A DNA stretch of 64,000 bases from contig NZ_JADWYX010000033.1 in assembly GCF_016786355.1 (NCBI RefSeq), positions 1 through 64,000 on the forward strand, given 5' to 3'. The notes under the pieces are model-generated. The model was not told where the DNA came from and ran no database searches. It saw only the letters and a program-made list of their open reading frames with translations. The stretch's first letter is position 1; each line of letters starts with the position of its first letter. Shown here one piece after another: positions 1-64,000 of the stretch. The position numbers were made by a program, and so were the translations under genes. This DNA is from Frankia sp. AgB1.9. GTDB taxonomy: Bacteria; Actinomycetota; Actinomycetes; Frankiales; Frankiaceae.

Positions 1-75
1 TCGTTGTCGCCCGGCAGTGCCATCTGTTCGCCCGTCGATCTGGCGGCCTCGCCGCGGCGCCGCCGACCGTCGGCG

Positions 76-130
76 CCCCCCCCCCCCCCCCCCGCCCCCC
101 CCCGCCCGCCGGGGGCGGGGGCGGGGGGGG
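76..130. repeat. Poly-C tract followed by G-rich tract
   Basis: An uninterrupted run of 18 C (76-93) is followed by G, nine C, then short C blocks and three G blocks (111-130). The C half can pair with the G half, and the G-rich strand could fold as a quadruplex. It lies just past the stop of the acyl-CoA dehydrogenase that reads toward it, so it might act as a terminator. Homopolymers this long are also a common place for sequencing or assembly error, so the exact length should not be trusted. Confidence 0.8.
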
Positions 131-160
131 CACCGGCCGCGGCGCCGGCGGGGGGCGTGC

Positions 161-2320
161 CTACTTCAGCAGCGGGTCGCGGGGCAGGCCGAGGATGCGT
201 TCGGCGATCTGGTTACGGGTGATCTCGGACGTGCCGCCGGCGATCGTCATGGCGCGCCAGGACAGCGCCGAGCGGCCGGCCATCGTGCCGGGGCCTTCCA
301 GGAACGCGGCGTCCGGCCCGGCGAACGCGAGGGCGAGGTAGGCGGCATCACCGATGTGCTCGGCCAGGGCCAGCTTGGTGATGTTGCCCTCCGGGCCCGG
401 CTCGCCGCCGGACACGGCCCGCACCGCGGAGCGAAGGTTGAGCTGGCGCAGCGCGAGGCCGGTGGCGAGGAACTGTCCCACCCACTCCGCCGCGCCGGGG
501 AACGCGTCGGGCTGGGCCTTGTAGAGCTCGATGGGGTCGCCGGGCGCGGGCGCGCCGACCCCGCCGCCGATGCTGACCCGCTCGTTGCCGAGGGTGGCGC
601 GGGCGACCTTCCAGCCCTGGTTGGGCTCGCCGACGACGTCCGCGTCCGGCACGAACACGTCGGTCAGGAAGACCTCGTTGAAGCCGCTGTCGCCGGTGGT
701 CTGGCGCAGCGGGCGGACCTCGACGCCGGGGGCGCTCATGTCGATGATCATCACGGTGACGCCGGCGTGCTTGGCGGCGGAGAAGTCGGTGCGCACGGTC
801 GCCAGGCCGCGCCGGCAGTACTGGGCACCGCTGGTCCAGACCTTCTGGCCGTTGATGACCCAGCCGCCGTCCACCTTCTCGGCTCGGGTGCGCACGGCGG
901 CCGCGTCGGAGCCGGCGGCGGGCTCGGAGAACAGCTGGCACCAGATCTCCTCCCGGGTCAGCGCCCTGCGGACGTACCGGGAGATCTGGTCGGGGGTGCC
1001 GTGCTGGACGAGGGTGAGGATGTTCCAGCTGGTGATGCCGTAGTTCGGGCGTCGCACGCCCGCCGCGGCGAACTCCTCGTCGATGACGAGCTGCAGGCCG
1101 GCCGGCGCCTCGATGCCCCACGGCTTCGGCCAGTGCGGCTGGACGTAGCCGGTGTCGATGAGCCGTTCGAGCTGCTCCTGCTCTGGCAGCGCGGCGAGCT
1201 CCTGGGCCAGCGCGCGGACCCCGGCGCGGGCGGCCTCGACCTCGTCCGGCAGGTCCAGCGACGCGGCCCGGACGCCGCCGGCGGCGGACAGCCTGGTCAG
1301 GTCGGCGGCCGCGGCGCGCGGGCCGAGCACCGCCGTCAGCGTCGTCGCGCGGCGTAGCAGCAGATGGGCGTCGTGCTCCCAGGTGAAGCCGATGCCGCCG
1401 TGGACCTGGGTGCTGAGCGAGGCGTTGCCGGCGAACGCGGGCAGCGCGAGGGCCGCGGCGCTCGCGGCGGCCAGCGACAGCTCCTGCGCGCTCGCGCCGT
1501 CGGTGGCGGCGCGAGCGGCGTCCCACACCGCGGCGGTCGCGAGCTCGGCGGCCACCAGCATGTTCGCCAGGTGGTGCTTGATCGCCTGGAACGAGCCGAT
1601 CGGCCGGCCGAACTGCTCGCGGACCTTGGCGTAGGCGGTGGCGACCTCGGCCGTCTCCAGCGCGCCGCCGACGGCCTCCGCGCCGTAGACCACCCGAGCC
1701 AGCGCGAGCGCGGTCGCGGCGGCCCCGGGGAGGACCTCCGTCGGGGTGACGCCGTCGAGGGTCAGGCGAGCGGAACGGCGGCCCGGGTCCAGGGCCTGCG
1801 GGACTGTGACGGTCAGGCCGGTGGCGGTCGCCGGCACGACGACGACGTCCTCCCCCGCGACCAGGACGAACAGCGACGCGAGCCCGCCGCCGAGCACCAC
1901 GCCCGCGTCGCCGGAGACGGTCCCGCCGGCGAGGGCGAGGTCGCCGAGCAGGCCGACGGCCGCGGTGGTGTCGCCGGCGGCGAGGCCGGGCAGCAGGCGG
2001 GCCAGCTGGTCGGGCGAGCCGGCGGCCGCGAGGACGGCCGAGGCGGCGACGGTGGGCACGAACGGCCCGGGCGCGACGGCCCGGCCGAGCTCCTCGACGA
2101 CGACGACCAGCTCGTTCAGCCCGGCCCCGCCACCGCCGTGCTCCTCCGGCAGGTGGACGCCGAGCAGCCCCAGGTCGGCGAACGGCTTCCAGAACGCGGG
2201 CAACGGCTCGTCGTCCGCTTCGAGTAACGCGCGACCGGCGGCGCGTGCCTCGTGCGACGTGAGGAACGCCCGCGTCGTGCGGGCCAGCTCGCGGTGCTCC
2301 TCGCTGATGGCGATCGCCAT
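161..2320 (-). CDS. Fused two-domain acyl-CoA dehydrogenase (FadE34/FadE22-like)
   Basis: 719 residues, about twice the usual 380-residue acyl-CoA dehydrogenase. Both halves look like ACAD domains: residues about 1-345 begin ISEEHRELARTTRAFL and contain REQFGRPIGSFQAIKHHLA; residues about 370-719 contain FSEPAAGSDAAAVRTRAE, the INGQKVWTSGAQ strand and the C-terminal IAGGTSEITRNQIAERILG signature. Actinobacterial fusions of this size (FadE34 type) act on CoA esters of steroid side chains or branched acids by FAD-dependent alpha,beta-dehydrogenation; the substrate here is inference. GGGAGG lies seven bases before the ATG. The gene follows the MBL hydrolase on the same strand, and a 17-bp palindrome sits just upstream (2345-2361), suggesting its own regulated promoter. 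Confidence 0.9.
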   Translation of the reverse strand: MAIAISEEHRELARTTRAFLTSHEARAAGRALLEADDEPLPAFWKPFADLGLLGVHLPEEHGGGGAGLNELVVVVEELGRAVAPGPFVPTVAASAVLAAAGSPDQLARLLPGLAAGDTTAAVGLLGDLALAGGTVSGDAGVVLGGGLASLFVLVAGEDVVVVPATATGLTVTVPQALDPGRRSARLTLDGVTPTEVLPGAAATALALARVVYGAEAVGGALETAEVATAYAKVREQFGRPIGSFQAIKHHLANMLVAAELATAAVWDAARAATDGASAQELSLAAASAAALALPAFAGNASLSTQVHGGIGFTWEHDAHLLLRRATTLTAVLGPRAAAADLTRLSAAGGVRAASLDLPDEVEAARAGVRALAQELAALPEQEQLERLIDTGYVQPHWPKPWGIEAPAGLQLVIDEEFAAAGVRRPNYGITSWNILTLVQHGTPDQISRYVRRALTREEIWCQLFSEPAAGSDAAAVRTRAEKVDGGWVINGQKVWTSGAQYCRRGLATVRTDFSAAKHAGVTVMIIDMSAPGVEVRPLRQTTGDSGFNEVFLTDVFVPDADVVGEPNQGWKVARATLGNERVSIGGGVGAPAPGDPIELYKAQPDAFPGAAEWVGQFLATGLALRQLNLRSAVRAVSGGEPGPEGNITKLALAEHIGDAAYLALAFAGPDAAFLEGPGTMAGRSALSWRAMTIAGGTSEITRNQIAERILGLPRDPLLK

Positions 2321-2344
2321 GACCAGACCTCCCGGCTTGTCGAG

Positions 2345-2361
2345 CTAGAACATAGTTCTAG
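2345..2361. promoter_or_regulatory. KstR-like palindromic operator
   Basis: CTAGAACATAGTTCTAG is a perfect inverted repeat, 25 bp before the start of the fused acyl-CoA dehydrogenase. The half-site TAGAAC matches what I recall of the mycobacterial cholesterol regulator KstR (TAGAAC, two-base spacer, GTTCTA), but here the spacer is three bases. A TetR-family repressor of lipid or steroid catabolism is the likely ligand; no such regulator gene lies next to it. Confidence 0.6.
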
Positions 2362-2380
2362 CCGGCGGCTCGGCGCTCGC

Positions 2381-3406
2381 TCATTCGCCGACCAGCTGCC
2401 AGCTGGGCGGCTCACCGTCGAGCTCGCGCAGGACGCCACGCTTCTGCAGTGCGCGCAGGTGAGCCATACCCTCGGCCAGCGCGGCGCGCTTCATGAATCC
2501 CTCGACCTCGTGCCACGGGCGTGACCAGGTCATCCGCTGGCAGATCTCCCAGGCCGTGACCGCTCCGCCGCGGATCGCCGTCACGATCTCACGGAACCGC
2601 TGCTCGTGGTGGCCACGCAGCTCAGCGAGCCGCCGGGACAGGTCCGGGATGCGGTACTCGTGCGCCGGCAGCACCTCGTCGGCCGGGTACTGCTCGACCT
2701 TGTCCAGCGAACGCAGGAAGTCACCCAGCGGGTCGGCGCTCTCGGCCGCGGCGAACGGGATGTTCGGCGTGATCCGGGGCAGCACGTGGTCGCCGGCGAG
2801 CAGCAGCCGGTTGGCCGGCTCCCAGAAGCACAGGTGGCCGGGCGAGTGACCGGGCGTCCAGATGGCGCGCAGGTCCCAGCCCGGGACGTCCGGGCGCTCG
2901 CCGTCCTCGATCAGCACGTCCGGCAGCGCGGGCTTGGCGATGGCGGACCGGGGCGGCAGGGCCGCGGTCATCGCGGCGATGTCGGCGGCGGGGACGCCAC
3001 CCCGGGTGAGCAGCCGGTTCATGCCGGCGAGCAGGTCGGCCGGCTCGCCGGTGAAGAACCGCAGCGCTGCCTCGTCGGCCGGGTGCAGCGCGACCCAGGC
3101 GCCGGACTCGGTCCGCACCCGGTCGGCCAGGCCGTAGTGGTCGTGGTGCATGTGCGTCGCCAGGACGCCGCGGATGTCGCTGACCCGGTAGCCGGCGAGC
3201 GCGAGGCCGGCGCTCAGTGCGTCGTAGGCCTCCTCCGTGTCCCAGCCGGCGTCGACGATGTAGCCACCGTTGTCGGTCTCGAACAGGTAGACGAAGACGT
3301 GGCGCAGACCGAGGGACGGCAGCGGTACCGGGATGCTCCACAGGCCCGGCCGCAGCCGTTCGACCGGCGGCAGCTCCACACTCGGTGGCTGGGTCAGCGA
3401 GGTCAT
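2381..3406 (-). CDS. MBL-fold metallo-hydrolase
   Basis: 341 residues. The metallo-beta-lactamase zinc motif THMHHDHYG is near residue 85-93, followed by the expected later ligands in TPGHSPGHLCFW and LLAGDHVLP. A C-terminal helical extension (about 260-341) ends with a winged-helix-like stretch, as in LACTB2/glyoxalase-II-like hydrolases. It probably hydrolyses a thioester or similar small substrate in the cytoplasm; the neighbours (acyl-CoA dehydrogenase, enoyl-CoA hydratase, thioesterase) suggest a CoA ester. GGAGG lies five bases before the ATG at 3406. It reads away from the enoyl-CoA hydratase across a 377-bp gap and toward the dehydrogenase 60 bp downstream. Confidence 0.88.
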   Translation of the reverse strand: MTSLTQPPSVELPPVERLRPGLWSIPVPLPSLGLRHVFVYLFETDNGGYIVDAGWDTEEAYDALSAGLALAGYRVSDIRGVLATHMHHDHYGLADRVRTESGAWVALHPADEAALRFFTGEPADLLAGMNRLLTRGGVPAADIAAMTAALPPRSAIAKPALPDVLIEDGERPDVPGWDLRAIWTPGHSPGHLCFWEPANRLLLAGDHVLPRITPNIPFAAAESADPLGDFLRSLDKVEQYPADEVLPAHEYRIPDLSRRLAELRGHHEQRFREIVTAIRGGAVTAWEICQRMTWSRPWHEVEGFMKRAALAEGMAHLRALQKRGVLRELDGEPPSWQLVGE

Positions 3407-3783
3407 CCGGTCCTCCGGGCGGTCACGGCGGACCGGCCGCCTGGCCCGGCTCGCCCCCGAGCCCTGCCCTGGCTCCGGCGCGCCCCGCGCCGGCGGGCGC
3501 CCGCTGGTGCGGGAGCCCCGGCCGGTTGATTGTTGATCCTTGGTAACTAATCTGCACCGTACTCTCGCGAAATCTCCCGGGGCTAGAGAACCGGAGTACT
3601 ACCCTCCGCAACGTTGACCAGCGCGAATCGGTCCGAATCGACTCGTAGCGGGCCAACTGGTTGCGGCGAGCGGCAGGCCGGCGGTACGACGGAAGTGCGC
3701 GTGCTGAGCCGGCCGGCACCGACCTGCCAGCCCTACCGTGCCCGCCAACCCGACCGTGCCCGCCAACCCCGATGAGGAGGGGA
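3407..3783 (+). promoter_or_regulatory. Divergent intergenic region with possible promoter
   Basis: This 377-bp gap separates the MBL hydrolase (minus) and the enoyl-CoA hydratase (plus). It is locally AT-richer around 3526-3560. TTGATT (3526-3531), 16 bases, then TAATCT (3548-3553) resembles a sigma-70 type promoter reading plus. A GTACT/AGTAC imperfect dyad lies at about 3558-3600. The remainder holds nothing I can interpret; an open frame upstream of 3784 lacks a ribosome site and is not taken as coding. Confidence 0.4.
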
Positions 3784-4545
3784 ATGTCCGACGAGGTGCT
3801 CGTCGAGACCGGTGGCGGGATCATGACGATCACGTTCAACCGGCCGCGGGCCAGGAACGCGATCACCCGGGCGCTCAGCGTGGGTGTCGGGGCGGCACTC
3901 GACGAGTTCGACGCCCGCGCCGATCTGACCGTCGCGGTCCTCACCGGCGCGGGCGGGACGTTCTGCTCGGGCATGGATCTGCGCGCGTTCGTCCGCGGCG
4001 AGAGCCCGATGCTGCCCAAGGGCCTGGCCGGGATCACCGGCGAGCCGCCGCGCAAGCCGGTGATCGCCGCCGTCGAGGGCTACGCGCTGGCCGGTGGCTT
4101 CGAGATCGCGCTCGCCTGCGACCTGATCACCGCGGCCGACGACGCGTCGTTCGGCCTGCCGGAGCCGAAACGCGGGCTCATCGCCGGCGGCGGCGGCCTC
4201 TACCGGCTGCCGCGGCGCATCCCGTACAACGTCGCGGTGCAGCTCTGTCTCACCGGGGGTTTCCTCTCCGCCGTGGACGCGCACCGGTACGGGCTGGTCA
4301 ACACACTCACGCCGCCAGGCGGAGCGCTGGAGGCCGCGAAGGCACTGGCCACCGAGATCGCGGCCAACGCTCCCAAGGCGGTCGAACGCACCAAGGCGAT
4401 CGTCACCGCCTCGGCGGACTGGCCGACCGACCGGTGGGTCGAGCTGCAGGCACCGATCTTCGAGGCGGCCATGCGCTCGAAGGACGCGATCGAGGGCTCC
4501 CTCGCGTTCACCGAGAAGCGCGCTCCCGTCTGGACCGGTGAATGA
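3784..4545 (+). CDS. Enoyl-CoA hydratase/isomerase (crotonase family)
   Basis: 253 residues, normal for the family. The start at 3784 is chosen because GAGGAGG lies just before it and the protein then begins with the typical short strand; the frame stays open upstream but is proline/arginine-rich there. Oxyanion-hole elements are visible in GTFCSGMDL (about residues 57-66) and YALAGGFEIAL (about 99-109). The two usual catalytic glutamates are present in GGFE and in GLPEPKRG. It hydrates or isomerises 2-enoyl-CoA in fatty-acid or steroid-ring beta-oxidation. The thioesterase gene follows after 68 bp on the same strand. Confidence 0.92.
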   Translation: MSDEVLVETGGGIMTITFNRPRARNAITRALSVGVGAALDEFDARADLTVAVLTGAGGTFCSGMDLRAFVRGESPMLPKGLAGITGEPPRKPVIAAVEGYALAGGFEIALACDLITAADDASFGLPEPKRGLIAGGGGLYRLPRRIPYNVAVQLCLTGGFLSAVDAHRYGLVNTLTPPGGALEAAKALATEIAANAPKAVERTKAIVTASADWPTDRWVELQAPIFEAAMRSKDAIEGSLAFTEKRAPVWTGE

Positions 4546-4613
4546 GCCGCGTCTCACGGCGACCGCTGTCCTCCGCCCGCCGGCCTGGCCTCAACTAGCG
4601 TGGAGCGCACGCC

Positions 4614-5492
4614 ATGACGACCACAGAGCCCACTCCCCTGCCATCGGCCGCCCCGCCGGCCGCTCGGACGGCCTATTTCCGGGCCGCCGACGACGGCACC
4701 TACCTGCCGAACGACGTCGCCGCCGGCGTCTGGGCGCCGAACTCGATCAGCGGCCGGATCCTCGGCGGCCTGGTGGCGCACGTCGTCGAGCGGGAGCAGG
4801 CGCGACCGGGCTACCGGCTGGCCCGGCTGACCTGCGACATGTTCCGCACCCTCCCGTTCGCGCCGGTGTCCCTCACGACCCGCGCGGTCCGCGAGGGCGG
4901 GCGGATCCGCGTGGCTGACGTGCTGCTTGAGCACGACGGGTCCCTGTTCGGCCGGGCGACCGCCGTCTTCCTGCGGCCGGGGTCCAACCCGCCTGGGGAG
5001 ATCTGGCAGCCCGACCGTGGCGTCTGGCAGGCGCCCGACCCCGCCTCCCCGAACCCGAACCCGAACCCGATCAACCCCCGGATCGACGGCCGGCCGATGC
5101 TGCCCGGCGTGGTGCCACCCGACACCCCGCTCGGCCCGCACCGGATCGTCCAGCGCGGCGGCATGTGGGTGCGGGAGCTGAGCCTGATCGTCGAGGACCG
5201 GCCGATGACCGGGGTGGTCCGGGCCGCGATGCTGGCCGACATGACCAGCCCGATGACCCATCAGGGCACCGGCGGCATCCAGCACATCAACACCGACTGG
5301 ACGCTGACGCTGGTCCGGGAGCCCGTCGGGGAGTTCCTCGGGGTTCTCGCCGAGGACCAGTTCGGCGCCGACGGCATCTCCTTCGGCCGGGCGACGATCC
5401 ACGACGCCGCCGGCCTGCTCGGCTCCTGCACCATCACCGCCCTCGCGAACCCGGGCCGCGCCGACCCAAACCGCTTCCCCCGCAACAGCTGA
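4614..5492 (+). CDS. Acyl-CoA thioesterase-like protein (double hotdog)
   Basis: 292 residues, the size of TesB-like double-hotdog thioesterases. The N-terminal hotdog includes YLPNDVAAGVWAPNSISGRILGGLVAHVVEREQ and the paired strand LTCDMFRTLPFAPVSLTTR; the C-terminal hotdog includes NTDWTLTLVREPVGEFLGV and DGISFGRATIHDAAGLLGS. It probably releases CoA from an acyl thioester, matching the neighbouring dehydrogenase and hydratase. A Pro-Asn repeat (PNPNPNPINP, about residues 146-155) is encoded by a short tandem DNA repeat (5051-5070). The gene ends 75 bp before a long hairpin element. Confidence 0.8.
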   Translation: MTTTEPTPLPSAAPPAARTAYFRAADDGTYLPNDVAAGVWAPNSISGRILGGLVAHVVEREQARPGYRLARLTCDMFRTLPFAPVSLTTRAVREGGRIRVADVLLEHDGSLFGRATAVFLRPGSNPPGEIWQPDRGVWQAPDPASPNPNPNPINPRIDGRPMLPGVVPPDTPLGPHRIVQRGGMWVRELSLIVEDRPMTGVVRAAMLADMTSPMTHQGTGGIQHINTDWTLTLVREPVGEFLGVLAEDQFGADGISFGRATIHDAAGLLGSCTITALANPGRADPNRFPRNS

Positions 5493-5531
5493 CCAGCCGG
5501 CCAGGACCATCTGGCCGGATCGCCGCGCGCG

Positions 5532-5563
5532 CCGCCGCGCCGCCGCGCCGCCGCGCCGCCGCG
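5532..5563. repeat. 8-bp tandem repeat (CCGCCGCG x4)
   Basis: Four exact head-to-tail copies of CCGCCGCG lie between the thioesterase stop and the palindromic element that starts three bases later. The stretch is non-coding. Confidence 0.85.
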
Positions 5564-5566
5564 CCG

Positions 5567-5651
5567 GGCCTTGATCGCCGTTTGGGCCCTGGGGCGGTCG
5601 TGGAAACGTCCTCGTCACGACCACCCCAGGGCCCAAACCGCGATCAAGGCC
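5567..5651. repeat. Dispersed palindromic element, copy A
   Basis: Two 36-bp arms (5567-5602 and 5616-5651) are reverse complements with only two mismatches, around a 13-base loop. The outer end is GGCCTTGATCGC and the inner half contains GGGCCCTGGGG. Related hairpins occur at 39022-39094 and 55592-55666, with a half copy at 50137-50161, so this is a repeat family and not just a local terminator. It lies between the convergent thioesterase and proS genes and could also stop transcription from both sides. Confidence 0.9.
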
Positions 5652-5721
5652 ACGCGGAAGGCGGCGCTAGACCGTCGCGGGTTCGCCCACCACCGGCGGT
5701 CCCGAATGCCGCCGGGATGGT

Positions 5722-7482
5722 TCAGCTCGCGGTTCGGATTTCGTCGATGACGTTGGTCAGCTCGGCCAGGGCGACCTCGGTGGCGGTGGAGCGGTCGCGG
5801 GTGCGTAGCTCGGCGATGCCCTCGGCGGCGCGGCGGCCGAGGACGACCTGGAACGGGGCGCCGACGAGGTCCGCGTCGGCGAACTTGACGCCGGCCGACG
5901 CGCCGGACCGGTCGTCCACGAGCACCTCCAGACCGACCCCGGCAAGCGTGTCCGCGACGGAGCGGACCGAGTCCTCGTCGATCCTGCGGCCGAGCGGGAT
6001 CACCTGGACGTCATAGGGCGCGAGCTCCGCCGGCCAGCGGATGCCGTGCTCGTCGTGGTGCTGCTCGATCACGACGGACATCAACCGGCTGATCCCGATC
6101 CCGTAGCAGCCCATCAGCGCCGGGCGCTCGACACCGGTCGCGTCGAGGAACGTCGCCCCCAGCGGCACCGAATATCTCGCGCCGAGCTGGAAGATATGAC
6201 CGATCTCGACCGCTCGCTCAAGCGTCAGCGGACCAGAGCCGTCCGGCGACGGGTCACCGGCGCGGACGTTGACCACGTCGGCGACCAGGTCCGCCTCGAA
6301 GTCCCGGCCCAGGTTGGCGCCGGTGAGGTGGTAGCCGGGCTCGTTCGCGCCGATGGTCCAGTCCCGCCCGGCCGCGACATGATGGTCCGCGAGAATCCGG
6401 CTGACCCGTGACGCGAGGCCGTGCGGCCCGACATACCCACGTACCAGGCCCAGGTGTGCTTCGAAGTCGGCCGCGTCCAGCAGGGCCGGCGTCGCTCCGA
6501 GCACCCGGGTCAGCTTCAGCTCGTTGACCTCCCGGTCGCCGGGGCACAGCACGGCCAAGACCTCGCTGCCCTTAGCCGCCTCACTGCCCCGAGCCGCGGG
6601 AACCTTGTACAACAGGCATTTGAGGACCTGGCCGGGCGGCGTTCCCAGAAACGCGGCGACATCGTCGACGGTCTGCGCACCGGGCGTGTGGACCCGGGTG
6701 AGCGGCTGGGTGCCGGGCTCGACCGGCGTCGGCACAGCAGCCGAGGCCGTCTCCAGGTTGGCCGCGTACGTGCCATTCGGGGCGAACGCGACGAGGTCCT
6801 CGCCTATCTCGGTCGGCGCCATGAACTCCTGGTTGCGGCCACCGCCCATCTCGCCCGCCTGCGCCTCGACGGCCCGGAACCGAAGGCCGCACCGGGTGAA
6901 GACCCTTTCGTAGGCGGCGTACATCTCCCGATAGGTCTCGCGCAGCGAATCCTCGTCGGCGTGGAAGGTGTACGCGTCCTTCATGACGAAATCCCGGGAA
7001 CGGACCAGCCCGGACCGGGGTCGCAGCTCGTCCCGGTATTTCGTCTGGATCTGGAAGACGCGCAACGGCAGGTCCCGGTGACCGCCGAGCTCGTTCGCGA
7101 CCAGGCTGGTAACCAGCTCCTCGTGCGTCGGGCCGAGGCAGAACTCCGTGCCCTTGCGGTCGATCACGCGGAACATCAGGTCGCCGTAGTCGGCCCACCG
7201 GCCGCTGCGTTCCCACAGCTCGCGGGGCATCAGCGCCGGCATGAGCAGCTCCTGGCAGCCGGCGGCGGCCATCTCCTGCCGCACGACCGCCTCGATCCGG
7301 CGCAGCACCCGAAGCCCGAGCGGCAGGTAGCTGTAGATCCCGGAGGCAGCCTTGCGGACATAACCGCCGCGCACCAGCAGCCGGTGGTTGGCGGTCTCCG
7401 CGTCCGCCGGGTCTTCGCGCAGCGTCCGGATGAACGTGCGCGAAAGGAGGTCAACGCGGGAAATAGAAGCCTGAGCGGGCAT
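5722..7482 (-). CDS. proS: Prolyl-tRNA synthetase
   Basis: About 586 residues, the size of bacterial-type ProRS with the editing (INS) insertion. Class II motif 1 and 2 regions are visible (AAGCQELLMPALMPRELWERSGR; TKYRDELRPRSGLVRSRDFVMKDAYTFH), the editing insertion spans about residues 235-385, motif 3 is the GCYGIGISRLM segment, and the anticodon-binding domain follows with YDVQVIPLG. It charges tRNA-Pro in the cytoplasm. The start is placed at the second ATG (7482) because GGAG lies upstream of it, inside the longer reading frame; the ATG at 7497 is the alternative. It is the only housekeeping translation gene in the window. Confidence 0.96.
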   Translation of the reverse strand: MPAQASISRVDLLSRTFIRTLREDPADAETANHRLLVRGGYVRKAASGIYSYLPLGLRVLRRIEAVVRQEMAAAGCQELLMPALMPRELWERSGRWADYGDLMFRVIDRKGTEFCLGPTHEELVTSLVANELGGHRDLPLRVFQIQTKYRDELRPRSGLVRSRDFVMKDAYTFHADEDSLRETYREMYAAYERVFTRCGLRFRAVEAQAGEMGGGRNQEFMAPTEIGEDLVAFAPNGTYAANLETASAAVPTPVEPGTQPLTRVHTPGAQTVDDVAAFLGTPPGQVLKCLLYKVPAARGSEAAKGSEVLAVLCPGDREVNELKLTRVLGATPALLDAADFEAHLGLVRGYVGPHGLASRVSRILADHHVAAGRDWTIGANEPGYHLTGANLGRDFEADLVADVVNVRAGDPSPDGSGPLTLERAVEIGHIFQLGARYSVPLGATFLDATGVERPALMGCYGIGISRLMSVVIEQHHDEHGIRWPAELAPYDVQVIPLGRRIDEDSVRSVADTLAGVGLEVLVDDRSGASAGVKFADADLVGAPFQVVLGRRAAEGIAELRTRDRSTATEVALAELTNVIDEIRTAS

Positions 7483-7879
7483 GGGAGGAGACTCCATCGT
7501 TGCGGTGAGGCGCCATCGACGGACGACGCTTCGAGGGTGGCCACCGGACTGCGCGCGTCGTCACCCGACGCGTCGCCAGACGTCGCCGCCGGGCCACCCA
7601 CGCAGGACGGCCCGGCTACAGCGGTCGGCGCTCCACCCTGACAACCCGCACTGAAGATCTCCCTGTCTCAACACCGCTGGCGGCTTGACGCACACTCGCG
7701 GTTCTTCAACGGTACCCGGCCAACCCTCGGCCCCGGCGCCGAACTCAGCCGGCCCTCATAGACCGATGGCTATGACACTGCCCACTCAGACAGCTCAAGC
7801 GCCATCGCCACCCATCTCTCGACAACCTCCCGGCCCTTGCAGGCGGGTCATGCTGTCAATGAGTGCTAGCATGCGGCGC
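7483..7879. other. Gap between proS and toxin-antitoxin pair
   Basis: About 400 bp between the divergent proS and antitoxin genes. Apart from the palindrome near the antitoxin start I see no gene, RNA or T-box-like structure. An upstream extension of the antitoxin frame is open but rich in Pro/Ser, has no ribosome site and is not supported. Confidence 0.5.
7864..7871. promoter_or_regulatory. Possible antitoxin operator/-10 region
   Basis: TGCTAGCA is a perfect 8-bp palindrome ending eight bases before the antitoxin ATG; the overlapping TAGCAT (7867-7872) is well placed as a -10 box for a leaderless transcript. Toxin-antitoxin operons usually autoregulate through such a site. A wider ATGCT/AGCAT pair (7850-7854, 7868-7872) surrounds it. 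Confidence 0.4.
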
Positions 7880-8140
7880 ATGGCTCGCGTGATCACGCTC
7901 CGGCTGTCAGACGAGGCCTACGAGACCGTGAAGCGGTATTCGGAATCCGCGCAGACCTCGATGAACGCCTGGATCGAAGGCGTTTTGGACGCCGAGGACA
8001 TGCGGCGACGCTGCGCGGCCCACGGCGCCTGGGTGCGAGCCGACCCATCGGTGTCGGCCTCCGCTCTTGCCTTCGCCGCGACCAACCAGCGCGCACTCGC
8101 CGACGCGGGGCTCCCGAACGTCGCGGTCCCCGCCGAGTGA
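7880..8140 (+). CDS. Antitoxin, ribbon-helix-helix-like
   Basis: 86 residues starting MARVITLRLSDEAYETVKRY, a strand-helix pattern typical of ribbon-helix-helix antitoxins that bind their own promoter. The C-terminal half (SVSASALAFAATNQRALADAG) would cover the toxin. An in-frame ATG nine bases earlier (7871) is the other possible start. Its stop overlaps the toxin start by the GTGA arrangement, which implies translational coupling. The specific antitoxin family was not identified. Confidence 0.75.
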   Translation: MARVITLRLSDEAYETVKRYSESAQTSMNAWIEGVLDAEDMRRRCAAHGAWVRADPSVSASALAFAATNQRALADAGLPNVAVPAE

Positions 8141-8448
8141 CGCCACCGCGACGGGGTGAGATCTGGGCGACGAGCGGGGGGCCGACCTCGCAGCGGGTGT
8201 TGGTCATCAGTTCCACCGTCTACAACGAGATCGCCGACGAGCCGACTGTGCTCGTCGCGCTGGTTGTGGGAAACGCGACCGCCGAAGGGTTCTGCGTGTC
8301 CCTCGGTGAGGACCTGTGGGCGGTGATGGGTCTCGTGACCTTTGTCCTCAAGGCCTCCCTGACCACCTGTGAACGCCACGTCGATGTCCAGACGCTGACC
8401 GACGTCAACAACATGCTCTTCAAGATCCTCGCTACTCCCGACCGGTGA
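8137..8448 (+). CDS. MazF/PemK-family mRNA interferase toxin
   Basis: 103 residues beginning TPPRRGEIWATSGGP, the usual RGEIW opening of MazF/PemK endoribonucleases, followed by RVLVISSTVYNE and a conserved tail VDVQTLTDVNNMLFKILAT. The GTG start lies inside the antitoxin stop codon region. The toxin would cut cellular RNA when not bound by the upstream antitoxin. Somewhat divergent in the middle (no clear Q-x-R motif), so activity is not certain. Confidence 0.8.
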   Translation: MTPPRRGEIWATSGGPTSQRVLVISSTVYNEIADEPTVLVALVVGNATAEGFCVSLGEDLWAVMGLVTFVLKASLTTCERHVDVQTLTDVNNMLFKILATPDR

Positions 8449-8601
8449 GCTGCCCCATCGCGCTCGCGGCCGCGACCTGCGAGGGGCCGCGGCTCGCGGA
8501 GGTCGCCGGAAGCCTCGCCCCGCGGGGCTCGCGCGCGATCTTGGCAGGGGCGGGAGGTGGTGTGACGTAGGCGCTTGCGGCTCGCAGCACTGGCGCGGGT
8601 G

Positions 8602-8643
8602 GTTAATGGGCGCTAACCTGGCCGCATGTTAGCGGCCACTAAC
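8602..8643. promoter_or_regulatory. Tandem palindromic operators before accD1
   Basis: Two 16-bp sites, GTTAATGGGCGCTAAC (8602-8617) and GTTAGCGGCCACTAAC (8628-8643), share GTTA-N8-TAAC ends and lie 26 bp apart. The second overlaps the ATG at 8626. This is the layout of a TetR-type repressor acting on the leucine-degradation operon; in mycobacteria a TetR regulator (BkaR) sits near the same genes, but no such gene is present here. Confidence 0.65.
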
Positions 8644-10275
8644 CTGTCTCACCCGTTTGGGCCGGCGGCTGGGACGGTGCTCACGAGCAGCGTCGACGCG
8701 GACTCGGCGGAGGGCAAGGCGAACGCGGCCCGGCATGCGGAGCTGGTCGCCCAGCTGCGAGCCAAGCTCGACGGGGCGCGTAGCGGCCCGGAGTCGGCTG
8801 TGCGCCGGCATGTCGAGCGCGGCAAGCTGCTCCCCCGCGACCGGGTCGACGGGCTGCTCGACCGGGGCAGCCCGTTCCTGGAGCTGTCGCCGCTCGCCGC
8901 CGACGGGATGTACGACGGTGACGCGCCGGGGGCCGGGATCATCACCGGGATCGGGCGGGTCGCCGGCCGGGAGTGCGTGATCGTCGCCAACGACGCCACC
9001 GTCAAGGGCGGCACGTACTACCCGATGACGGTCAAGAAGCACCTGCGCGCGCAGGAGGTGGCCCTGCACAACCGGCTGCCCTGCGTCTACCTGGTCGACT
9101 CGGGCGGGGCCTTCCTGCCGCTGCAGGACGACGTCTTCCCGGACCGGGAGCACTTCGGCCGGATCTTCTTCAACCAGGCGACCATGTCGCGCCGCGACAT
9201 CCCGCAGATCGCGGCCGTGCTCGGCTCGTGCACGGCCGGCGGCGCGTACGTACCGGCGATGAGCGACGAGGCCGTGATCGTCCGCGACCAGGGCACGATC
9301 TTCCTCGGCGGCCCGCCGCTGGTGAAGGCCGCGACCGGCGAGGTCGTCTCCGCCGAGGAGCTGGGTGGCGGCCTGCTGCACTCACGGACGTCCGGTGTGA
9401 CCGACCATCTGGCCGAGGACGACGCGGACGCGCTGCGGATCGTCCGCCAGATCGTCGGCGCCCTTGGGCCGCGCGCGGCCCGGCCGTGGGACGTCGTCCC
9501 GACCGAGCCGCCGGCCGTCGACCCGGAGACGCTCTACGCCGCCGTGCCGACCGACGCGAAGATCCCGTATGACGTCCGCGAGGTGATCGCGAGGCTGGTC
9601 GACGGGAGTCGGTTCGCGGAGTTCAAGGCGGAGTACGGCTCGACGCTCGTCTGCGGGACGGCCCACATCCACGGGCATCCGGTCGGGATCATCGCGAACA
9701 ACGGGGTGCTGTTCTCCGAGTCCGCGCTCAAGGGTGCGCACTTCATCGAACTGTGCGACGCCCGGTCGATTCCACTGCTGTTCCTGCAGAACATCACCGG
9801 GTTCATGGTCGGCCGGGAGTACGAGGCCGGCGGGATCGCCAAGCACGGGGCGAAGATGGTGATGGCCGTCGCCTGTGCCCGGGTCTCGAAGTTCACCGTG
9901 GTGATCGGCGGTTCGTTCGGCGCGGGCAACTACTCGATGTGCGGGCGGGCGTACTCGCCCCGGTTCCTGTGGATGTGGCCGAACGCCCGGATCTCGGTGA
10001 TGGGCGGCGACCAGGCCGCGGCCGTGCTGGCCACGATCCGCCGTGACCAGTTGGAGGCGAAGGGCCAGGACTGGCCGGTGGACGCCGAGGAGTCGTTCCG
10101 CCGGCCGATCCGCGAGCAGTACGACGCCCAGGGCAGCCCATACCACTCGACCGCCCGGCTCTGGGACGACGGCGTCATCGACCCGGCCGACACCCGGACC
10201 GTCGTCGGGCTCGCCCTTTCCGTCGCCGCCAACGCCCCGATCGAAGATCGTGGCTACGGCGTCTTCCGAATGTAA
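8626..10275 (+). CDS. accD1: Methylcrotonyl-CoA carboxylase beta subunit (AccD1-like)
   Basis: 549 residues, family size about 530-550. The carboxyltransferase N and C domains are evident: [111 protein letters not shown] and the C-terminal YGVFRM. It transfers CO2 from biotin to 3-methylcrotonyl-CoA in leucine breakdown, with the AccA1-like subunit encoded 35 bp downstream. The ATG at 8626 overlaps an operator and lacks a ribosome site, so translation may be leaderless; an in-frame GTG at 8677 would remove 17 unconserved residues and is a good alternative start. Confidence 0.92.
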
Positions 10276-10310
10276 GCAGCCGGAAGTAAGCAGGAGGAGA
10301 AACGCACTCG

Positions 10311-12422
10311 ATGTTCGACACCGTGCTCGTCGCGAACCGGGGGGAGATCGCCGTCCGGGTCATCCGGACCCTGCGGGAGCTGGGAATCCGGTCGGTCGCG
10401 GTCTACTCGGACGCGGACGCCGGCGCCCGGCACGTTCGGGAGGCGGACGTCGCGGTCCGGATCGGGCCGGCGCCCGCCCGCGAGTCGTACCTGAACACGA
10501 CCGCCGTGCTCGCCGCCGCCTGGGCGACGGGGGCGCAGGCGATCCACCCCGGCTACGGCTTCCTGTCGGAGAACGCGGCGTTCGCGGCGGCCTGCGCCGA
10601 GCAGGGGATCGTCTTCGTCGGGCCGCCGGCGCACGCCGTCGAGGTGATGGGCGACAAGATCACCGCAAAGAAGGCGATGGTGGCGGCCGGGGTGCCGGTC
10701 GTGCCCGGCCGGGCCGAGCCCGGCCTGGACGCGGCGGCGCTGGCCGAGGCGGCCGAGGAGATCGGGTTCCCGGTGCTGCTCAAGCCGTCCGCCGGTGGCG
10801 GCGGCAAGGGCATGCGGATCGTGCGCGTGGCGGCCGAGATGGCCGACGCGGTGGCCTCGGCCCGCCGGGAGGCCGCCAACGCGTTCGGCGACGACACGCT
10901 CTTCCTGGAGCGCTACGTCGACAGTCCGCGCCACATCGAGGTCCAGGTCCTCGCCGACGCCCACGGCAACGTCATCCACCTCGGTGAGCGCGAGTGCTCG
11001 TTGCAGCGACGCCACCAGAAGATCATCGAAGAGGCGCCGTCGGCGCTGCTCACGGCGCTCCCCGACGGCGCGGCCGTGCGGGAGCGGATCGGCCAGGCCG
11101 CCGTCACCGCGGCGGCCGCGGTCGGCTACGTCGGCGCCGGGACCGTCGAGTTCATCGTCGCGGGCGACGAGCCGGAGACCTTCTACTTCCTGGAGATGAA
11201 CACCCGCCTGCAGGTCGAGCACCCGGTGACCGAGCTCGTCACCGGCCTCGACCTGGTCGCCGAGCAGCTGCGGGTCGCCGCCGGCGAGCCGCTGCGGGTA
11301 CGCCAGCAGGACGTGACGCTGACCGGGCACGCGGTCGAGGCCCGCGTCTACGCGGAGGACCCGGGCCGCGGCTTCCTGCCGACCGGCGGCGAGATCCTCG
11401 CCCTGACCGAGCCGGCGGGTGAGGGGGTCCGGGTCGACTCGGGCGTCGCCGCCGGCACGGTCGTCGGCTCGGACTACGACCCGATGCTGTCGAAGGTGAT
11501 CGCCTGGGCCCCGGAGCGGGCCGGCGCGCTGCGCCGCCTGGACGCGGCGCTCGCGCACACCGTGCTGCTCGGCGTCACGACGAACATCGGCTTCCTGCGG
11601 ACGCTGCTCGCGAACCGGGACGTGCGCGCCGGCCGGCTGGACACCGGCCTGGTGGAGCGTCATCTCGCCGAGCTGACGGCCGCCCCGGCGCCGCAGGGCT
11701 CGGCCGAGAACACCTCGGCCCAAGGAACCTCGACCCAAGACACCTCGACCCAGGCAAGCGCGGCCGAAGGCGGCGGGGTCGGGCCGACGGCGGACGCGCT
11801 CGCCGTCTACGCGCTGGCCCAGCTGCTGCGGCTGGAGCCGGCCGGTCCGGTCGTCGACCCGTGGGACGTGCCGTCCGGCTGGCGGGTCGGCGAGGACACC
11901 TGGCTGCGCTGGACACTCGACCTGGGTGCCGGCGCCCGGCCCCGCGTCGAGGTACGGGGCACACCCGCGGCGGCGGCGGTGCGGATCGACGGGCGGGCGC
12001 CGATCGCCGCGGCCGCCAGCCGCGTCGAGGGCCCCGCCGGTACCGAGCTGCTCGTCACCCTGGACGGCGTCACGTCGCGCTGGCGGCTCGCCGACGGCCC
12101 GGACGGCGCGCTGTGGGGCGGTGCCGGCGGCGCCGCCTGGCCGCTCGGCGAGTGGGTCCGCGAGCCGGGCTCCGTGGCGGCCGCGGCCGGCGACGGGCAG
12201 GCGCGCAGCCCGATGCCAGGCACCGTGATCGCGGTCGACGTCGCGGCCGGGGACTCCGTCGCCGCCGGCCAGCGGCTCGCGGTCGTGGAGGCGATGAAGA
12301 TGGAGCACGCGATCACGGCACCGGTCGCCGGACTGGTGAAGGACGTGCTGGTCGCCGTCGGCGCCCGGGTCGCCCTGGACGCGCTGCTCGCCGTCGTCGA
12401 GCCGGCCGCCGACGCGACCTGA
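10311..12422 (+). CDS. accA1: Biotin-carboxylase/BCCP subunit of acyl-CoA carboxylase (AccA1-like)
   Basis: 703 residues. Biotin carboxylase domain about 1-450: [38 protein letters not shown]-grasp [27 protein letters not shown] variable linker with [15 protein letters not shown] repeats (about 466-482) is followed by a C-terminal biotinyl domain with the biotin-accepting lysine in [10 protein letters not shown] (near residue 663). AGGAGGAG lies 12 bases before the ATG. It carboxylates its own biotin with ATP and bicarbonate and supplies the AccD1-like partner; gene order accD1-accA1-acyl-CoA dehydrogenase indicates leucine catabolism. Confidence 0.94.
11712..11756 (+). repeat. 15-bp tandem repeat in accA1 linker
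   Basis: Three imperfect 15-bp units beginning ACCTCG encode the TS(A/T)Q-type pentapeptide repeats linking the carboxylase and biotinyl parts. Length variation here would change linker length without breaking the frame. Confidence 0.75.
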
Positions 12423-12469
12423 CCAGCCGAGAACTGACCGCCCGAGAACGGCGCGACACCACCGACAAG

Positions 12470-12497
12470 CACTCACCGACAAGCACTGCCGAAAAGC
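12470..12497. repeat. 14-bp tandem duplication upstream of fadE19-like gene
   Basis: CACCGACAAGCACT occurs twice head to tail, and a third degraded copy (GCCGAAAAGCACG) follows, just before the ribosome site GGAGGAG of the acyl-CoA dehydrogenase gene. Confidence 0.8.
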
Positions 12498-12513
12498 ACG
12501 GAGGAGCGGACCG

Positions 12514-13665
12514 ATGCCTGACACCCGGCTCACGGACGAGCAGGAGGCGCTGCGCAGGACCGTCGAGGAGTTCGCTCGGGAGGTCGTCGCGCCGGTCGCC
12601 GCCCATCACGACGAGACGAAGACGTTCCCCTACGCGGTCATCGACCAGATGGCCGACCTCGGGCTGTTCGGGCTGCCGTTCCCCGAGGAGTGGGGCGGCC
12701 AGGGCGGTGACTACTTCCTGCTGTGCCTGGCGATCGAGGAGCTGGCCCGGGCCGACTCGTCGGTCGCGATCACGCTGGAGGCCGGGGTCGGGCTCGGCGC
12801 GATGCCGATCTACCGGTTCGGCTCCGAGGAGCAGCGCAAGGAGTGGCTGCCACTGCTGGCCAGCGGCAAGGCGCTCGGCGCGTTCGGGCTGACCGAGCCG
12901 GGCGCGGGCTCGGACGCGGGCGGGACGCGGACCACGGCGAAGCTCGACGGCGACGAGTGGGTGATCAACGGCTCGAAGGCGTTCATCACCAACTCGGGCA
13001 CCGACATCACCAAGGTCGTCACCGTCACCGCCGTCACGGGCCGTTCGGCGGCCGGCAAGCCGGCGATCTCCACGATCATCGTCCCGGTGCCGACGCCCGG
13101 CTTCACCGCCGAGCCGCCGTACTCGAAGGTCGGCTGGCACGCCTCGGACACCCACCCACTGAGCTTCGTCGACGCGCGGGTGCCGGCGGCGAACCTGCTC
13201 GGCGAGGAGGGACGCGGCTACGCGAACTTCCTGCGCATCCTGGACGAGGGCCGGATCGCGATCTCGGCCCTGTCGGTCGGCCTCGCGCAGGCGTGCGTCG
13301 ACGAGTCGGTGAAGTACGCCAAGGAGCGCGAGGCGTTCGGCGTCCCGATCGGGAAGTACCAGGCGATCCAGTTCAAGATCGCCGAGATGGAGGCGCGGGC
13401 GCACGTCGCCAGGACGGCCTACTACGACGCCGCCGCCCGGATGCTCGCCGGCCTGCCGTTCAAGAAGGAGGCCGCGATCGCGAAGCTGTTCTCCTCGGAG
13501 GCCGCCGTCACGAACGCGCGCGAGGCGACGCAGATCTTCGGCGGCTACGGGTTCATGAACGAGTATCCGGTCGCCAGGCACTGGCGCGACGCGAAGATCC
13601 TGGAGATCGGCGAGGGCACCTCCGAGGTCCAGAAGATGCTCATCGCCCGCCACCTCGGGCTCTGA
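12514..13665 (+). CDS. Acyl-CoA dehydrogenase (isovaleryl-CoA dehydrogenase-like, FadE19 type)
   Basis: 383 residues, the usual single-domain length. Landmarks: FGLPFPEEWGGQGGDYF, AFGLTEPGAGSDAGGTRTTA, the INGSKAFITNSG strand, DEGRIAISALSVGLAQACVDESVKYAKEREAFG, and IFGGYGFMNEYPVARHWRDAKILEIGEGTSEVQKMLIARHLGL. The glutamate in KILEIGEGTSE region and the neighbouring carboxylase genes support oxidation of isovaleryl-CoA (or a close branched acyl-CoA) to methylcrotonyl-CoA with electrons passed to ETF. The gene lies 91 bp after accA1, with GGAGGAG before the ATG, and is probably the last gene of the operon. Confidence 0.92.
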   Translation: MPDTRLTDEQEALRRTVEEFAREVVAPVAAHHDETKTFPYAVIDQMADLGLFGLPFPEEWGGQGGDYFLLCLAIEELARADSSVAITLEAGVGLGAMPIYRFGSEEQRKEWLPLLASGKALGAFGLTEPGAGSDAGGTRTTAKLDGDEWVINGSKAFITNSGTDITKVVTVTAVTGRSAAGKPAISTIIVPVPTPGFTAEPPYSKVGWHASDTHPLSFVDARVPAANLLGEEGRGYANFLRILDEGRIAISALSVGLAQACVDESVKYAKEREAFGVPIGKYQAIQFKIAEMEARAHVARTAYYDAAARMLAGLPFKKEAAIAKLFSSEAAVTNAREATQIFGGYGFMNEYPVARHWRDAKILEIGEGTSEVQKMLIARHLGL

Positions 13666-13678
13666 CGCCGCCCGGCGG

Positions 13679-16600
13679 TCACGGATCCGCCACGCTGACG
13701 CGGCCCCGGCCGTCCCGCTTGGCCTGGTAGAGGGCCGCGTCGGCGAGGTCGACGAGCTTCGCCACCGAGCCGTCGGGGCCCGGGACGACGGACGCGGCTC
13801 CGACGCTCACGGTGACGATGGCCTCCTGGGCCGACGGGTGCGGCTCGGCGAGCTCTGCGACGGCGTGGCACAGCCGCCCGGCCAGCCGGGTCGCGGTGTC
13901 CCGGTCCGCGTCCGGCATCACGATCGCGAACTCCTCGCCGCCATAGCGGGCGGCCAGCTCGGTGTCGCGCACGTTCGCCAGCAGGCAGGCGGCCACTCGC
14001 TGCAGGCACCGGTCCCCGGCGGTGTGGCCGAAGCGGTCGTTGTAGCCCTTGAAGTGATCGACGTCGATCATGGCGAGGCCCAGCGGGGTGCGCTGCTGCT
14101 CGGACCGGCCCCATTCGGAGCCGAGGACGTCCTCCAGCCGGCGGCGGTTGGCCAGGCCGGTCAGCGGGTCGGTGACCGAGAGCTGTTCGAGCCGCTGGTT
14201 GGCGGCGGCGAGCTGGCGGGTCCGTTCGGTCACCTTGCGCTCCAGCGACGCGTAGACGAGCGCGTTGTCCAGCGAGACCGTCAGCTGGCCGGCGATCAGC
14301 ATGATCCCCTCCAGGCGCTCGGTCGAGAACGCGCCGCGGATCATCCGGTTCTCCAGCAGCAGCATGGCCCGCAGCTCGCCGCGGATGAGGATCGGCACCG
14401 CGGACAGGGAGCAGCGGTCGAGGCCGGCGAAGTAGGGGTCGCGGCGGAACCGGTCGTCCTGGGTGGCGTCGGCGACGGCGACCGGCTCGTGGGTCCGCTC
14501 GGCGTACCGGACGACCGAGGACGGGACCAGGCCGCGCCGGCCGGCCGCCTCCAGTGGGACCACGGTGCCGGCGCCGTCCGGCACCGACCAGCGGTGCCGG
14601 TCCTCGTCGCGCAGCAGCAGGTGGACGCCGGTCGCGCCGGTCATCTCCGACAGGATGCGCTCGACCCGGGCCCGCAGGCCCGCGATGCCGGTCTCGGAGC
14701 TGAGCGCCTGGGAGGCGGCGACGACGCCGAGCAGGTCGATGGTGCCCGTCGCGAGGGTGGAGCGCCGGCCCATCACCTCCTCGTCCGGCCCGCCGGCCAG
14801 CTGCGCACCGGCCGGCTCGGGGCACAGCGTCGGGTTCACCCAGTCGAGCTGGCTGGCCTTCGCGGTCGCGCCCCACTGCCCGTAGCGGTGCCGGGCGGCG
14901 GCGAGCAGCGATCGGCCCGCCTCGTACATGCCGTGGGCCAGGTAGAACCGCGCGGAGCGTTCGAGGATCAGGGCCTGGTGCCAGGGTCGGCACCGCGCCT
15001 GGCTGTCATGCTGGGCCAGGTCGAACGTGTACGCGGCCTGCTGGAAGTCGCCCCCGGCCCAGGCCCGCTCCGCCTCGACCAGGCGCAGCAGGTGCTGGAA
15101 GTTGGCCGGCGCGTCGGCGGCCCGGGCGGTCAGCCAGGCCACCAGGTCCGCGAGCTCCACCAGCGCGGCGTCCCGCTCGCCGGCCTCCGTCGCCCTGGCC
15201 CGCGCCGCCAGCGCCAGGGCACGCAGCACCCGGGCGATCGCCATCGAGTAGTTGGACCCGGTGGTGGAGCAGAACGGGAGCGCCGCCGCGGTGTGCCGGG
15301 CCAGGTCGGCGGGCTGGTCGAGGATGGCGGCGGCGATCGCCCGGGCGATGTGCATGTGGGCGACGGCCTGCGGGTTGCCCGCCAGCAGGGTCTCCCGGGT
15401 CAGCTCGTCGACCGTCGACTCGGCGACCTCGCCGCGCAGCACGCTGGCCAGCTGCCGGCACGACTGGAACGTCTCCTCGGCGTGGGGGTTGCCCGTCCGC
15501 GCGGCGAGGGCGAGGGCCTCGTCGACCTGCGCCGCGAAGTCCTCGAGTGCCGGCGCGCAGTCCAGCAGGTTGTAAAGCAGCCCGAAGTAGTTCCAGCAGG
15601 CGTTCTGCAGGTGCCCGACCCGGATCAGGCCCGCCAGCACCCGCCGAGCCTCGGCCAGGTTGTCCTCCAGCGCGTCGAACCAGTGCCCGGCGCTCACGGC
15701 GTAGAGGAAACGGGCGTCCCAGAGCTCCGCCTCCCAGCCTTCCGCCTCGTCGGCACCGGCCCGCGCGACGTCGAGAATCCGTCGCATCACCCGGCCGGCG
15801 GTCTCGTAGTCAGCTCGACGCGTGATCAGCGCCCCGGCGATGTGGCCGGCTGGTACCAGCAGCCTCGGGTCCGGCCCGTCCCGCGCCCAGATCCGCAGTA
15901 CGTTCACGGCCAGCCAGACCATCATCGGCTGGTCGTAGAAGAAGGCCGTGGGCATCAGCCGGTTGACGATCCCGACCGCGCGCTGCCACGCGTCGTCGCC
16001 GTCGCCCGACCCGCGCACGTCGGCGGACTCGTCGGTCTGGTCGATCCAGCGGTAGATCTCGGCGAACCCGCGGTCGATCTCCTCGTCGAGGTGGGCGGGA
16101 TCCGGGACGGCCACGCCGAGGCGACGCAGCTGGCCGAGCCCGAGGGACATCGCCTCCCGGCCGCGGCTGCGGTTGGTGAGGCTCATGACCTGCACGGCGG
16201 TGGCGGCCGAGCGCTGGGCCGGACAGGCGCTGAGCCGGCAGATCGCCTGGAACTCGGCGTCGGCCTCCTCCAGCCGGCCCTGGCAGTACAGGGCGGCGTG
16301 CCGCTCGGTGCGCAGCCCGATCAGGCCCTCCACGTCGGCCGGGTCGGCCAGCGGCACCGCGGCGGTCAGGAACCGTTCGGCCAGCAGGTAGTCGCCCAAC
16401 ACGACCGCCTCGACGGCCGCCTGCCGGAACAGCTCACCCATCCTCCGTCGCTCGTCGGCTTCGTGCACCGCGTCGGCCACCCGCAGGTACTGCTGCGCCG
16501 CCGCGTCGACGAACTCGGGCCGGCGGGCCAGCCGCCTGGCCAGCGCGAGCTCCGTGTCGCGCCGCGCAGGCCCGGACACGCCGCCGAGCACCGACTCGCG

Positions 16601-18721
16601 CACCCGGTCGTGGTAGAAGCGGACGCTCTTTCTGTCCTCGGCCGCTGGCACCACCAGGCCGCCGGCCAGCGCGGGGGCGAGCCTCCGGCGGACGTCGTCG
16701 GGCGGCAGGCCGACCGCGACCGCCAGCAGGTCAAGTCGCATCTCGCCGGCAAGGCAGGCCATCGCCACCAGCAGCTCGCGAGTGGCGGGGGGCAGCGTCG
16801 CGACGTGAGCGGTCAGCAGCGCGTCGACGTCGAACAGCTCCGAGCGGCGGCGGCGTAGCGCGGCCCGATCCCACCGCCAGGTTCCGTCGTCCGCGGACAG
16901 CATCCCGTCGTGGCGCAGCGCGTTGATCAGCTCGACCGTGGCGTAGGGGTTGCCGCGAGTGGACGTCGCGACGAGCTGGGCCAGCTCGACGGCGGACGCC
17001 GGCGGCAGGTTCAGCAGGTCGGTCAGCATCGCGGCCTGGCCGGCCGGCGCCAGCCCGCCCAGCCGCAGCCGCCGCGGTCGCACCCGCTGCGCCTCCCAGG
17101 CGGCCAGCAACGGCGTCAGCGGATGCGGCGGGTCCAGGGCGTCCTCTCGGTAGGCACAGACCAGCAGCAGTCCCTCGATCGTCTCCGCGCCGCTGAACAC
17201 CTGGTCGACCAGGCCCAGCGGTGTCCGGCCGGCCCACTGCAGGTCGTCGACGAAGAACACCAGCGGCCGGTCCAGGCGCGCCACGGCGCGCAGGACCCCG
17301 AGGGCGCAGCCCTCCGCGCGTGCCTGCGTGGTCATCGGGTCGCCTGCCTGCGCGCGCACGCTCAGCAGGGCGCCCAGCTCGGGCACGACGGCGGCGGCGA
17401 GCCCGGCGGTGGCGCCCAGCCGGGTCAGCAGCCGGTCCCGCAGCTGCGTCAACGCGGCCTCGGGCTCGGCCAGCAGCAGCCGGCTCAGCCCCCGGAACGC
17501 GTTGCGCACACCGTCGTACTCCTGGTCTCGGCGGTACTGGTCGAACTTGCCGGCGACGAACCAGCCGCCGTGCGCGGCGACGATCGGGCGCAGCTCGTCG
17601 GCCAACGACGTCTTGCCGACGCCGGAGACGCCACTGAGCAGCACCCCGCTGCACCGGCCCGCCATGACGTCGTCGAACGCCTGACGCAGGTCGCCGATCT
17701 CCTCGTCGCGCCCGACCAGGCGGGACGGCGTCAGTGGCCGCGCCGGGACGTCATGCCGGCCCGGACGAGCCACCCGGCCGCCACTGCGCAGCTCGGCCAG
17801 ATCGTGCTCCAGCCCGTCCGCGCTCTGGTACCGGTCGTCGGGCTCCTTCTCCAGCAGGTGCAGGAGAATGCCGGACAGCTCGGGCGACACCTTCGGGTTC
17901 AGCGCCGACGGCGGCGTAGGCGCCCGAGTGCGATGGTCGTGCAGGACGCGCACCGGGTCGCCTGAGCCGAACGGCGGGGCGCCGGTCGCCAGCTCGTACA
18001 GCGTCGCGCCGAGGGCGTACAGGTCGGCCCGCTGGTCGACCGGGCGCCCGGTCCGGCCGGTCAGCTCCGGCGCCAGATACGGCACGGTGCCGACGATCTC
18101 GCGGTGCCCCGAGAACATCGGCGGAGCTGACCGGACCTCGGAGGCCTCGACGACCCCCGCGAGCGCGAAGTCGATCAGGTAAGGCGTGTCTCCGGCGGCG
18201 AGGCCATCCGCGGTACGTCGCCTCGCGGTGCTCGGGTCCGTCGTCACGATGACGTTCGTCGGGTTCACGTCCCGGTGCACCACTCCCCTGCGGTGCATCC
18301 CCGCCAGGGTCTGAGCCAGCCGCTCGGCCAGCGTGAGCAGCTCGGCCGGGTCCAGCGGCAGGGTCCGTTCGGACAGTGGAGCCCCGCCGACGTCCACCAA
18401 CAGGATCGCGTCCGGCGGCGCCTGAGAGCCGTCCCGCGCCAGCTGCGAGATCCCCGGCAGGCCGGCCAGGCGGTCGAGGATCTCCCGCTCATGCCGCAGC
18501 CGCCCCGGCGCGTCCGGCCCGAGCGGCTCCTTGCGGATCACCGGTCCTGTCGGGAGGACGAGGCGGGAGATCCGGGTGCGCTCCGTCTCGTGGAGCAGCA
18601 CGGTCTCAGGGAGCAGTACGGTCCGCGCCGTGCCCCGTGGCGCTGCTGCCCGCGCCGGTGTGGACGGCGGATCACGGCCCGGCGCTATGCCTCCCATCCG
18701 CCGGGCCTCAGCCCACGCCAC
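13679..18721 (-). CDS. Multidomain signalling protein: kinase-like, AAA ATPase, TPR-like, GAF, GGDEF
   Basis: 1680 residues. Order: Ser/Thr kinase-like domain (about 45-315; HRDVNPTN catalytic loop near residue 149, invariant-Lys candidate in VIRKEP, DFG replaced by DFA in LIDFALAG); AAA/MalT-like ATPase (Walker A GVSGVGKTS near 362-370, Walker B LVFFVDDLQW near 485); long helical TPR-like region (about 640-1300); GAF (about 1345-1470); short coiled coil; GGDEF diguanylate cyclase (RYGGEEF near 1591-1597, DPLTGLANRR at its start). The inhibitory I-site reads RDTE, not RxxD. The kinase-AAA-GAF part resembles cyanobacterial HstK-type hybrid kinases, in which a histidine kinase normally ends the protein; here a cyclase does. 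Probably cytosolic, no membrane segment seen. The gene is transcribed alone, convergent with the fadE19-like gene. Confidence 0.9.
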   Translation of the reverse strand: MAWAEARRMGGIAPGRDPPSTPARAAAPRGTARTVLLPETVLLHETERTRISRLVLPTGPVIRKEPLGPDAPGRLRHEREILDRLAGLPGISQLARDGSQAPPDAILLVDVGGAPLSERTLPLDPAELLTLAERLAQTLAGMHRRGVVHRDVNPTNVIVTTDPSTARRRTADGLAAGDTPYLIDFALAGVVEASEVRSAPPMFSGHREIVGTVPYLAPELTGRTGRPVDQRADLYALGATLYELATGAPPFGSGDPVRVLHDHRTRAPTPPSALNPKVSPELSGILLHLLEKEPDDRYQSADGLEHDLAELRSGGRVARPGRHDVPARPLTPSRLVGRDEEIGDLRQAFDDVMAGRCSGVLLSGVSGVGKTSLADELRPIVAAHGGWFVAGKFDQYRRDQEYDGVRNAFRGLSRLLLAEPEAALTQLRDRLLTRLGATAGLAAAVVPELGALLSVRAQAGDPMTTQARAEGCALGVLRAVARLDRPLVFFVDDLQWAGRTPLGLVDQVFSGAETIEGLLLVCAYREDALDPPHPLTPLLAAWEAQRVRPRRLRLGGLAPAGQAAMLTDLLNLPPASAVELAQLVATSTRGNPYATVELINALRHDGMLSADDGTWRWDRAALRRRRSELFDVDALLTAHVATLPPATRELLVAMACLAGEMRLDLLAVAVGLPPDDVRRRLAPALAGGLVVPAAEDRKSVRFYHDRVRESVLGGVSGPARRDTELALARRLARRPEFVDAAAQQYLRVADAVHEADERRRMGELFRQAAVEAVVLGDYLLAERFLTAAVPLADPADVEGLIGLRTERHAALYCQGRLEEADAEFQAICRLSACPAQRSAATAVQVMSLTNRSRGREAMSLGLGQLRRLGVAVPDPAHLDEEIDRGFAEIYRWIDQTDESADVRGSGDGDDAWQRAVGIVNRLMPTAFFYDQPMMVWLAVNVLRIWARDGPDPRLLVPAGHIAGALITRRADYETAGRVMRRILDVARAGADEAEGWEAELWDARFLYAVSAGHWFDALEDNLAEARRVLAGLIRVGHLQNACWNYFGLLYNLLDCAPALEDFAAQVDEALALAARTGNPHAEETFQSCRQLASVLRGEVAESTVDELTRETLLAGNPQAVAHMHIARAIAAAILDQPADLARHTAAALPFCSTTGSNYSMAIARVLRALALAARARATEAGERDAALVELADLVAWLTARAADAPANFQHLLRLVEAERAWAGGDFQQAAYTFDLAQHDSQARCRPWHQALILERSARFYLAHGMYEAGRSLLAAARHRYGQWGATAKASQLDWVNPTLCPEPAGAQLAGGPDEEVMGRRSTLATGTIDLLGVVAASQALSSETGIAGLRARVERILSEMTGATGVHLLLRDEDRHRWSVPDGAGTVVPLEAAGRRGLVPSSVVRYAERTHEPVAVADATQDDRFRRDPYFAGLDRCSLSAVPILIRGELRAMLLLENRMIRGAFSTERLEGIMLIAGQLTVSLDNALVYASLERKVTERTRQLAAANQRLEQLSVTDPLTGLANRRRLEDVLGSEWGRSEQQRTPLGLAMIDVDHFKGYNDRFGHTAGDRCLQRVAACLLANVRDTELAARYGGEEFAIVMPDADRDTATRLAGRLCHAVAELAEPHPSAQEAIVTVSVGAASVVPGPDGSVAKLVDLADAALYQAKRDGRGRVSVADP

Positions 18722-18859
18722 GCACAGTTCATCCCTCCAGCCTGCCCGTCACTGCGGCGCCGCCAACCTCCTGGCGCCGCGGGGCCCGGTCAGGCGCCCC
18801 CGCTCGGACTTGCCTGCGCAGACGCCGATCATCCGGCTCGGCTGGGCAATCCACTGCAT

Positions 18860-18979
18860 CTTGATCGAGAACTGCGCAGGGACAAAAGGGAGGAATTGGG
18901 GTATCGCGCGCCGTTTTGTCTGCGCAGTCAGTGATCAAGGCGCCTCATTGGGGCGTGAGACCGCCTTGATCACTGACTG
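18860..18979. repeat. Nested inverted repeats (CTTGATC...GATCAAG)
   Basis: In the 513-bp gap between the signalling gene and the Nudix gene two inverted repeats share an arm. Outer pair: 18860-18889 with 18911-18939, imperfect, containing CTGCGCAG and GACAAAA. Second pair: 18925-18942 with 18962-18979, a perfect 18-bp match (CAGTCAGTGATCAAGGCG and its complement) around a 19-base loop. The end motif CCTTGATC also ends copy A of the hairpin family at 5567. The rest of the gap (18722-18859 and 18980-19234) shows no gene or clear signal. Confidence 0.85.
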
Positions 18980-19234
18980 GGCAGGGGAACTGGTTGGTCC
19001 CCGCCGCGTTTTCATACTCAGCCAGCGATCACTCGACGCCGGCAGCCCCTCAGCGCGCTGATCGACAGCGGGGAAGGGACTGGCGTCTCTTCCCCTATTT
19101 GCGTCTTCCGTACAGATGCCCCCAGCTACAACCCCGCGAGCGTCGGAACGCAATCATGAGCTGGCGCGACCGTAGCCAACCGTATTGGGACCGGCGCTAG
19201 GGTCTGACCGGAGGGCGAGCGTCGGGGTGGTGCG

Positions 19235-19825
19235 GTGACGATCGAGGTTCGGGGCAGCCGGGTCGTGTACGAGAACCGGTGGATGCGGGTGCGCGAGGAC
19301 GCGATCGTCCGCGCCGACGGCAGCTCGGGCAGCTACGGCGTCGTCGAAAAGCCCGACTTCGCGCTGGTTGTGCCCGTGGACGTCGACGGGCTGTGGCTGG
19401 TGGAGCAGTACCGCTATCCGGTCGGTGGCCGGTTCTGGGAGTTCCCGCAGGGATCCTGGGAGGACCAGCCGGACGTCGACCCACGCGAGCTGGCGGCGGC
19501 GGAGCTGCGCGAGGAGACCGGGCTGCGTGCGGGGCGTCTCGACCACGTCGGGCGGCTCTTCGCGGCCTATGGGTACTCCACGCAGGGGTGCCAGGTCTGG
19601 GTCGCGTCCGAGCTGTCCGCGGGGCCGCGCGAGCTGTTGGTCGAGGAACAGGACCTGGTCGCCCGGCACGTCGGATTCGACGAATGGGCGGAGCTTCTCG
19701 CCGCGGGGACCATCCAGGACGTGAACACGCTCGCGGCGTGGGCCCTGCTGTGCGCACGCCCGCCCGAGGGGCTCGCCCTGCCCGACACCGCGCGGTTGGG
19801 CGGATCGGGCGACATTCGCCGTTAG
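19235..19825 (+). CDS. Nudix hydrolase (ADP-ribose pyrophosphatase-like)
   Basis: 196 residues from a GTG start. The fold is recognisable: KPDFALVVPVDVDGLWLVEQYRYPVGGRFWEFPQGSW, then AAAELREETGLRAG. The Nudix box is non-canonical: Arg of the REUXEEXGU core is Ala and the spacing after the leading Gly is longer than usual, but the metal-binding EE pair is present. Enzymes of this kind hydrolyse ADP-sugars or related nucleoside diphosphates. The 100-residue gene follows after 10 bp and is probably co-transcribed. Confidence 0.85.
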   Translation: MTIEVRGSRVVYENRWMRVREDAIVRADGSSGSYGVVEKPDFALVVPVDVDGLWLVEQYRYPVGGRFWEFPQGSWEDQPDVDPRELAAAELREETGLRAGRLDHVGRLFAAYGYSTQGCQVWVASELSAGPRELLVEEQDLVARHVGFDEWAELLAAGTIQDVNTLAAWALLCARPPEGLALPDTARLGGSGDIRR

Positions 19826-19835
19826 CCTGCGGATC

Positions 19836-20138
19836 GTGCGAGTGCGCCGTATCGACGTCCGGGACGTCGGCTGGGAGATCGACCAGCCGTCGTACCGCGT
19901 CCACTTCTGGACCCGACCCGCGCACTCGAACGCCGCGCCGACCGCCACCGAGTTCGAGATCACCGACACCGACGTCGCGGACGTCCTCGGCTGGGCTCAG
20001 CGCACCGCCGGCAACCGAACTTTCGCCCTCTACGCCGTCTGCGACCTGGGCGACACCAAAGGCCTGGTCAGGTTGACGGGCGCGGACCCGACGCGGGCGT
20101 CCGGCCCGCGGGCCACGCACTCGATTGGCCCCCGCTGA
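19836..20138 (+). CDS. Small hypothetical protein
   Basis: 100 residues from GTG (a second in-frame GTG is at 19842). Segments such as VGWEIDQPSYRVHFWTRP and ADVLGWAQRTAGNRTFALYAVCDLGDTKGLVRLTG look like a compact globular domain with aromatic strands; I do not recognise the family. It lies 10 bp after the Nudix gene on the same strand, so co-transcription is likely. The last 12 residues look unstructured. Confidence 0.65.
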   Translation: MRVRRIDVRDVGWEIDQPSYRVHFWTRPAHSNAAPTATEFEITDTDVADVLGWAQRTAGNRTFALYAVCDLGDTKGLVRLTGADPTRASGPRATHSIGPR

Positions 20139-20195
20139 CGTCACTCGCCGCCTGGGTAGGACCTCCGGGCGCTTCGCTTCCGGGAACGCATGAAT

Positions 20196-20594
20196 CTACG
20201 ATTCGGCGGCGTTCACCCCCGGGAGGTCGGCAAATCGGGCCTTTGCGTCCCAGCTGACGATGGTTCGGCCAGTCTCGGCAGCGTGCGCGGCAACGATCAG
20301 GTCATGTTTCCCCCGCGGTCGGCCACTCTTGCGCGACCAGGCCATCAGCCGTGCGTGATGCGCGGCGGTGCCGTTCGTGTAGGCAAGCACGTCCAGAGCC
20401 GATGTAATGGCCGCCAACGACCGGGACCGGTGCGCCGCCCGTTCTGCACTGTCGGCCAGCTCGATGCCGACCCGATATTCCGCCACCGTGACTGCGGCGA
20501 CCGCTACTTCGTCATCGTCCCATGCGAACTGATCGACAGTTCCCCGCTCGAAGGCGACCAGCAGGTTCGTATCGAGGATCAGGCGCCGGCCCAT
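20196..20594 (-). CDS. vapC: VapC-type PIN-domain toxin
   Basis: 132 residues. The PIN acidic residues are all visible: Asp in ILDTNLLVAFE, Glu in VAEYRVG, Asp in KHDLIVAAHA and Asp in SWDAKARFADLPGV. Such toxins cut tRNA or rRNA using Mg2+. The ATG overlaps the end of the antitoxin gene by 16 bp, giving the standard antitoxin-then-toxin order on the minus strand. Confidence 0.92.
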   Translation of the reverse strand: MGRRLILDTNLLVAFERGTVDQFAWDDDEVAVAAVTVAEYRVGIELADSAERAAHRSRSLAAITSALDVLAYTNGTAAHHARLMAWSRKSGRPRGKHDLIVAAHAAETGRTIVSWDAKARFADLPGVNAAES

Positions 20595-20836
20595 GGATCA
20601 CCTTCATAAGGTAGGAGTGAGTCGACCGCCGCGGCGATGGTCTCTTCAAACGCGTCGTCCGGAGGGGTGGTACCCGCGAGGGCAGCCCGCAGATCTGCCC
20701 CGGTCCGGCGACGCGCCGGCCCGATCTCGGCGATCCGACGGTTCCCACGCGTGATCGTGATGGTCTCACCGGCTTCGACTGCGTCAAGCAGGTCGGAGAA
20801 CCTTCGCGAAGCCTCAGTGGCCGTCATCGTTCTCAT
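20579..20836 (-). CDS. vapB: VapB-type antitoxin (Phd/YefM fold)
   Basis: 85 residues starting MRTMTATEASRRFSDLLDAVEAGETITITRGNRRIAEI, a typical Phd/YefM N-terminus for DNA binding and dimerisation; the C-terminal part would neutralise the PIN toxin. The frame stays open far upstream, but the conserved start is at 20836, 12 bp after a perfect palindromic operator. The second ATG (MTATEAS) nine bases later is an alternative. Confidence 0.9.
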   Translation of the reverse strand: MRTMTATEASRRFSDLLDAVEAGETITITRGNRRIAEIGPARRRTGADLRAALAGTTPPDDAFEETIAAAVDSLLPYEGDPWAGA

Positions 20837-20848
20837 GAGAGCGAGTGT

Positions 20849-20865
20849 AATCTGACAATCAGATT
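20849..20865 (-). promoter_or_regulatory. vapBC autoregulatory operator
   Basis: AATCTGACAATCAGATT is a perfect 7-3-7 palindrome centred 21 bp before the antitoxin start. Read on the minus strand, TACACT next to it is a usable -10 box, so VapB binding would block the promoter. Confidence 0.75.
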
Positions 20866-21264
20866 CGCCGCCGGTACGGCCTTGATCGTCGAGAACGGTT
20901 AGCAGTTCATCAAGGAACGCCGACGGCATCCGACCGGCAATGCCACATTTGTTCTGCGCATCGGAGCATGGAAGGTCAGGGACCGCCTCGCGCAACAGTG
21001 CGGCGGCACACCGGATCCGCCATCTCGCGTCCGGCCCAGAGCGCCGCCCGAGCCGGTCAGAGCCAGTCATCGCCATCCCCCAGTTCATCGGTACGGGACA
21101 AACTGTTTCCCATTCACGGTCCGCAGGCGCCGTCCACGACTCGGAACCTGCCGGGTCAGACCGTGTCGACTAAGACCCTGTCTGGTCAGACAGTACCAGA
21201 TGGGGATCATCTGCGCAGGCGAGCCCGGGAGCCCGGGTCGGGGGTCGGATGACGCCCCCGCGGC
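20866..21264. other. Gap between vapBC and iclR gene
   Basis: About 400 bp with no supported gene. A perfect dyad CTGTCTG-GT-CAGACAG lies at 21178-21193, 72 bp past the IclR-family stop (minus strand), and may be its terminator. The block CCTTGATC at 20879-20886 resembles the end of the dispersed hairpins. Plus-strand frames here contain short GQTV repeats but no recognisable protein. Confidence 0.5.
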
Positions 21265-22191
21265 TCAGACCGGCTGCGCGGCGGGCGCCCGGCCGGCGAT
21301 GTCGGCGGTGAGGGCTGTGGTGGCGGCACGCAGGGCGGCGCCGACGCGGTCGGCCTCGGCGCCGGTGATGTCAGCCGCGAAGCCGCGCAGCGACAGGAGC
21401 AGGGTGACCTCGCCGTGGGCGTCGAACACGGGGGCCGACACGGAGTCGACACGGTAGGTGGCGGCTGGATCCAGGTCGCCGGCGACGAAGTCGGTGGGGT
21501 GCGGGAGGTGGGCGGCCAGGTCCCGGAGGAGGGCGGGGAGCTGGGCGCGCAGGTTGGCGGCGGCCGCGGCGCCGACCTGGCGGCGGATGCGCTCGTCAAG
21601 AGAAGCCGCGAGCTCGACGGAGTAGCCGCAGGCCCGGATGACCGGAAGGATCTCGTCGCGGTACTGCGCGCGGTCGGCGTCGTCCTGCCCTGCATCGTCG
21701 TGCGCGGCCCGGTCCAGCCAGGCGTCGACGACGGCGTCCGGCTGCCAGGCCATGAAGGTGGCGCCGAGCGGCGGGTGGAACGGGATGCGGTCGCCGACCC
21801 GCAGCGTCGCGACCGGGCGCGGGCCGTGTGGGTCGACGACGAGGTGCGCGACGGTCGCGTACTCGGCGGCCGGGACGAGGGCGACGACGGACAGGCCGAG
21901 GCGGCGGTGCAGGTCGGCCATCAGCGCCCGCCCGGCGGCGAGCGCGTCGGTGCCCGCGGCGGCGGCCTGGCCGGCGGCGATCAGGCCGGGGCCCAGCGCG
22001 TAGGTGCGCCGGGTCGGGTGGCGTCGCAGCCAGCCGGCGCGTTCCAGGGCGGCGAGTGTCGGGTAGCAGGTCGCCGGCGTCGCGCCGAGCCGCCGCGCGA
22101 TCTCCGACTGGCTCAGCCCACCCGCGGCGCCGGCGAGCATTTCCACGACCGCGACGACCCGGTCGGTCTGCGGCGACGGACGGGACGACAT
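21265..22191 (-). CDS. IclR-family transcriptional regulator
   Basis: 308 residues from the ATG at 22191 (MSSRPSPQTDRVVAVVEML). The N-terminal winged helix reads GGLSQSEIARRLGATPATCYPTLAALERAGWLRRHPTRRTYALGPGL; the effector domain follows (about 90-300). It is divergent from the amidohydrolase operon with 133 bp between starts, so it most likely controls that operon in response to a substrate or product. A longer reading frame to 22401 crosses the operator region and is not used. Confidence 0.9.
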   Translation of the reverse strand: MSSRPSPQTDRVVAVVEMLAGAAGGLSQSEIARRLGATPATCYPTLAALERAGWLRRHPTRRTYALGPGLIAAGQAAAAGTDALAAGRALMADLHRRLGLSVVALVPAAEYATVAHLVVDPHGPRPVATLRVGDRIPFHPPLGATFMAWQPDAVVDAWLDRAAHDDAGQDDADRAQYRDEILPVIRACGYSVELAASLDERIRRQVGAAAAANLRAQLPALLRDLAAHLPHPTDFVAGDLDPAATYRVDSVSAPVFDAHGEVTLLLSLRGFAADITGAEADRVGAALRAATTALTADIAGRAPAAQPV

Positions 22192-22213
22192 GGTCCGCAC
22201 TCTAGCCGCGTCT

Positions 22214-22249
22214 TTTGCATAGTGCGAATATTGACATGCCTGGTGCAAA
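22214..22249. promoter_or_regulatory. Operator/promoter between iclR and amidohydrolase genes
   Basis: TTTGCATAGTGCGAA (22214-22228) is a near-perfect dyad and the half-site TGCAAA recurs at 22244-22249. Between them TTGACA (22231-22236) is a consensus -35 box reading toward the amidohydrolases. The layout suits an IclR protein controlling both directions. Confidence 0.6.
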
Positions 22250-22324
22250 GAGGTTCCCTGATCGGGCGGCGGACAGGGCCCGTCGTCACGCCGATGCGGC
22301 CGGCCGAGCCGGAGGGACATCCCC

Positions 22325-23620
22325 ATGCCCAACCCCGAAAGCACGCCAGACACCAGCGCGTACGTCGTCATCTCGTCCGACTCCCACGCGGGATTACCCA
22401 CCGAGCAGTACCGGGACTATCTGGAGAAGGAGTTCCACCCGGCGTTCGACGAGTTCCTCGCCGGCCGACCGGCCGCGGTCGAGGAAATCCGCCGCAGGGG
22501 CGTGACCGACGAGAAGTTCGCGCAGAAATGGTTCACCGAGAACGCGGAGCGGCTGGAGGGCGGCTGGGAGGCGGAGCGGCGCAACAAGGAGATGGACGCC
22601 GACGGTATCTGCGCCGAGATCATCTTCCCGGACGCGGACGCCGTCGAAAGCCGCACCTGCGCGCCGTTCGGCACCGGGCTCGGGCTTTCCGGTGACCTCG
22701 ACCCGGTACTCGGCCTGGCCGGTGCCCGGGCGCACAACCGCTGGCTCTCAGAGCTGTGCGCCGACTCGCCACAACGCCGCCGCGGGGTCGCGCTGGTGCA
22801 GATCACCGCGCCGCTGGACGACGTGCTGGCCGAGATCCGCCGGGCCTACGAGTCGGGCCTGCGGGCGGTGATGATCCCGGCGATGTGGATGAACCAGGCC
22901 CCGTACCACGACCGGCGCTACGACCCGGTCTGGGAGCTGTGCCAGGACCTGGAGCTGCCGGTGCTCACCCATTCCGGCCCGGCGGACAAGGAGAGCTACG
23001 GCGACCACCTCGGCATTTACGTCACCGAGGTGACCTGGTGGCCGGCCCGCCCGATGTGGTTCCTGCTCTGGTCGGGCGTGTTCGAACGATTCCCCCGGCT
23101 GCGGTTCGGCGTCGCCGAGGCGGGCTGCTGGTGGGTGGCGAACCTGCTGTGGTTCTGGGACCGGCTGTACCTCGGTTCGAAGGGCGCGGAGAAGCTCGGC
23201 TCCCTCGGCGACCTGACGATGGCCCCGAGCGACTACTTCGACCGGAACATCTTCATCTGCTCGTCGAACACAAAGCGGCGCGAGATCGGGATGCGCTACG
23301 AGATCGGCGTCGACAACATGCTCTGGGGAAACGACTTCCCGCACCCCGAGGGCACCTGGCCTCGATCGCGCGAATGGCTGAGGAAGACCTTCCACGACGT
23401 GCCGGTCGACGAGACCCGCCGCATGCTCGGCGCGGCCGCGGCCGAGGTCTTCGGGTTCGACCTCGACGAGCTGCGGCCCATCGCCGACCGGCTCGCGGTC
23501 ACCCCGGAAAGCCTCGGCCAGAACGACGACGACGCCAATATCGCCAGCTGGGCCCGCGCGAAATCCGCGGGCCGGCACTGGCTGACCGGCGACGACCTGC
23601 CGATGGGGGTCGCCGAATGA
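22325..23620 (+). CDS. Amidohydrolase family protein (ACMSD-like), first of pair
   Basis: 431 residues, amidohydrolase_2 (PF04909) type TIM barrel. Metal-site elements: YVVISSDSHAG at the start, LTHSGPADK in the middle, and WGNDFPHPEGTWP near the C-terminus. These proteins hydrolyse or decarboxylate cyclic and aromatic acids; the substrate is unknown. The ATG of the next gene overlaps its stop (ATGA), so the two are translated together. Divergent from the IclR regulator. Confidence 0.88.
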   Translation: MPNPESTPDTSAYVVISSDSHAGLPTEQYRDYLEKEFHPAFDEFLAGRPAAVEEIRRRGVTDEKFAQKWFTENAERLEGGWEAERRNKEMDADGICAEIIFPDADAVESRTCAPFGTGLGLSGDLDPVLGLAGARAHNRWLSELCADSPQRRRGVALVQITAPLDDVLAEIRRAYESGLRAVMIPAMWMNQAPYHDRRYDPVWELCQDLELPVLTHSGPADKESYGDHLGIYVTEVTWWPARPMWFLLWSGVFERFPRLRFGVAEAGCWWVANLLWFWDRLYLGSKGAEKLGSLGDLTMAPSDYFDRNIFICSSNTKRREIGMRYEIGVDNMLWGNDFPHPEGTWPRSREWLRKTFHDVPVDETRRMLGAAAAEVFGFDLDELRPIADRLAVTPESLGQNDDDANIASWARAKSAGRHWLTGDDLPMGVAE

Positions 23621-24873
23621 GCGGGAACGGTCCAGCGCCCGACGACCGGTACGTCGTCATCTCCGCCGACTGCCACGGCGGCGGCAGCATTCTCGACTAC
23701 CGCCCCTACCTGGAGAAGCGTTACCTCGACGACTTCGACGCCTGGTCCCGCGACTACGTCAACCCGTACTCGGACCTGGAAGGCGACCTGGGCCCGCGAA
23801 ACTGGGACTCGTCGCGGCGGCTGGCCGACCTGGAGGCCGACGGCATCGTCGCCGAGGTGATCTACCCGAACACCGTGCCGCCGTTCTACCCGAACAGCTC
23901 CCTGGTGGAGCAGCCGCCGGCGCCGAACTCCGGCGACCTGGACCGGCGCTGGGCCGGCCTGCGGGCACACAACCGGTGGCTGGCCGACTTCTGCGCGGCC
24001 GCGCCTGGCCGGCGCGCCGGGATCGCCCAGATCATGCTGCACGACGTGGCCGCGGCGGTCGCCGAGGTGCGGTGGGCCAAGGAGAACGGGCTGACCGGCG
24101 GGGTGCTGCTGCCGGGGGCCCCGCCCGGGTCGGGGGTGCCGGCGCTCTACGACCCCGAGTACTACGAGCCGCTGTGGGCGGTCTGCGCCGAGTTGGACCT
24201 GCCGGTCAACCACCACGCCGGCTCGGCCGCCCCGCCGGCCGGCGAGCGCGCCGAGGACAAGGTGATCCTCCTGCTGGAGGTCACCTGGTGGGCCCACCGG
24301 GCGTTCTCCCACCTGCTGGTCGGCGGGGTGTTCGAGCGGCATCCGGGACTACGGCTGATCCTGGCCGAGCAGGGCACCGCCTGGATCCCGGAGGAGCTGG
24401 CCCGGCTCGACTACTTCTTCGACCGGATGGGGACCGACCGGTCCGGCTCGCAGGAGGCCATCTGGGGCCAGCAGCTCGTCGGGCGGATGTCGCTGAAGCC
24501 GAGCGAGTTCTTCGCCCGCCAGGTGTCGATCGGCGCGAGCTTCATCCGGGGCCACGAGCTGCCGGCCGCCAGCCGGGTCGGCTTCGGCAAGATCATGTGG
24601 GGCAGCGACTACCCGCACCGGGAGGGCAGCCACCCGTTCTCGCGGGAGGCGCTGCGGGCCGCGTTCGCGGGCGTCGACCCGGTCGACGTCGAGCGGATGC
24701 TGGCGACGAACGCCGCCGCGACGTACGGCTTCGACCTCGACGCGCTGCGGCCGGTCGCCGACCGGTTCGGCCCGACCGTCGCCGAGATCGCCGAGCCGCT
24801 GAAGCCCGCGTCCCTGCCGGCGGAGGCGGAGAAGTGCCCAGCCCTGATCGGCTACGGCGCCCCCGCGAGCTGA
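23617..24873 (+). CDS. Amidohydrolase family protein (ACMSD-like), second of pair
   Basis: 418 residues and clearly paralogous to the preceding protein: RYVVISADCHGGG at the start, LPVNHHAGSAAP in the middle, LLEVTWWAHRAFSHLLVGGVFERHPGLRLILAEQG, and WGSDYPHREGSHPFS near the end. The pair may form a heteromer or act on successive intermediates. Start chosen from the ATGA overlap at 23617. About 50 bp separates it from the acetoacetate-decarboxylase-like gene. Confidence 0.88.
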   Translation: MSGNGPAPDDRYVVISADCHGGGSILDYRPYLEKRYLDDFDAWSRDYVNPYSDLEGDLGPRNWDSSRRLADLEADGIVAEVIYPNTVPPFYPNSSLVEQPPAPNSGDLDRRWAGLRAHNRWLADFCAAAPGRRAGIAQIMLHDVAAAVAEVRWAKENGLTGGVLLPGAPPGSGVPALYDPEYYEPLWAVCAELDLPVNHHAGSAAPPAGERAEDKVILLLEVTWWAHRAFSHLLVGGVFERHPGLRLILAEQGTAWIPEELARLDYFFDRMGTDRSGSQEAIWGQQLVGRMSLKPSEFFARQVSIGASFIRGHELPAASRVGFGKIMWGSDYPHREGSHPFSREALRAAFAGVDPVDVERMLATNAAATYGFDLDALRPVADRFGPTVAEIAEPLKPASLPAEAEKCPALIGYGAPAS

Positions 24874-24923
24874 TCCACCCCGTTCCGTTCCCAGGACCAT
24901 CACGCTCCCCAGGAGGAGACGCC

Positions 24924-25721
24924 GTGGCGACCCGCATCCGATATGGCGCCCGTACCCCCGAGCAGCTGCGCAACCGTGAGGTCGAGGCGACCTCCGTCGA
25001 CACCTGGGCGACCTCGCTGGTCGCGATCTACGAGACCGACCCCGCCCTCGTCGCGGCCGTCTTACCCCCGCCGCTCGTGGCCTCCGTCCCCGAGCACGTC
25101 CGAGTGACGATCGCGCGGGTCGACATCCGCGACCTGCCGCCGTTCGGCGCCGGCACGTTCGCCGTGGGCGCGACTCACGACGGGATCGCCGGCGACTACG
25201 CGCTGACGATGCCGATGTCGACCGAACAGTCCGTCGTCGGCGGTCGGGAGACGTTCGGCGAACCGAAGAAGATCGCCGACGTCCGCCTGGACCTTTCCGG
25301 CGGCCTCGCGGTCGGCAGCCGGCTGACCGGCTCGTTCACCCGGCTTGGCGTCACCTATGTCGAGATCGCCGGGATACTCGTCGAGGAGCTGCCGCTACCC
25401 GCCGACCGGGTCCGGACCAGCTTCTACCTGAAGTTCCAGCCGGCCCCCGACGGCAAGGGCTTCGACGACGACCCCGGGCTGGTGCACGTCCAGCGCCGGG
25501 AGAAGACCCGCGCACTGTTCAAGGTCGACGGCGAGGTCATCCTGCGCGAGTCCCGGTTCGACCCGGTCGCGGATCTGCCGGTCCGGCGCCTCGTCGGCAT
25601 CGAGATCGCCGAGCGCTCCAGCCTCCAGACAGGCGCGATCGTGCGCCGTCTGCCGCAGGAGGACGTCATCCCGTTCGCGCACCAGCGTTACGACAACCTT
25701 TCCCCTGTCGGAGAGGAGTAG
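24924..25721 (+). CDS. Acetoacetate decarboxylase-like protein
   Basis: 265 residues from a GTG start with AGGAGGAG a few bases before it. The ADC-family signature is GGRETFGEPKKIADVRL, which holds the candidate Schiff-base lysine, followed by the beta-cone strands (TGSFTRLGVTYVEIAGI; TSFYLKFQPAPDGKGF). Many relatives are not true decarboxylases but carry out aldol-type or hydration chemistry. Position at the end of the amidohydrolase operon suggests it processes a keto-acid made by the pair. Confidence 0.85.
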   Translation: MATRIRYGARTPEQLRNREVEATSVDTWATSLVAIYETDPALVAAVLPPPLVASVPEHVRVTIARVDIRDLPPFGAGTFAVGATHDGIAGDYALTMPMSTEQSVVGGRETFGEPKKIADVRLDLSGGLAVGSRLTGSFTRLGVTYVEIAGILVEELPLPADRVRTSFYLKFQPAPDGKGFDDDPGLVHVQRREKTRALFKVDGEVILRESRFDPVADLPVRRLVGIEIAERSSLQTGAIVRRLPQEDVIPFAHQRYDNLSPVGEE

Positions 25722-25755
25722 GTCTGTTCCCGCTTGCCCGGTGCTCTGCGAATGT

Positions 25756-25791
25756 GACCCGGTACGCGTGGGTGACCAGGTGTACCGGGTC
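25756..25791. terminator. Inverted repeat after ADC-like gene
   Basis: GACCCGGTAC (25756-25765) and GTACCGGGTC (25782-25791) form a perfect 10-bp stem with a 16-base loop. It may end the amidohydrolase operon, or be an operator for the methyltransferase gene that starts 32 bp later. There is no T run. Confidence 0.5.
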
Positions 25792-25823
25792 AGGCAGGCA
25801 CCGACCGACGGGGTGGGCGGACA

Positions 25824-26618
25824 GTGGCAGAGGAACGGCAGGCACCGGACGGGCTGAGCACGGAGATTCCGCACATCGCCCGGGTGTACGACTACTGGCT
25901 CGGCGGCAAGAACAACTTCGCCGCCGACCGGGCGCTGGCCGAACGGGTGCTGGCCGCCGATCCTGCCGTCCGCCTCAGCGTCCGGGCGAACCGGGCGTTC
26001 CTGCGCCGTGCGGTGACCTTCCTGGCCGGCGAGGCTGGCATCCGGCAGTTCCTCGACATCGGCACCGGGCTTCCGTCCTCGGACAACACCCACGAGGTTG
26101 CCCAGCGGGTCGCGCCCGAGAGCCGCGTCGTTTACGTCGACAACGACCCGATCGTTCTGGTCCATGCCAGGGCGCTGCTGACCGCCAGCGTCGCCGGCAC
26201 GACCGCCTACCTGCAGGCCGACGCGCGCGAGCCCGAGAAGATCATCGAGGCCGCCGCGGCGACCCTCGACCTCAGCCAGCCGGTCGCGATCATGCTGATC
26301 GCGATCCTGCACTCCATCTCCGACGGCGACAAGCCCGGTCAGCTCGTCCGCGCGCTGGTCGACGCCGTGCCGTCCGGCAGCTACGTCGCCCTCACCCACA
26401 TCACGCTCGACCTGCGCTCGGAGCACGAGGGGGTCGCCGAGCAGCTCGACAACTCCCCCATCAAGGTCTTCTGGCGGACCCGCGCGGAGGTCACCGGTTT
26501 CCTGGACGGCCTGGAGATCCTGGAGCCCGGAGTGGTGTCGACCTCCCAGTGGCGGCCCGAACCCGGCGCCGACACGACCCCGATGCCGCTCTGGTCCGCG
26601 ATCGCCCGTAAGCCCTGA
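25824..26618 (+). CDS. DUF574-type SAM-dependent methyltransferase
   Basis: 264 residues from a GTG start. The family opening IPHIARVYDYWLGGKNNFAADRALAERVL is intact, followed by a SAM-binding FLDIGTGLPSSDNTHEVAQ and VVYVDNDPIVLVHARALL. This methyltransferase_19/DUF574 group is abundant in Streptomyces and Frankia with unknown substrates. The stop codon lies inside a 22-bp tandem duplication. Confidence 0.9.
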   Translation: MAEERQAPDGLSTEIPHIARVYDYWLGGKNNFAADRALAERVLAADPAVRLSVRANRAFLRRAVTFLAGEAGIRQFLDIGTGLPSSDNTHEVAQRVAPESRVVYVDNDPIVLVHARALLTASVAGTTAYLQADAREPEKIIEAAAATLDLSQPVAIMLIAILHSISDGDKPGQLVRALVDAVPSGSYVALTHITLDLRSEHEGVAEQLDNSPIKVFWRTRAEVTGFLDGLEILEPGVVSTSQWRPEPGADTTPMPLWSAIARKP

Positions 26619-26654
26619 CACCACCCGGCCGGAGCCCTGACACCACCCGGCCGG
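26611..26654. repeat. 22-bp tandem duplication across a stop codon
   Basis: Two exact 22-bp copies (26611-26632 and 26633-26654). The first contains the TGA of the DUF574 methyltransferase; the second is a non-coding copy directly after it. Confidence 0.9.
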
Positions 26655-26692
26655 CGGCCGGACGGGCCCGGCCGCCTGGCAGGATCGGCGCC

Positions 26693-27562
26693 ATGGCGAC
26701 GGTGGTCTCGTTCCACGCCCATCCGGACGACGAGGCGCTCTGGACCGGAGGAACGCTGGCCCTGCTGGCCGCGGCCGGCCACCGCGTGATCATCGTGGTC
26801 GCCACGGACGGGGACATGGGCGATGGGCCGGCGGCCGGGGCTCGGCTGGCGGAGCTCGCCGCGAGCGCCACGGTGCTGGGCGTCGCGCGGGTCGAGTACC
26901 TGGGCTACGCCGACAGCGGGCACGGGCCGCTGCTCTACCCGGACCCGGCAGACCGGCGGCGGTTCGCCCGGGTCGACCTCGACGAGGCGGCCGGGAAGCT
27001 GGCCGCCCTGCTGCGGGCCGAGGCGGCCGAGGTCCTGATCAGCTACGACGCCCAGGGCGGCTACGGGCATCGCGACCATGTCCGCGTCCACCAGGTCGGT
27101 GCCCGCGCGGCCACGCTGGCCGGCGGCGTGCGGGTGCTGGAGGCGACCCTCCCCCGCGAGCCCGTCGAGCGGGCCATGCGCCTCGGCCGGCTCGGCGCAT
27201 CCCTGCGACCGGCCCGGCCCCGCGGCGCGGCCTCGGGTCGGCAGCCGGTTGGGCCGCCGGCCAGCGAACCAGACCCGGCCTACTCGCCGAACCCGCCGAT
27301 GTTCACGCCGCGCCGGGAGATCGCTTACCGGGTCGACGTCCGTCGCCACGCCCGAGCGAAACGCGCCTCGCTCGCCGTCCACGCCTCCCAGCTCACCGGC
27401 CGGTCCGCGCCCGCCAGGCTGCGTCGCGCGGCCGTCCAGCTGCCCGTCCCGCTGTTCGCCCTGCTCGGCGGTCGCGAGTACTTCAACGACCCGGCCGCCA
27501 CCGGCGCCGCGTTCCTCGACGTCTTCCCGCCGGTCGACCCGGCGTCGCCGCGCGGCGGGTGA
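26693..27562 (+). CDS. PIG-L family deacetylase
   Basis: 289 residues. Zinc-site motifs HAHPDDEALWTGGTL (near residues 8-22) and GYGHRDHVRVHQVG (near 122-135) mark the LmbE/PIG-L fold, which removes acetyl from N-acetylglucosamine-type groups; in actinomycetes this includes mycothiol enzymes MshB and Mca. Which role applies is not clear from sequence. The gene is followed 44 bp downstream by DUF2277. Confidence 0.87.
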   Translation: MATVVSFHAHPDDEALWTGGTLALLAAAGHRVIIVVATDGDMGDGPAAGARLAELAASATVLGVARVEYLGYADSGHGPLLYPDPADRRRFARVDLDEAAGKLAALLRAEAAEVLISYDAQGGYGHRDHVRVHQVGARAATLAGGVRVLEATLPREPVERAMRLGRLGASLRPARPRGAASGRQPVGPPASEPDPAYSPNPPMFTPRREIAYRVDVRRHARAKRASLAVHASQLTGRSAPARLRRAAVQLPVPLFALLGGREYFNDPAATGAAFLDVFPPVDPASPRGG

Positions 27563-27606
27563 GGCGCCCGGCCTGGGCTGTCGGTGGCCGGGCCTACCGT
27601 GGGCTT

Positions 27607-27870
27607 ATGTGCAGGAACATCACGGAGCTGCGCGGGCTGGAACCGCCGGCGACCGACGAGGAGATCGCCGCGGCGGCGTTGCAGTTCGTCCGCAAGGTCA
27701 GCGGTCTGCGGCAGCCACCACCGGGCGCGGCCGAGGCGTTCGACACGGCGGCGGCCGAGGTAACGGCGTCAATCCACCGGCTGCTGAAGGCGCTGCCGGC
27801 CCGGCGCCAGCCACCCGCCACAGTCCCGCCCCTGCGCCGCCCGGAGGTCCGCGCCCGGCTCGGGCTCTGA
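27607..27870 (+). CDS. DUF2277 domain protein
   Basis: 87 residues beginning MCRNITELRGLEPPATDEEIAAAALQFVRKVSG, matching the conserved MCRNI opening of DUF2277. Function is not known; relatives are small, helical and widespread in soil actinobacteria. A strong hairpin directly follows the stop, so this is the last gene of the PIG-L unit. Confidence 0.88.
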   Translation: MCRNITELRGLEPPATDEEIAAAALQFVRKVSGLRQPPPGAAEAFDTAAAEVTASIHRLLKALPARRQPPATVPPLRRPEVRARLGL

Positions 27871-27872
27871 CG

Positions 27873-27892
27873 CCCGGTCCGAAAGGACCGGG
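27873..27892 (+). terminator. Hairpin terminator with GAAA loop
   Basis: CCCGGTCC-GAAA-GGACCGGG, a perfect 8-bp stem capped by a GNRA tetraloop, begins two bases after the DUF2277 stop. There is no T tail, as is usual in GC-rich actinomycetes. Confidence 0.75.
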
Positions 27893-27979
27893 ACGGCGGA
27901 CGCTGGCGCGTCTCGCGTGCGATCGTGGAGCCTGTGTGATGGGCGCCACACCTGGCGCGGCGGACGGGAGGCCACGGCG

Positions 27980-29665
27980 ATGGTGGCGACGACCGGTCGG
28001 TCCTTCGCGGCGGACGCGGGCTCGGGCGACGAGCGGTGGGCGCCGGACCCGGCGCTGGCGGCGGCGCGGGCCTATACCTGGGTGACGCAGCTCGTCCGGC
28101 ACGCCCAGCAGGTGCCCGACCAGGCCGCCCTGCGGTTCGACGGGCGGACCGTCACCTGGAGCGAGCTGGCCGACCGGGCGTCGCGGGTGGCCTCGGCGTT
28201 GACCCGGCGCGGGGTCAGGCCGGGTGACCGGGTCGCGACACTGATGCTCAACCACGTCGAGCACGTCACGGCGTTGCTCGGGGCCATTTGGGCTGGGGCG
28301 ATCGCGGTGCCGGTGAACTTCCGCCTGGTCGGGGCCGAGGTCGCCTGGATCCTGGACAACAGCGCGGCCACGGCCCTCGTCGTCGACGCGGCGACCGCGC
28401 CGGTGGCCGCGGCGGCCCGCGAGCAGGTGCCTGTCGAGGTGTGCCTGGTGGTCGGCGGCGACCCGACCCGCGCCGGAACAGGAGCCGAGGACTTCGAGGC
28501 GGCCGTCGCGGCGGAGCCGGAACTGCCGGACGCTGCGGGGGCCGCGGGTGTCGCCGGCGGGCGCTTCCCGTACGCCCAGGTCCAGGAGACGGACACGTTC
28601 CTGCTGATGTACACGTCGGGGACGACCGGCCATCCCAAGGGCGCCATGCTGACGCATCTCAACCTGCTGATGCAGGCGATCACCGCGCTGCGCTCCTACC
28701 AGCTGTCCGGCCCGGACATGGCGGTCCTGGTGGCCGCGCCACTGTTCCACATCGCGGGTGTCGGGGCGCTGGCGCCGGCGATGCTGACGGGCGGCCGGGC
28801 GGTCATCGCGCCGACCGGGGCTTTCGACCCCGAGGCGGTCATCCGGCTGATCGCCACCGAACGGGTGACCAGCGCGTTCCTGGTGCCGACGCAGTGGCAG
28901 GCGGTCTGCGCGGTGCCGGGGGTTCGCGACCTCGACCTGGCGCTGCGCTCGATGTCCTGGGGCGCGTCACCGGCGCCGGCGTCCACGTTGGAGGCCATGG
29001 CGTCGACGTTCCCCGCGGTCGCCAACATCGCCGTTTTCGGCCAGACCGAGATGTCTCCCGTCACCTGTGTTCTCGACGGCGTGGACGCGCCGCGCAAGCT
29101 CGGTTCGATCGGGAAACCGGTGTCGACGGTCGCGGTCCGGATCGTCGACGAGGAGATGCGTGACGTCCCGCGCGGCGAGGTCGGGGAGATCGTCTACCGC
29201 GGTCCCGGGCTGATGGCGGGCTACTGGCGCGACCCCGAGGCGACCGCGGCGGCCTACGCCGGCGGCTGGTTCCATTCCGGCGACCTCGTCCGCGAGGACG
29301 ACGAGGGCTTCCTCTACGTGGTGGACCGCAAGAAGGACATGATCATCTCGGGCGGCGAGAACATCTACTGCGCCGAGGTGGAGAGCGCGATCGCCGGCCA
29401 TCCCAAGGTCCGCGACGTGGCGCTCATCGGCGTCCCCCACCCCCGCTGGGTCGAGACCCCGCTCGCGGTCATCGAGCCCGCCGACCCGGCCGACCCACCG
29501 ACCCTCGACGAGATCCTGGCCTGGACCAAGGACCGTCTCGCCTCCTACAAGAAGCCGACCGCCATCCAGCTCGTCGACCTCCTCCCGCGCAACGCCAGTG
29601 GCAAGATCCGCAAGGTCGACCTCCGAGCCCGCTTCGCCCGGCGGCCCGCGAACTCGGCCGGCTGA
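27980..29665 (+). CDS. Acyl-CoA synthetase (FadD-like, AMP-binding)
   Basis: 561 residues from the ATG at 27980, which follows GGGAGG; a longer frame to 27917 is unlikely. ANL-family motifs: YTSGTTGHPKGAMLTH (P-loop), FGQTEMS, GWFHSGDLVREDDEGFLYVVDRKKDMIISGGENIYCAEVE (A8 hinge) and the catalytic lysine in NASGKIRKVDLR. It activates a carboxylic acid to its CoA ester via an acyl-adenylate; the substrate could be a fatty or steroid-derived acid. Its stop is four bases from the stop of the convergent EamA transporter. Confidence 0.93.
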   Translation: MVATTGRSFAADAGSGDERWAPDPALAAARAYTWVTQLVRHAQQVPDQAALRFDGRTVTWSELADRASRVASALTRRGVRPGDRVATLMLNHVEHVTALLGAIWAGAIAVPVNFRLVGAEVAWILDNSAATALVVDAATAPVAAAAREQVPVEVCLVVGGDPTRAGTGAEDFEAAVAAEPELPDAAGAAGVAGGRFPYAQVQETDTFLLMYTSGTTGHPKGAMLTHLNLLMQAITALRSYQLSGPDMAVLVAAPLFHIAGVGALAPAMLTGGRAVIAPTGAFDPEAVIRLIATERVTSAFLVPTQWQAVCAVPGVRDLDLALRSMSWGASPAPASTLEAMASTFPAVANIAVFGQTEMSPVTCVLDGVDAPRKLGSIGKPVSTVAVRIVDEEMRDVPRGEVGEIVYRGPGLMAGYWRDPEATAAAYAGGWFHSGDLVREDDEGFLYVVDRKKDMIISGGENIYCAEVESAIAGHPKVRDVALIGVPHPRWVETPLAVIEPADPADPPTLDEILAWTKDRLASYKKPTAIQLVDLLPRNASGKIRKVDLRARFARRPANSAG

Positions 29666-29669
29666 CGCG

Positions 29670-30653
29670 CTACCGGGCCGGCCTGCGCCGCGGCAGCACC
29701 CAGCCGCGCGCACCGGAGCCGCCGGCGGCCGCCGGGGCGGGCGCCAGCGCCACCGCGGGGTCCGGGGCCACGACGACCGGCTCGGCGGAGGCCGCCTGGC
29801 CGCGGGTGGACGTAGCCAGGACGGAGCCGGCGAGGACCAGGGCGAAGCCGGCGCCGATGGTCCAGGTCAGGGGCTCGCCGAGGATCACCGCGCCGGCGGC
29901 GACCGCGACGGCAGGGTTGACGTAGGTGATGACGACCGAGCGGGCGCTGCCGACCTCGCGGATGAGCGCGAAGAACAGGACGAACGCCGTGGCGGTGCAG
30001 ACCAGGCCGAGGCCGACGAGCGCGCCCAGCACCCGGCCGCTGGGCATGGCGTGCGGCCAGGTCGCGATCGCGGGACCGACGTAGACGAGCGCCGCGAGCG
30101 ACACACACGCGGTCGTCATCGGTAGCGGCGGGACGTCACCGAGCTTCCTGGCCGCGATCATCGGGGCGATCGTGTAGCAGACCGCGCAGATCAGCACCTC
30201 GGCAACCGGCCAGACACCCACATGGCTGATCCCGGGAACCGCGAGCACGGTCACGCCGCCGGTACCGACCGCGAGCCCCAGCCACCGAACCCGGGTCACC
30301 GGCTCAGCGCCACCGGCGAGTCGGTTCAGCAGCACGGCGACGACGGGCGTCGCCGCGATCAGCAGACCGGTCAACGAGCTGGACAACCGCCGCTCGGCGT
30401 CCGACAGCAGAATCCACGGGCCGACGATCTCGATGCACGCGAACGCCACGATCGGCTTCCAGTGCCGGCGTACCTGCGCCAGCCCGGCCCGGTCGCGCAG
30501 CGCCACCGGCAGCAGCACCACCGCCCCGACAGCCGTACGCGCGAGCACGACGACCGGCCCCGACACGTCCTCGACCGCGACCTTGATCAGGAGATAGGGA
30601 ATCCCCCAGATCACACCCATCGCGGCGAACAACAACCAACCCCGCCGGCTCAC
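29670..30653 (-). CDS. EamA/DMT-family transporter
   Basis: 327 residues with about ten hydrophobic segments from WLLFAAMGVIWGIPYLLIKVAV to AVILGEPLTWTIGAGFALVLAGSVLAT, in two EamA repeats. The C-terminal 40 residues (after GQAASAEPVVV) are Pro/Ala/Arg-rich and cytosolic. Exports metabolites or amino acids; the substrate cannot be told. About 82 bp downstream of the CGNR regulator gene on the same strand, so the two may be co-transcribed. Confidence 0.88.
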   Translation of the reverse strand: MSRRGWLLFAAMGVIWGIPYLLIKVAVEDVSGPVVVLARTAVGAVVLLPVALRDRAGLAQVRRHWKPIVAFACIEIVGPWILLSDAERRLSSSLTGLLIAATPVVAVLLNRLAGGAEPVTRVRWLGLAVGTGGVTVLAVPGISHVGVWPVAEVLICAVCYTIAPMIAARKLGDVPPLPMTTACVSLAALVYVGPAIATWPHAMPSGRVLGALVGLGLVCTATAFVLFFALIREVGSARSVVITYVNPAVAVAAGAVILGEPLTWTIGAGFALVLAGSVLATSTRGQAASAEPVVVAPDPAVALAPAPAAAGGSGARGWVLPRRRPAR

Positions 30654-30735
30654 CAGCGACCTCCTGTCGACCGAGCCACATCGATCACCTCATCCGCTCC
30701 TTCGCGCCGACCCGGTGGTCGGGGTCGCGCGGGAG

Positions 30736-31287
30736 CTACGAGCCGGACGTCTTCTGGGTGGAGCGGCGGGCGCGGTAGGCGGCAACGGCCTCGCGGTTGC
30801 CGCAGGTGGTGGAGCAGAACCGGCGGGAGCGGTTGCGAGAGAGGTCGATGACCAGGCCGTCGCAACCGTCGGCGGCACAGACGGCCAGCCGGGACAGCTC
30901 GTCGGAGCGGATCATGTCGACCATCGCCATCGCGGTCTCGACCATGATCCGGTCGGTGAACGGCGCGTCGGGGGAGATGGCGTGCACGTGCCAGTCGAAG
31001 CCGCCGTGGCGAACGAGCAACGGGACGGCGTGGGCGTCGGCGAGCAGCCGGTTGACCAGCTCGGCGGCGTCGTCGCGGTCGCTGGTGAGCAGCCGGCGCA
31101 GGTCGGCCCGCAGGGCCCGGACCGCCGCGAGCTCGGCCTCGTCGTGGTCCCGCCGGCCCGTGTAGTGGAACTCGTCGAAGAAGTCGTCGAGCTGTTCGAA
31201 GGTCTCCAGCGTGCCCGGCGGTTCGGCTGAGTTGACCAGCCACACCGCGGCAAGCAGCGACGCCTCGGTGTCATGAGCGAACAGCAT
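30736..31287 (-). CDS. CGNR zinc-finger transcriptional regulator
   Basis: 183 residues. The N-terminal ABATE-like helical domain (LAAVWLVNSAEPPGTLETFEQLDDFF) is followed by the C-terminal zinc finger CAADGCDGLVIDLSRNRSRRFCSTTCGNREAVAAYRARR with the defining CGNR. It lies between two EamA transporters, divergent from one and upstream of the other, and probably controls at least one of them. Confidence 0.9.
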   Translation of the reverse strand: MLFAHDTEASLLAAVWLVNSAEPPGTLETFEQLDDFFDEFHYTGRRDHDEAELAAVRALRADLRRLLTSDRDDAAELVNRLLADAHAVPLLVRHGGFDWHVHAISPDAPFTDRIMVETAMAMVDMIRSDELSRLAVCAADGCDGLVIDLSRNRSRRFCSTTCGNREAVAAYRARRSTQKTSGS

Positions 31288-31293
31288 GTTGAC

Positions 31294-31322
31294 ATATTAC
31301 ACTTCCGCCCCATACCGTCACG
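31294..31322 (-). promoter_or_regulatory. Promoter for CGNR gene, possibly leaderless
   Basis: Read on the minus strand, CGTGAC (31317-31322), 17 bases, then TAATAT (31294-31299) lies with the -10 box six bases from the ATG, so the transcript would start at or near the start codon. On the plus strand TTGACA (31336-31341) is a -35-like box toward the divergent transporter, without a clear -10. Confidence 0.5.
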
Positions 31323-31376
31323 AGCCACGGGGTCCTTGACACATGACACAAACACACGACACAAAGGCGGCGGCGC

Positions 31377-32621
31377 GTGGGTGGCGAGACGGGTACGACC
31401 CAGGGCTCAGGTCTGACCCGTGGGCCCGCCGCGGGGACGGCGCTGGCGCTGCTGGCGGCCGGGTCGTTCGGGCTGTCGGGGGCGCTTGCGCGCGGCCTCC
31501 TGGACTCCGGCTGGACGGCCGGAGCGGCGGTCACGGCACGGGTGTCGCTGGCCGCCCTGGCGCTGCTGGGACCGGCCCTGGTCGCGCTGCGGCGGCGCTG
31601 GTGGCTGCTCCGGCGCAACGCCGGGCTGATCGTCGCCTACGGGCTTGTCGCGGTCGCCGGGTGCCAGCTGTGCTACTTCAACGCGGTCACGCACATGGAG
31701 GTCTCGTCCGCGCTGTTGTTGGAGTACACCTCGCCGGTGGCCGTGGTGCTGTGGCTGTGGGCCCGGCATGGCCAGCGGCCGGGTCTGCGCACCGTCCTGG
31801 GCGCCGTACTGTGCGCGCTCGGGCTGGTCGGGGTTCTCGACCTGATCGCCGGCGCGCAGGTCAGCCTCATCGGGGTGCTGTGGGCGGCCGGAGCGATGGT
31901 CGGCGCGGCGATCTACTTCGTCCTGTCGGCGGCCGACGACACCGGGCTGCCACCGATCGTCCTGGCGGCCGGCGGACTGGTCGTCGGCGCTCTCGGGCTG
32001 CTGACCGCCGGGGCCGTCGGCGTCGTGCCCATGGCGGTGTCGACGGCACCGGTGACCTATCAGGGCACGACGATGCCGTGGTGGCTGCCGATCACGCTTC
32101 TCGGGCTGGTGACCTGCGCGCTCGCCTACTGGGCCGGGATCGCCGCCAGCCGGCTGCTCGGGCCGCGCCTGGCGTCGTTCGTCTCGCTTTTCGAGGTGCT
32201 CTCGGCGCTCGCGTTCGCCTGGCTGCTGCTCGGCGAGCTACCTCGACCGATCCAGCTGATCGGCGGCCTCCTCGTCCTGGCCGGCGTCATGACCGTCAGG
32301 TCCGGCGAATCGACCATCGCGGCCGACGAGCACCCGGAGGCCGTCGCCACCGGGCTGGCAGCCAGCCCCGGCGGGCACCCGCGGCACGACCGGCGCCGGG
32401 CAGCCCACGTCGCGGCCGCCCGGCGCGCGGCCGCCCGGCGCGCGGCCGCCCGTGCCCGGCGGGCGTATGCCGGCTCGATCCGCGGGCCGCGCTCGGTCCG
32501 GGGGCTGGCGGACGGCGCCGGCCGCTCTGGTCAGGCGAAATCGGACGGGCTGAACGCCTTGGGCTCGACCAGGACCAGCCAGTTGCCGGAGACGTCGCGG
32601 ATGACCGCCTCGACCCCGTAG
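31377..32621 (+). CDS. EamA/DMT-family transporter with Ala/Arg-rich tail
   Basis: 414 residues from GTG, about 80-100 longer than the family norm. Ten hydrophobic segments span about 20-305 (ALALLAAGSFGLSGALARGLL to LIGGLLVLAGVMTVRSGE). The tail after residue 315 is hydrophilic, includes an Ala-Ala-Ala-Arg-Arg repeat encoded by a 15-bp tandem repeat, and the last 30 residues are read through the 3' end of the convergent VOC gene. The tail looks like read-through following loss of an earlier stop. Divergent from the CGNR regulator. Confidence 0.82.
   Translation: MGGETGTTQGSGLTRGPAAGTALALLAAGSFGLSGALARGLLDSGWTAGAAVTARVSLAALALLGPALVALRRRWWLLRRNAGLIVAYGLVAVAGCQLCYFNAVTHMEVSSALLLEYTSPVAVVLWLWARHGQRPGLRTVLGAVLCALGLVGVLDLIAGAQVSLIGVLWAAGAMVGAAIYFVLSAADDTGLPPIVLAAGGLVVGALGLLTAGAVGVVPMAVSTAPVTYQGTTMPWWLPITLLGLVTCALAYWAGIAASRLLGPRLASFVSLFEVLSALAFAWLLLGELPRPIQLIGGLLVLAGVMTVRSGESTIAADEHPEAVATGLAASPGGHPRHDRRRAAHVAAARRAAARRAAARARRAYAGSIRGPRSVRGLADGAGRSGQAKSDGLNALGSTRTSQLPETSRMTASTP
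32412..32452 (+). repeat. 15-bp tandem repeat in transporter tail
   Basis: GCGGCCGCCCGGCGC occurs as two full copies plus an 11-base third copy and encodes AAARR repeats in the transporter's C-terminal extension. Confidence 0.85.
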
Positions 32622-32959
32622 GGACGGTCGGACGGCTCCTGGACGAACTCGACGCCCTTGGCGCTCAGCTCCTCGAAGGTCTTCCGGCAGTCGTCGACCT
32701 TGAGGCCGAGGCCGCCGAGCTGGCCCTTGCCGAGCTGGCGGCGGTAGAAGTCGGCGGCCTCCGCGTCGAGTGGCGGGCCGGGGACCATCAGGGTGATCGT
32801 CAGCTCCGGCTGGCTCGGATGGCCGACCTCCAGCCAGCGGAAGCCCTCCCCCATGGTCACGTCGGTGCGGACCTCGAAGCCGAGCGCGTTGACGTAGAAG
32901 TCGCGGGCCTTCTCCTGGTCGAGGCAGTAGACGGTCACCAGCGAGATGTTCGTGATCAT
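32531..32959 (-). CDS. VOC-family (glyoxalase/dioxygenase-like) protein
   Basis: 142 residues with two beta-alpha-beta-beta-beta modules: NISLVTVYCLDQEKARDFYVNALGFEVRTDV and LGLKVDDCRKTFEELSAKGVEFVQEPSDRPYGVEAVIRDVSGNWLVLVEP. Candidate metal ligands include Glu residues in LEVGH and VLVEP. It lies 69 bp after an AraC-type regulator, an arrangement common for small-molecule resistance proteins. Its 3' end overlaps the convergent transporter tail by 91 bp. Confidence 0.88.
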   Translation of the reverse strand: MITNISLVTVYCLDQEKARDFYVNALGFEVRTDVTMGEGFRWLEVGHPSQPELTITLMVPGPPLDAEAADFYRRQLGKGQLGGLGLKVDDCRKTFEELSAKGVEFVQEPSDRPYGVEAVIRDVSGNWLVLVEPKAFSPSDFA

Positions 32960-33028
32960 GAGTTCAGCCTAGGCCGGCCGCGCGGGCCTGGTCTTCTCCG
33001 AGATTGCGCGGGTCCGCGAACCCGCAGG

Positions 33029-33478
33029 TCATAGCGCGGGGCCGCCGGCAGCACCGCCGGCCGGGGTGCCGCCGGCGGTGCCGCGCAGGTCCATGGAGCC
33101 GCGCATGAACAGGTAACAACCGGGGACGTGCGGGGCGCCGCGGGTGGCCCAACGGTCCCGGTAGGCGGTCGGGCTCTCTCCTACGAGCTGTGTGAAGCGC
33201 GCGGAGAACGAGCCGAGGCTGGCGAAGCCGACCATCATGCAGATCTCGGTGACGGTCAGGTTGGCGTGGCGCAGCAGATCCTGGGCGCGCTCGATCCGTC
33301 GGCGGGTGAGGTAGCGGATCGGGGTCTCGTCGTAGGTGGCCTCGAAGCAGCGGACCAGGTGGTACTTCGACACCGCCGCGACCCTGGCCAGCTCGTCGAG
33401 GTCCAGCGGTTCCCGGTAGTGCCGGTCGATGTGGTCCCGCACCCGCCGCAGATGCGGCAACAGCTCCAGGGGCACCAC
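33029..33478 (-). CDS. AraC-family transcriptional regulator (DNA-binding domain only)
   Basis: 149 residues. The double helix-turn-helix spans about 8-108: DLDELARVAAVSKYHLVRCFEATYDETPIRYLTRRRIERAQDLL and TEICMMVGFASLGSFSARFTQLVGESPTAYRDRW. No effector domain; the remaining 40 residues are Gly/Ala-rich. Three bases after the TMEM175-like gene stop and upstream of the VOC gene, so TMEM175-araC-VOC is likely one operon. Confidence 0.88.
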   Translation of the reverse strand: MVPLELLPHLRRVRDHIDRHYREPLDLDELARVAAVSKYHLVRCFEATYDETPIRYLTRRRIERAQDLLRHANLTVTEICMMVGFASLGSFSARFTQLVGESPTAYRDRWATRGAPHVPGCYLFMRGSMDLRGTAGGTPAGGAAGGPAL

Positions 33479-33481
33479 GGT

Positions 33482-34096
33482 TCAGTCCGGGGAGCCGAAG
33501 TCGCGGACGGCGCGGTCGATGCGGCGGTCCGGGACGATCCAGCTCAGGGCGACGAGAACATAGAAGCCGATCGCGAGCACCACGCCCAGCTTGTCGTGGG
33601 TGCCGACGAAAAGCGCGGACAGGATGCCTGCGGAGTAGAACAGCGGTGACAGCTTGCCTTTGAGATCGCGGCCGACAGCCTGTCTGAGCTGGGATTCAGG
33701 ACCCTGACCCCGGATGATCACACGTTGCAGGACGAAATAGGCGACCGCCGCGGCCAGCAGGTTCACGCCGTAGATGACGACCGGGGTGCGGGCGTAGTCG
33801 GTCTCGTCCATCCACGCCGTGGTGAACGGGAGAAGCGAGAGCCAGAACAGCAGCCCGAGGTTCGCCCAGAGGACTCCGCCGGTGACCTGGCGGACCAGCT
33901 GGAACATGTGGTGATGATTGTTCCAATAGATTCCGACATAGACGAAGCTGAGCACGTAGCTGAGCAGGGCCTTGCCCGCGGTGTGCCGAAGGTCCGCGAA
34001 GGTGTGCCCCTCCGGGACCTTCAGCTCCAGGACCATGATCGTGATGATGATGGCCAGCACGCCATCGCTGAAGGCCTCCAGGCGGCTCGTTCTCAC
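33482..34096 (-). CDS. TMEM175-family (DUF1211) membrane protein
   Basis: 204 residues. The family signature RLEAFSDGVLAIIITIMVLELKVP is at the N-terminus, including the pore-lining FSD motif, followed by five further hydrophobic segments. Bacterial TMEM175 proteins form tetrameric potassium-permeable channels without a P-loop; two-repeat eukaryotic homologues are lysosomal. First gene of the probable TMEM175-araC-VOC operon. Confidence 0.9.
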   Translation of the reverse strand: MRTSRLEAFSDGVLAIIITIMVLELKVPEGHTFADLRHTAGKALLSYVLSFVYVGIYWNNHHHMFQLVRQVTGGVLWANLGLLFWLSLLPFTTAWMDETDYARTPVVIYGVNLLAAAVAYFVLQRVIIRGQGPESQLRQAVGRDLKGKLSPLFYSAGILSALFVGTHDKLGVVLAIGFYVLVALSWIVPDRRIDRAVRDFGSPD

Positions 34097-34226
34097 CGGC
34101 CGACCGTCCCGGGGCCGCCGATCTTCGGGCCCGCCGCCGCCCCGCTCCCAGGTGTCCGCATATCGCTATAAGAGCATCCCGCGCGCTGGACGCTCAGCAA
34201 GGGCCCTGGTCAGGACCGAGCTCGGA

Positions 34227-34997
34227 TCAGACGGGTGAGGGCCCGCTACCTGTCGCCGCCGCCTCAGCTGGCTTTCGCGTCCACGCGGCGGTGGAGGTGC
34301 GGACCCGGACCCCCGTGGCGACGACCACGAGCAGCAGGCCGATCGCGACCAGTAGCTCCCATTCCCCGCGCCCGTGCTCGATCAGCATCGCGCCGGACAA
34401 CGCGCCGATGAACAGGCAGACGACCGAGAGGGCCCGCCGGCCGATCTGGCGCCTCCCGTGCCCGTTGGCCGAGTCCGCCATGATCCCGGTGATCGTCCGG
34501 GTCATCACGGTTGTCGTCAGGCCGGGGACGTCCAACATAAGGACCGTCGCGTTCTGAATACCCATGCCGACGGCGAGCAGGCTGATCATCGCTGTCGCCG
34601 CCCCGTCCGAGTACGGGCGAGCCAGGACGACGTCGAGGACGAACGCGACCACGACGAGAACCGTCTGGACGCTGACCGCCAGGAGCAGCTGGCGGCCGCG
34701 GTGCGTGCCGTGGAGGTGCGCGATCCGGCCGCCCGCCAGGGCGCCCGCCACGAACGCGCTGAACGCGAGCAGCGAGGCCCACCAGACGAACTCGCGTGAT
34801 CCGCCGAGCGAGAACGCGAGAAAGACGACGTTGCCGGTCATGTTCGCCACGAAGACATGCCGCAGCTCCAGGTAGCTGAACGCGTCGACCAGCCCGGTCA
34901 CGAAGGTCAGGACCACCAGCAGCGCTGGCAGCGGACCGGACGGGTCGTCCCGCGCTGGCACGACCGTGCGCCACGCGTCCACCAGGTTCTGTCGCAT
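34227..34997 (-). CDS. DUF1275 (YoaK-like) membrane protein
   Basis: 256 residues with six or so hydrophobic segments. Conserved DUF1275 features: LTFVTGLVDAFSYLELRHVFVANMTGNVVFLAFSL and AVGMGIQNATVLMLDVPGLTTTVMTRTITGIMADS. A strong GGAGGGGG precedes the ATG. Function unknown; proposed membrane carrier role in the family is not established. Stands alone between the TMEM175 operon and the SMP-30 gene. Confidence 0.88.
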   Translation of the reverse strand: MRQNLVDAWRTVVPARDDPSGPLPALLVVLTFVTGLVDAFSYLELRHVFVANMTGNVVFLAFSLGGSREFVWWASLLAFSAFVAGALAGGRIAHLHGTHRGRQLLLAVSVQTVLVVVAFVLDVVLARPYSDGAATAMISLLAVGMGIQNATVLMLDVPGLTTTVMTRTITGIMADSANGHGRRQIGRRALSVVCLFIGALSGAMLIEHGRGEWELLVAIGLLLVVVATGVRVRTSTAAWTRKPAEAAATGSGPSPV

Positions 34998-35177
34998 CCG
35001 GCCCCCTCCAGCGAGGCCCGGCCCTCGAGCGCCGGACTCCCCTACGAGAGCACGGATCCGACCCGTGGACCTGTCGGGCCGGCGAGGGCCGCGTCTCTCG
35101 GCCGGCCGACACCTGGCGCCGGGCGATGCGAGGATCGGACCTCGGCATTGCCGTCGAACCGAGCCGGAGGTTCAGGA

Positions 35178-36044
35178 ATGAAGGTCTTAGCAAGCGGGCT
35201 GCGTTTCCCCGAGGGGCCGATCGCCCTCGCGGACGGCTCGGTCCTCGTCGTCGAGATCGAGGGCGGCGCGTTAACCCGCGTCGCGGCGGATGGCACGGTC
35301 ACGCCGCTGCACTGCGGCGGCGGTCCCAACGGCGCGGCCGCCGGCCCGGACGGAGCGATCTACGTCTGCAACGACGGTGGCCTGGCCTTCACCACCAAGG
35401 ACGGCATACGGTTTCCCGTCGACCACGCCGAAGGCAACGAGGGCGGCTACGTCCAGCGGGTCGACCTGGCGACCGGCGACGTGGAGGTGGTGTTCACCCA
35501 CGTCGACGGAAACCGTATCGGAAATCTCAACGACATCGTTTTCGACGCGACCGGCTCCTGCTATCTCGTCGACACCACCCACGGCGCCTTATACTACGCG
35601 GACCCCATTGACGGGACGATCGAAGTCGCCGAGAAAGACCTTTCCTACCCCAACGGTATGGGCCTTTCTCCCGACGGCACGAGGCTCTATGTCTCGGAGA
35701 CCTATTCGGGCCGCGTTCTCGCCTGGAACGTGACGGCGCCGGGCACTCTCGCCGCGAAGACCGAGCTGTTCTCCACCGGCGGCGAGCACCACTGGGACGG
35801 CCTCGCGATCGACGGCGCCGGCAACGTGTGCGTCGCGAACCTCGGGAAGTCGGGCATCACGGTCCTCAGCCCACAGGGCGAGGTCCTGCGGGAGTTCGTG
35901 ACCCCGGAGTACGACCCGTTCGTGACGAACATCTGTTTCGGCGGCCCCGCCGGTGACACGGCGTTCCTCTGCTCGGCGGGCCGCGGCATTCTCTACACCT
36001 TCCCATGGCCCTGGCCTGGCCTGCCGCTGCACTTCGCCTGCTGA
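35178..36044 (+). CDS. SMP-30/gluconolactonase-like hydrolase
   Basis: 288 residues, a six-bladed propeller. Metal-site residues are suggested by Glu in GLRFPEGPIA, Asn in NLNDIVFDATG and Asp in NGMGLSPDG/HHWDGLAIDGAGNVCVANLG. Start chosen at 35178 with GGAGG eight bases before; a longer frame upstream has no support. Lactone hydrolysis or sugar-acid metabolism is the usual role. No signal peptide is seen. Confidence 0.88.
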   Translation: MKVLASGLRFPEGPIALADGSVLVVEIEGGALTRVAADGTVTPLHCGGGPNGAAAGPDGAIYVCNDGGLAFTTKDGIRFPVDHAEGNEGGYVQRVDLATGDVEVVFTHVDGNRIGNLNDIVFDATGSCYLVDTTHGALYYADPIDGTIEVAEKDLSYPNGMGLSPDGTRLYVSETYSGRVLAWNVTAPGTLAAKTELFSTGGEHHWDGLAIDGAGNVCVANLGKSGITVLSPQGEVLREFVTPEYDPFVTNICFGGPAGDTAFLCSAGRGILYTFPWPWPGLPLHFAC

Positions 36045-36207
36045 GCCACAACCAGCACACACGGCCGTTGCGAGGCCCTTGCGACCGGGCTGTGCCGGCG
36101 CTGTGATGTCGGAATCCGGACCGCCCCGGCGCGGCGGGCCGGCTGCCCGACGGTCATCGCGACCTGCGCCGGGGCTACTTGACAGGGTGATCCGCCAGCC
36201 GCCAGGA

Positions 36208-36223
36208 TCGAATGTATGTTCGA
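36208..36223. promoter_or_regulatory. Possible LexA (SOS) box over a start codon
   Basis: TCGAATGTATGTTCGA differs by one base from the actinobacterial/Gram-positive SOS consensus TCGAAC-N4-GTTCGA. It covers the ATG at 36216 of the next gene. If LexA binds here, transcription would be leaderless or repressed at the start. Confidence 0.5.
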
Positions 36224-36581
36224 TCTCCTCGGGGCCCGCTCTCGCACTCACGTTCGCGTCGTTCGCGAAGGTCGGCTCGTGCCGTACCAGCGGATCCCGG
36301 CGCGGATCGACACCGACTCGCGCCCGCCGGAGGCTCCAGCTCCCGCCACTCTGCCACCGAGCGTGGCGCGGCTGGCGGCCCGGACGAGACTGTCCGCCGA
36401 GCTGCTCGCCGCCATCATCGCGGTCGACGGGCGGACGCGCGCGACTCTCGACGACATGGAGCGCGCGGACGCGCTCGCGGACGTGCTCCTGGCCCGCCGC
36501 CGGCAGCGCGCCGGCCGGCAGCGCCCCGAGCCCGCGGGGGGCGCGGCCACGGCAGACGGGATCACCGCCGCGCACGCCTGA
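36216..36581 (+). CDS. Small hypothetical protein under possible SOS box
   Basis: 121 residues, MFDLLGARSRTHVRVVREGRLVPYQRIPARID..., with a central helical part (SVARLAARTRLSAELLAAIIAVDGRTRATLDDMERADALADVLLARRR) and low-complexity ends. No family recognised. No ribosome site precedes the ATG, which lies inside the dyad at 36208-36223, so a leaderless transcript is the likely mode. The opposite strand is free of recognised genes here, which helps the call, but it could still be a chance frame. Confidence 0.5.
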   Translation: MFDLLGARSRTHVRVVREGRLVPYQRIPARIDTDSRPPEAPAPATLPPSVARLAARTRLSAELLAAIIAVDGRTRATLDDMERADALADVLLARRRQRAGRQRPEPAGGAATADGITAAHA

Positions 36582-36616
36582 AAGGCGCGATACCCCGGCC
36601 CCCGAAGAGAACGAAC

Positions 36617-37204
36617 TCAGTGCTCCAGCGATTGTCCGTCGACTGACCGTCGCGCACGGAAGCGGACGGCGAACTCGTTGACCTCCACCTCGACGTCGAC
36701 GAAACCAGCCGATGCCAGTCGCCCGGCGAGCTCCGCCGGGGCGATCGGGACGCAGACATCGTCGTGGTGGAGGGTCCGGAAGTCGGGGCTGTCGAGGCTG
36801 TCCTCGCCGACGAACAGGCCGCCGGGACGAAGGAGGCGCCGGACCTCGGCGAACAGGGCGTCCTGCCGCTCGACGGTCGGAACGTGGTGCAGCATCGTGA
36901 GGCACACCGCCGCGCTGAACCGGCCGCCAGGAAGCCCGGTGGCGGTCGCGTCGGCGGACACCACGTCGACGTTTCCCCCCGCCAGTCTGCCGGCGAGCGC
37001 GTCCGCGAGGTCCCGGTCCACCTCCACCGCGGTCAGCCTCCCGGTCAGGGTGCGCAGCACGTCGGTGGTCAGCCCGGGTCCCGGACCGACCTCCAGCACG
37101 TCGTCACCGAGGTCGACCCCGTCCAGCACCCAGGGAATGATCCAGCGTCGTACGGTTTCCGCCCATTCCGCGCTGGAGCAGAGCGCCAGATGTTCCGCAT
37201 TCAT
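36617..37204 (-). CDS. Class I SAM-dependent methyltransferase
   Basis: 195 residues from the ATG at 37204. SAM motif I DDVLEVGPGPGLTTDVL, motif II acidic VEVDRDLADALAGRL, then SADATATGLPGGRFSAAVCLTMLHHV and LLRPGGLFVGEDSL. Start chosen because it lies two bases after the VOC gene stop on the same strand; these two form an operon. Substrate unknown. Confidence 0.88.
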   Translation of the reverse strand: MNAEHLALCSSAEWAETVRRWIIPWVLDGVDLGDDVLEVGPGPGLTTDVLRTLTGRLTAVEVDRDLADALAGRLAGGNVDVVSADATATGLPGGRFSAAVCLTMLHHVPTVERQDALFAEVRRLLRPGGLFVGEDSLDSPDFRTLHHDDVCVPIAPAELAGRLASAGFVDVEVEVNEFAVRFRARRSVDGQSLEH

Positions 37205-37206
37205 CG

Positions 37207-37590
37207 TTATTCGGCCTCCGGGTCGTACTGCATCGCGCCGACCGCGTTGCCCGCTGGATCGCCAAAGAAGATCAGATGCCCGACTCCGCTGATGGTGAAC
37301 CGGTCCATCAGGATTGTTCCGCCTGCGGCGCGAACCGCTCGCGCGACCGCATCGACATCCTCGACGGCGAACGTGCATTCAAGGCCCGTCGTGACCTGCC
37401 CCGGCACCAGTGCTCGTCGTTGCTGGAGTGCTCCCTGGACACCGGGCTCATCATCCGGGCCAGTCTGAATCTTGTAGAAACCCGGCGGCCCCCAGGCGGT
37501 GAACCGCCAGCCGAACACCGTCTCGTAGAAGGCGCGGCTGGCCGGAACGTCATCGGCGTTGATCGCGAAATGGGAAAGGTTTGTCGGCAC
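37207..37590 (-). CDS. VOC-family protein
   Basis: 127 residues from the GTG at 37590. VOC modules: LSHFAINADDVPASRAFYETVFGWRFTAWGPPGFYKIQ and LECTFAVEDVDAVARAVRAAGGTILMDRFTISGVGHLIFFGDPAGNAVGAMQYDP. Divergent from the AraC-type regulator (54 bp between starts) and followed by the methyltransferase. The upstream extension of the frame runs into the regulator's region and is not used. Confidence 0.88.
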   Translation of the reverse strand: MPTNLSHFAINADDVPASRAFYETVFGWRFTAWGPPGFYKIQTGPDDEPGVQGALQQRRALVPGQVTTGLECTFAVEDVDAVARAVRAAGGTILMDRFTISGVGHLIFFGDPAGNAVGAMQYDPEAE

Positions 37591-37644
37591 GGCCTCATGC
37601 TGGCACCGCGCCACGGTGTCGCGACACCTAGACTCCGACAAGTT

Positions 37645-38397
37645 ATGTCGATTTCCCGCCATGACCGGGCCGAACCAGCCGTGCGGGGCTACGCGGTCAC
37701 CCATCCCCCCGGCGTGGCGGCGCTACCGATCCAGGCCGGCTGGGACCAGCTCCTCTACACCGCCTCCGGCGCCATGACGATCTCCACGCCGGCCGGCTCC
37801 TGGTTCATCCCGCCGCACCGGGCCCTGTGGATCCCGGACGGCGCTCAGGCCACGGTGCGCAACCGCTCACCCGCCGCCGTCCGCAACCTGTACTTCGCCA
37901 CTCCCCTCGGCGTCGCCCCGCCCAGGGCTCAGGCGGTCGCGGTCCCCGAACGATTCGGCCGAGAGTTGCTGCTGCACGCGGTCCGACGCTGCCCCCTCGA
38001 CCTCGGCGACCCGGTTCAGGCGGCGCTGCTGACCGTGCTCGTCGATCAGCTGCGCGGGCTGCCGGAGGCCTCCGTCTGGCTCCCGTGGCCCGCCGACCCG
38101 CGTGCGTCCGACCTGGCCACGGCGCTGCTCGCCGACCCCGCCGCCGAGCTGACGCCCCTCGCCCACCGGGTCGGGGCCAGCCGCCGCACCCTGGAACGCG
38201 CGTTCGGTGCCGAGACCGGCCTGAGCCTCGGCGCCTGGCGCCGCAGAGCCCGCATCCTGAGCTCGCTCGACACCCTCGCGGCGGGCGGCTCCGTCACCCA
38301 GGCCGCCGTCGAAGCCGGCTACGCCACGCCGTCCGCCTACGTCGCCGCCTTCAAGCAGGAGCTCGGCCAGACCCCGCGCCATTTCCTCAACGGATAG
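37645..38397 (+). CDS. AraC-family regulator with N-terminal cupin
   Basis: 250 residues from the ATG at 37645. The cupin-like sensor covers about 15-95 (GWDQLLYTASGAMTISTPAGSWFIPPHRALWIPDG), then a double helix-turn-helix (LTPLAHRVGASRRTLERAFGAETGLSLGAWRRRARILSSL; VTQAAVEAGYATPSAYVAAFKQELGQTPRHFL). Likely regulates the divergent VOC-methyltransferase pair. Confidence 0.9.
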   Translation: MSISRHDRAEPAVRGYAVTHPPGVAALPIQAGWDQLLYTASGAMTISTPAGSWFIPPHRALWIPDGAQATVRNRSPAAVRNLYFATPLGVAPPRAQAVAVPERFGRELLLHAVRRCPLDLGDPVQAALLTVLVDQLRGLPEASVWLPWPADPRASDLATALLADPAAELTPLAHRVGASRRTLERAFGAETGLSLGAWRRRARILSSLDTLAAGGSVTQAAVEAGYATPSAYVAAFKQELGQTPRHFLNG

Positions 38398-38411
38398 TCG
38401 CCTCACGACCG

Positions 38412-38690
38412 TCAGCCGGGAGGACCGCTTTCCTCCCGGCCGCCATGGAGGTAGTCCTCGAAGGTGGGGCGCCGGTCTCTTTGGCGTGACCACAGAACGG
38501 CGGCTACCAGCGCGGCAGGGGCCATGGCGAGCCGTGACGTTCGTCGGGCCAGTCGCCGGAGAGCTGTGAACAGTTCCCGGAGGGCCTGCCACGGGTGTCC
38601 CAGGGCCACGACGGCCACCAGGAACGCCGCGCCGCCGCGGCTCATCCCGCCGAAGTCGTCCGACTCGGGTCGCGCCTTCTCCTTGGTCAC
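38412..38690 (-). CDS. Small membrane protein, hypothetical
   Basis: 92 residues from GTG (38690). Two hydrophobic stretches, GGAAFLVAVVALGHPWQAL and LAMAPAALVAAVLW, separated by a basic stretch (TALRRLARRTSR), and a conserved-looking tail TFEDYLHGG. The GTG overlaps the stop of the remnant methyltransferase frame by GTGA, the same kind of coupling seen at real gene pairs in this window, which supports the start. Function unknown. Confidence 0.55.
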   Translation of the reverse strand: MTKEKARPESDDFGGMSRGGAAFLVAVVALGHPWQALRELFTALRRLARRTSRLAMAPAALVAAVLWSRQRDRRPTFEDYLHGGREESGPPG

Positions 38691-38940
38691 GACGCGAGAC
38701 CGAACGTGAAGCGGGGCAGGCCGTCGTCGCGGGTCAAGAGGGTCCTTCCGTCGGCACGCGAAATCAGGAGAAGACGAGCAGGGCGCCGGTGCCCGCTCCC
38801 ACGTCCAGCGCACGCATCCCGCGCCGTCGCGCCAGGTGCCGTCCGACGGCGGCCTTCCACCCAGCCAGGCCTCCGTCCGGCACGTGGCGGGAGGCTCGAA
38901 AGGCCGACGCGGCGACGTCGTCATACGCAATGAGAGCCAT
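38687..38940 (-). pseudogene. Broken SAM methyltransferase remnant
   Basis: The ATG at 38940 opens a methyltransferase N-terminus (MALIAYDDVAASAFRASRHV, then LDVGAGTG motif I) that stops at 38764, only 58 residues in. Directly after it another frame reads a plausible C-terminus (ADGRTLLTRDDGLPRFTFG) ending at 38687 inside the start of the next gene. This looks like an internal deletion of about 180 codons with a frame change, leaving both ends of one gene. Confidence 0.6.
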
Positions 38941-39021
38941 GGCCCCTCCGGATGCTCGTCCCACCGGCATTGTCGCGCGCGTGGCACCAGCGCCGGGTCC
39001 GGCATGGTCGCCCGTTCGTTT

Positions 39022-39094
39022 GATCGCTGTTTTGGCCCTCGAATGGTCACAAAATCGCGGCGGTTACAGCCACCCGAGGGCCAAAACAGCGATC
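39022..39094. repeat. Dispersed palindromic element, copy B
   Basis: 25-bp arms at 39022-39046 and 39070-39094; the outer 20 bases (GATCGCTGTTTTGGCCCTCG) match perfectly, with a 23-base loop. It shares the outer GATCGC end and GGCCCT core with copies A and C. It lies upstream of the broken methyltransferase and downstream of the lipoprotein hydrolase. Confidence 0.9.
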
Positions 39095-39198
39095 TTGCTG
39101 GTCTCGGGACGAGGTCGTCTTGTTCGATGCGCCCCCTGGCCAGGCCCGAACTCGGGTTCGTCGTGTAGTGCCCGAAGCAGGCCGCCTCCGGAGACCGG

Positions 39199-40770
39199 TC
39201 AGGACGCGGGGATGGGCGTGCCGGCCTTTGCCAACGGGGCGGCCAGCGATACCGACAGCTGCACGGTGCCGTGCGACACCTGCGGCGCGAACAGCGCTGA
39301 TCCAGCTACTACCTGCAGGATCAGATGGCTGTCCGGCGCTACGTGCCAGGCGACCGCGGCCATCGTGACGGTCACGCTGTGCTGCTGTCCGTCCAGGCGC
39401 AGCTTGACGGGGGTGGCCTGGTTGCCGACCACGAGGTGCCGGTCGGTATCGACGAGCTGGGCGTACGCGACGGTGTCGGCCGGGTCCGCGGTGCCCTGGT
39501 AGGTGACGGTCAGCTTCGGCGCGCCGAGGATCTCGCCGGCGGCGGCCGGCGGTGGGATCGCTGACTCCACGGCCGTTCCGGCGGCGGCCGGACCGGCGGC
39601 GGTCGCGGACCCGGTCGTCACGCTCGGGTCGAGGGTGAGGGTGCCCTGCCCGGTCGCGGTGAGGGACCCGGCGCTCGCGGGCGGGTAGCTGGCGAGTCCG
39701 TACCAGGTGCCGGTGTCGTCGACGTACTCGAACCCCGGGCCGGTAGCCGTGCCGGTCCGCTGTTTGAGGTACCGGTCCAGCCAGCTGAGCGTGAGCTGCT
39801 CGGTGTGGTCGGCCGGGCCTGGGTTGGTCAGGCATTCCCCGTGCCCGCCGCAGAACCAGGCCATCTTCACCGGAACCTTGCCGTGCAGCGCCTGGTAGTT
39901 CTTGATGCCCTGCGCCAGCGGGAAGAGCGTGTCCACGGTGCCCTGGAGGATCAGCGTCGGCACGTGGATCTTCGCCAGCAGCAGGTCGGGGCCGTGGTCG
40001 GCGAACCAGGCCAGCGTGTCCGGCGAGAGGGGGGTGTTGGTGCGGCTCGCCTGGCAGGAGTCGAGGACATGCGAGTCGAGGCGGTTCTTGCCGCTCTGGC
40101 CGATCTGGCAGAGCAGGCCGTCCCAACCGGCCTTGTTGACGGTGTCCGGGTAGAGGCTCTCGGTCAGGGAATGCCAGGCGATCGCCGGGACGATGGCGTC
40201 GACGCGTCGGTCCGACGCCGCGGCGATGAACTGGATGCCCCCGCCGTAGCTTCCGCCGACCATGCCGACGCGGGGATCGCCGGTCGCGTCGAGCTGCGCC
40301 TCTGGCTGCCGGGCGAGCCAGGTGACGAGCGCGGTCAGGTCGCGGCCCTCGAACGGCGTGTAGTCGGTGTGCGCGGTGCCGCCGGACCCACCGAAACCAC
40401 GCGGGTCCCAGGTCACGACGTTGTAACCGGCGGCCACCAGCGGCGCGATGCTGCCGGTGGCGGCCTTCGCGTCGGTCTCGCCTGGCTGTCCCCAGCCGGG
40501 GCCGTCCAGCACGGTGGGGGCGCGCCCGCCGGCCCGCAGCCCGACGGCCGGGAAGAAGTGCGTCACGATCCTGGTGCCGTCGAACGACGTCACCGTCGTG
40601 GACCGGGCCTCGACCGCCGGGCCCGTGCCCGCGACGGCCGGCGCGACTCCGGCCGCGGCCCGCGCCGCCGGCCGGTCCGATGTGCCGCCACCGCCGCAGG
40701 AGCACAGGGCCAGCAACGCGACGATCGCCCCGGAGATCAACACCGGAAGCCGCCAGCGGTTCATCATCAT
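39199..40770 (-). CDS. CocE/S15-type alpha/beta hydrolase, predicted lipoprotein
   Basis: 523 residues from the ATG at 40770 (two more ATGs follow directly; AGGGG precedes them). Signal peptide RWRLPVLISGAIVALLALCSC with lipobox cysteine before GGGG predicts a membrane-anchored exported enzyme. Peptidase S15/CocE catalytic triad: nucleophile Ser in VGGSYGGG, Asp in LQGTVDTLFP, His in CGGHGECL. A C-terminal jelly-roll domain (about 390-523) is typical. Substrate may be a dipeptide or an ester. Confidence 0.9.
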   Translation of the reverse strand: MMMNRWRLPVLISGAIVALLALCSCGGGGTSDRPAARAAAGVAPAVAGTGPAVEARSTTVTSFDGTRIVTHFFPAVGLRAGGRAPTVLDGPGWGQPGETDAKAATGSIAPLVAAGYNVVTWDPRGFGGSGGTAHTDYTPFEGRDLTALVTWLARQPEAQLDATGDPRVGMVGGSYGGGIQFIAAASDRRVDAIVPAIAWHSLTESLYPDTVNKAGWDGLLCQIGQSGKNRLDSHVLDSCQASRTNTPLSPDTLAWFADHGPDLLLAKIHVPTLILQGTVDTLFPLAQGIKNYQALHGKVPVKMAWFCGGHGECLTNPGPADHTEQLTLSWLDRYLKQRTGTATGPGFEYVDDTGTWYGLASYPPASAGSLTATGQGTLTLDPSVTTGSATAAGPAAAGTAVESAIPPPAAAGEILGAPKLTVTYQGTADPADTVAYAQLVDTDRHLVVGNQATPVKLRLDGQQHSVTVTMAAVAWHVAPDSHLILQVVAGSALFAPQVSHGTVQLSVSLAAPLAKAGTPIPAS

Positions 40771-40974
40771 CCGCACCCCTGCCGGCACCCGCGCGCAGAC
40801 GGCCGGAACCAGCCGAAACGCCGGACTACATGAGAAATGAAGCCCGGTGAGGTTAACGCCGCAGCCCACACTCATGCCACTGGCCGTTGGGCCCGTTGTC
40901 GATCAGAAGTGGTAAGCGCGGTGACGGTCGAGGACCGCCGCGAAGGTCTGCGGTGGTGGGCTGTGCCGGTATGG

Positions 40975-41934
40975 CTAGAGGTCGATGACGATCTTGCCGT
41001 GGACGTGCCGGCCGGCCTGGAGCTCGACCGCCGCGCGGATCTCCTCCACCGGGAATCGTGCCGCGATGGGCACACGGAGCTGACCCGCCGCGACCAGGCC
41101 AGCGATCTCCTCGATGGCGCCGGGGGCGGCGTTGGCGCCGTTCGCCGGTGTGATCCCGTCGACCTGTGCGGCGATGGTGGTGATGCGCTCGTCGGGCACG
41201 CCAAGTTCCCGTGCCACCTGCAGCGTCTCCGTGCCGTACAGGTCGATCGCCGCGGTGACGCCCGCGGGAGCCAAGGCACGGACCCGGTCGGCCAGGCCGT
41301 CGCCATAGGCGACCGGCTCGGCCCCGAGGGCGCGCAGGGCATCGGCCGACGTCGCCGATCCCGTCCCGATCACTCGTGCGCCCGCGAGGCGAGCGAGCTG
41401 GACGGCGAACACGCCGACCCCGCCGCCCGCGCCGCCGATGAGCACCGTGTCGCCCGGGCCCGGGTTGACGACGGCGAGGGCGGCCGCGGCCGTGCACCCC
41501 GCTATGGCAAGGGTCGCGGCGGTGCGGTCGTCGACTCCGTCGGGGGTCCGGTGCGCGTCGCCGCCCGCCGCGATGGTCCCTGTCACGTCGATCACGACGT
41601 AGTCGGCGACCGCGCGGGAGAGCGCGCCGCCGAACACTCGGTCGCCGAGGGCGAACTCGGTGACGCCGTCACCGGCCTGGTCCACGACCCCTGCGTAGTC
41701 AGTTCCGAATCCGGACGGCAGGGTCAGGCCGAATCGAGCGGCGGTGTCCGCGTCGGAGGTGATGATCCAGTCCATCGGGTTCAGTCCAGCCGCGGTGACC
41801 CGCACGCGGATCTGTCCGGAGGCGGCCTGCGGCGCGGGTACCTCGCGCAGGTTCAGGACCTCACGGCCGCCGAATGACTCGAGCCGGACCGCTCGGCTCG
41901 TAGTCGCCGACGTGTTGACGTTCGGTTCTTGCAT
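40975..41934 (-). CDS. NADP-dependent quinone oxidoreductase-like protein
   Basis: 319 residues from the ATG at 41934. Medium-chain reductase without the zinc ligands: GroES-like part about 1-130 (VTAAGLNPMDWIITSDA, GTDYAGVVDQAGDGV), then Rossmann motif LIGGAGGGVGVFAVQLARLAGARVIGTG. Likely reduces quinones or enones with NADPH. Divergent from the TetR gene with two matching operators between them. Confidence 0.9.
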   Translation of the reverse strand: MQEPNVNTSATTSRAVRLESFGGREVLNLREVPAPQAASGQIRVRVTAAGLNPMDWIITSDADTAARFGLTLPSGFGTDYAGVVDQAGDGVTEFALGDRVFGGALSRAVADYVVIDVTGTIAAGGDAHRTPDGVDDRTAATLAIAGCTAAAALAVVNPGPGDTVLIGGAGGGVGVFAVQLARLAGARVIGTGSATSADALRALGAEPVAYGDGLADRVRALAPAGVTAAIDLYGTETLQVARELGVPDERITTIAAQVDGITPANGANAAPGAIEEIAGLVAAGQLRVPIAARFPVEEIRAAVELQAGRHVHGKIVIDL

Positions 41935-41973
41935 GCTCACCCGTCTCCTTGGCGGCGAAGGACGGAACCAAAA

Positions 41974-42026
41974 CGGACTATGCTCCGCTTGCGCAAGGCA
42001 CCGTAACACAATCGGAGCGTGTTCCG
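41974..42026. promoter_or_regulatory. Paired operators between oxidoreductase and TetR genes
   Basis: CGGACTATGCTCCG (41974-41987) and CGGAGCGTGTTCCG (42013-42026) share CGGA-N6-TCCG and lie in opposite orientation with flanking AAAA and TTTT, so the whole forms one large dyad. The divergent TetR protein most likely binds both and controls itself and the oxidoreductase. Confidence 0.7.
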
Positions 42027-42028
42027 TT

Positions 42029-42601
42029 TTGACAGAGTCAGACAGCCGCGTACTGCGTGCGGACGCGACGCGCAACCGCGGCCAACTCCTCGAAGCAGCG
42101 ACCCGCGTGTTCGTCTCCGCCGACGGCACCGAGCCGTCCATGCGCGCGATCGCCCGCGAAGCCGGAGTCGGCATCGCCACGCTCTACCGGCACTTCCCCA
42201 CCCGCGAGTCTCTCGTCGACGCGGTCTACCGCGATCAGGTCGCGCGGCTCACCGCCGGCGCGCGCGAACTGCTCACCCAACTTCCCCCGCCCGCGGCGCT
42301 GCGACGCTGGATGGACCTGTTCGGGGACTGGATCGCGACCAAGAACGGCATGCTCGACACGCTGCTCGCGATGATCGACTCGGGCGAGATCGCCCATGCC
42401 CAGACCAGGGCCGAGCTGCTCGCAGCCATCGACGCCATCCTCGACGCCGGCCGTGCGACGGGCGAGCTCCGCACCGATGTCACCGCCGAAGACATCGCTG
42501 CCAGCCTCATCGGCATCTTCACCGTGGCCCCCCGGCCCGACGCCGCCAGGGCAAGCCGCCTGCTGAACCTCCTGATGGACGGTCTGCGGCCTACGCCCTG
42601 A
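42029..42601 (+). CDS. TetR-family regulator
   Basis: 190 residues from a TTG start at 42029 (no ATG or GTG is available before the helix-turn-helix). N-terminal HTH: NRGQLLEAATRVFVSADGTEPSMRAIAREAGVGIATLYRHFPTRESLVDAVY. C-terminal ligand domain about 70-190. Divergent from the quinone oxidoreductase and next to the double operator; probably a redox or electrophile sensor. Confidence 0.88.
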   Translation: MTESDSRVLRADATRNRGQLLEAATRVFVSADGTEPSMRAIAREAGVGIATLYRHFPTRESLVDAVYRDQVARLTAGARELLTQLPPPAALRRWMDLFGDWIATKNGMLDTLLAMIDSGEIAHAQTRAELLAAIDAILDAGRATGELRTDVTAEDIAASLIGIFTVAPRPDAARASRLLNLLMDGLRPTP

Positions 42602-42628
42602 GGTGCTCATCCAGCCGCGAAGGCGCGG

Positions 42629-43192
42629 CTAACGGACGACGTCGAGGATCTGCTTCTGGATGCCGTTGGGGTAGGCCTCGGACTCGACGAGCTTGAGCAT
42701 GGTCTTGTCCTTGTCGGCCGCGCTGAACAGCCGCTGGCCGGCGCCGAGGAGCACGGGGAACACCAGCAGGTGGTAGCGGTCGACCAGCCCGGTGTCGGCC
42801 AGGCTCTTTCCCAGAGTGGCGCTGCCGTGGACGGCGATCGGGCCGCCCTCGGTCTCCTTCAGCGCGGCCACCTCGTCGACGGACCGCAGGATCGTCGCGG
42901 GCCAGCGCGCGTCGTCCTCGGTGAGGGTGGTGGAGACGACGTAGCGCGGCATCGCGTTGTAGCCGGCGAACTCGGTCATGGTGGGCCAGACGGGGGCGAA
43001 CGCCTCGTAGCTGGCGCGTCCCAGCAGCAGCGCGGTGGTCTCCTCCTGCTCCCGGCCCTTGATCTCGTAGGCGGCGGGGTCGAAGTCGATGTCCTTGAAG
43101 GTCCAGCCGGTGTTCCGGTAGCCGGACTCGCCGCCTGGTGCCTCCATGACGCCGTCGACGGAAACGAAGGCGGTCACGATCAGTGTGCGCAT
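42629..43192 (-). CDS. Dihydrofolate reductase-like (RibD C-terminal) protein
   Basis: 187 residues. MRTLIVTAFVSVDGVMEAPGG, LLLGRASYEAFAPVWPTM, YVVSTTL and IAVHGSATLGKSLADTGLVDRYHLLVFPVLLGAGQRLF mark the RibD_C/DHFR-like fold common in actinomycetes; NADPH-dependent reduction of an unknown substrate is likely. Its stop is 27 bp from the convergent TetR gene. The promoter with an AT-rich palindrome lies at 43240-43257. Confidence 0.88.
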   Translation of the reverse strand: MRTLIVTAFVSVDGVMEAPGGESGYRNTGWTFKDIDFDPAAYEIKGREQEETTALLLGRASYEAFAPVWPTMTEFAGYNAMPRYVVSTTLTEDDARWPATILRSVDEVAALKETEGGPIAVHGSATLGKSLADTGLVDRYHLLVFPVLLGAGQRLFSAADKDKTMLKLVESEAYPNGIQKQILDVVR

Positions 43193-43239
43193 CGGGGTTC
43201 TCCTCTGCTCGTCGTCCAGGATGTCCCCATCGTGTCGCC

Positions 43240-43257
43240 GACAAAAAAATTTGTCAA
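43240..43257 (-). promoter_or_regulatory. AT-rich operator over -35 box
   Basis: GACAAAAAAATTTGTC (43240-43255) is a perfect 6-4-6 palindrome, striking in this GC-rich DNA. It overlaps a minus-strand TTGACA (43252-43257), with CACGAT 17 bases farther as -10, reading toward the RibD-like gene. Confidence 0.6.
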
Positions 43258-43462
43258 GGAGGCGCAGACTGTCGGCAAGAGTCGGCAGAGTAGTCGATCG
43301 TGTGCTGTGGGTCCCGAGCAGCAGAAGTCGAACCGCCGGCGCAGGCCCGTGCGGTCTCATGCTCGGAGCGCGGGCGGGCGGGGCGACGTGCCCGACGGGC
43401 GGGCCACCGCGTCGCGTGTGAGTATGCAGTGGTTTTCTGTGCGTGGCGGCAGAGGAGCCCAG

Positions 43463-43996
43463 ATGGAGATAAGGCCGCAGGCGGTCGCCATTCCCAAGGA
43501 AACCGACCAGCTGGAGCAGGGGAAATACGGCCCCATCTTCCCGAAGACGCCGGCATGCTACGGGTTCACCATCATCGCCAGGGTAAAGCCCGGCCGGGCC
43601 GAGGCGATACGAGCGCACGGCCGCACCCTCGCCGGCGCACTCGCCGGAAATCCTCATCTTCTCGCGCCGCTGAAGCTCCACTACCTACGCTGGGTGCTCT
43701 TCGACGACGACACGCGTTTCATGTACCAGGGAATCTTCGACACCGACTTCGACAAGTACACCGAGGACGCGGTCGCGCTTTTCAGCAGGGCAGGAGTGGA
43801 TACGACCTTCGAGAACCTCGAAGGATTCCCCGAGGACTGGCGGACGAACCCCGAGGCCTTCGTTCGTTTCGTGCGCGCACACCACTGCCCGAGCTTCATC
43901 GAGTACGGCGAGTACCCGTACGTGACGGCCGACGAGATCAAGAAGGCGCTGCGGGTCAAGAGCGCGCTGTCCGAGATGCTCGACCAGATGCAGTGA
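43463..43996 (+). CDS. Unknown protein of DyP operon (177 aa)
   Basis: 177 residues from the ATG at 43463, with AGAGGAG a few bases before. YGFTIIARVKPGRAEAIRAHGRTLAGAL and LHYLRWVLFDDDTRFMYQGIFDTDFDKYTEDAVALF suggest one alpha+beta ferredoxin-like domain, the fold DyP peroxidases contain twice. No family recognised. First gene of a three-gene unit ending in the DyP-type peroxidase (43 bp to the next gene), so a partner or precursor role is plausible but inferred. Confidence 0.8.
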   Translation: MEIRPQAVAIPKETDQLEQGKYGPIFPKTPACYGFTIIARVKPGRAEAIRAHGRTLAGALAGNPHLLAPLKLHYLRWVLFDDDTRFMYQGIFDTDFDKYTEDAVALFSRAGVDTTFENLEGFPEDWRTNPEAFVRFVRAHHCPSFIEYGEYPYVTADEIKKALRVKSALSEMLDQMQ

Positions 43997-44039
43997 TCCT
44001 CTCCACTGTCGCCTCAGGACAGGCCTATCGGAGACCGCG

Positions 44040-45053
44040 ATGAGCGAACCGCGCACGGCCCGCACCTACAACCAGAACCATGCCCGCCGCGCCTACGCTC
44101 CAGGCCGGCGACGGGTCAGTATCTACGTGTCGTGGAGCTACCCGGCCGAGGCGGGCCGGAACCCAACCGAACTCGACAACCGTTTTTCCACGATGACCGA
44201 GGTCCGGCGGGTGGCGTGGCCGGCCTACGAGGAACCGCGGTGGTCGGACCCATTCCAGTTCCAGCAGGGCATCGCGGGGGCGCTGGAGCTGTTCTTCTGG
44301 GCCTGGGTGCCCTTCCAGGAATATGTGAAGGAGGTCACCGGGTATGCCGTGCCGCTGTATCAGCGGGTCGATCACGCGGGATTCCGGACCGTGCTGGACG
44401 AGCGCGTGCTGGCGGACACCGACACCCTTTTCGTGTTCGGGCTGGACCACACGGTCACCGGGCAGGAGGCCGAGCAGGGGGAGATCGCGGCGCTGCGACA
44501 TTTCCTGAGCCGCGAGGACGCCTGCCTGATCCTCGGACCCCACCACGACGTCGGCGCCTCCGACGACCTCGCCGTGCGGGACATCGAGTACCGCCATCAC
44601 GGGGATCTCCTGGTTCCCCGCCAACAGCGGTTCGCCGGCTACGTCCGAAGCCTGATGCGAGGTCTCGGGGTGCCCGTCGAGAACCGCTACGGGCTTCGCC
44701 CCGCCGTCCGCGACGGCAAGCAGCCCGCCCCGTTGTCCACGGCCCGGGACCTCGACCCCAAGGGATGGCTGGACGGCGTGAGCCACTTCAATTTCCACCA
44801 GCATCTGCCGCACTACGCCGTCACGACCGACCAGCCGGGCGTCGTCCACGTCCTGGCCAGCCAGCCGATCGACACGAGGCAGCCGCATCCGTTCATCGAG
44901 GCCGGTGCGACCGAGTTCAACACGTTCCTGTGGATGCCACCGGCCGGCGATCGGGCCGGGGATGTGCTGCTGGCCGATTCCACAGTCTTCAGCTCGTTGT
45001 TCGGCGGCGACGAAAGCCTACGTCGCTTCTGGCGCAACCTCGTCTCCGCGTAA
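44040..45053 (+). CDS. Unknown protein of DyP operon (337 aa)
   Basis: 337 residues starting MSEPRTARTYNQNHARRAYAPG. Features: RVSIYVSWSYPAEAGRNPTELDNRF, a possible short amphipathic helix GALELFFWAWVPFQEYVKEV, and DTLFVFGLDHTV, ALRHFLSREDACLILGPHHDVGASDDLAVRDIEYRHHGD, which alternates strands and helices and carries several His and Asp residues that could bind metal or substrate. HFNFHQHLPHY near residue 250 adds more histidines. I do not recognise the family. Lies 43 bp after and 20 bp before the other two operon genes. Confidence 0.82.
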   Translation: MSEPRTARTYNQNHARRAYAPGRRRVSIYVSWSYPAEAGRNPTELDNRFSTMTEVRRVAWPAYEEPRWSDPFQFQQGIAGALELFFWAWVPFQEYVKEVTGYAVPLYQRVDHAGFRTVLDERVLADTDTLFVFGLDHTVTGQEAEQGEIAALRHFLSREDACLILGPHHDVGASDDLAVRDIEYRHHGDLLVPRQQRFAGYVRSLMRGLGVPVENRYGLRPAVRDGKQPAPLSTARDLDPKGWLDGVSHFNFHQHLPHYAVTTDQPGVVHVLASQPIDTRQPHPFIEAGATEFNTFLWMPPAGDRAGDVLLADSTVFSSLFGGDESLRRFWRNLVSA

Positions 45054-45073
45054 CGGCGAGAGGAGCGGAGACG

Positions 45074-46408
45074 ATGAGCGGAAAAACGCCGATCGCACTG
45101 CAACTCGACGACATTCAACGCGCGGTCCTCAGCCCCCGGCCGACCCCCTACGCGGCGACCTACCTCGCTTTCCGGGTCGACGACCCGGCGCACGGCCGGG
45201 AACTCATGCGCCGCGCGAGCGCGGTGGTCACCTCGGCCGCCGAGCCGGTCAGCCCCCTCGGGAGTACCTGGGTCAGCGTCGCGCTGACCTGCCACGGGCT
45301 GCGGGCGCTCGGCGTTCCGGAACCCGCGCTGGAAACCTTTGCCTGGGAGTTCCGCCAGGGCATGGCCGCCCGGGCCAAGGCGCTCGGCGACGTCGGGGAG
45401 AGCGGCCCCGAGAACTGGGATGCCCCGCTGGGCACGTCCGCCGTCCATGTCGTGCTCCTGGCGGTCGCGCCGGACGCCACCCAGCTGGAGGCGGCCATCG
45501 ACCGCGCCCGGCCCGCCTACGAACAACTGGCCGGCGTCACCGCGATCTGGCGACAGGACTGTCACACCCTGCCCACCGAGGTGGAGCATTTCGGCTATCG
45601 CGACGGCATCAGCCAGCCCGGCATCGAGGGCAGCGGCATCGCCGGGTCGAACCCACTGCAGGAGCCGTCGAAAGCCGGCGAGTTCGTGCTCGGCTATCCC
45701 GACGAGCTCGGCGGCGTCCAGTCCCCGCAGCCAGCCGAGCTCGGACACAACGGCAGCTATGTCGCCATCCGCAAACTTCACCAACGGGTCGGCGCGTTCC
45801 GCCGCTACCTGCGCGACAACGCCACCAGCCCCGACGACGAGGAGCTCCTGGCCGCGAAGATCATGGGCCGGTGGCGAAGCGGCGCTCCTCTCGCGCTCAG
45901 CCCGCACCACGACGACCCCGCCCTCGGCGCCGACCCGGACCGCCGCAACGCCTTCCTTTACCAGCGCGATGATCCCGCGGGATTCACCACTCCCGGCGGC
46001 TGCCACATCCGCCGGGCAAATCCTCGCGACGCCACGGTGGCCGGCGAGCCACGGCTGCACCGCATGATCAGGCGCGGCGGTGTCTACGGCCCACCGCTAC
46101 CGGACGGAGTCCTCGAGGACGACGGGACCGACCGCGGCCTGATGTTCACGTTCGTCGGCGCCCATCTGGGGCGCCAGTTCGAGTTCGTCCAGACCCAGTG
46201 GATGAACGACGGTGTCTTCTTCGGCGCGAACGACGCCCGTGACCCCGTCACCGGAAACCACGACGGCACCGGCACCGGCACGATCCCCCGACGACCAGTG
46301 CGCCGACGCCTGTCCGGGCTGCCTCGGTTCGTCGTGACCCGCGGCGGCGAGTACTGCTTCCTACCAGGCCTGAACGCACTGCGCTGGCTGGGCGACCTGA
46401 CCGACTGA
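45074..46408 (+). CDS. DyP-type heme peroxidase
   Basis: 444 residues. Start at 45074 with GAGAGGAG/GGAG before it. The DyP signature GxxDG is in FGYRDGISQPGIEG (near residue 176), and the proximal heme His is the candidate in GCHIRRANPRD (near 318). Length fits the longer C/D-type DyPs. It oxidises substrates with hydrogen peroxide; no signal peptide or encapsulin-targeting tail is seen, so it is probably cytosolic. Third gene of the operon with two unfamiliar partners. Confidence 0.92.
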   Translation: MSGKTPIALQLDDIQRAVLSPRPTPYAATYLAFRVDDPAHGRELMRRASAVVTSAAEPVSPLGSTWVSVALTCHGLRALGVPEPALETFAWEFRQGMAARAKALGDVGESGPENWDAPLGTSAVHVVLLAVAPDATQLEAAIDRARPAYEQLAGVTAIWRQDCHTLPTEVEHFGYRDGISQPGIEGSGIAGSNPLQEPSKAGEFVLGYPDELGGVQSPQPAELGHNGSYVAIRKLHQRVGAFRRYLRDNATSPDDEELLAAKIMGRWRSGAPLALSPHHDDPALGADPDRRNAFLYQRDDPAGFTTPGGCHIRRANPRDATVAGEPRLHRMIRRGGVYGPPLPDGVLEDDGTDRGLMFTFVGAHLGRQFEFVQTQWMNDGVFFGANDARDPVTGNHDGTGTGTIPRRPVRRRLSGLPRFVVTRGGEYCFLPGLNALRWLGDLTD

Positions 46409-46466
46409 CAGCGCGGCACGCGGCCCGCCACTCCGCGACCGCCGCGCCACCCGGGTGGGGAGCCTC

Positions 46467-47375
46467 ATGGACGCCCTGCATCTGCTCTTCAATGCCATCA
46501 CAGTGGTCTTCATCGCTGCGACCATGTTCGCCGCCGGTCTCGGGGCCACCGTGCCGGCGCTGCGCGCCATCGTCACCGACATTCCGCTGCTGCTACTGGC
46601 CCTGCTCGCCAACATGATCATCGTTCCGCTGCTCGGCTGGGGCATCGGTGAGCTGCTCGGCCTCCCAGAGGCGCCGTTCATCGCGCTCGTCCTGGTCAGC
46701 TCCTCCCCGGGCGGACCGTTCGGGGCGAAACTCGCCATGGTCCAGGCCGGTGACGTCCCCGCGGGCGCGGCAACCCAGGTGCTGCTCGCCACGGCCGGCA
46801 GCCTCACCTTCGCGCCGACCGTCAACATCATCCTCACGACCGCCGACCTCGGCACCGGCGTCTCCCTCGACGTCCGCACGCTGGTCCGGACGGTCGCTCT
46901 CCTACAGCTCGTCCCGTTCGCGGTCGGCCTGCTACTGCGCCAGTACGCGACCTCCACGGCGCGGTCCTGGCACCCCACGGCCACCATGATCTCGAACGTG
47001 ACGTTTCTGCTCGTCCTGGTCGGCATGCTGGTCGGCAACTGGCAGGACGTCGTCGCGCTGCTCGGCTCACGCACCCTGCTCGCCGGGTTCGTCCTCTCGG
47101 CCGCCGCGTTCGCCGCCGGCACGCTGCTGGCCACTGGTCCGCCCGCGCGCCGAACCACCCTCGGAGGCGTCACCGCCGTTCGCAACGCAGGGCCGGCCCT
47201 GGCCGCGATCGGCCTCGCCTTCCACAACGAACCCGCCATACTCGGCGGGCTCGCCGCCGTCCTGCTCAGCGGCCTCGCCGCGGCCCTACCAATCGCCGCC
47301 GTGCTTCACGGCCGGCGAACCACCGCCACCGCCGCCAACCGGCACTCCCACGACGGTCCCCAGCCCGGTGCGTGA
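46467..47375 (+). CDS. BASS/SBF-type membrane transporter
   Basis: 302 residues from the ATG at 46467 with GGGGAG five bases before (a GTG at 46455 is the alternative). Eight to nine hydrophobic segments; VSSSPGGPFGAKLAMVQAGDVPAG resembles the substrate-binding crossover of the bile-acid:sodium symporter family, and AVRNAGPALAAIGLAFHNEP the second one. Transports an organic anion with sodium, by family. Its end overlaps the convergent HxlR gene by 90 bp. Confidence 0.82.
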   Translation: MDALHLLFNAITVVFIAATMFAAGLGATVPALRAIVTDIPLLLLALLANMIIVPLLGWGIGELLGLPEAPFIALVLVSSSPGGPFGAKLAMVQAGDVPAGAATQVLLATAGSLTFAPTVNIILTTADLGTGVSLDVRTLVRTVALLQLVPFAVGLLLRQYATSTARSWHPTATMISNVTFLLVLVGMLVGNWQDVVALLGSRTLLAGFVLSAAAFAAGTLLATGPPARRTTLGGVTAVRNAGPALAAIGLAFHNEPAILGGLAAVLLSGLAAALPIAAVLHGRRTTATAANRHSHDGPQPGA

Positions 47376-48098
47376 CCGCTCTGCGACGTGATCGTCACGC
47401 TGGTCGCCGGTCCCACGGCGGCCGCCGCGCTCGAACCCGGCGGCGAAGAAGGCGGTGTCGAACCAGGTCGGGAAGTCGCGGGCCAGCGGGGCCGGGCCGT
47501 GCATCTCGGCGGAGCCGGCGTCGAGCAGAGCGCGGAACGGCGTGCGCCCGAGCAGCCATCGGTGCATCTCACGGGTGCTCGCGGTCACCCGCAGATGCAC
47601 GTCCCCGCGTGGTTCCTCCGAGCAGACGGTCATCCCCGGGCGTTCGACGTCGAGCCAGCCCTCGGCGCTGCCGGGGCCGGTCAACGTGATGTGCACGAGG
47701 GTTCGCCGCGGTGGCAGCCGGTCGGCGACCGCGTGCTGGTGCAGGCGCCAGATCAGCGACAGCCCGTCGCAGTCCTCGTCCTCCGGGTCGTCGAAGACCC
47801 ACTCGGCGGCCCACTGCCCCATCGCCCAGATGATCGGCGTGATCGACCAGCCGGCCTCGGTCAGCACGTACCGGCCAGGACGGCCGCGTTCGGCGGCCTC
47901 CCGGCGGACCAAACCGTGGCGTTCCAACGCGCGCAGGCGCTGTGCCAGCAGGGTACGACTCATCCGGGGCAGGCCACGGTGGATGTCGTTGAATCCCTCG
48001 GCGCCGACCATGAGCTCGCGGATCACCAGCGGCGTCCACCGGTCGCCGAGGATCTCCACGCCACGCGCGATGGGGCAGTAATCGGAGTGGATCGGCAC
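47286..48098 (-). CDS. HxlR-family regulator with C-terminal SCP2-like domain
   Basis: 270 residues. Winged helix: YCPIARGVEILGDRWTPLVIRELMVGAEGFNDIHRGLPRMSRTLLAQRLRALERHGLVRREAAERGRPGRYVLTEAG. The later part (about 125-225; EGWLDVERPGMTVCSEEPRGDVHLRVTASTREMHRWLLGRTPF) looks like the SCP2-type lipid-binding fold found behind some HxlR domains. The Gly-rich last 45 residues lie over the transporter 3' end and are probably read-through. Divergent from the methyltransferase gene. Confidence 0.87.
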   Translation of the reverse strand: MPIHSDYCPIARGVEILGDRWTPLVIRELMVGAEGFNDIHRGLPRMSRTLLAQRLRALERHGLVRREAAERGRPGRYVLTEAGWSITPIIWAMGQWAAEWVFDDPEDEDCDGLSLIWRLHQHAVADRLPPRRTLVHITLTGPGSAEGWLDVERPGMTVCSEEPRGDVHLRVTASTREMHRWLLGRTPFRALLDAGSAEMHGPAPLARDFPTWFDTAFFAAGFERGGRRGTGDQRDDHVAERSRTGLGTVVGVPVGGGGGGSPAVKHGGDW

Positions 48099-48312
48099 CC
48101 GGCCATCGCATCACGCCAGGCCGGGCGTCTGGCCGCACAGTCGTCCACCGGACCTGACGGCCGAGCGACACCCCAAGTACAGGAACGCGACTAGTTGGCC
48201 GGCCTGCTCCCGGCGGAATGTCGTTTCAGGCCCAGTCAGGAACACGGCCAGCTCGCGGAACCACCAACCCGGCCCGAGCCAGCCCGAGCCGGCCCTACGA
48301 AGGAGATATGCG

Positions 48313-49158
48313 ATGACCGTCAGCCCGACAACGACGTCCGGTCCGGATCTGGCCGCCGTGAAGGCGAAGCAGCAGAAGACCTGGTCCAGCGGCGACTACT
48401 CCGTGATCGGCAGCCGGATCGTGCTGCAGAGCGAGCTGCTGGTCGACGCCGCCGACCTGCGCCCCGGCTGGAGCGTGCTGGATGTCGCCTGCGGCGCCGG
48501 CAACGCGGCGATCGCCGCGGCCCGCTCCGACGCCCGGGTCATCGGCGTCGACTACGTGCCCGAGCTGCTGGCCCGGGCGCGCGAGCGGGCCGCGGCCGAG
48601 GCACTCGCGGTCGACTTCCAGACCGGCGACGCGGAGGCTCTCCCGTTCCCGGCGGAGTCGTTCGACGCCGTCCTCTCGGTCTTCGGGGCGATGTTCGCGC
48701 CCGACCACGCCCGGACCGCCGACGAGATGATCCGGGTGACCCGGCCCGGCGGCGTGATCGGCCTAGCCTCCTGGACGCCGGAGGGTTTCATCGGCGAGAT
48801 GTTCCGGACGATCTCCAGCCACGTGCCGGCGCCGAAGGGCGTCGCGTCCCCGCTGCTGTGGGGCACCGCGGACCATCTGGCCGAGCTGTTCGGGCCCGCC
48901 GCCGCCGAGATCAGGTCGGTCGAGCGGACCTGCGTGTTCCGGTTCGCCTCGCCCGAGGACTTCGCCGGGACTTTCCGCGCCTGGTACGGCCCGACTCTCA
49001 AGGCGTTCGAGGCGCTCGACGACGCCGGCCGGACCGCGCTCGCCGCCGACCTGGCCGGCCTCGCCCGCCGGTGGAGCCGCAACCCCGACGGCCAGACCGT
49101 CGCGCTGCCCTCCACCTACCTGGAAACGATCATCACGCTGCGCAGCGCCGACGCCTGA
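48313..49158 (+). CDS. Class I SAM-dependent methyltransferase
   Basis: 281 residues. AAGGAGA precedes the ATG at 48313. SAM motif I SVLDVACGAGNAAIAAARSDARVIGVDYVPELLARARERA, then GDAEALPFPAESFDAVLSVFGAMFAPDHARTADEMIRVTRPGGVIGLASWTPEG. A UbiE/COQ5-like core with an extended C-terminus. Divergent from the HxlR regulator, 214 bp between starts. Substrate unknown. A strong hairpin follows 13 bp after the stop. Confidence 0.9.
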   Translation: MTVSPTTTSGPDLAAVKAKQQKTWSSGDYSVIGSRIVLQSELLVDAADLRPGWSVLDVACGAGNAAIAAARSDARVIGVDYVPELLARARERAAAEALAVDFQTGDAEALPFPAESFDAVLSVFGAMFAPDHARTADEMIRVTRPGGVIGLASWTPEGFIGEMFRTISSHVPAPKGVASPLLWGTADHLAELFGPAAAEIRSVERTCVFRFASPEDFAGTFRAWYGPTLKAFEALDDAGRTALAADLAGLARRWSRNPDGQTVALPSTYLETIITLRSADA

Positions 49159-49171
49159 GGCGCCGGCTGGA

Positions 49172-49198
49172 CGGGCGGCCCCCACGCGGGGCCGCCCG
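49172..49198 (+). terminator. GC-rich hairpin terminator
   Basis: CGGGCGGCCCC (49172-49182) and GGGGCCGCCCG (49188-49198) form a perfect 11-bp stem with a five-base loop, 13 bp after the methyltransferase stop and 23 bp before the next start. Confidence 0.8.
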
Positions 49199-49221
49199 AA
49201 CGACCTCATCGAAGGACCATC

Positions 49222-49575
49222 ATGTTTCCCCTGCACACCGAGATCGCCCTGCGCCTGGCCCATGAGCATGCCGCCGAGGAGCGGCGGCGGGCCGCGCGCC
49301 ACCGACTCGCCCGCGAGGCCCGGGTCGGACCGGGCCGGCTCGCGGCCCTGGCCGGCATCCTGCGCCAGCGAAGCGGTCGACAGCCGGCCGACGAGACGCC
49401 ACGGCCCCGGACCGAGTCGGTCCTGGAGCAGACACCGCCAGGCGCCGGAACGGCTGGCCCGGTGACCCCGTCGTACCCCGCCGACCACCTCATGATCCAG
49501 CCGATCGGGCGGCCGAGAACCCCGTCGGTCCCGAGCGCCGAGGCCGGTGCCCAGCGGCTGGAGTCCAGGCCATGA
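49222..49575 (+). CDS. Small hypothetical protein
   Basis: 117 residues, MFPLHTEIALRLAHEHAAEERRRAARHRLAREAR, a basic amphipathic N-terminal helix followed by a Pro/Ser-rich tail. Similar short helix-plus-linker proteins occur widely in actinomycetes with no assigned function. Its stop overlaps the start of the UPF0316 gene (ATGA), which supports it as coding. Confidence 0.65.
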   Translation: MFPLHTEIALRLAHEHAAEERRRAARHRLAREARVGPGRLAALAGILRQRSGRQPADETPRPRTESVLEQTPPGAGTAGPVTPSYPADHLMIQPIGRPRTPSVPSAEAGAQRLESRP

Positions 49576-50138
49576 CCGGCGCGTTGCGGCCGCTCGTCAT
49601 CATGGTGCTGGTGGTCACCGAGGTCGGCCTGTGGCAATGGCGGGTGATCCTCACCGGCCGCGGCGCCAAGGGTTTCCCGACCGTGCTGGGAGTCGTCGGC
49701 GCCATCCTGCAGATCACCGCCATCGCGCAGGTCGTCGCCTATGTCCGGGACCCCCTGACGGTCGCCGCCTACGCCCTCGGGGTCGGCGGCGGCGTCCTGA
49801 TCGGGGTGATCGTCGGGACCCGGTTCACCCCGGAGGCGGTCAGCGTCAACGTCCTCACCCGCCAGCCCCGGCTCGACGGTCAGCTCCAGGACCGAGGCTG
49901 GCCGGTGACGTCGTACGAAGGTCACTCCGCGACCGGCAACGTGCATCTCCTGCAGATCGTGGTCGATCCTCGATCCTGCGGCGCACTGCTCGCCGACGTC
50001 ACCGAACTGGCCCCGCAGGCGTTCTGGACCACGGAAAAGGTCCAGTCCGGCCCTAGCCGCCCCCGCCCGGCCGAGCGTTTCAGCACCCGGCCGACCCCCC
50101 GGCGACGTCTCACGACCGTCACCGTCGGCCAGGCCTAG
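49572..50138 (+). CDS. UPF0316/DUF5698-type membrane protein
   Basis: 188 residues. Three hydrophobic segments in the first 90 residues (LVIMVLVVTEVGLWQWRVILTGRGAKGFPTVLGVVGAILQITAIAQVV) and a soluble domain with RQPRLDGQLQDRGWPVTSYEGHSATGNVHLLQIVVDPR, the DUF2179-like part. The C-terminal 25 residues are Pro/Arg-rich and the stop codon lies at the edge of a half copy of the dispersed palindromic element. Function unknown. Confidence 0.85.
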   Translation: MTGALRPLVIMVLVVTEVGLWQWRVILTGRGAKGFPTVLGVVGAILQITAIAQVVAYVRDPLTVAAYALGVGGGVLIGVIVGTRFTPEAVSVNVLTRQPRLDGQLQDRGWPVTSYEGHSATGNVHLLQIVVDPRSCGALLADVTELAPQAFWTTEKVQSGPSRPRPAERFSTRPTPRRRLTTVTVGQA

Positions 50139-50161
50139 GGCGAAAACAGCGATCCTGCTGG
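50137..50161. repeat. Half copy of the dispersed palindromic element
   Basis: The 25 bases from AGGGCGAAAACAGCGATC match the right arm of copy B (39078-39102) with two differences. No left arm is present. The TAG stop of the UPF0316 gene overlaps its first bases, so insertion of this remnant may have set the gene's end. Confidence 0.75.
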
Positions 50162-50193
50162 GCCGGGGGTGACCGGCGCCAGGTGCGGGCCGG

Positions 50194-50874
50194 TCACTCT
50201 CCGGGACGGGGGGTGGCGGTCAGGCCCTCGATGAGGGTGTCGATCGCCCAGGTGCGGCGGGCCTCGTGGTCTCCGCCCACCAGGGCGGCGGCGCCGAGCC
50301 TGCTGAGGATGGGGTGGCGCCGGCTGTCGGCGCCGGCGAACTCCGCCGTCAGGTCGTCGAGCTGCTGGCCCTGGTCCGGTTCGGCCCGGGTGCCGAACTC
50401 GGCGGCCATCGCGGTGGCCTGCTGCAGCAGGATGTCGACGCCCCAGGCGGCCCTGGGTTCCGGCACGCCGCCGGCGACGAGCAGCCTGATGACGAGCTCG
50501 ACGAGGTCGAGGTAGTGCGGTCCTCTCGGCCAGGTGGTGACAGCGGACCGCGCGAGACCGGGCTGGCTCATCAACAGGTCGACGTAGTCGATGAGCACCG
50601 TTCGTAGTCGTACCCGCCAGTCGTCTCGCCCGTCCCAGGAGACGTCCAGATCGGCGAGAAGCCGGCCCAGCAGCAGCGAATACAGCTCGGTGTTGCCGGC
50701 CACGTAGACGTAAAGCGATGCCGGCCCGGTGTCGAGATCGGCGGCCAGCCGGCGCAGCGTCAGCTTCTCGAAGCCATCGCGCTCCAGCACCTTCATCGCG
50801 GCGTCCACGATCCCGTCCCGGGTCAGCGCGGGCTTGGCGGGACGCTCGCGGCGGCTGCGGGGGGTGCCTGGCAT
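50194..50874 (-). CDS. TetR-family regulator
   Basis: 226 residues. HTH: LTRDGIVDAAMKVLERDGFEKLTLRRLAADLDTGPASLYVYVAGNTELYSLLLGRLL. C-terminal part resembles the TetR_C ligand domain. Divergent from the MFS exporter with two 14-bp operators between; probably senses the exported drug. Confidence 0.92.
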   Translation of the reverse strand: MPGTPRSRRERPAKPALTRDGIVDAAMKVLERDGFEKLTLRRLAADLDTGPASLYVYVAGNTELYSLLLGRLLADLDVSWDGRDDWRVRLRTVLIDYVDLLMSQPGLARSAVTTWPRGPHYLDLVELVIRLLVAGGVPEPRAAWGVDILLQQATAMAAEFGTRAEPDQGQQLDDLTAEFAGADSRRHPILSRLGAAALVGGDHEARRTWAIDTLIEGLTATPRPGE

Positions 50875-50892
50875 GACGTCATCCTAGCGGGA

Positions 50893-50921
50893 ACGAACTT
50901 GTTCGTAACGAACATGTTCGT
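50893..50921. promoter_or_regulatory. Tandem TetR operators
   Basis: ACGAACTTGTTCGT (50893-50906) and ACGAACATGTTCGT (50908-50921) are each perfect 14-bp palindromes, 15 bp apart, between the divergent TetR and MFS genes. One is 18 bp after the TetR start; they would repress both. Confidence 0.85.
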
Positions 50922-50934
50922 TACTCTCGAACCC

Positions 50935-52377
50935 ATGACCGATCTCGCCTCCCCCGCCGTTCCGGCCACCCCCGCCGTTCCGACCGCCTTGACCGCCGCG
51001 CGGCACCGCGTCTGGCCGATCCTTCTCGTCGTCCTGCTCGCCGACGCCCTCGACCTGATCGACGCGACGATCACCAACGTGGCTGCGCCCTCGATCGTGC
51101 GCGACCTCGGCGGCGGGTCCGCCCTGGTGAAATGGCTCGGCGCCTCCTACGCGCTAGCCCTCGGCTCACTGCTCGTGCTGGGGGGCCGCCTCGGTGACCG
51201 GCTCGGGCAGCGCCGGATGCTCCTCGTCGGCATGGCCGGCTTCGTCGTGGCGTCGGCGGTCGCGGGCCTCGCGCTCGACCCGGCGATGCTGGTCGTCGCG
51301 CGCGCCGGCCAAGGGGCCTTCGGGGCACTGCTGATCCCACAGGGAATGGCGATCATGACGAAGACCTTCCCGCGCGACACCCTCGCCAAGGCATTCGGCG
51401 CGTTCGGCCCGATGCTCGGGATCTTCGCGGTAGGCGGTCCGATCCTCGCTGGCTTCCTCATCGACGCCAACCTGTTCGGACTGGGCTGGCGGTCCATGTT
51501 CCTGATCAACATCGTGCTGGGCGGCGCTGGCCTCATCCTGGCGGCGCGGGTGCTGCCACACCTGGAGCCCGACCCGTCGGCCCGCATCGACCTGCTCGGA
51601 GCGCTCCTGCTGGTCATCGCGATGTTCGGAGTGCTGTACGGCCTGATCACCGGCTCGTCGGACGGCTGGCACACGATCCCGATCGCGTCACTCTCGGTGG
51701 GCCTCTGCCTTTTCGGAGCCTTCGCGGTCCGCCAGGCGACCACGGCCGAACCGCTCATCAAGCCCACGCTGTTCCGCAGCCGCGGCTTCGTCTCCGGGCT
51801 CGTCGTCGGCCTGCTCGTCTTCGCCGCGTTCAACGGCCTGATGTACGTGATCTCGCTCTTCTTCCAGCTCGGCCTGGGCTACTCCCCCAGCCGGACCTCA
51901 CTGGCCCTCCTGCCGCTGACCATCGGGATCATCATCGCCGCCGGCTCCTGCATGGCCCTGATCACCAGACTCGGACGAACCCTTGTCCTCGCCGGACTGC
52001 TGCTCACCGCCGCCGGAGCAGCCCTCATGCTGTGGGTGGTCGCCTCCGCCGGGCTCAATGCCACCTGGTGGCAGCTCGCCCTGGCCACCCTCGTGATCGG
52101 CCTCGGCGCCGGGACCTGCTTCAGTTCGATCTTCGATACGGCCCTCGGCGACATCGACCACGACGAGGCCGGCGCAGCCAGCGGGTCGATCAGCGCGGTC
52201 CAGCAGCTGGCGGCCGGCATCGGATCGGCGACCGTCACCTCGATCTACTTCGCCGCGGTGGCCACCGGCCAGACCCACGCGGTCATCCGCGGCGTCGCGG
52301 TCGTCCTCGGGCTGTGCGTCGTCTGCCTCGCCGCTGTTCCCCTTCTCCCCCGCAAAGCCGCGGCGCTGGAGCACTGA
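50935..52377 (+). CDS. MFS drug exporter (DHA2/EmrB-QacA type)
   Basis: 480 residues from the ATG at 50935, chosen because earlier in-frame starts lie inside the operators. Fourteen membrane segments; motif A in LGGRLGDRLGQRRMLLVGMAG and motif C-like GPMLGIFAVGGPILAGFL. Exports drugs or other amphipathic compounds by proton antiport. Controlled by the divergent TetR. Confidence 0.92.
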   Translation: MTDLASPAVPATPAVPTALTAARHRVWPILLVVLLADALDLIDATITNVAAPSIVRDLGGGSALVKWLGASYALALGSLLVLGGRLGDRLGQRRMLLVGMAGFVVASAVAGLALDPAMLVVARAGQGAFGALLIPQGMAIMTKTFPRDTLAKAFGAFGPMLGIFAVGGPILAGFLIDANLFGLGWRSMFLINIVLGGAGLILAARVLPHLEPDPSARIDLLGALLLVIAMFGVLYGLITGSSDGWHTIPIASLSVGLCLFGAFAVRQATTAEPLIKPTLFRSRGFVSGLVVGLLVFAAFNGLMYVISLFFQLGLGYSPSRTSLALLPLTIGIIIAAGSCMALITRLGRTLVLAGLLLTAAGAALMLWVVASAGLNATWWQLALATLVIGLGAGTCFSSIFDTALGDIDHDEAGAASGSISAVQQLAAGIGSATVTSIYFAAVATGQTHAVIRGVAVVLGLCVVCLAAVPLLPRKAAALEH

Positions 52378-52456
52378 GCCGAGACCACCGGGGGCCGTGG
52401 TTCGTTCGGCCGGCCGGGTAAGAATCGGAAGACGGAATCGTTCGAGGGAGCCGCCG

Positions 52457-53296
52457 GTGCCTGAAGGAGACACCGTCCTGCAGGCAGCCCGCCGGCTGCA
52501 CCACGCGCTGGCCGGTCAGGTCCTGTCCGTCAGCGACTTCCGGGTGCCGCGGTACGCGACCGCCGACCTGGCGGGCAGCACGGTGCTCGAGGTGGTGCCT
52601 CGCGGCAAGCACCTGCTGATGCGTTGTTCCGGCGGCATCACGGTGCATTCCCACCTCCGGATGGAAGGCTCCTGGCGCACCTTTGCCGCCGGCGAGCCCT
52701 GGCGTGGCGGTCCCGGCTGGCAGATCCGGGTGGTGCTCGGCAATGTCCGGCACGTCGCGGTCGGCTATCGGCTGCCCGTGCTCGACATCCTGCGGACCGG
52801 GGACGAATCGAAGGTCGTGGGCCAGCTCGGCCCTGACGTGCTCGGTCCGGACTGGGACCTCGCCCGGGTGACGGCCAACGCGCTGGCCCATCCGGAACGA
52901 GAAATCGGCTCGGTCCTGCTGGATCAGACCGTGCTGGCGGGCCTCGGAAACGTCTATCGGATCGAGGCGTGTTTCATCGCGGGAGTCTCACCGTGGACCC
53001 GGGTCGGCGACGTTCCCGAACTCGACACCTTCGTCGATCGAGCCCGCCAGCTGATCGTGCTCAACGCGGAACGATCCGTGCGGGTGACGACCGGGTCGGC
53101 CCGGCCGGGCGAGCAGCTCTGGGTGTACGGCCGTGGCCGCCGGCCGTGCCGTCGGTGCGGTACGGCCATTCGGGTGGCCGAGCAGGCTCCATCCGACGCG
53201 CCCGAGGAAGGCCGCGTCACCTATTGGTGTCCGCGCTGCCAACGCGGGCCCGCCCCGGTGGGCTCGGCGAGCTATTCGTCGAGGCCACGCGGGTAG
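52457..53296 (+). CDS. Fpg/Nei-family DNA glycosylase (endonuclease VIII type)
   Basis: 279 residues from the GTG at 52457, giving PEGDTVLQAARRL after Met removal: Pro1 and Glu2 are catalytic. Lys in RGKHLL and the helix-two-turns-helix LDQTVLAGLGNVYRIEACF are present; the C-terminal zinc finger is CRRCGTAIRVAEQAP to YWCPRCQ. Removes oxidised bases and cuts the abasic site. The longer frame to 52397 would block the essential N-terminus. Confidence 0.95.
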   Translation: MPEGDTVLQAARRLHHALAGQVLSVSDFRVPRYATADLAGSTVLEVVPRGKHLLMRCSGGITVHSHLRMEGSWRTFAAGEPWRGGPGWQIRVVLGNVRHVAVGYRLPVLDILRTGDESKVVGQLGPDVLGPDWDLARVTANALAHPEREIGSVLLDQTVLAGLGNVYRIEACFIAGVSPWTRVGDVPELDTFVDRARQLIVLNAERSVRVTTGSARPGEQLWVYGRGRRPCRRCGTAIRVAEQAPSDAPEEGRVTYWCPRCQRGPAPVGSASYSSRPRG

Positions 53297-53334
53297 GCGC
53301 AATCCTCTCGGTGCGGGCCGCAAGCACGCCTTCG

Positions 53335-54846
53335 TCAGCCGGATGCCACTCGCGCCGGAAGCGCCCTGGCGTAGCCGCCGACCACGACGTCGACCGATTT
53401 CTCGTTCGCGGGCAGCGGTCCGAACAAAGCCCACTGGACGAGGGTGCCGCCGGCGGGAACAGTGTCGGCGCCGGTGCCGTTGGCGAGCAGTCCCCACCAG
53501 GACGGCGTGAACGCGCAGGGCCGCAGCCGGCCGCCGGTTTCCGTCGCGAGACTCAGCTCGCCGCCGTCGTCGGCGCGGATGCCGTCCGGGCCGATGCGGT
53601 TCGGGTCGTTGTAGTAGCCCAGATCCTTGTCGGCGGTGCCGGAGTTGTGAATCGCGACCTGGGCGAGGGTGAATCCGGAACGGGCCGTGACGCTTTGCAC
53701 CGCGGGGGCGAGCGGGGACCCGTCGAGTGAGACATTGGGCGCCTCACTGGCGGGTGGCGGCTGCGACGTGTCGCCCGCCGCGGCGTCGACCGTCAGCTCG
53801 ACCCGCCGGTTCTGCGCGCGGCCGTCGGGGTTGTCGCTGCCGTCCTGATGGGTGTTGGGCGCGACCGGACTGGTCTCGCCGAAGCCCACGGCCTGGTAGG
53901 TGAAGTCCGGGCCGAGCGTCGCGGATATCGCCTGTTGCACGGCGGACGACCGTGCCTGCGACAGTTTCTGGTTGTCGGCGTCGGTGCCGATGGAGTCGGT
54001 GTATCCGGCGATCGTGACGGTGCCGGCGGTGGCCGTGATCTGGTGAGCCAGCGCGTCGATCGCGTGGGCCGCGGACGGGGACAGGGCGGAGCTGCCGAAG
54101 GCGAACAGGACGTCGCTGGGCAGGCGGAACGACGTCTGGGCTGGGGCGGCCGCGGCCGGGTCTGTTTCGGTCGCGCAGACCAGCGGCGCGACCGGTGGGT
54201 CCAGCTCATCCGGCGGCGCGCTCGGAACGTGTAGGACGGGGTCGTCCTTGAGCACCACCGAACCCTGGGCCTGGATCGGCACCTCGACCGGGGTGAATCC
54301 GTCGACCAGCACCAGCATCGAGGTGGCCTCGGTCGGCGGGGCCGGAAAGACCAGGGTGACCGTCTCGGTCTGGCCGGCCGCGATGTCCTTCTCCGTGGTC
54401 GCGCTCGCGCGGGGCTCGTCAGGACCGGAGCCGTCGATTTCCGGGTTGGCCTGTGGGGTGCGCTGGGTGGCATATCCAGTGCCGCGCGGCAGGTCGACGA
54501 GGAACGCGATCACATGGGTGAGTGGATCCGTGCCGAGGTCGGCTGGGCTGATGCTCTCCGTGCCCTGATTGGCGAACTCGAACTGCAACGCGAGGTCGGT
54601 CGTACCAAGCCGGACCAGCCGCAGGTCGCGCGCGGCGACCCGCACCCCGGTGGACACCGAGGCGTCCTGCGCGGCCGTGTGCGGTGGCACGGCGCGGATG
54701 GGTGTCGGCCCAGCTGTCGACGTCGCGGCCCGTGCGGGCGGCCCTACGCCGCTACCTGCGTCGGAACCAGCGCATCCCGCCGACGCGAGAGCAAGCAGCG
54801 CGACGACTGTCGCGACGACGCCCCTTCGACTGGGGGTGGCCCTCAC
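53335..54846 (-). CDS. OmpA-family lipoprotein
   Basis: 503 residues from a GTG overlapping the hemerythrin stop (GTGA). Lipoprotein signal RGVVATVVALLALASAGCAGS. An N-terminal beta-rich region (about 60-230) is followed by an OmpA_C domain (about 255-375; VTIAGYTDSIGTDADNQKLSQARSSAVQQAI and NRRVELTV), which binds peptidoglycan, then a further beta domain. Such proteins anchor outside the membrane in actinomycetes. Co-transcribed with a hemerythrin-like protein, an unusual pairing. Confidence 0.9.
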   Translation of the reverse strand: MRATPSRRGVVATVVALLALASAGCAGSDAGSGVGPPARAATSTAGPTPIRAVPPHTAAQDASVSTGVRVAARDLRLVRLGTTDLALQFEFANQGTESISPADLGTDPLTHVIAFLVDLPRGTGYATQRTPQANPEIDGSGPDEPRASATTEKDIAAGQTETVTLVFPAPPTEATSMLVLVDGFTPVEVPIQAQGSVVLKDDPVLHVPSAPPDELDPPVAPLVCATETDPAAAAPAQTSFRLPSDVLFAFGSSALSPSAAHAIDALAHQITATAGTVTIAGYTDSIGTDADNQKLSQARSSAVQQAISATLGPDFTYQAVGFGETSPVAPNTHQDGSDNPDGRAQNRRVELTVDAAAGDTSQPPPASEAPNVSLDGSPLAPAVQSVTARSGFTLAQVAIHNSGTADKDLGYYNDPNRIGPDGIRADDGGELSLATETGGRLRPCAFTPSWWGLLANGTGADTVPAGGTLVQWALFGPLPANEKSVDVVVGGYARALPARVASG

Positions 54847-55517
54847 CGGGTGCCTCGGCTCGCCAGGGCCACGTCGATTCCCGCCCGCTGGTGCGCGGTC
54901 TCGCGCCGATGCCTGGGCTTTCCGACCAGGCGGTAGAGGACGCGCACGGGCGGCGGGAGGTGGCCGAGGAATACCCGCGCCTCGTCGGGGCTGGCCTCCT
55001 CCAGAATGTGGGCGAGAAAGACCAGTGAGCGTGACCGGGGCATCGACGCCATGCCGCGCCGGCCGAGCTCGGCCCATTCCGGCGGGCTCAGCCGTTCGGC
55101 CGCGACCGGAAGCAGCTGTTCTTCCTCTTCGGCCAGGTGGGCGGCGAGCTGGGACGAGATCTCGTCGAAGAGCGCCGCCAGCTCGACGGTGGCGCTCGTC
55201 GTCGGTGCCTGTGCCCACGCGGGCAGGGCCAGTTCGACGGCGTCCAGCAGGGCGCTGATCTGGGCGTGGTCAGTTTCCATGCGCCGCAGCGGGCCGGCCT
55301 GAGATGGGGCGCGCTCGTGCAGCTTTGGCCAGAGCAGCTCGTCCTCGCCCTGGTGGTGATGGTGCAGTGCCGACACCATCTCACGGGCGTGGTCGTGCAC
55401 AATCCGTACCCGCCGACCGTCGTCGGCGAAGACGCCGGTGACCATTCTCGGTAGCAGGCCGAACTCGCGCCTGAAAGCACGATGCACGACCACCATATCA
55501 TGAGTGTTGACCGCCAT
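54843..55517 (-). CDS. Hemerythrin HHE-domain protein
   Basis: 224 residues from the ATG at 55517 (AAGAGA before; a longer frame to 55592 lacks a site). Di-iron ligands: His in MVVVHRAFRRE, HDHAREMVSALHHHHQGEDELLWP, METDHAQI and LAAHLAEEEEQLLP. Binds oxygen or nitric oxide and may act as a sensor or repair protein. Stop overlaps the OmpA-like lipoprotein start, so the two are translationally coupled. Confidence 0.9.
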   Translation of the reverse strand: MAVNTHDMVVVHRAFRREFGLLPRMVTGVFADDGRRVRIVHDHAREMVSALHHHHQGEDELLWPKLHERAPSQAGPLRRMETDHAQISALLDAVELALPAWAQAPTTSATVELAALFDEISSQLAAHLAEEEEQLLPVAAERLSPPEWAELGRRGMASMPRSRSLVFLAHILEEASPDEARVFLGHLPPPVRVLYRLVGKPRHRRETAHQRAGIDVALASRGTR

Positions 55518-55591
55518 TTTGCGTCTCTTTTCTGGGATTCCCGGGCAGAGTGACACCGAGCCATCGGAGGGCCTCATGGTCGGGTTTTTCA

Positions 55592-55666
55592 TGATCGCCG
55601 TTTAAGCCCTGGGGTGGTCGTAGAAACGCGCCCGTCACGACCATTCCGGGGCCAAAACCGCGATCA
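55592..55666. repeat. Dispersed palindromic element, copy C
   Basis: 30-bp arms at 55592-55621 and 55637-55666 with six mismatches, so more decayed than copy A, but the outer TGATCGC, the CCGTTT block and the GGTCGT inner end match copy A. It lies between the lipoprotein and hemerythrin genes on one strand, so it is not a two-way terminator. Confidence 0.85.
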
Positions 55667-55697
55667 AGGCGATGGGCCGACCTTGGCGGTCACGGCG

Positions 55698-56165
55698 CTA
55701 GCCCACGTCGCAATGCTGCTGGAGATAGTTCGACACGTTCACGAGCCGGGCTTCGGTCGCGGGCGAATCGACCTCCTCGAGGGTGGCGGGGTCAGGTGTG
55801 GCGCCGAGAAGGGCGTGTTCGAGCTTGACGAACAGGGTGAAGTCGGGCGCGATCTCCGCTGGCGCGCGCGCCGCCAGCGCGTCCAGATCCGGAAGCAGCG
55901 AGGGGTCGATCCCCGCCGACCCGTCACTGAGGTTGAGCTTCTGCTCGAGGCCGATTTTTCGAGCGCCGGCGCAGAACTCCGCGACGCTGCCGTCGACGGA
56001 AACAGGAGCGGAATCGGTGGACGACAGACCGCCCAGGGCCGATGTCGGGGTGCCTGGCCCGGCCGAGGAATAGCCCGAATCCCGCACCGTCGTTGACGAC
56101 GAGCCGCCGCAGGCGGCTAGGGACACGCAGAGCGCCGCCGCGACAATGATGTGACGCGCCTTCAT
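55698..56165 (-). CDS. Small secreted lipoprotein
   Basis: 155 residues. Signal peptide MKARHIIVAAALCVSLAACGG with lipobox LAAC; mature part has two Cys (EFCAGA and QQHCDVG) that may pair, and several helices (KIGLEQKLNL, LDALAARAPAEIAPDFTLFVKLEHALLG). No family recognised. Gap to the hemerythrin gene holds a palindromic element; AT-rich dyad at 56318 lies in its upstream region. Confidence 0.8.
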   Translation of the reverse strand: MKARHIIVAAALCVSLAACGGSSSTTVRDSGYSSAGPGTPTSALGGLSSTDSAPVSVDGSVAEFCAGARKIGLEQKLNLSDGSAGIDPSLLPDLDALAARAPAEIAPDFTLFVKLEHALLGATPDPATLEEVDSPATEARLVNVSNYLQQHCDVG

Positions 56166-56317
56166 GACGGTGAATCTCCCTTCTCAAGAGAAAAGAATGG
56201 ACACGGCCTTCGACTGGCGCCCGCCCGCCGGCCATCGCGATAGGTCGGAACAACTGCGGTGCACCAGCCGAGCGATGCCCTGGATGAACCGAGGCGTGTA
56301 GGCCTGTTCAGTGGAAA

Positions 56318-56338
56318 ATACTATCGCAGATATAGTAT
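56318..56338. promoter_or_regulatory. AT-rich dyad
   Basis: ATACTAT (56318-56324) and ATAGTAT (56332-56338) are perfect reverse complements seven bases apart, in an unusually AT-rich spot between the lipoprotein start and the next upstream gene's stop. Operator or promoter for the lipoprotein gene. Confidence 0.5.
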
Positions 56339-56394
56339 TGCCATGACAGTATTTAGGTGTCGGCCACCGGACTCAGCCGGCAGCCGCGGGGAGG

Positions 56395-56733
56395 TCAGTC
56401 GCCGCTGAGCGACCGGAGCACGCGGACCTCGACGGAGTCGGTGCGCACGCCCGCCGCGGCGGTCTGCTGCTGAACTCCCAGGCGGGAGCGCCACGCCGCG
56501 GCCGCTTCCGCGGAGGAGAACGGGATGATCACCATCACCTGGCCGGCCTCCTCGTCCTCGATCAGGACGATGGGGTCGCCGCCACCGGCGGCCCGGCGGG
56601 CCGGCGTGCTTGCCGAGAAGTTCTCGAACCACGGCGGGATGTCGGCCACGGTCTGGCGGACCACGAGGTAGCTGGGCGAGTCCCCCGGGTTCGGGGTGGC
56701 GGGCCGGTGGCCGACGGTGGCGGATGCGCTCAT
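56395..56733 (-). CDS. Small protein, possible ABM-type fold
   Basis: 112 residues: SYLVVRQTVADIPPWFENFSAS and GQVMVIIPFSSAEAAAAWRSRLGVQQQTAAAGVRTDSVEVRVLRSLSG give the strand-helix-strand pattern of antibiotic-biosynthesis-monooxygenase-like (dimeric alpha+beta barrel) proteins. The family assignment is tentative. Divergent from a TetR gene, 90 bp apart, with two operators between, so it is likely the TetR target. Confidence 0.7.
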   Translation of the reverse strand: MSASATVGHRPATPNPGDSPSYLVVRQTVADIPPWFENFSASTPARRAAGGGDPIVLIEDEEAGQVMVIIPFSSAEAAAAWRSRLGVQQQTAAAGVRTDSVEVRVLRSLSGD

Positions 56734-56781
56734 GACTTGTCGTCTCCAGGGATTGGGGGTCAGTCAGGACCGGATCCAAGA

Positions 56782-56816
56782 TGGCACACGTGTGTCATGA
56801 TGGCAAACGTGTAGCA
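56782..56816. promoter_or_regulatory. Tandem TetR operators
   Basis: TGGCACACGTGTGTCA (56782-56797) is a near-perfect 16-bp palindrome; TGGCAAACGTGTAGCA (56801-56816) is a weaker copy 19 bp on, ending eight bases before the TetR ATG. Confidence 0.75.
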
Positions 56817-56823
56817 TTTTGGC

Positions 56824-57438
56824 ATGGCAGCTGAGAGCCCCGCCCTGTCCAACCAGCGGCGTCGCACCCGGGCGGCGCTGCTCCAAGCCGCCGGCCGCCT
56901 GCTCACCCAGGGCGTCACGCCGACCGTCGCGCAGGTCGCCGACGAGGCCCTGGTCAGCCGGCGGACGGCCTACCGCTACTTCCCGACCGCCGACCAGCTG
57001 CTCGCCGACGCGGCGCTGGAGCTGACGGCCGGCGAGATCACCAGCCGGATCACCGCGACCGACCCGCTCGACCGCGTCGACGAGCTCGTCTCCACGGTCA
57101 ACGAGATGACGCTTCGCAACGAGCAGTCGCTGCGCACCCTCGTGCGGACCACGCTCGACGCGCCGCGAGACGCCGACGGTCCGCGCCGTGGCCTACGCCG
57201 CATGGCGTGGATCGAACAGGTTCTCGAGCCCGTGCGGGCCCAGCTGTCGCCGACGGCGTTTCGGCGAGTCACGGCGGCGCTGGCACTGACGGTCGGCATC
57301 GAGGCACGGCTCTCGCTGGTCGACGTCGCCGGGCTGACCGACGGCGAGGCCGACCTGGTCAGCCGCTGGGTGGCGCGGATCATCGTCGCGGCGGCGCTCG
57401 CCGATCCCGGCGACGCCACGCTGGCACGGGAATCCTGA
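56824..57438 (+). CDS. TetR-family regulator
   Basis: 204 residues. HTH: RRRTRAALLQAAGRLLTQGVTPTVAQVADEALVSRRTAYRYFPTADQLLADAALE. Ligand domain about 75-200. The recognition helix (VSRRTAYRYF) differs from other TetR proteins of the window. Likely represses itself and the divergent small protein. Confidence 0.9.
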   Translation: MAAESPALSNQRRRTRAALLQAAGRLLTQGVTPTVAQVADEALVSRRTAYRYFPTADQLLADAALELTAGEITSRITATDPLDRVDELVSTVNEMTLRNEQSLRTLVRTTLDAPRDADGPRRGLRRMAWIEQVLEPVRAQLSPTAFRRVTAALALTVGIEARLSLVDVAGLTDGEADLVSRWVARIIVAAALADPGDATLARES

Positions 57439-57511
57439 AGGTCAGCAATCCCGAAGGTCAGCAATCCTGAAGGTCAGGGAACCCCAAGGTCAGGGATCCG
57501 GACGGGTCAGG
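57431..57511. repeat. 16-bp tandem repeat, five units
   Basis: Five head-to-tail units of about 16 bp (AATCCTGAAGGTCAGC and variants) start over the TetR stop codon and reach the stop of the convergent HxlR gene. Units one to three are nearly identical, four and five are decayed. Confidence 0.9.
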
Positions 57512-58193
57512 GGGCCGCGACCGGCGGCAGCCGGGGGAAGGCGGCGATGGCGTCGAGGAACCTGCCGATCTCCCGGTCGCTGCCCTGGACGCGGACGCCT
57601 GGATGACCGACGGTGCGCGCCGGATGGAGGGTGGCGAAGTAGGCGGCCAGGTCCCGCCTGTCGCCGATCAGCTCGACATCCGGGTTCGGGCCCGCGCCGC
57701 TCGTCAGCGTCCAGCGACCGTCCCGCCCGGTGATGGTGTAGACGTCGTCGTGGTCGAGCGTCCGAAAGACCCAGCTGACCGGGCCCACATCGAGCGCCCA
57801 GCGGTCCAGGAACAGGCGCACGCCGTTGAGCAGGTGCTCCGGATGGGCCGGTTCACCGGGCGCGGGAGGCGCGGCGAGATGGCGCAGACCCCAGAGCGAC
57901 AGTTCCTCCAGCGCGGGCGCGAGGTCCAGCCCGACCGGCGTGAGGCTGTACCAGACCTCGCGGCGGCCAGGCTCCCGGTCGACCAGGACGAGGCCGTCCG
58001 ACTCAAGATCGCGCAGTCGTTGCGTCAGGGTCCGCGGGGTGATGCCGCCGAGCCGGTCCATCAGGTCGGTGAAGCGCTTAGGGCCGGTCAGCAGGTCACG
58101 CACGACGAGCAGGGCCCAGCGATCCCCCAACCGCTCGAGGGCCTTCGCGAGCATGCAGAAGTGCGCGTATCCGGAGCGCGGCGTGGTCGGCAC
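57507..58193 (-). CDS. HxlR-family regulator with C-terminal SCP2-like domain
   Basis: 228 residues. Winged helix: FCMLAKALERLGDRWALLVVRDLLTGPKRFTDLMDRLGGITPRTLTQRLRDLESDGLVLVDREPGRREVWYSLTPVG. The rest (about 110-225; YTITGRDGRWTLTSGAGPNPDVELIGDRRDLAAYFATLHPARTVGHPGVRVQGS) matches the SCP2-like sensor. Divergent from the Fe-S protein, which also ends in an SCP2-like domain. Confidence 0.87.
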   Translation of the reverse strand: MPTTPRSGYAHFCMLAKALERLGDRWALLVVRDLLTGPKRFTDLMDRLGGITPRTLTQRLRDLESDGLVLVDREPGRREVWYSLTPVGLDLAPALEELSLWGLRHLAAPPAPGEPAHPEHLLNGVRLFLDRWALDVGPVSWVFRTLDHDDVYTITGRDGRWTLTSGAGPNPDVELIGDRRDLAAYFATLHPARTVGHPGVRVQGSDREIGRFLDAIAAFPRLPPVAAP

Positions 58194-58216
58194 TCGTCGA
58201 GTCTAATCCTGTCGTG

Positions 58217-58229
58217 AAGATACTATCTT
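58217..58229. promoter_or_regulatory. HxlR operator
   Basis: AAGATACTATCTT is a perfect 13-bp palindrome between the divergent HxlR and Fe-S protein genes, 19 bp before the plus-strand ATG and 24 bp before the HxlR start. Confidence 0.65.
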
Positions 58230-58247
58230 TATGATACTTTTCTCGGC

Positions 58248-59597
58248 ATGGCGAACAAGACTCGACGGATCTTCCGAGGCACTCACGAAGCCGAGAACGC
58301 CCGGCGGGCGTACGAGGCCTCGTTGACCGTCCAGCGGCCGCGCGGCCGGGTCGGGGCCGAATGGCTGCGCGAGCTGTGCCTGCGCGCCGGCGCCGACGAC
58401 GTCGGTTTCGTCGACGTCGACCGGGCCGGCCTGGGCGGGGAGTCCGCCAACGCCCGCCGGCTCTTCCCCGCCACCAAGGCACTGATCTGCCTGGTCGGGA
58501 TCTCCAACCGGGACGCGATCCGGTCGACCTCGCGCGCGACGGCGAACAACGCCTGGCACCGCACCGGGGAGAAGCTCGAAGGCGCGGCGGCGACCATCTG
58601 CACGCTCCTGGCCGAGGCCGGTGTCCGCGCGGTGTCGACCAACATCGGCTTCCCGATGGACGTGCAGGCCCCACCCGGCGAGGTCACCTGGGGCATCGCG
58701 CAGAAGGTCGTGGCCGTCGAGGCGGGCATGGGCCATATGGGCATCAACCGCAACGTCATCCATCCGAAGTTCGGGAACTTCCTGCTGCTCGACACGGTCC
58801 TGATCGACGCCGAGATCGACGCCTACAACCAGCCGCTGGACTACAACCCATGCCTGGGCTGCAATCTCTGTGTCGCGGCCTGCCCGGTCGGGGCGATCAG
58901 CAACGTCGGCGAGTTCGACTTCTTCGCCTGCCTCGGGCACAACTACCGTGAGTTCCCGTTCAGCGCCGCCGACTGGGTCGAGGCCGTGGCCGCCGGCGAC
59001 GCGAGCGCCTACCGCGCGAAGTTCCGGGACGACGAGACCCAGTCGATGCTGCAGTCCCTGGCGTTCGAGCCGGCCTACAAGTCCGCCTACTGCATGGCGG
59101 TCTGCCCGGCCGGCGAAGACGTGATCGGCCCCTACCTCGCCGACAAGGCGCGCTTTCGCAACGACGTCCTGCTTCCGCTTCGCGGGCGCCCCGAACCGGT
59201 CTACGTGCAGTCAGGCACCCACGCGGAGCTGACGGCCACGCGCAACCCCGTCAAACGGGTGCGTTACCTCGACTTCAAGCCTGACGTCTCGACCGTCGCC
59301 AACTTCGCCCTCGGGCTGCGACACATGTTCACCGCGAACGCCACGCGGCCGGAAAAGCTCCGAGTCGCGTTCCACTTCCCTGACGGGACGCTGCTGGCCA
59401 GCCTCGACAAGGGGAAGCTCACGACGGGGCCGCTCGACAACGCACCCGTCGACGCGACCGTGGTCTGCGACGCGCCTGACTACATCAGGATCCTGCACAG
59501 CCCGATCGCGGGCCGTCCCGAGTACACCGCTCCGAAGAGCTACCTCGTCACCGGCGACCCGGCAGCGCTCCAGGGCCTGCTCGCCTGCCTCGACTGA
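58248..59597 (+). CDS. 4Fe-4S protein with epoxyqueuosine-reductase-like core and SCP2-like tail
   Basis: 449 residues. The N-terminal corrinoid/reductase-like part (about 1-195) resembles QueG (VGFVDVDRAGLGG; MGHMGINRNVIHPKFGNFLLLDTVL). Two Fe-S clusters: CLGCNLCVAACPVGAI (near 204-219) and a second Cys set (CLGHNYREF; SAYCMAVCPAGED). The last 100 residues (FALGLRHMFTANATRPEKLRVAFHFPDGT... to LVTGDPAALQGLL) look like an SCP2 sterol-binding fold. Likely a redox enzyme on a lipid-like substrate rather than the tRNA enzyme. Divergent from HxlR. Confidence 0.85.
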   Translation: MANKTRRIFRGTHEAENARRAYEASLTVQRPRGRVGAEWLRELCLRAGADDVGFVDVDRAGLGGESANARRLFPATKALICLVGISNRDAIRSTSRATANNAWHRTGEKLEGAAATICTLLAEAGVRAVSTNIGFPMDVQAPPGEVTWGIAQKVVAVEAGMGHMGINRNVIHPKFGNFLLLDTVLIDAEIDAYNQPLDYNPCLGCNLCVAACPVGAISNVGEFDFFACLGHNYREFPFSAADWVEAVAAGDASAYRAKFRDDETQSMLQSLAFEPAYKSAYCMAVCPAGEDVIGPYLADKARFRNDVLLPLRGRPEPVYVQSGTHAELTATRNPVKRVRYLDFKPDVSTVANFALGLRHMFTANATRPEKLRVAFHFPDGTLLASLDKGKLTTGPLDNAPVDATVVCDAPDYIRILHSPIAGRPEYTAPKSYLVTGDPAALQGLLACLD

Positions 59598-59733
59598 CCC
59601 GTCGGCCACGACGAGTTGGACGACCGGCTCCGCGCCGACCGCCCCGCCTGCGTCTCACGCCCGCGGCCTCGTCCTTCGGCGGTCGTGTTGCGGGTTGCCG
59701 GATAGCAAACAGGACTGGTGAGTCAGGTGCGTT

Positions 59734-60432
59734 ATGGGCAACGATGGCCCGGTGACCGACGACATCGTGGCAGCACCGCCTGCTTCTCCCCTGCTCCTGG
59801 CCACCGGCCGGTACGCCGGTGATCCAGAGGTGGCGGCCAACTGGGATCAGCGGTACGCCGAGCGGGAGCAGCTCTGGAGCGGCCAGGCCAACGGCGCGCT
59901 GGTGGCCGAGGTCGCCGGGCTCACGCCGGGGCGGGTGCTGGACGTCGGCTGCGGCGAGGGCGCGGACGCGGTGTGGCTCGCGGGCCGCGGCTGGGACGTG
60001 ACCGCCCTCGAGGTCTCGGGTGTCGCGCTGGCCCGGGCGGCCCGGCACGCGACCGACGCCGGTGTCACCGTGCGCTGGGTGCACGCCGAGCTGGCCCACG
60101 CGACGCTGACGCCCGCGTCCTTCGACCTGGTCTCCGCCCAGTACCCGGCCTTGTCGCGCACGCCTGACGCCGCGGCCGAGCGGGCGTTGCTCGCCGCGGT
60201 CGCTCCCGGCGGCGTGCTGCTGCTCGTGCACCACGCCGGCATGGAGAACCAGCATCGGCACGACGACGGCTTCGACCCGGCCGACTACGTCTGGCCCGCC
60301 ATGGTCGCCGCCCTCCTCGACGAGGACTGGACGGTGGAGCTCCACGAGGAGCGGCCACGCATCGCCCCGGACGGCGGCGCAGGCGCGCATCATGCCGACG
60401 ACGAGGTTCTCCGCGCCCGCCGCCTGCGCTGA
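59734..60432 (+). CDS. Class I SAM-dependent methyltransferase
   Basis: 232 residues. SAM motif I GRVLDVGCGEGADAVWLAGRGWDVTALEVS, then FDLVSAQYPALSRTPDAAAERALLAAVAPGGVLLLVHHAG. TehB/tellurite-type methyltransferase relatives share ANWDQRYAEREQLWSGQANGALV. Start at 59734 is the first ATG; GTG at 59752 is possible. Followed by the potassium channel gene 71 bp on. Confidence 0.88.
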   Translation: MGNDGPVTDDIVAAPPASPLLLATGRYAGDPEVAANWDQRYAEREQLWSGQANGALVAEVAGLTPGRVLDVGCGEGADAVWLAGRGWDVTALEVSGVALARAARHATDAGVTVRWVHAELAHATLTPASFDLVSAQYPALSRTPDAAAERALLAAVAPGGVLLLVHHAGMENQHRHDDGFDPADYVWPAMVAALLDEDWTVELHEERPRIAPDGGAGAHHADDEVLRARRLR

Positions 60433-60503
60433 GCCACCGCCGCACGCGGCGAGAGGCAAGATGGCCGGGAGCCAGCGCCCAGACCGACGGGAGGGGGACG
60501 AGG

Positions 60504-60986
60504 ATGCAGGTCCTGAAAAGGATCCTGCGGCGCTACTCGTCCCAACCGCTGTCGGCGCGGCGGGCGATGCGGGTCATGGTCGCCGCCACCACCCTGACGG
60601 TCCTGGTCGGCGGGGTCGCCATCCGGCTCCTTGACGCGCGAAGCTTCCCCAACATCGGGGTTGGCATGTGGTGGGCGCTGCAGACCGTGACGACGGTCGG
60701 CTACGGAGACGTGGTGCCGAGGACGGCGGTGGGCCGGTTCATCGGTTCGCTGATCATGCTGGAGTCGATCGCGTTCCTCGCCATCGTGACTGCCTGGGTC
60801 ACGTCCAGCTTCGTCCGGCGCGCTCAGGTCGAACGAGCACCGGCGGCGACCCTCACCCACCTCACGGCCGGCGAGGAACCGCCGAGCCCGGACACCGCCG
60901 CCCTGCTCCGAACGATCGACGCCCGACTGCGCCGCATCGAGCGTGCCCTCGACGCGGGCGCCGACGAGCCTCCCCCACCCGTCTAA
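60504..60986 (+). CDS. Two-TM potassium channel
   Basis: 160 residues. One helix (MRVMVAATTLTVLVGGVAIRLL), a pore loop with selectivity filter TVTTVGYGDVVP, the second helix (IGSLIMLESIAFLAIVTAWVTSSFV), and a C-terminal coiled coil (ALLRTIDARLRRIERAL) that would tetramerise. Arg in the N-terminal region is not a voltage sensor. Conducts potassium across the plasma membrane. Confidence 0.92.
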   Translation: MQVLKRILRRYSSQPLSARRAMRVMVAATTLTVLVGGVAIRLLDARSFPNIGVGMWWALQTVTTVGYGDVVPRTAVGRFIGSLIMLESIAFLAIVTAWVTSSFVRRAQVERAPAATLTHLTAGEEPPSPDTAALLRTIDARLRRIERALDAGADEPPPPV

Positions 60987-61038
60987 CCGGGCCAGCCGGC
61001 TGTCCGAGCTCCGGCGTGGGACGTCACCGGCTCCACCG

Positions 61039-61090
61039 AGTCCCGCCTCAGGTCGTCCGTGCGCACCTTTGGACGACCTGAGGTGGGACT
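61039..61090. terminator. Bidirectional hairpin terminator
   Basis: 20-bp arms at 61039-61058 and 61071-61090 pair with one mismatch around a 12-base loop, between the convergent channel gene (stop 60986) and oxidase gene (stop 61130). Confidence 0.85.
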
Positions 61091-61129
61091 GGGCCTCTCC
61101 GCGTGGCCTGCCTCGTCGAGCCGGATTGG

Positions 61130-62776
61130 TTAGAAGACGGGTCCGATGTCCTGGGTGACGATTCGGGCCATGCTGTGTTCGGCGAGGGCGGCGATGGTCA
61201 TGGAGGGGTTGCAGGCGCCGGTGGAGCCGGGGATGCGGGCGCCGTCGAGGACGTAGAGGCCGCGTTGGCCCAGGACACGGCCGTAGAGGTCGACCGCCGA
61301 GCCCATCGGGACGCCGCCCAACGCGTGCCAGGTCGAGTTCTGGCTGGCATTGGTGTCGATCATGCTGCCGCCGCCGGCCTTGGCGAGGTTGTTCACCTTC
61401 GTGGCGATCAGCGACTGGAGGGCGGAGTCGGCACCGGTCGGCCAGGTCAGGACGGCGTCGTCCGTCGTCGCGTCGTAGGCCCAGGTTCCCGCTCCGGGGA
61501 CGATGCCGAAGCCGACGACGGTCATCACGCGCTGGCCCTGGAGGGCGGCGGGCGGCGCGCCCGCATGGATGATTTTCAACGGGATCGGGCTGAGCGGGTC
61601 GCTTCCACCGACGCAGGCGGGGCCACCCTGGACGCTGCCCGGGTCCTGCGACATCCCGATCCACTCGTAGATGCGGTCGCCGTTGTTGCCCCACTGGGTG
61701 CCGATCGCGGCGGGCAGGTTCGGGATGAGTTGCTTGCCCTTGGCCTTGACGAGCAGCCGGGTCGTGCCCGGCGAGCCGGCGTTGAGGAACACGGCGTTCG
61801 CGGTGATCGTCTTGTGTTCCTGGACGTTGCCGGCGGTGTCGATGCGGTCGACGGACAGCGTCCACTTGCCAGCGGTCAGGGCGATGTCACGGACGATGTG
61901 CAGCGTCTGGACCGTCACCTTGCCGGTGGCCTCGGCGGCGGCGAGGTAGGTGACGTCGATCGAGTGTTTCCCGCCGTTGTTGACGCCGAAGGCGATGTCG
62001 CTGTTGGTGTAGGCCGCGTTGTACGTCCCGGCCAGCTCACCGCGCACGAAGCTCCAGTCGATCGGGAGCGGCACCTTGAAGTACTGCAGGCCGGCCTGCG
62101 GGGCGAAGTTCTGGAAGATCCTGGAGGAGGCGTACGGGCTGGTGGCGAGGATGTCGGCGGGGATGGTGGAGACCCCGAGCATCGACGCGACCGTCGGGTA
62201 CCACTTCGAGTTCAGCTCGCTGTAGAGACCGGCCGCCAGCGGCATCGACCGCACGAACTCGGTCAGGCTCGGTTGCAGCGTCATCCCGTGGTACATGATC
62301 GATCCGCCGCCGACGCAGGCCCCGCAGTTGACGGTCATGTTGTTGCCGTTGATGACCTCGAGAACGCCCGTGTAGGGCGCCCAGAGCGGGACGGCCGGAG
62401 CGCCCGGCAGGGGTGCGTACGGCGACAGCCACGCCGACCGGTTGTCGAGGTTGGCCAGCGTCGCGAAGGTGTTCGAGTTCGGCCCGGTCGGCCACCGCAG
62501 GCCCCGCTCCAGCACCAACGTCGGGACGCCGGCCTGGCCGAGCCGCAGCGCCGTCACCCCACCGCCGAACCCCGTCCCGACCACTACGGCCCTGGCGGTC
62601 ACCTGCGTCGTCGGCACCGTCGCCGCGCGCGCCGGCGTCGCGCTGCCCACCAGCCCGCCGAACGCGGCCACACCGGCGCCCGCCGCGGCCCCACCGATGA
62701 ACTTCCGGCGGTTGAAGCCGCCCGGTGCCGCGGGCTCGGCCGGCTCGGATAACTCCGGAGTTACCTCATCGGACAT
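61130..62776 (-). CDS. GMC/cholesterol-oxidase-like FAD enzyme, Tat-exported
   Basis: 548 residues from the ATG at 62776. Tat signal NRRKFIGGAAAGAGVAAFGGLVGSATPARA with twin Arg. FAD motif VVVGTGFGGGVTALRLGQAG; GACVGGGSIMYHGM; C-terminal LYVLDGARIPGSTGACNPSMTIAALAEHSM, the class I cholesterol oxidase signature. Would oxidise 3-beta-hydroxysterols with oxygen, outside the cell. The frame extends to 63184 without a signal peptide there, so that start is not used. Confidence 0.92.
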   Translation of the reverse strand: MSDEVTPELSEPAEPAAPGGFNRRKFIGGAAAGAGVAAFGGLVGSATPARAATVPTTQVTARAVVVGTGFGGGVTALRLGQAGVPTLVLERGLRWPTGPNSNTFATLANLDNRSAWLSPYAPLPGAPAVPLWAPYTGVLEVINGNNMTVNCGACVGGGSIMYHGMTLQPSLTEFVRSMPLAAGLYSELNSKWYPTVASMLGVSTIPADILATSPYASSRIFQNFAPQAGLQYFKVPLPIDWSFVRGELAGTYNAAYTNSDIAFGVNNGGKHSIDVTYLAAAEATGKVTVQTLHIVRDIALTAGKWTLSVDRIDTAGNVQEHKTITANAVFLNAGSPGTTRLLVKAKGKQLIPNLPAAIGTQWGNNGDRIYEWIGMSQDPGSVQGGPACVGGSDPLSPIPLKIIHAGAPPAALQGQRVMTVVGFGIVPGAGTWAYDATTDDAVLTWPTGADSALQSLIATKVNNLAKAGGGSMIDTNASQNSTWHALGGVPMGSAVDLYGRVLGQRGLYVLDGARIPGSTGACNPSMTIAALAEHSMARIVTQDIGPVF

Positions 62777-63924
62777 GCTCTGCCTCCCACTCTCGTGCGT
62801 GGCGGTGTTCAGGTTCGCTGGGCCGGCACCATGCGCGCGGGTCCGTGCCACGAAGCGCGCGAAGTCCCGGACGGCGGCCGAAGACGAGTCGTGCGCGGCG
62901 GTCCACCCGCGTTCCGCGCATCCGAGAAGCACCTGAGCCGTCGGACTACCCGACGGTGCGCTCATCGGCGTTGATGCCTGGAGGCGCGCCCGAGCGCGTC
63001 GGCTCCGGCGACCGGCACGGCCAATTCCAGCCGGTGCGTCAGCCACCTGGCAGAGCGAACGTCTACGGCGCTTCCGACAAGACTGTCGGGCACCAGGGTC
63101 CCGTGTTCCTTTTTCGGTCCGGGACGTGGCGCGGCCGTCCGGCGTGAGGTGTGCCCAGCGACCTTCCGCCGTTATGGATAACACCCCTCCGACGACACGG
63201 TCAAGAGATGCGGACGCCGGTGGAAGCGCCCTTGTCGGACGCGTGGAGTGCCCAATGAGAATGTCGACGAGTCCACTATGTGAAAGCGATTATTTTCTTG
63301 CGGTCGCTCAGATCCTGGGCGTTCGCCCAGCCTGAGCGAACGCCCAAACATTGGGCGCCCGCCCAGCCCGCACACTCGTCAGGAGTCTGTGCATTCGCCC
63401 AAAATTAATGAGTGCCCACTCATATTTCGGCGGACACACCAGGACAAGAGGGACGTCAGCGAGGGGCGCCCGCCAGCCCGACAGCGACAGCGACCTGGGA
63501 CTGGAGTTGAGCGCCCAGCCCAGATCCGCGCTGGTAGCGGCAGTGCGGCGCGCCACGTGGGAACCAAAGGCGAGGAGTCAACTTCAGAAGGTGATCGATC
63601 GCCGGCCCGTTGGGCGCGATCATCCGGCCCGCCCATGAGCGCTACGTCAGTAAGCACTTACTTGCGCCGGGATGCCCCTTCCCATACTGTCTGTCCTCAC
63701 CGGGGGAAACGGTTGGCGGTGAGAGGTTTCGAGGGTCAGGAACTACGACGGCCACGGCGGGTTGTTTCCAGGAAGATTTCTGGGGCAGGCGCCTTTCACG
63801 TCGGATGGTCTATGACTCGCGGTGCCTACGTCGGGCCAGTCAACGCATTCGGCGCAGACACGGGGTGGCGTCTGGCGCCCACTAACTGACGCGGTTCGTC
63901 GGTCTTCTTGGCACTGATAACTTC
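62777..63924. other. 1.1 kb non-coding region
   Basis: No supported gene. A perfect 11-bp dyad TGGGCGTTCGC/GCGAACGCCCA lies at 63316-63326 and 63336-63346 around a nine-base loop, and GCCCA/TGGGC blocks recur through 63340-63420. Local AT-rich patches (63270-63300 and 63395-63430) stand out from the rest of the window. Plus-strand frames at 63389-63889 are basic and low in structure; I do not call them. Confidence 0.5.
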
Positions 63925-64000
63925 ATGACGCGATCCCGCCGCCAGAGCGATGTCTACTGGCGCGGGCGATCCGCGATTCGGGTTTTGTGGGCTGGCGCCC
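63925..64000 (+). CDS. Possible partial gene at window end
   Basis: An ATG at 63925 opens a frame (MTRSRRQSDVYWRGRSAIRV, then LWAGA) still open at the window edge. Twenty-five codons are too few for a family call; a hydrophobic stretch is beginning. No clear ribosome site. Confidence 0.3.
   Translation, partial: MTRSRRQSDVYWRGRSAIRVLWAGA

Follow-up and report, generated by a model that had tools for sequence, protein, structure and literature searches.

At positions 43463-46408 (+ strand) of the window, the 64,000-nucleotide stretch of Frankia sp. AgB1.9 DNA that was analysed, a DyP-type haem peroxidase gene is preceded by two partner genes. We call the 177-residue protein g1, the 337-residue protein g2 and the DyP g3. 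Comparison across genomes shows g1 to behave as an obligate genetic partner, adjacent or fused, of one DyP subclass, and g2 as an obligate companion of g1 and DyP in what is called below the g2 version. In our main reading, to which we give a probability of about 0.6, these genes encode a modular intracellular oxidation system on a distinct class V (C/D) DyP subclass, in which g1 would be the partner subunit and the third component would vary. The DyP is of a known kind. The partner families are new to Pfam and NCBIfam, and no description of them was found in the open-access literature (subscription journals not covered), where no described DyP partner protein and no P450-DyP fusion was found either. 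The features of the locus are the following.

g1, 43463..43996, + strand: open reading frame with an ATG start, 177 residues; DyP partner protein with one predicted ferredoxin-like domain
g2, 44040..45053, + strand: open reading frame with an ATG start, 337 residues; predicted GATase/ThuA/IFT52-like fold
g3, 45074..46408, + strand: open reading frame with an ATG start, 444 residues; DyP-type haem peroxidase (TIGR01413, Pfam DyP_N)
SBF (bile acid:sodium symporter family) transporter, 46455..47375, + strand: Pfam SBF, E 9e-15; directly downstream of the DyP gene

The gaps between the three reading frames are 43 bp (g1-g2) and 20 bp (g2-DyP), so that the gene order and spacing given in the original prediction agree with the coordinates. 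The SBF transporter scores under the cut-offs of every named NCBIfam transporter.

The window DyP reaches 112.4 bits against the NCBIfam superfamily model TIGR01413 (cut-off 100.5). In Pfam, only DyP_N was found to match it; the C-terminal model PF20628 gave no match at E-values up to 1. PF20628 matches five other places in the Frankia genome, which are other DyP-type proteins, and matches weakly the fused g1-DyP relatives described below. The closest solved relative of the window DyP is that of Deinococcus radiodurans (DrDyP, 8RE2/8RE3; phmmer, E 1e-115 with 8re3). The GXXDG motif is present as GYRDG (G174-Y-R-D177-G), and the distal Asp D177, the proximal His H311 and the distal Arg R333 align with D189, H324 and R348, named as haem-site residues of DrDyP (PMC10820274). 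These three columns are at least 97% conserved across the 80 loci presented below. At the N-terminus, neither a signal peptide, a Tat motif nor a long hydrophobic stretch was found, and the first 35 residues hold no twin arginine. Because a Tat motif and a long hydrophobic segment are both lacking, the protein is probably cytoplasmic. Assignment as an EfeB deferrochelatase, with EfeB-type iron uptake, was rejected from a TIGR01412 score of 22.9 bits against a cut-off of 428 and from the lack of a twin arginine; assignment as an encapsulin cargo was rejected because the encapsulin model PF04454 has no match in the assembly (278 contigs). The view, held at the outset, that DyPs normally stand alone or with encapsulins does not apply to the DyP subclass considered here, in which g1 is the rule.

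A g2 scan of 84,980 species genomes yielded 106 confirmed relatives, the best 80 of which were kept. Both g1 and DyP lie inside the fetched locus in 80/80 of these best relatives, an association far beyond chance. The trio is co-directional at 78 of the 80 loci (order g1-g2-DyP in 69, g1-DyP-g2 in 9); the exceptions are L075, where g1 is inverted, and L079, where g2 is 2.6 kb away. Hosts belong to at least seven phyla (Actinomycetota, Myxococcota, Pseudomonadota, Acidobacteriota, Planctomycetota, Gemmatimonadota and Verrucomicrobiota), and the trio also occurs on Nostoc plasmids. Identity to the window proteins ranges from 58 to 88% for g2 and from 49 to 95% for g1; at two myxobacterial loci (L063, L067), g1 is divergent (about 50% identity) and g2 and DyP are normal. 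The adjacency anticipated for related genomes was therefore found, in distant genomes as well as in related ones. In an even draw of 297 genomes of the host's class, the 11 genomes with full-length g1 are exactly those with full-length g2, a count uncorrected for kinship, and one further genome of this sample has a weak 29-residue g2 match. Within the host's own family, g2 was found in 7 of 35 genomes. At another locus of that family (L113, G318:C110:8886-9893), a TAG codon lies within g2, which marks a pseudogene or a sequencing error. Since the distribution is sparse but wide, the trio may have spread by horizontal transfer as a unit.

Searches with g1 gave a broader picture. In the same class sample, the g1 profile detected seven distant relatives besides the 11, and a DyP adjoins all seven. 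Some of these relatives consist of one domain; others have two, connected through a hydrophobic linker that probably spans the membrane. A search with a broader g1 alignment found g1-like domains in 23 of 349 Pseudomonadota and in 47 of 193 genomes of the Myxococcus phylum. All Pseudomonadota matches and the 30 best Myxococcus-phylum matches were fetched, the weaker ones of that phylum being left out, and in every fetched case a DyP is adjacent or within the same protein (the second-domain locus L185 is the same gene as L175). Over the two fully inspected samples, a DyP stands beside or is fused to a g1-like domain in 41/41 genomes (18 of the class, 23 Pseudomonadota). At five Pseudomonadota loci (L193, L194, L195, L199, L201), a single polypeptide of about 1,400-1,535 residues has the arrangement P450-g1-g1-DyP; Pfam confirmed P450 and Dyp_perox_C in the two fusions tested. 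Such domain fusion is strong evidence of a functional linkage of g1 and DyP. Directly upstream of the fusion genes L193:6602-10837 and L199:5681-10288, a cyclase-like domain with TPR repeats is encoded, and at L204 a cyclase/AAA/TPR gene adjoins the cluster.

The reverse test, starting from DyP, found g1 in 44 of the 54 nearest fetched loci (class and Pseudomonadota). The DyPs of the other ten are among the lowest-scoring ones, all at or below 227 bits. In a 52-row DyP tree, the g1-linked DyPs form one side of a branch with support 99/93, recovered in 200/200 bootstrap trees. Taken together, the reverse test and the tree indicate that g1 marks a DyP subclass and not DyPs generally. The g2-linked DyPs occur in two separate tree groups, at least two changes being forced by the starred branches, while the g1 proteins linked to g2 cluster together (SH-aLRT 100), separate from every other g1. 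L079 and L081 pair a second-type g2 with a first-type DyP. One group of g2-linked g1 proteins beside two DyP groups is most simply explained by an exchange of DyP during which g1 and g2 remained a pair. Thus, g1 and g2 appear to belong to each other, and not just each to DyP. The fusions, and the retention of g1 and g2 together beside two DyP lineages, are evidence that goes beyond the original prediction.

That prediction had taken g1 and g2 for unrecognised partners, and this stands, as neither was matched to a described family in Pfam or NCBIfam. No match was found for either among PDB sequences. About 25 relatives of g1 gave no credible Pfam match (chance level), and relatives of g2 likewise remained at chance level (DUF4350, E 0.09, in 2 of 24). 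A phage origin of g2 was rejected, phage records searched with g2 having given no match.

The g1 superfamily has four invariant residues, H73, D93, Y99 and D102, in the broader alignment across the family, and a conserved C-terminal helix that ends in LDQMQ. An AlphaFold2 model built from a shallow alignment (pLDDT 81) matches the ABM/TcmI/rhamnose-mutarotase barrels, the best being 1tuw (Z 7.7, rmsd 3.2, 99 aligned), and all top rows of the structure search belong to the ABM-like dimeric alpha+beta-barrel superfamily. MhuD (3hx9, Z 5.7) shows fold similarity only. From this model, g1 is predicted to be a ferredoxin-like domain, as had been proposed, and expected to pair into a dimeric alpha+beta barrel. 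Judging by topology, with no distances computed, the four invariant residues would sit close to one end of the sheet. The superfamily of ABM/TcmI-type barrels also contains the DyP barrel itself (PMC4835899).

For g2, the initial description as His/Asp-rich proved apt, in that the family holds the invariant clusters D136-H137, H168-H169-D170, H186-H187-x-D189, H253-x-H255-x-x-H258 and H283. The corresponding motifs PHHD, HHxD, LHPHLP and HPF are kept even in relatives at 38-44% identity, which suggests a metal or acid-base centre. An AlphaFold2 model from a shallow alignment (pLDDT 79, pTM 0.83; residues 35-78 poor) has a GATase-like fold, matching 1t0b with a Foldseek E of 8e-5 and IFT52 (5fms_A) with Z 15.3 and rmsd 3.0 over 201 residues. 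The protein holds one Cys, which is not conserved, and so lacks the catalytic Cys of class I GATase and ThuA-like enzymes. The distant relatives at 38-44% identity occur without DyP (L211, L218, L212, L210), so that the chemistry of g2 need not depend on a peroxidase. One of them (L211:5992-6978, on a plasmid of Rhizobium sp. T1473) is flanked by genes for the MNIO bufferin maturase BufB and an HvfC-like protein; DUF2282 is encoded upstream and DoxX downstream. DyP-linked g2 forms carry an N-terminal TYNQNH segment.

Neighbouring genes were counted with the antisense shadow ORFs of the trio excluded. Of the other 30 g1-DyP loci, 11 have a P450 (fused at five of these) and a different 10 have a catalase-family gene. 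At the 80 g2 loci, no catalase-family gene was found (0/80) and a distant P450 match was found once (1/80). Because P450 and catalase-family genes are mutually exclusive and the latter are absent from g2 loci, g2 seems to occupy the neighbourhood slot that is taken elsewhere by a P450 or a catalase-like protein. In the actinobacterial loci the SBF transporter is a conserved companion, a homologue with 59-83% identity lying directly downstream of DyP at about 35 of the 80 g2 loci. A pyridine-nucleotide flavoprotein is near 18 of the 80, between DyP and g2 in the case of L077; in the three examples checked, its active-site region is without the usual redox Cys pair. Other g1-DyP loci have lipid-type neighbours (patatin, thioesterase, 3-hydroxyacyl-CoA dehydrogenase, enoyl-CoA hydratase and animal haem peroxidase) as well as GMC oxidoreductase and Mo oxidoreductase, the lipid-type neighbours being limited to the P450 and catalase versions and absent from the g2 version. 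At L118 and L119, from two actinobacterial genera, g1-DyP is accompanied both by enoyl-CoA hydratase and by a Mo oxidoreductase resembling sulfite oxidase. The I-helix acid is missing in 8 of the 11 DyP-linked P450s as compared to 7 of 29 P450s of the Frankia genome, as scored with regular expressions on these small numbers; the 'AAGDT' matches of L193 and L194 do not fall at the I-helix position and were left out of the count for the acid-alcohol pair. The 9.8 Mb Frankia genome has 83 P450-family matches.

In the modular oxidation system that we favour, g1 domains would pair into an alpha+beta barrel and dock on DyP as a partner subunit, where they may gate or present substrate at the DyP haem. 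The peroxidase would have little activity at cell pH until docking switches it on. An oxidised intermediate would then be handed to the component that defines each version. Elsewhere this would be a P450 or a catalase-family haem protein; here it would be g2, whose His/Asp centre, probably a metal site, may act on the intermediate from the C-terminal edge of the GATase-like sheet. The SBF transporter could move the substrate or the product, and in other lineages the flavoprotein without the redox Cys pair could supply or remove electrons. The likeliest substrate class would be a hydrophobic, possibly fatty-acyl, hydroperoxide. This is the weakest step of the model: it draws on which genes adjoin the P450 and catalase versions, and on the missing I-helix acid, a small-sample hint. 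Fusion and adjacency indicate functional linkage and not reaction order. The roles suggested originally for the partners, namely delivering substrate, forming a complex or making up a new oxidative pathway, are thus supported, and which of them applies we infer as above. A more far-reaching version, tentative and somewhat doubtful to us, would see DyP and a barrel of paired g1 domains work with a third enzyme that can be swapped (P450, catalase-like haem protein or His-rich g2). The three would make up a bacterial multi-enzyme machine, hitherto unrecognised, for the channelling of hydroperoxides, analogous to oxylipin-type cascades, in which g1 would activate this DyP subclass at cell pH.

Other explanations were weighed against the modular system. 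The closeness of the g1 fold to the ABM/IsdG/MhuD barrels, the invariance of H73 across the g1 family and the position of hemA two genes upstream in Sinorhizobium (L215) would all suit a haem-handling factor, an IsdG/MhuD-type barrel relative that loads or removes the DyP haem, with g2 assisting haem or iron turnover. We consider this unlikely, because DrDyP made in E. coli in the absence of its partner still carries haem (PMC10820274), because tandem g1 domains fused between P450 and DyP look more like a structural or catalytic component, and because iron-transport neighbours do not recur.

A general peroxide-defence operon, in which DyP would scavenge H2O2 or organic peroxides and the partners merely stabilise it, with no dedicated substrate or pathway, strikes us as equally improbable. 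The tested DyP, that of Deinococcus, is inactive at physiological pH (PMC10820274), the third components are specific and mutually exclusive, and the system is sparsely spread (11/297 genomes) in genomes that hold other DyPs; these points weigh more with us than the catalase-family genes at 10 of the 30 related loci and the reported rise of DR_A0145 (DrDyP) and of its catalase-like neighbour DR_A0146 after UVC/vacuum exposure (PMC5731708). Finally, the g2 relative next to BufB in Rhizobium raises the idea that g2 assists enzymes of oxidative peptide tailoring, acting in peptide or protein modification. This appears very unlikely, since no precursor-like small ORF recurs beside the g1-g2-DyP loci (ORFs of at least 110 residues surveyed) and the bufferin-linked form lacks the N-terminal segment seen in DyP-linked g2.

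What DyPs do in the cell, and on which substrates, is described as unclear (PMC10820274). Recombinant DyPs are assayed as single proteins. If one DyP subclass has an obligate partner, earlier assays missed a component, and adding the product of the gene just upstream would be a direct test of the puzzling inactivity of the Deinococcus DyP. With the P450-g1-g1-DyP fusions, nature would offer biocatalysis an oxidative enzyme with two haems, which is unusual, and g2 would stand for a new family with a His/Asp centre on a GATase-like fold.

Among known systems, the Deinococcus one invites comparison. There, a 243-residue hypothetical protein is followed by the DyP (DR_A0145) and a catalase family protein, and the 243-residue protein is a g1 relative that is not annotated as such (E 2e-38). 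Like the window DyP, DrDyP is in the tree group of g1-linked DyPs. However, Met replaces the last Gly of GXXDG in DrDyP whereas the window DyP has GYRDG, and its operon has the catalase-family gene and no g2 whereas the window operon has g2. DrDyP was studied without its g1; it was inactive at pH 7.5, with a six-coordinate low-spin haem, and its authors speculate that activity is governed by interactions with other proteins (PMC10820274).

The predicted g1 fold resembles the ABM/TcmI/IsdG dimeric alpha+beta barrels. Unlike these, g1 has no Pfam match, carries an N-terminal extension and a long C-terminal helix, has its own set of invariant residues and is always tied to a DyP. Similarly, the predicted g2 fold is like that of ThuA-like proteins, of the IFT52 N-terminal domain and of class I GATases, but g2 differs from ThuA and the class I GATases by the absence of a conserved nucleophilic Cys, by its invariant His/Asp clusters and by having no Pfam match beyond chance. 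In the DtpA-GlxA pair of Streptomyces (PMC4736821), a DyP likewise works with a second oxidative enzyme, there a copper radical oxidase; the locus L120, in which a g1 tandem and DyP adjoin a P450 and a galactose-oxidase-like gene, is reminiscent of this pair. DtpA is a Tat-exported DyP, whereas the window DyP shows no export signal and its partners differ. Encapsulin-DyP systems are alike in that the DyP has a dedicated partner, but the partners described here are not capsid proteins and the genome has no encapsulin gene.
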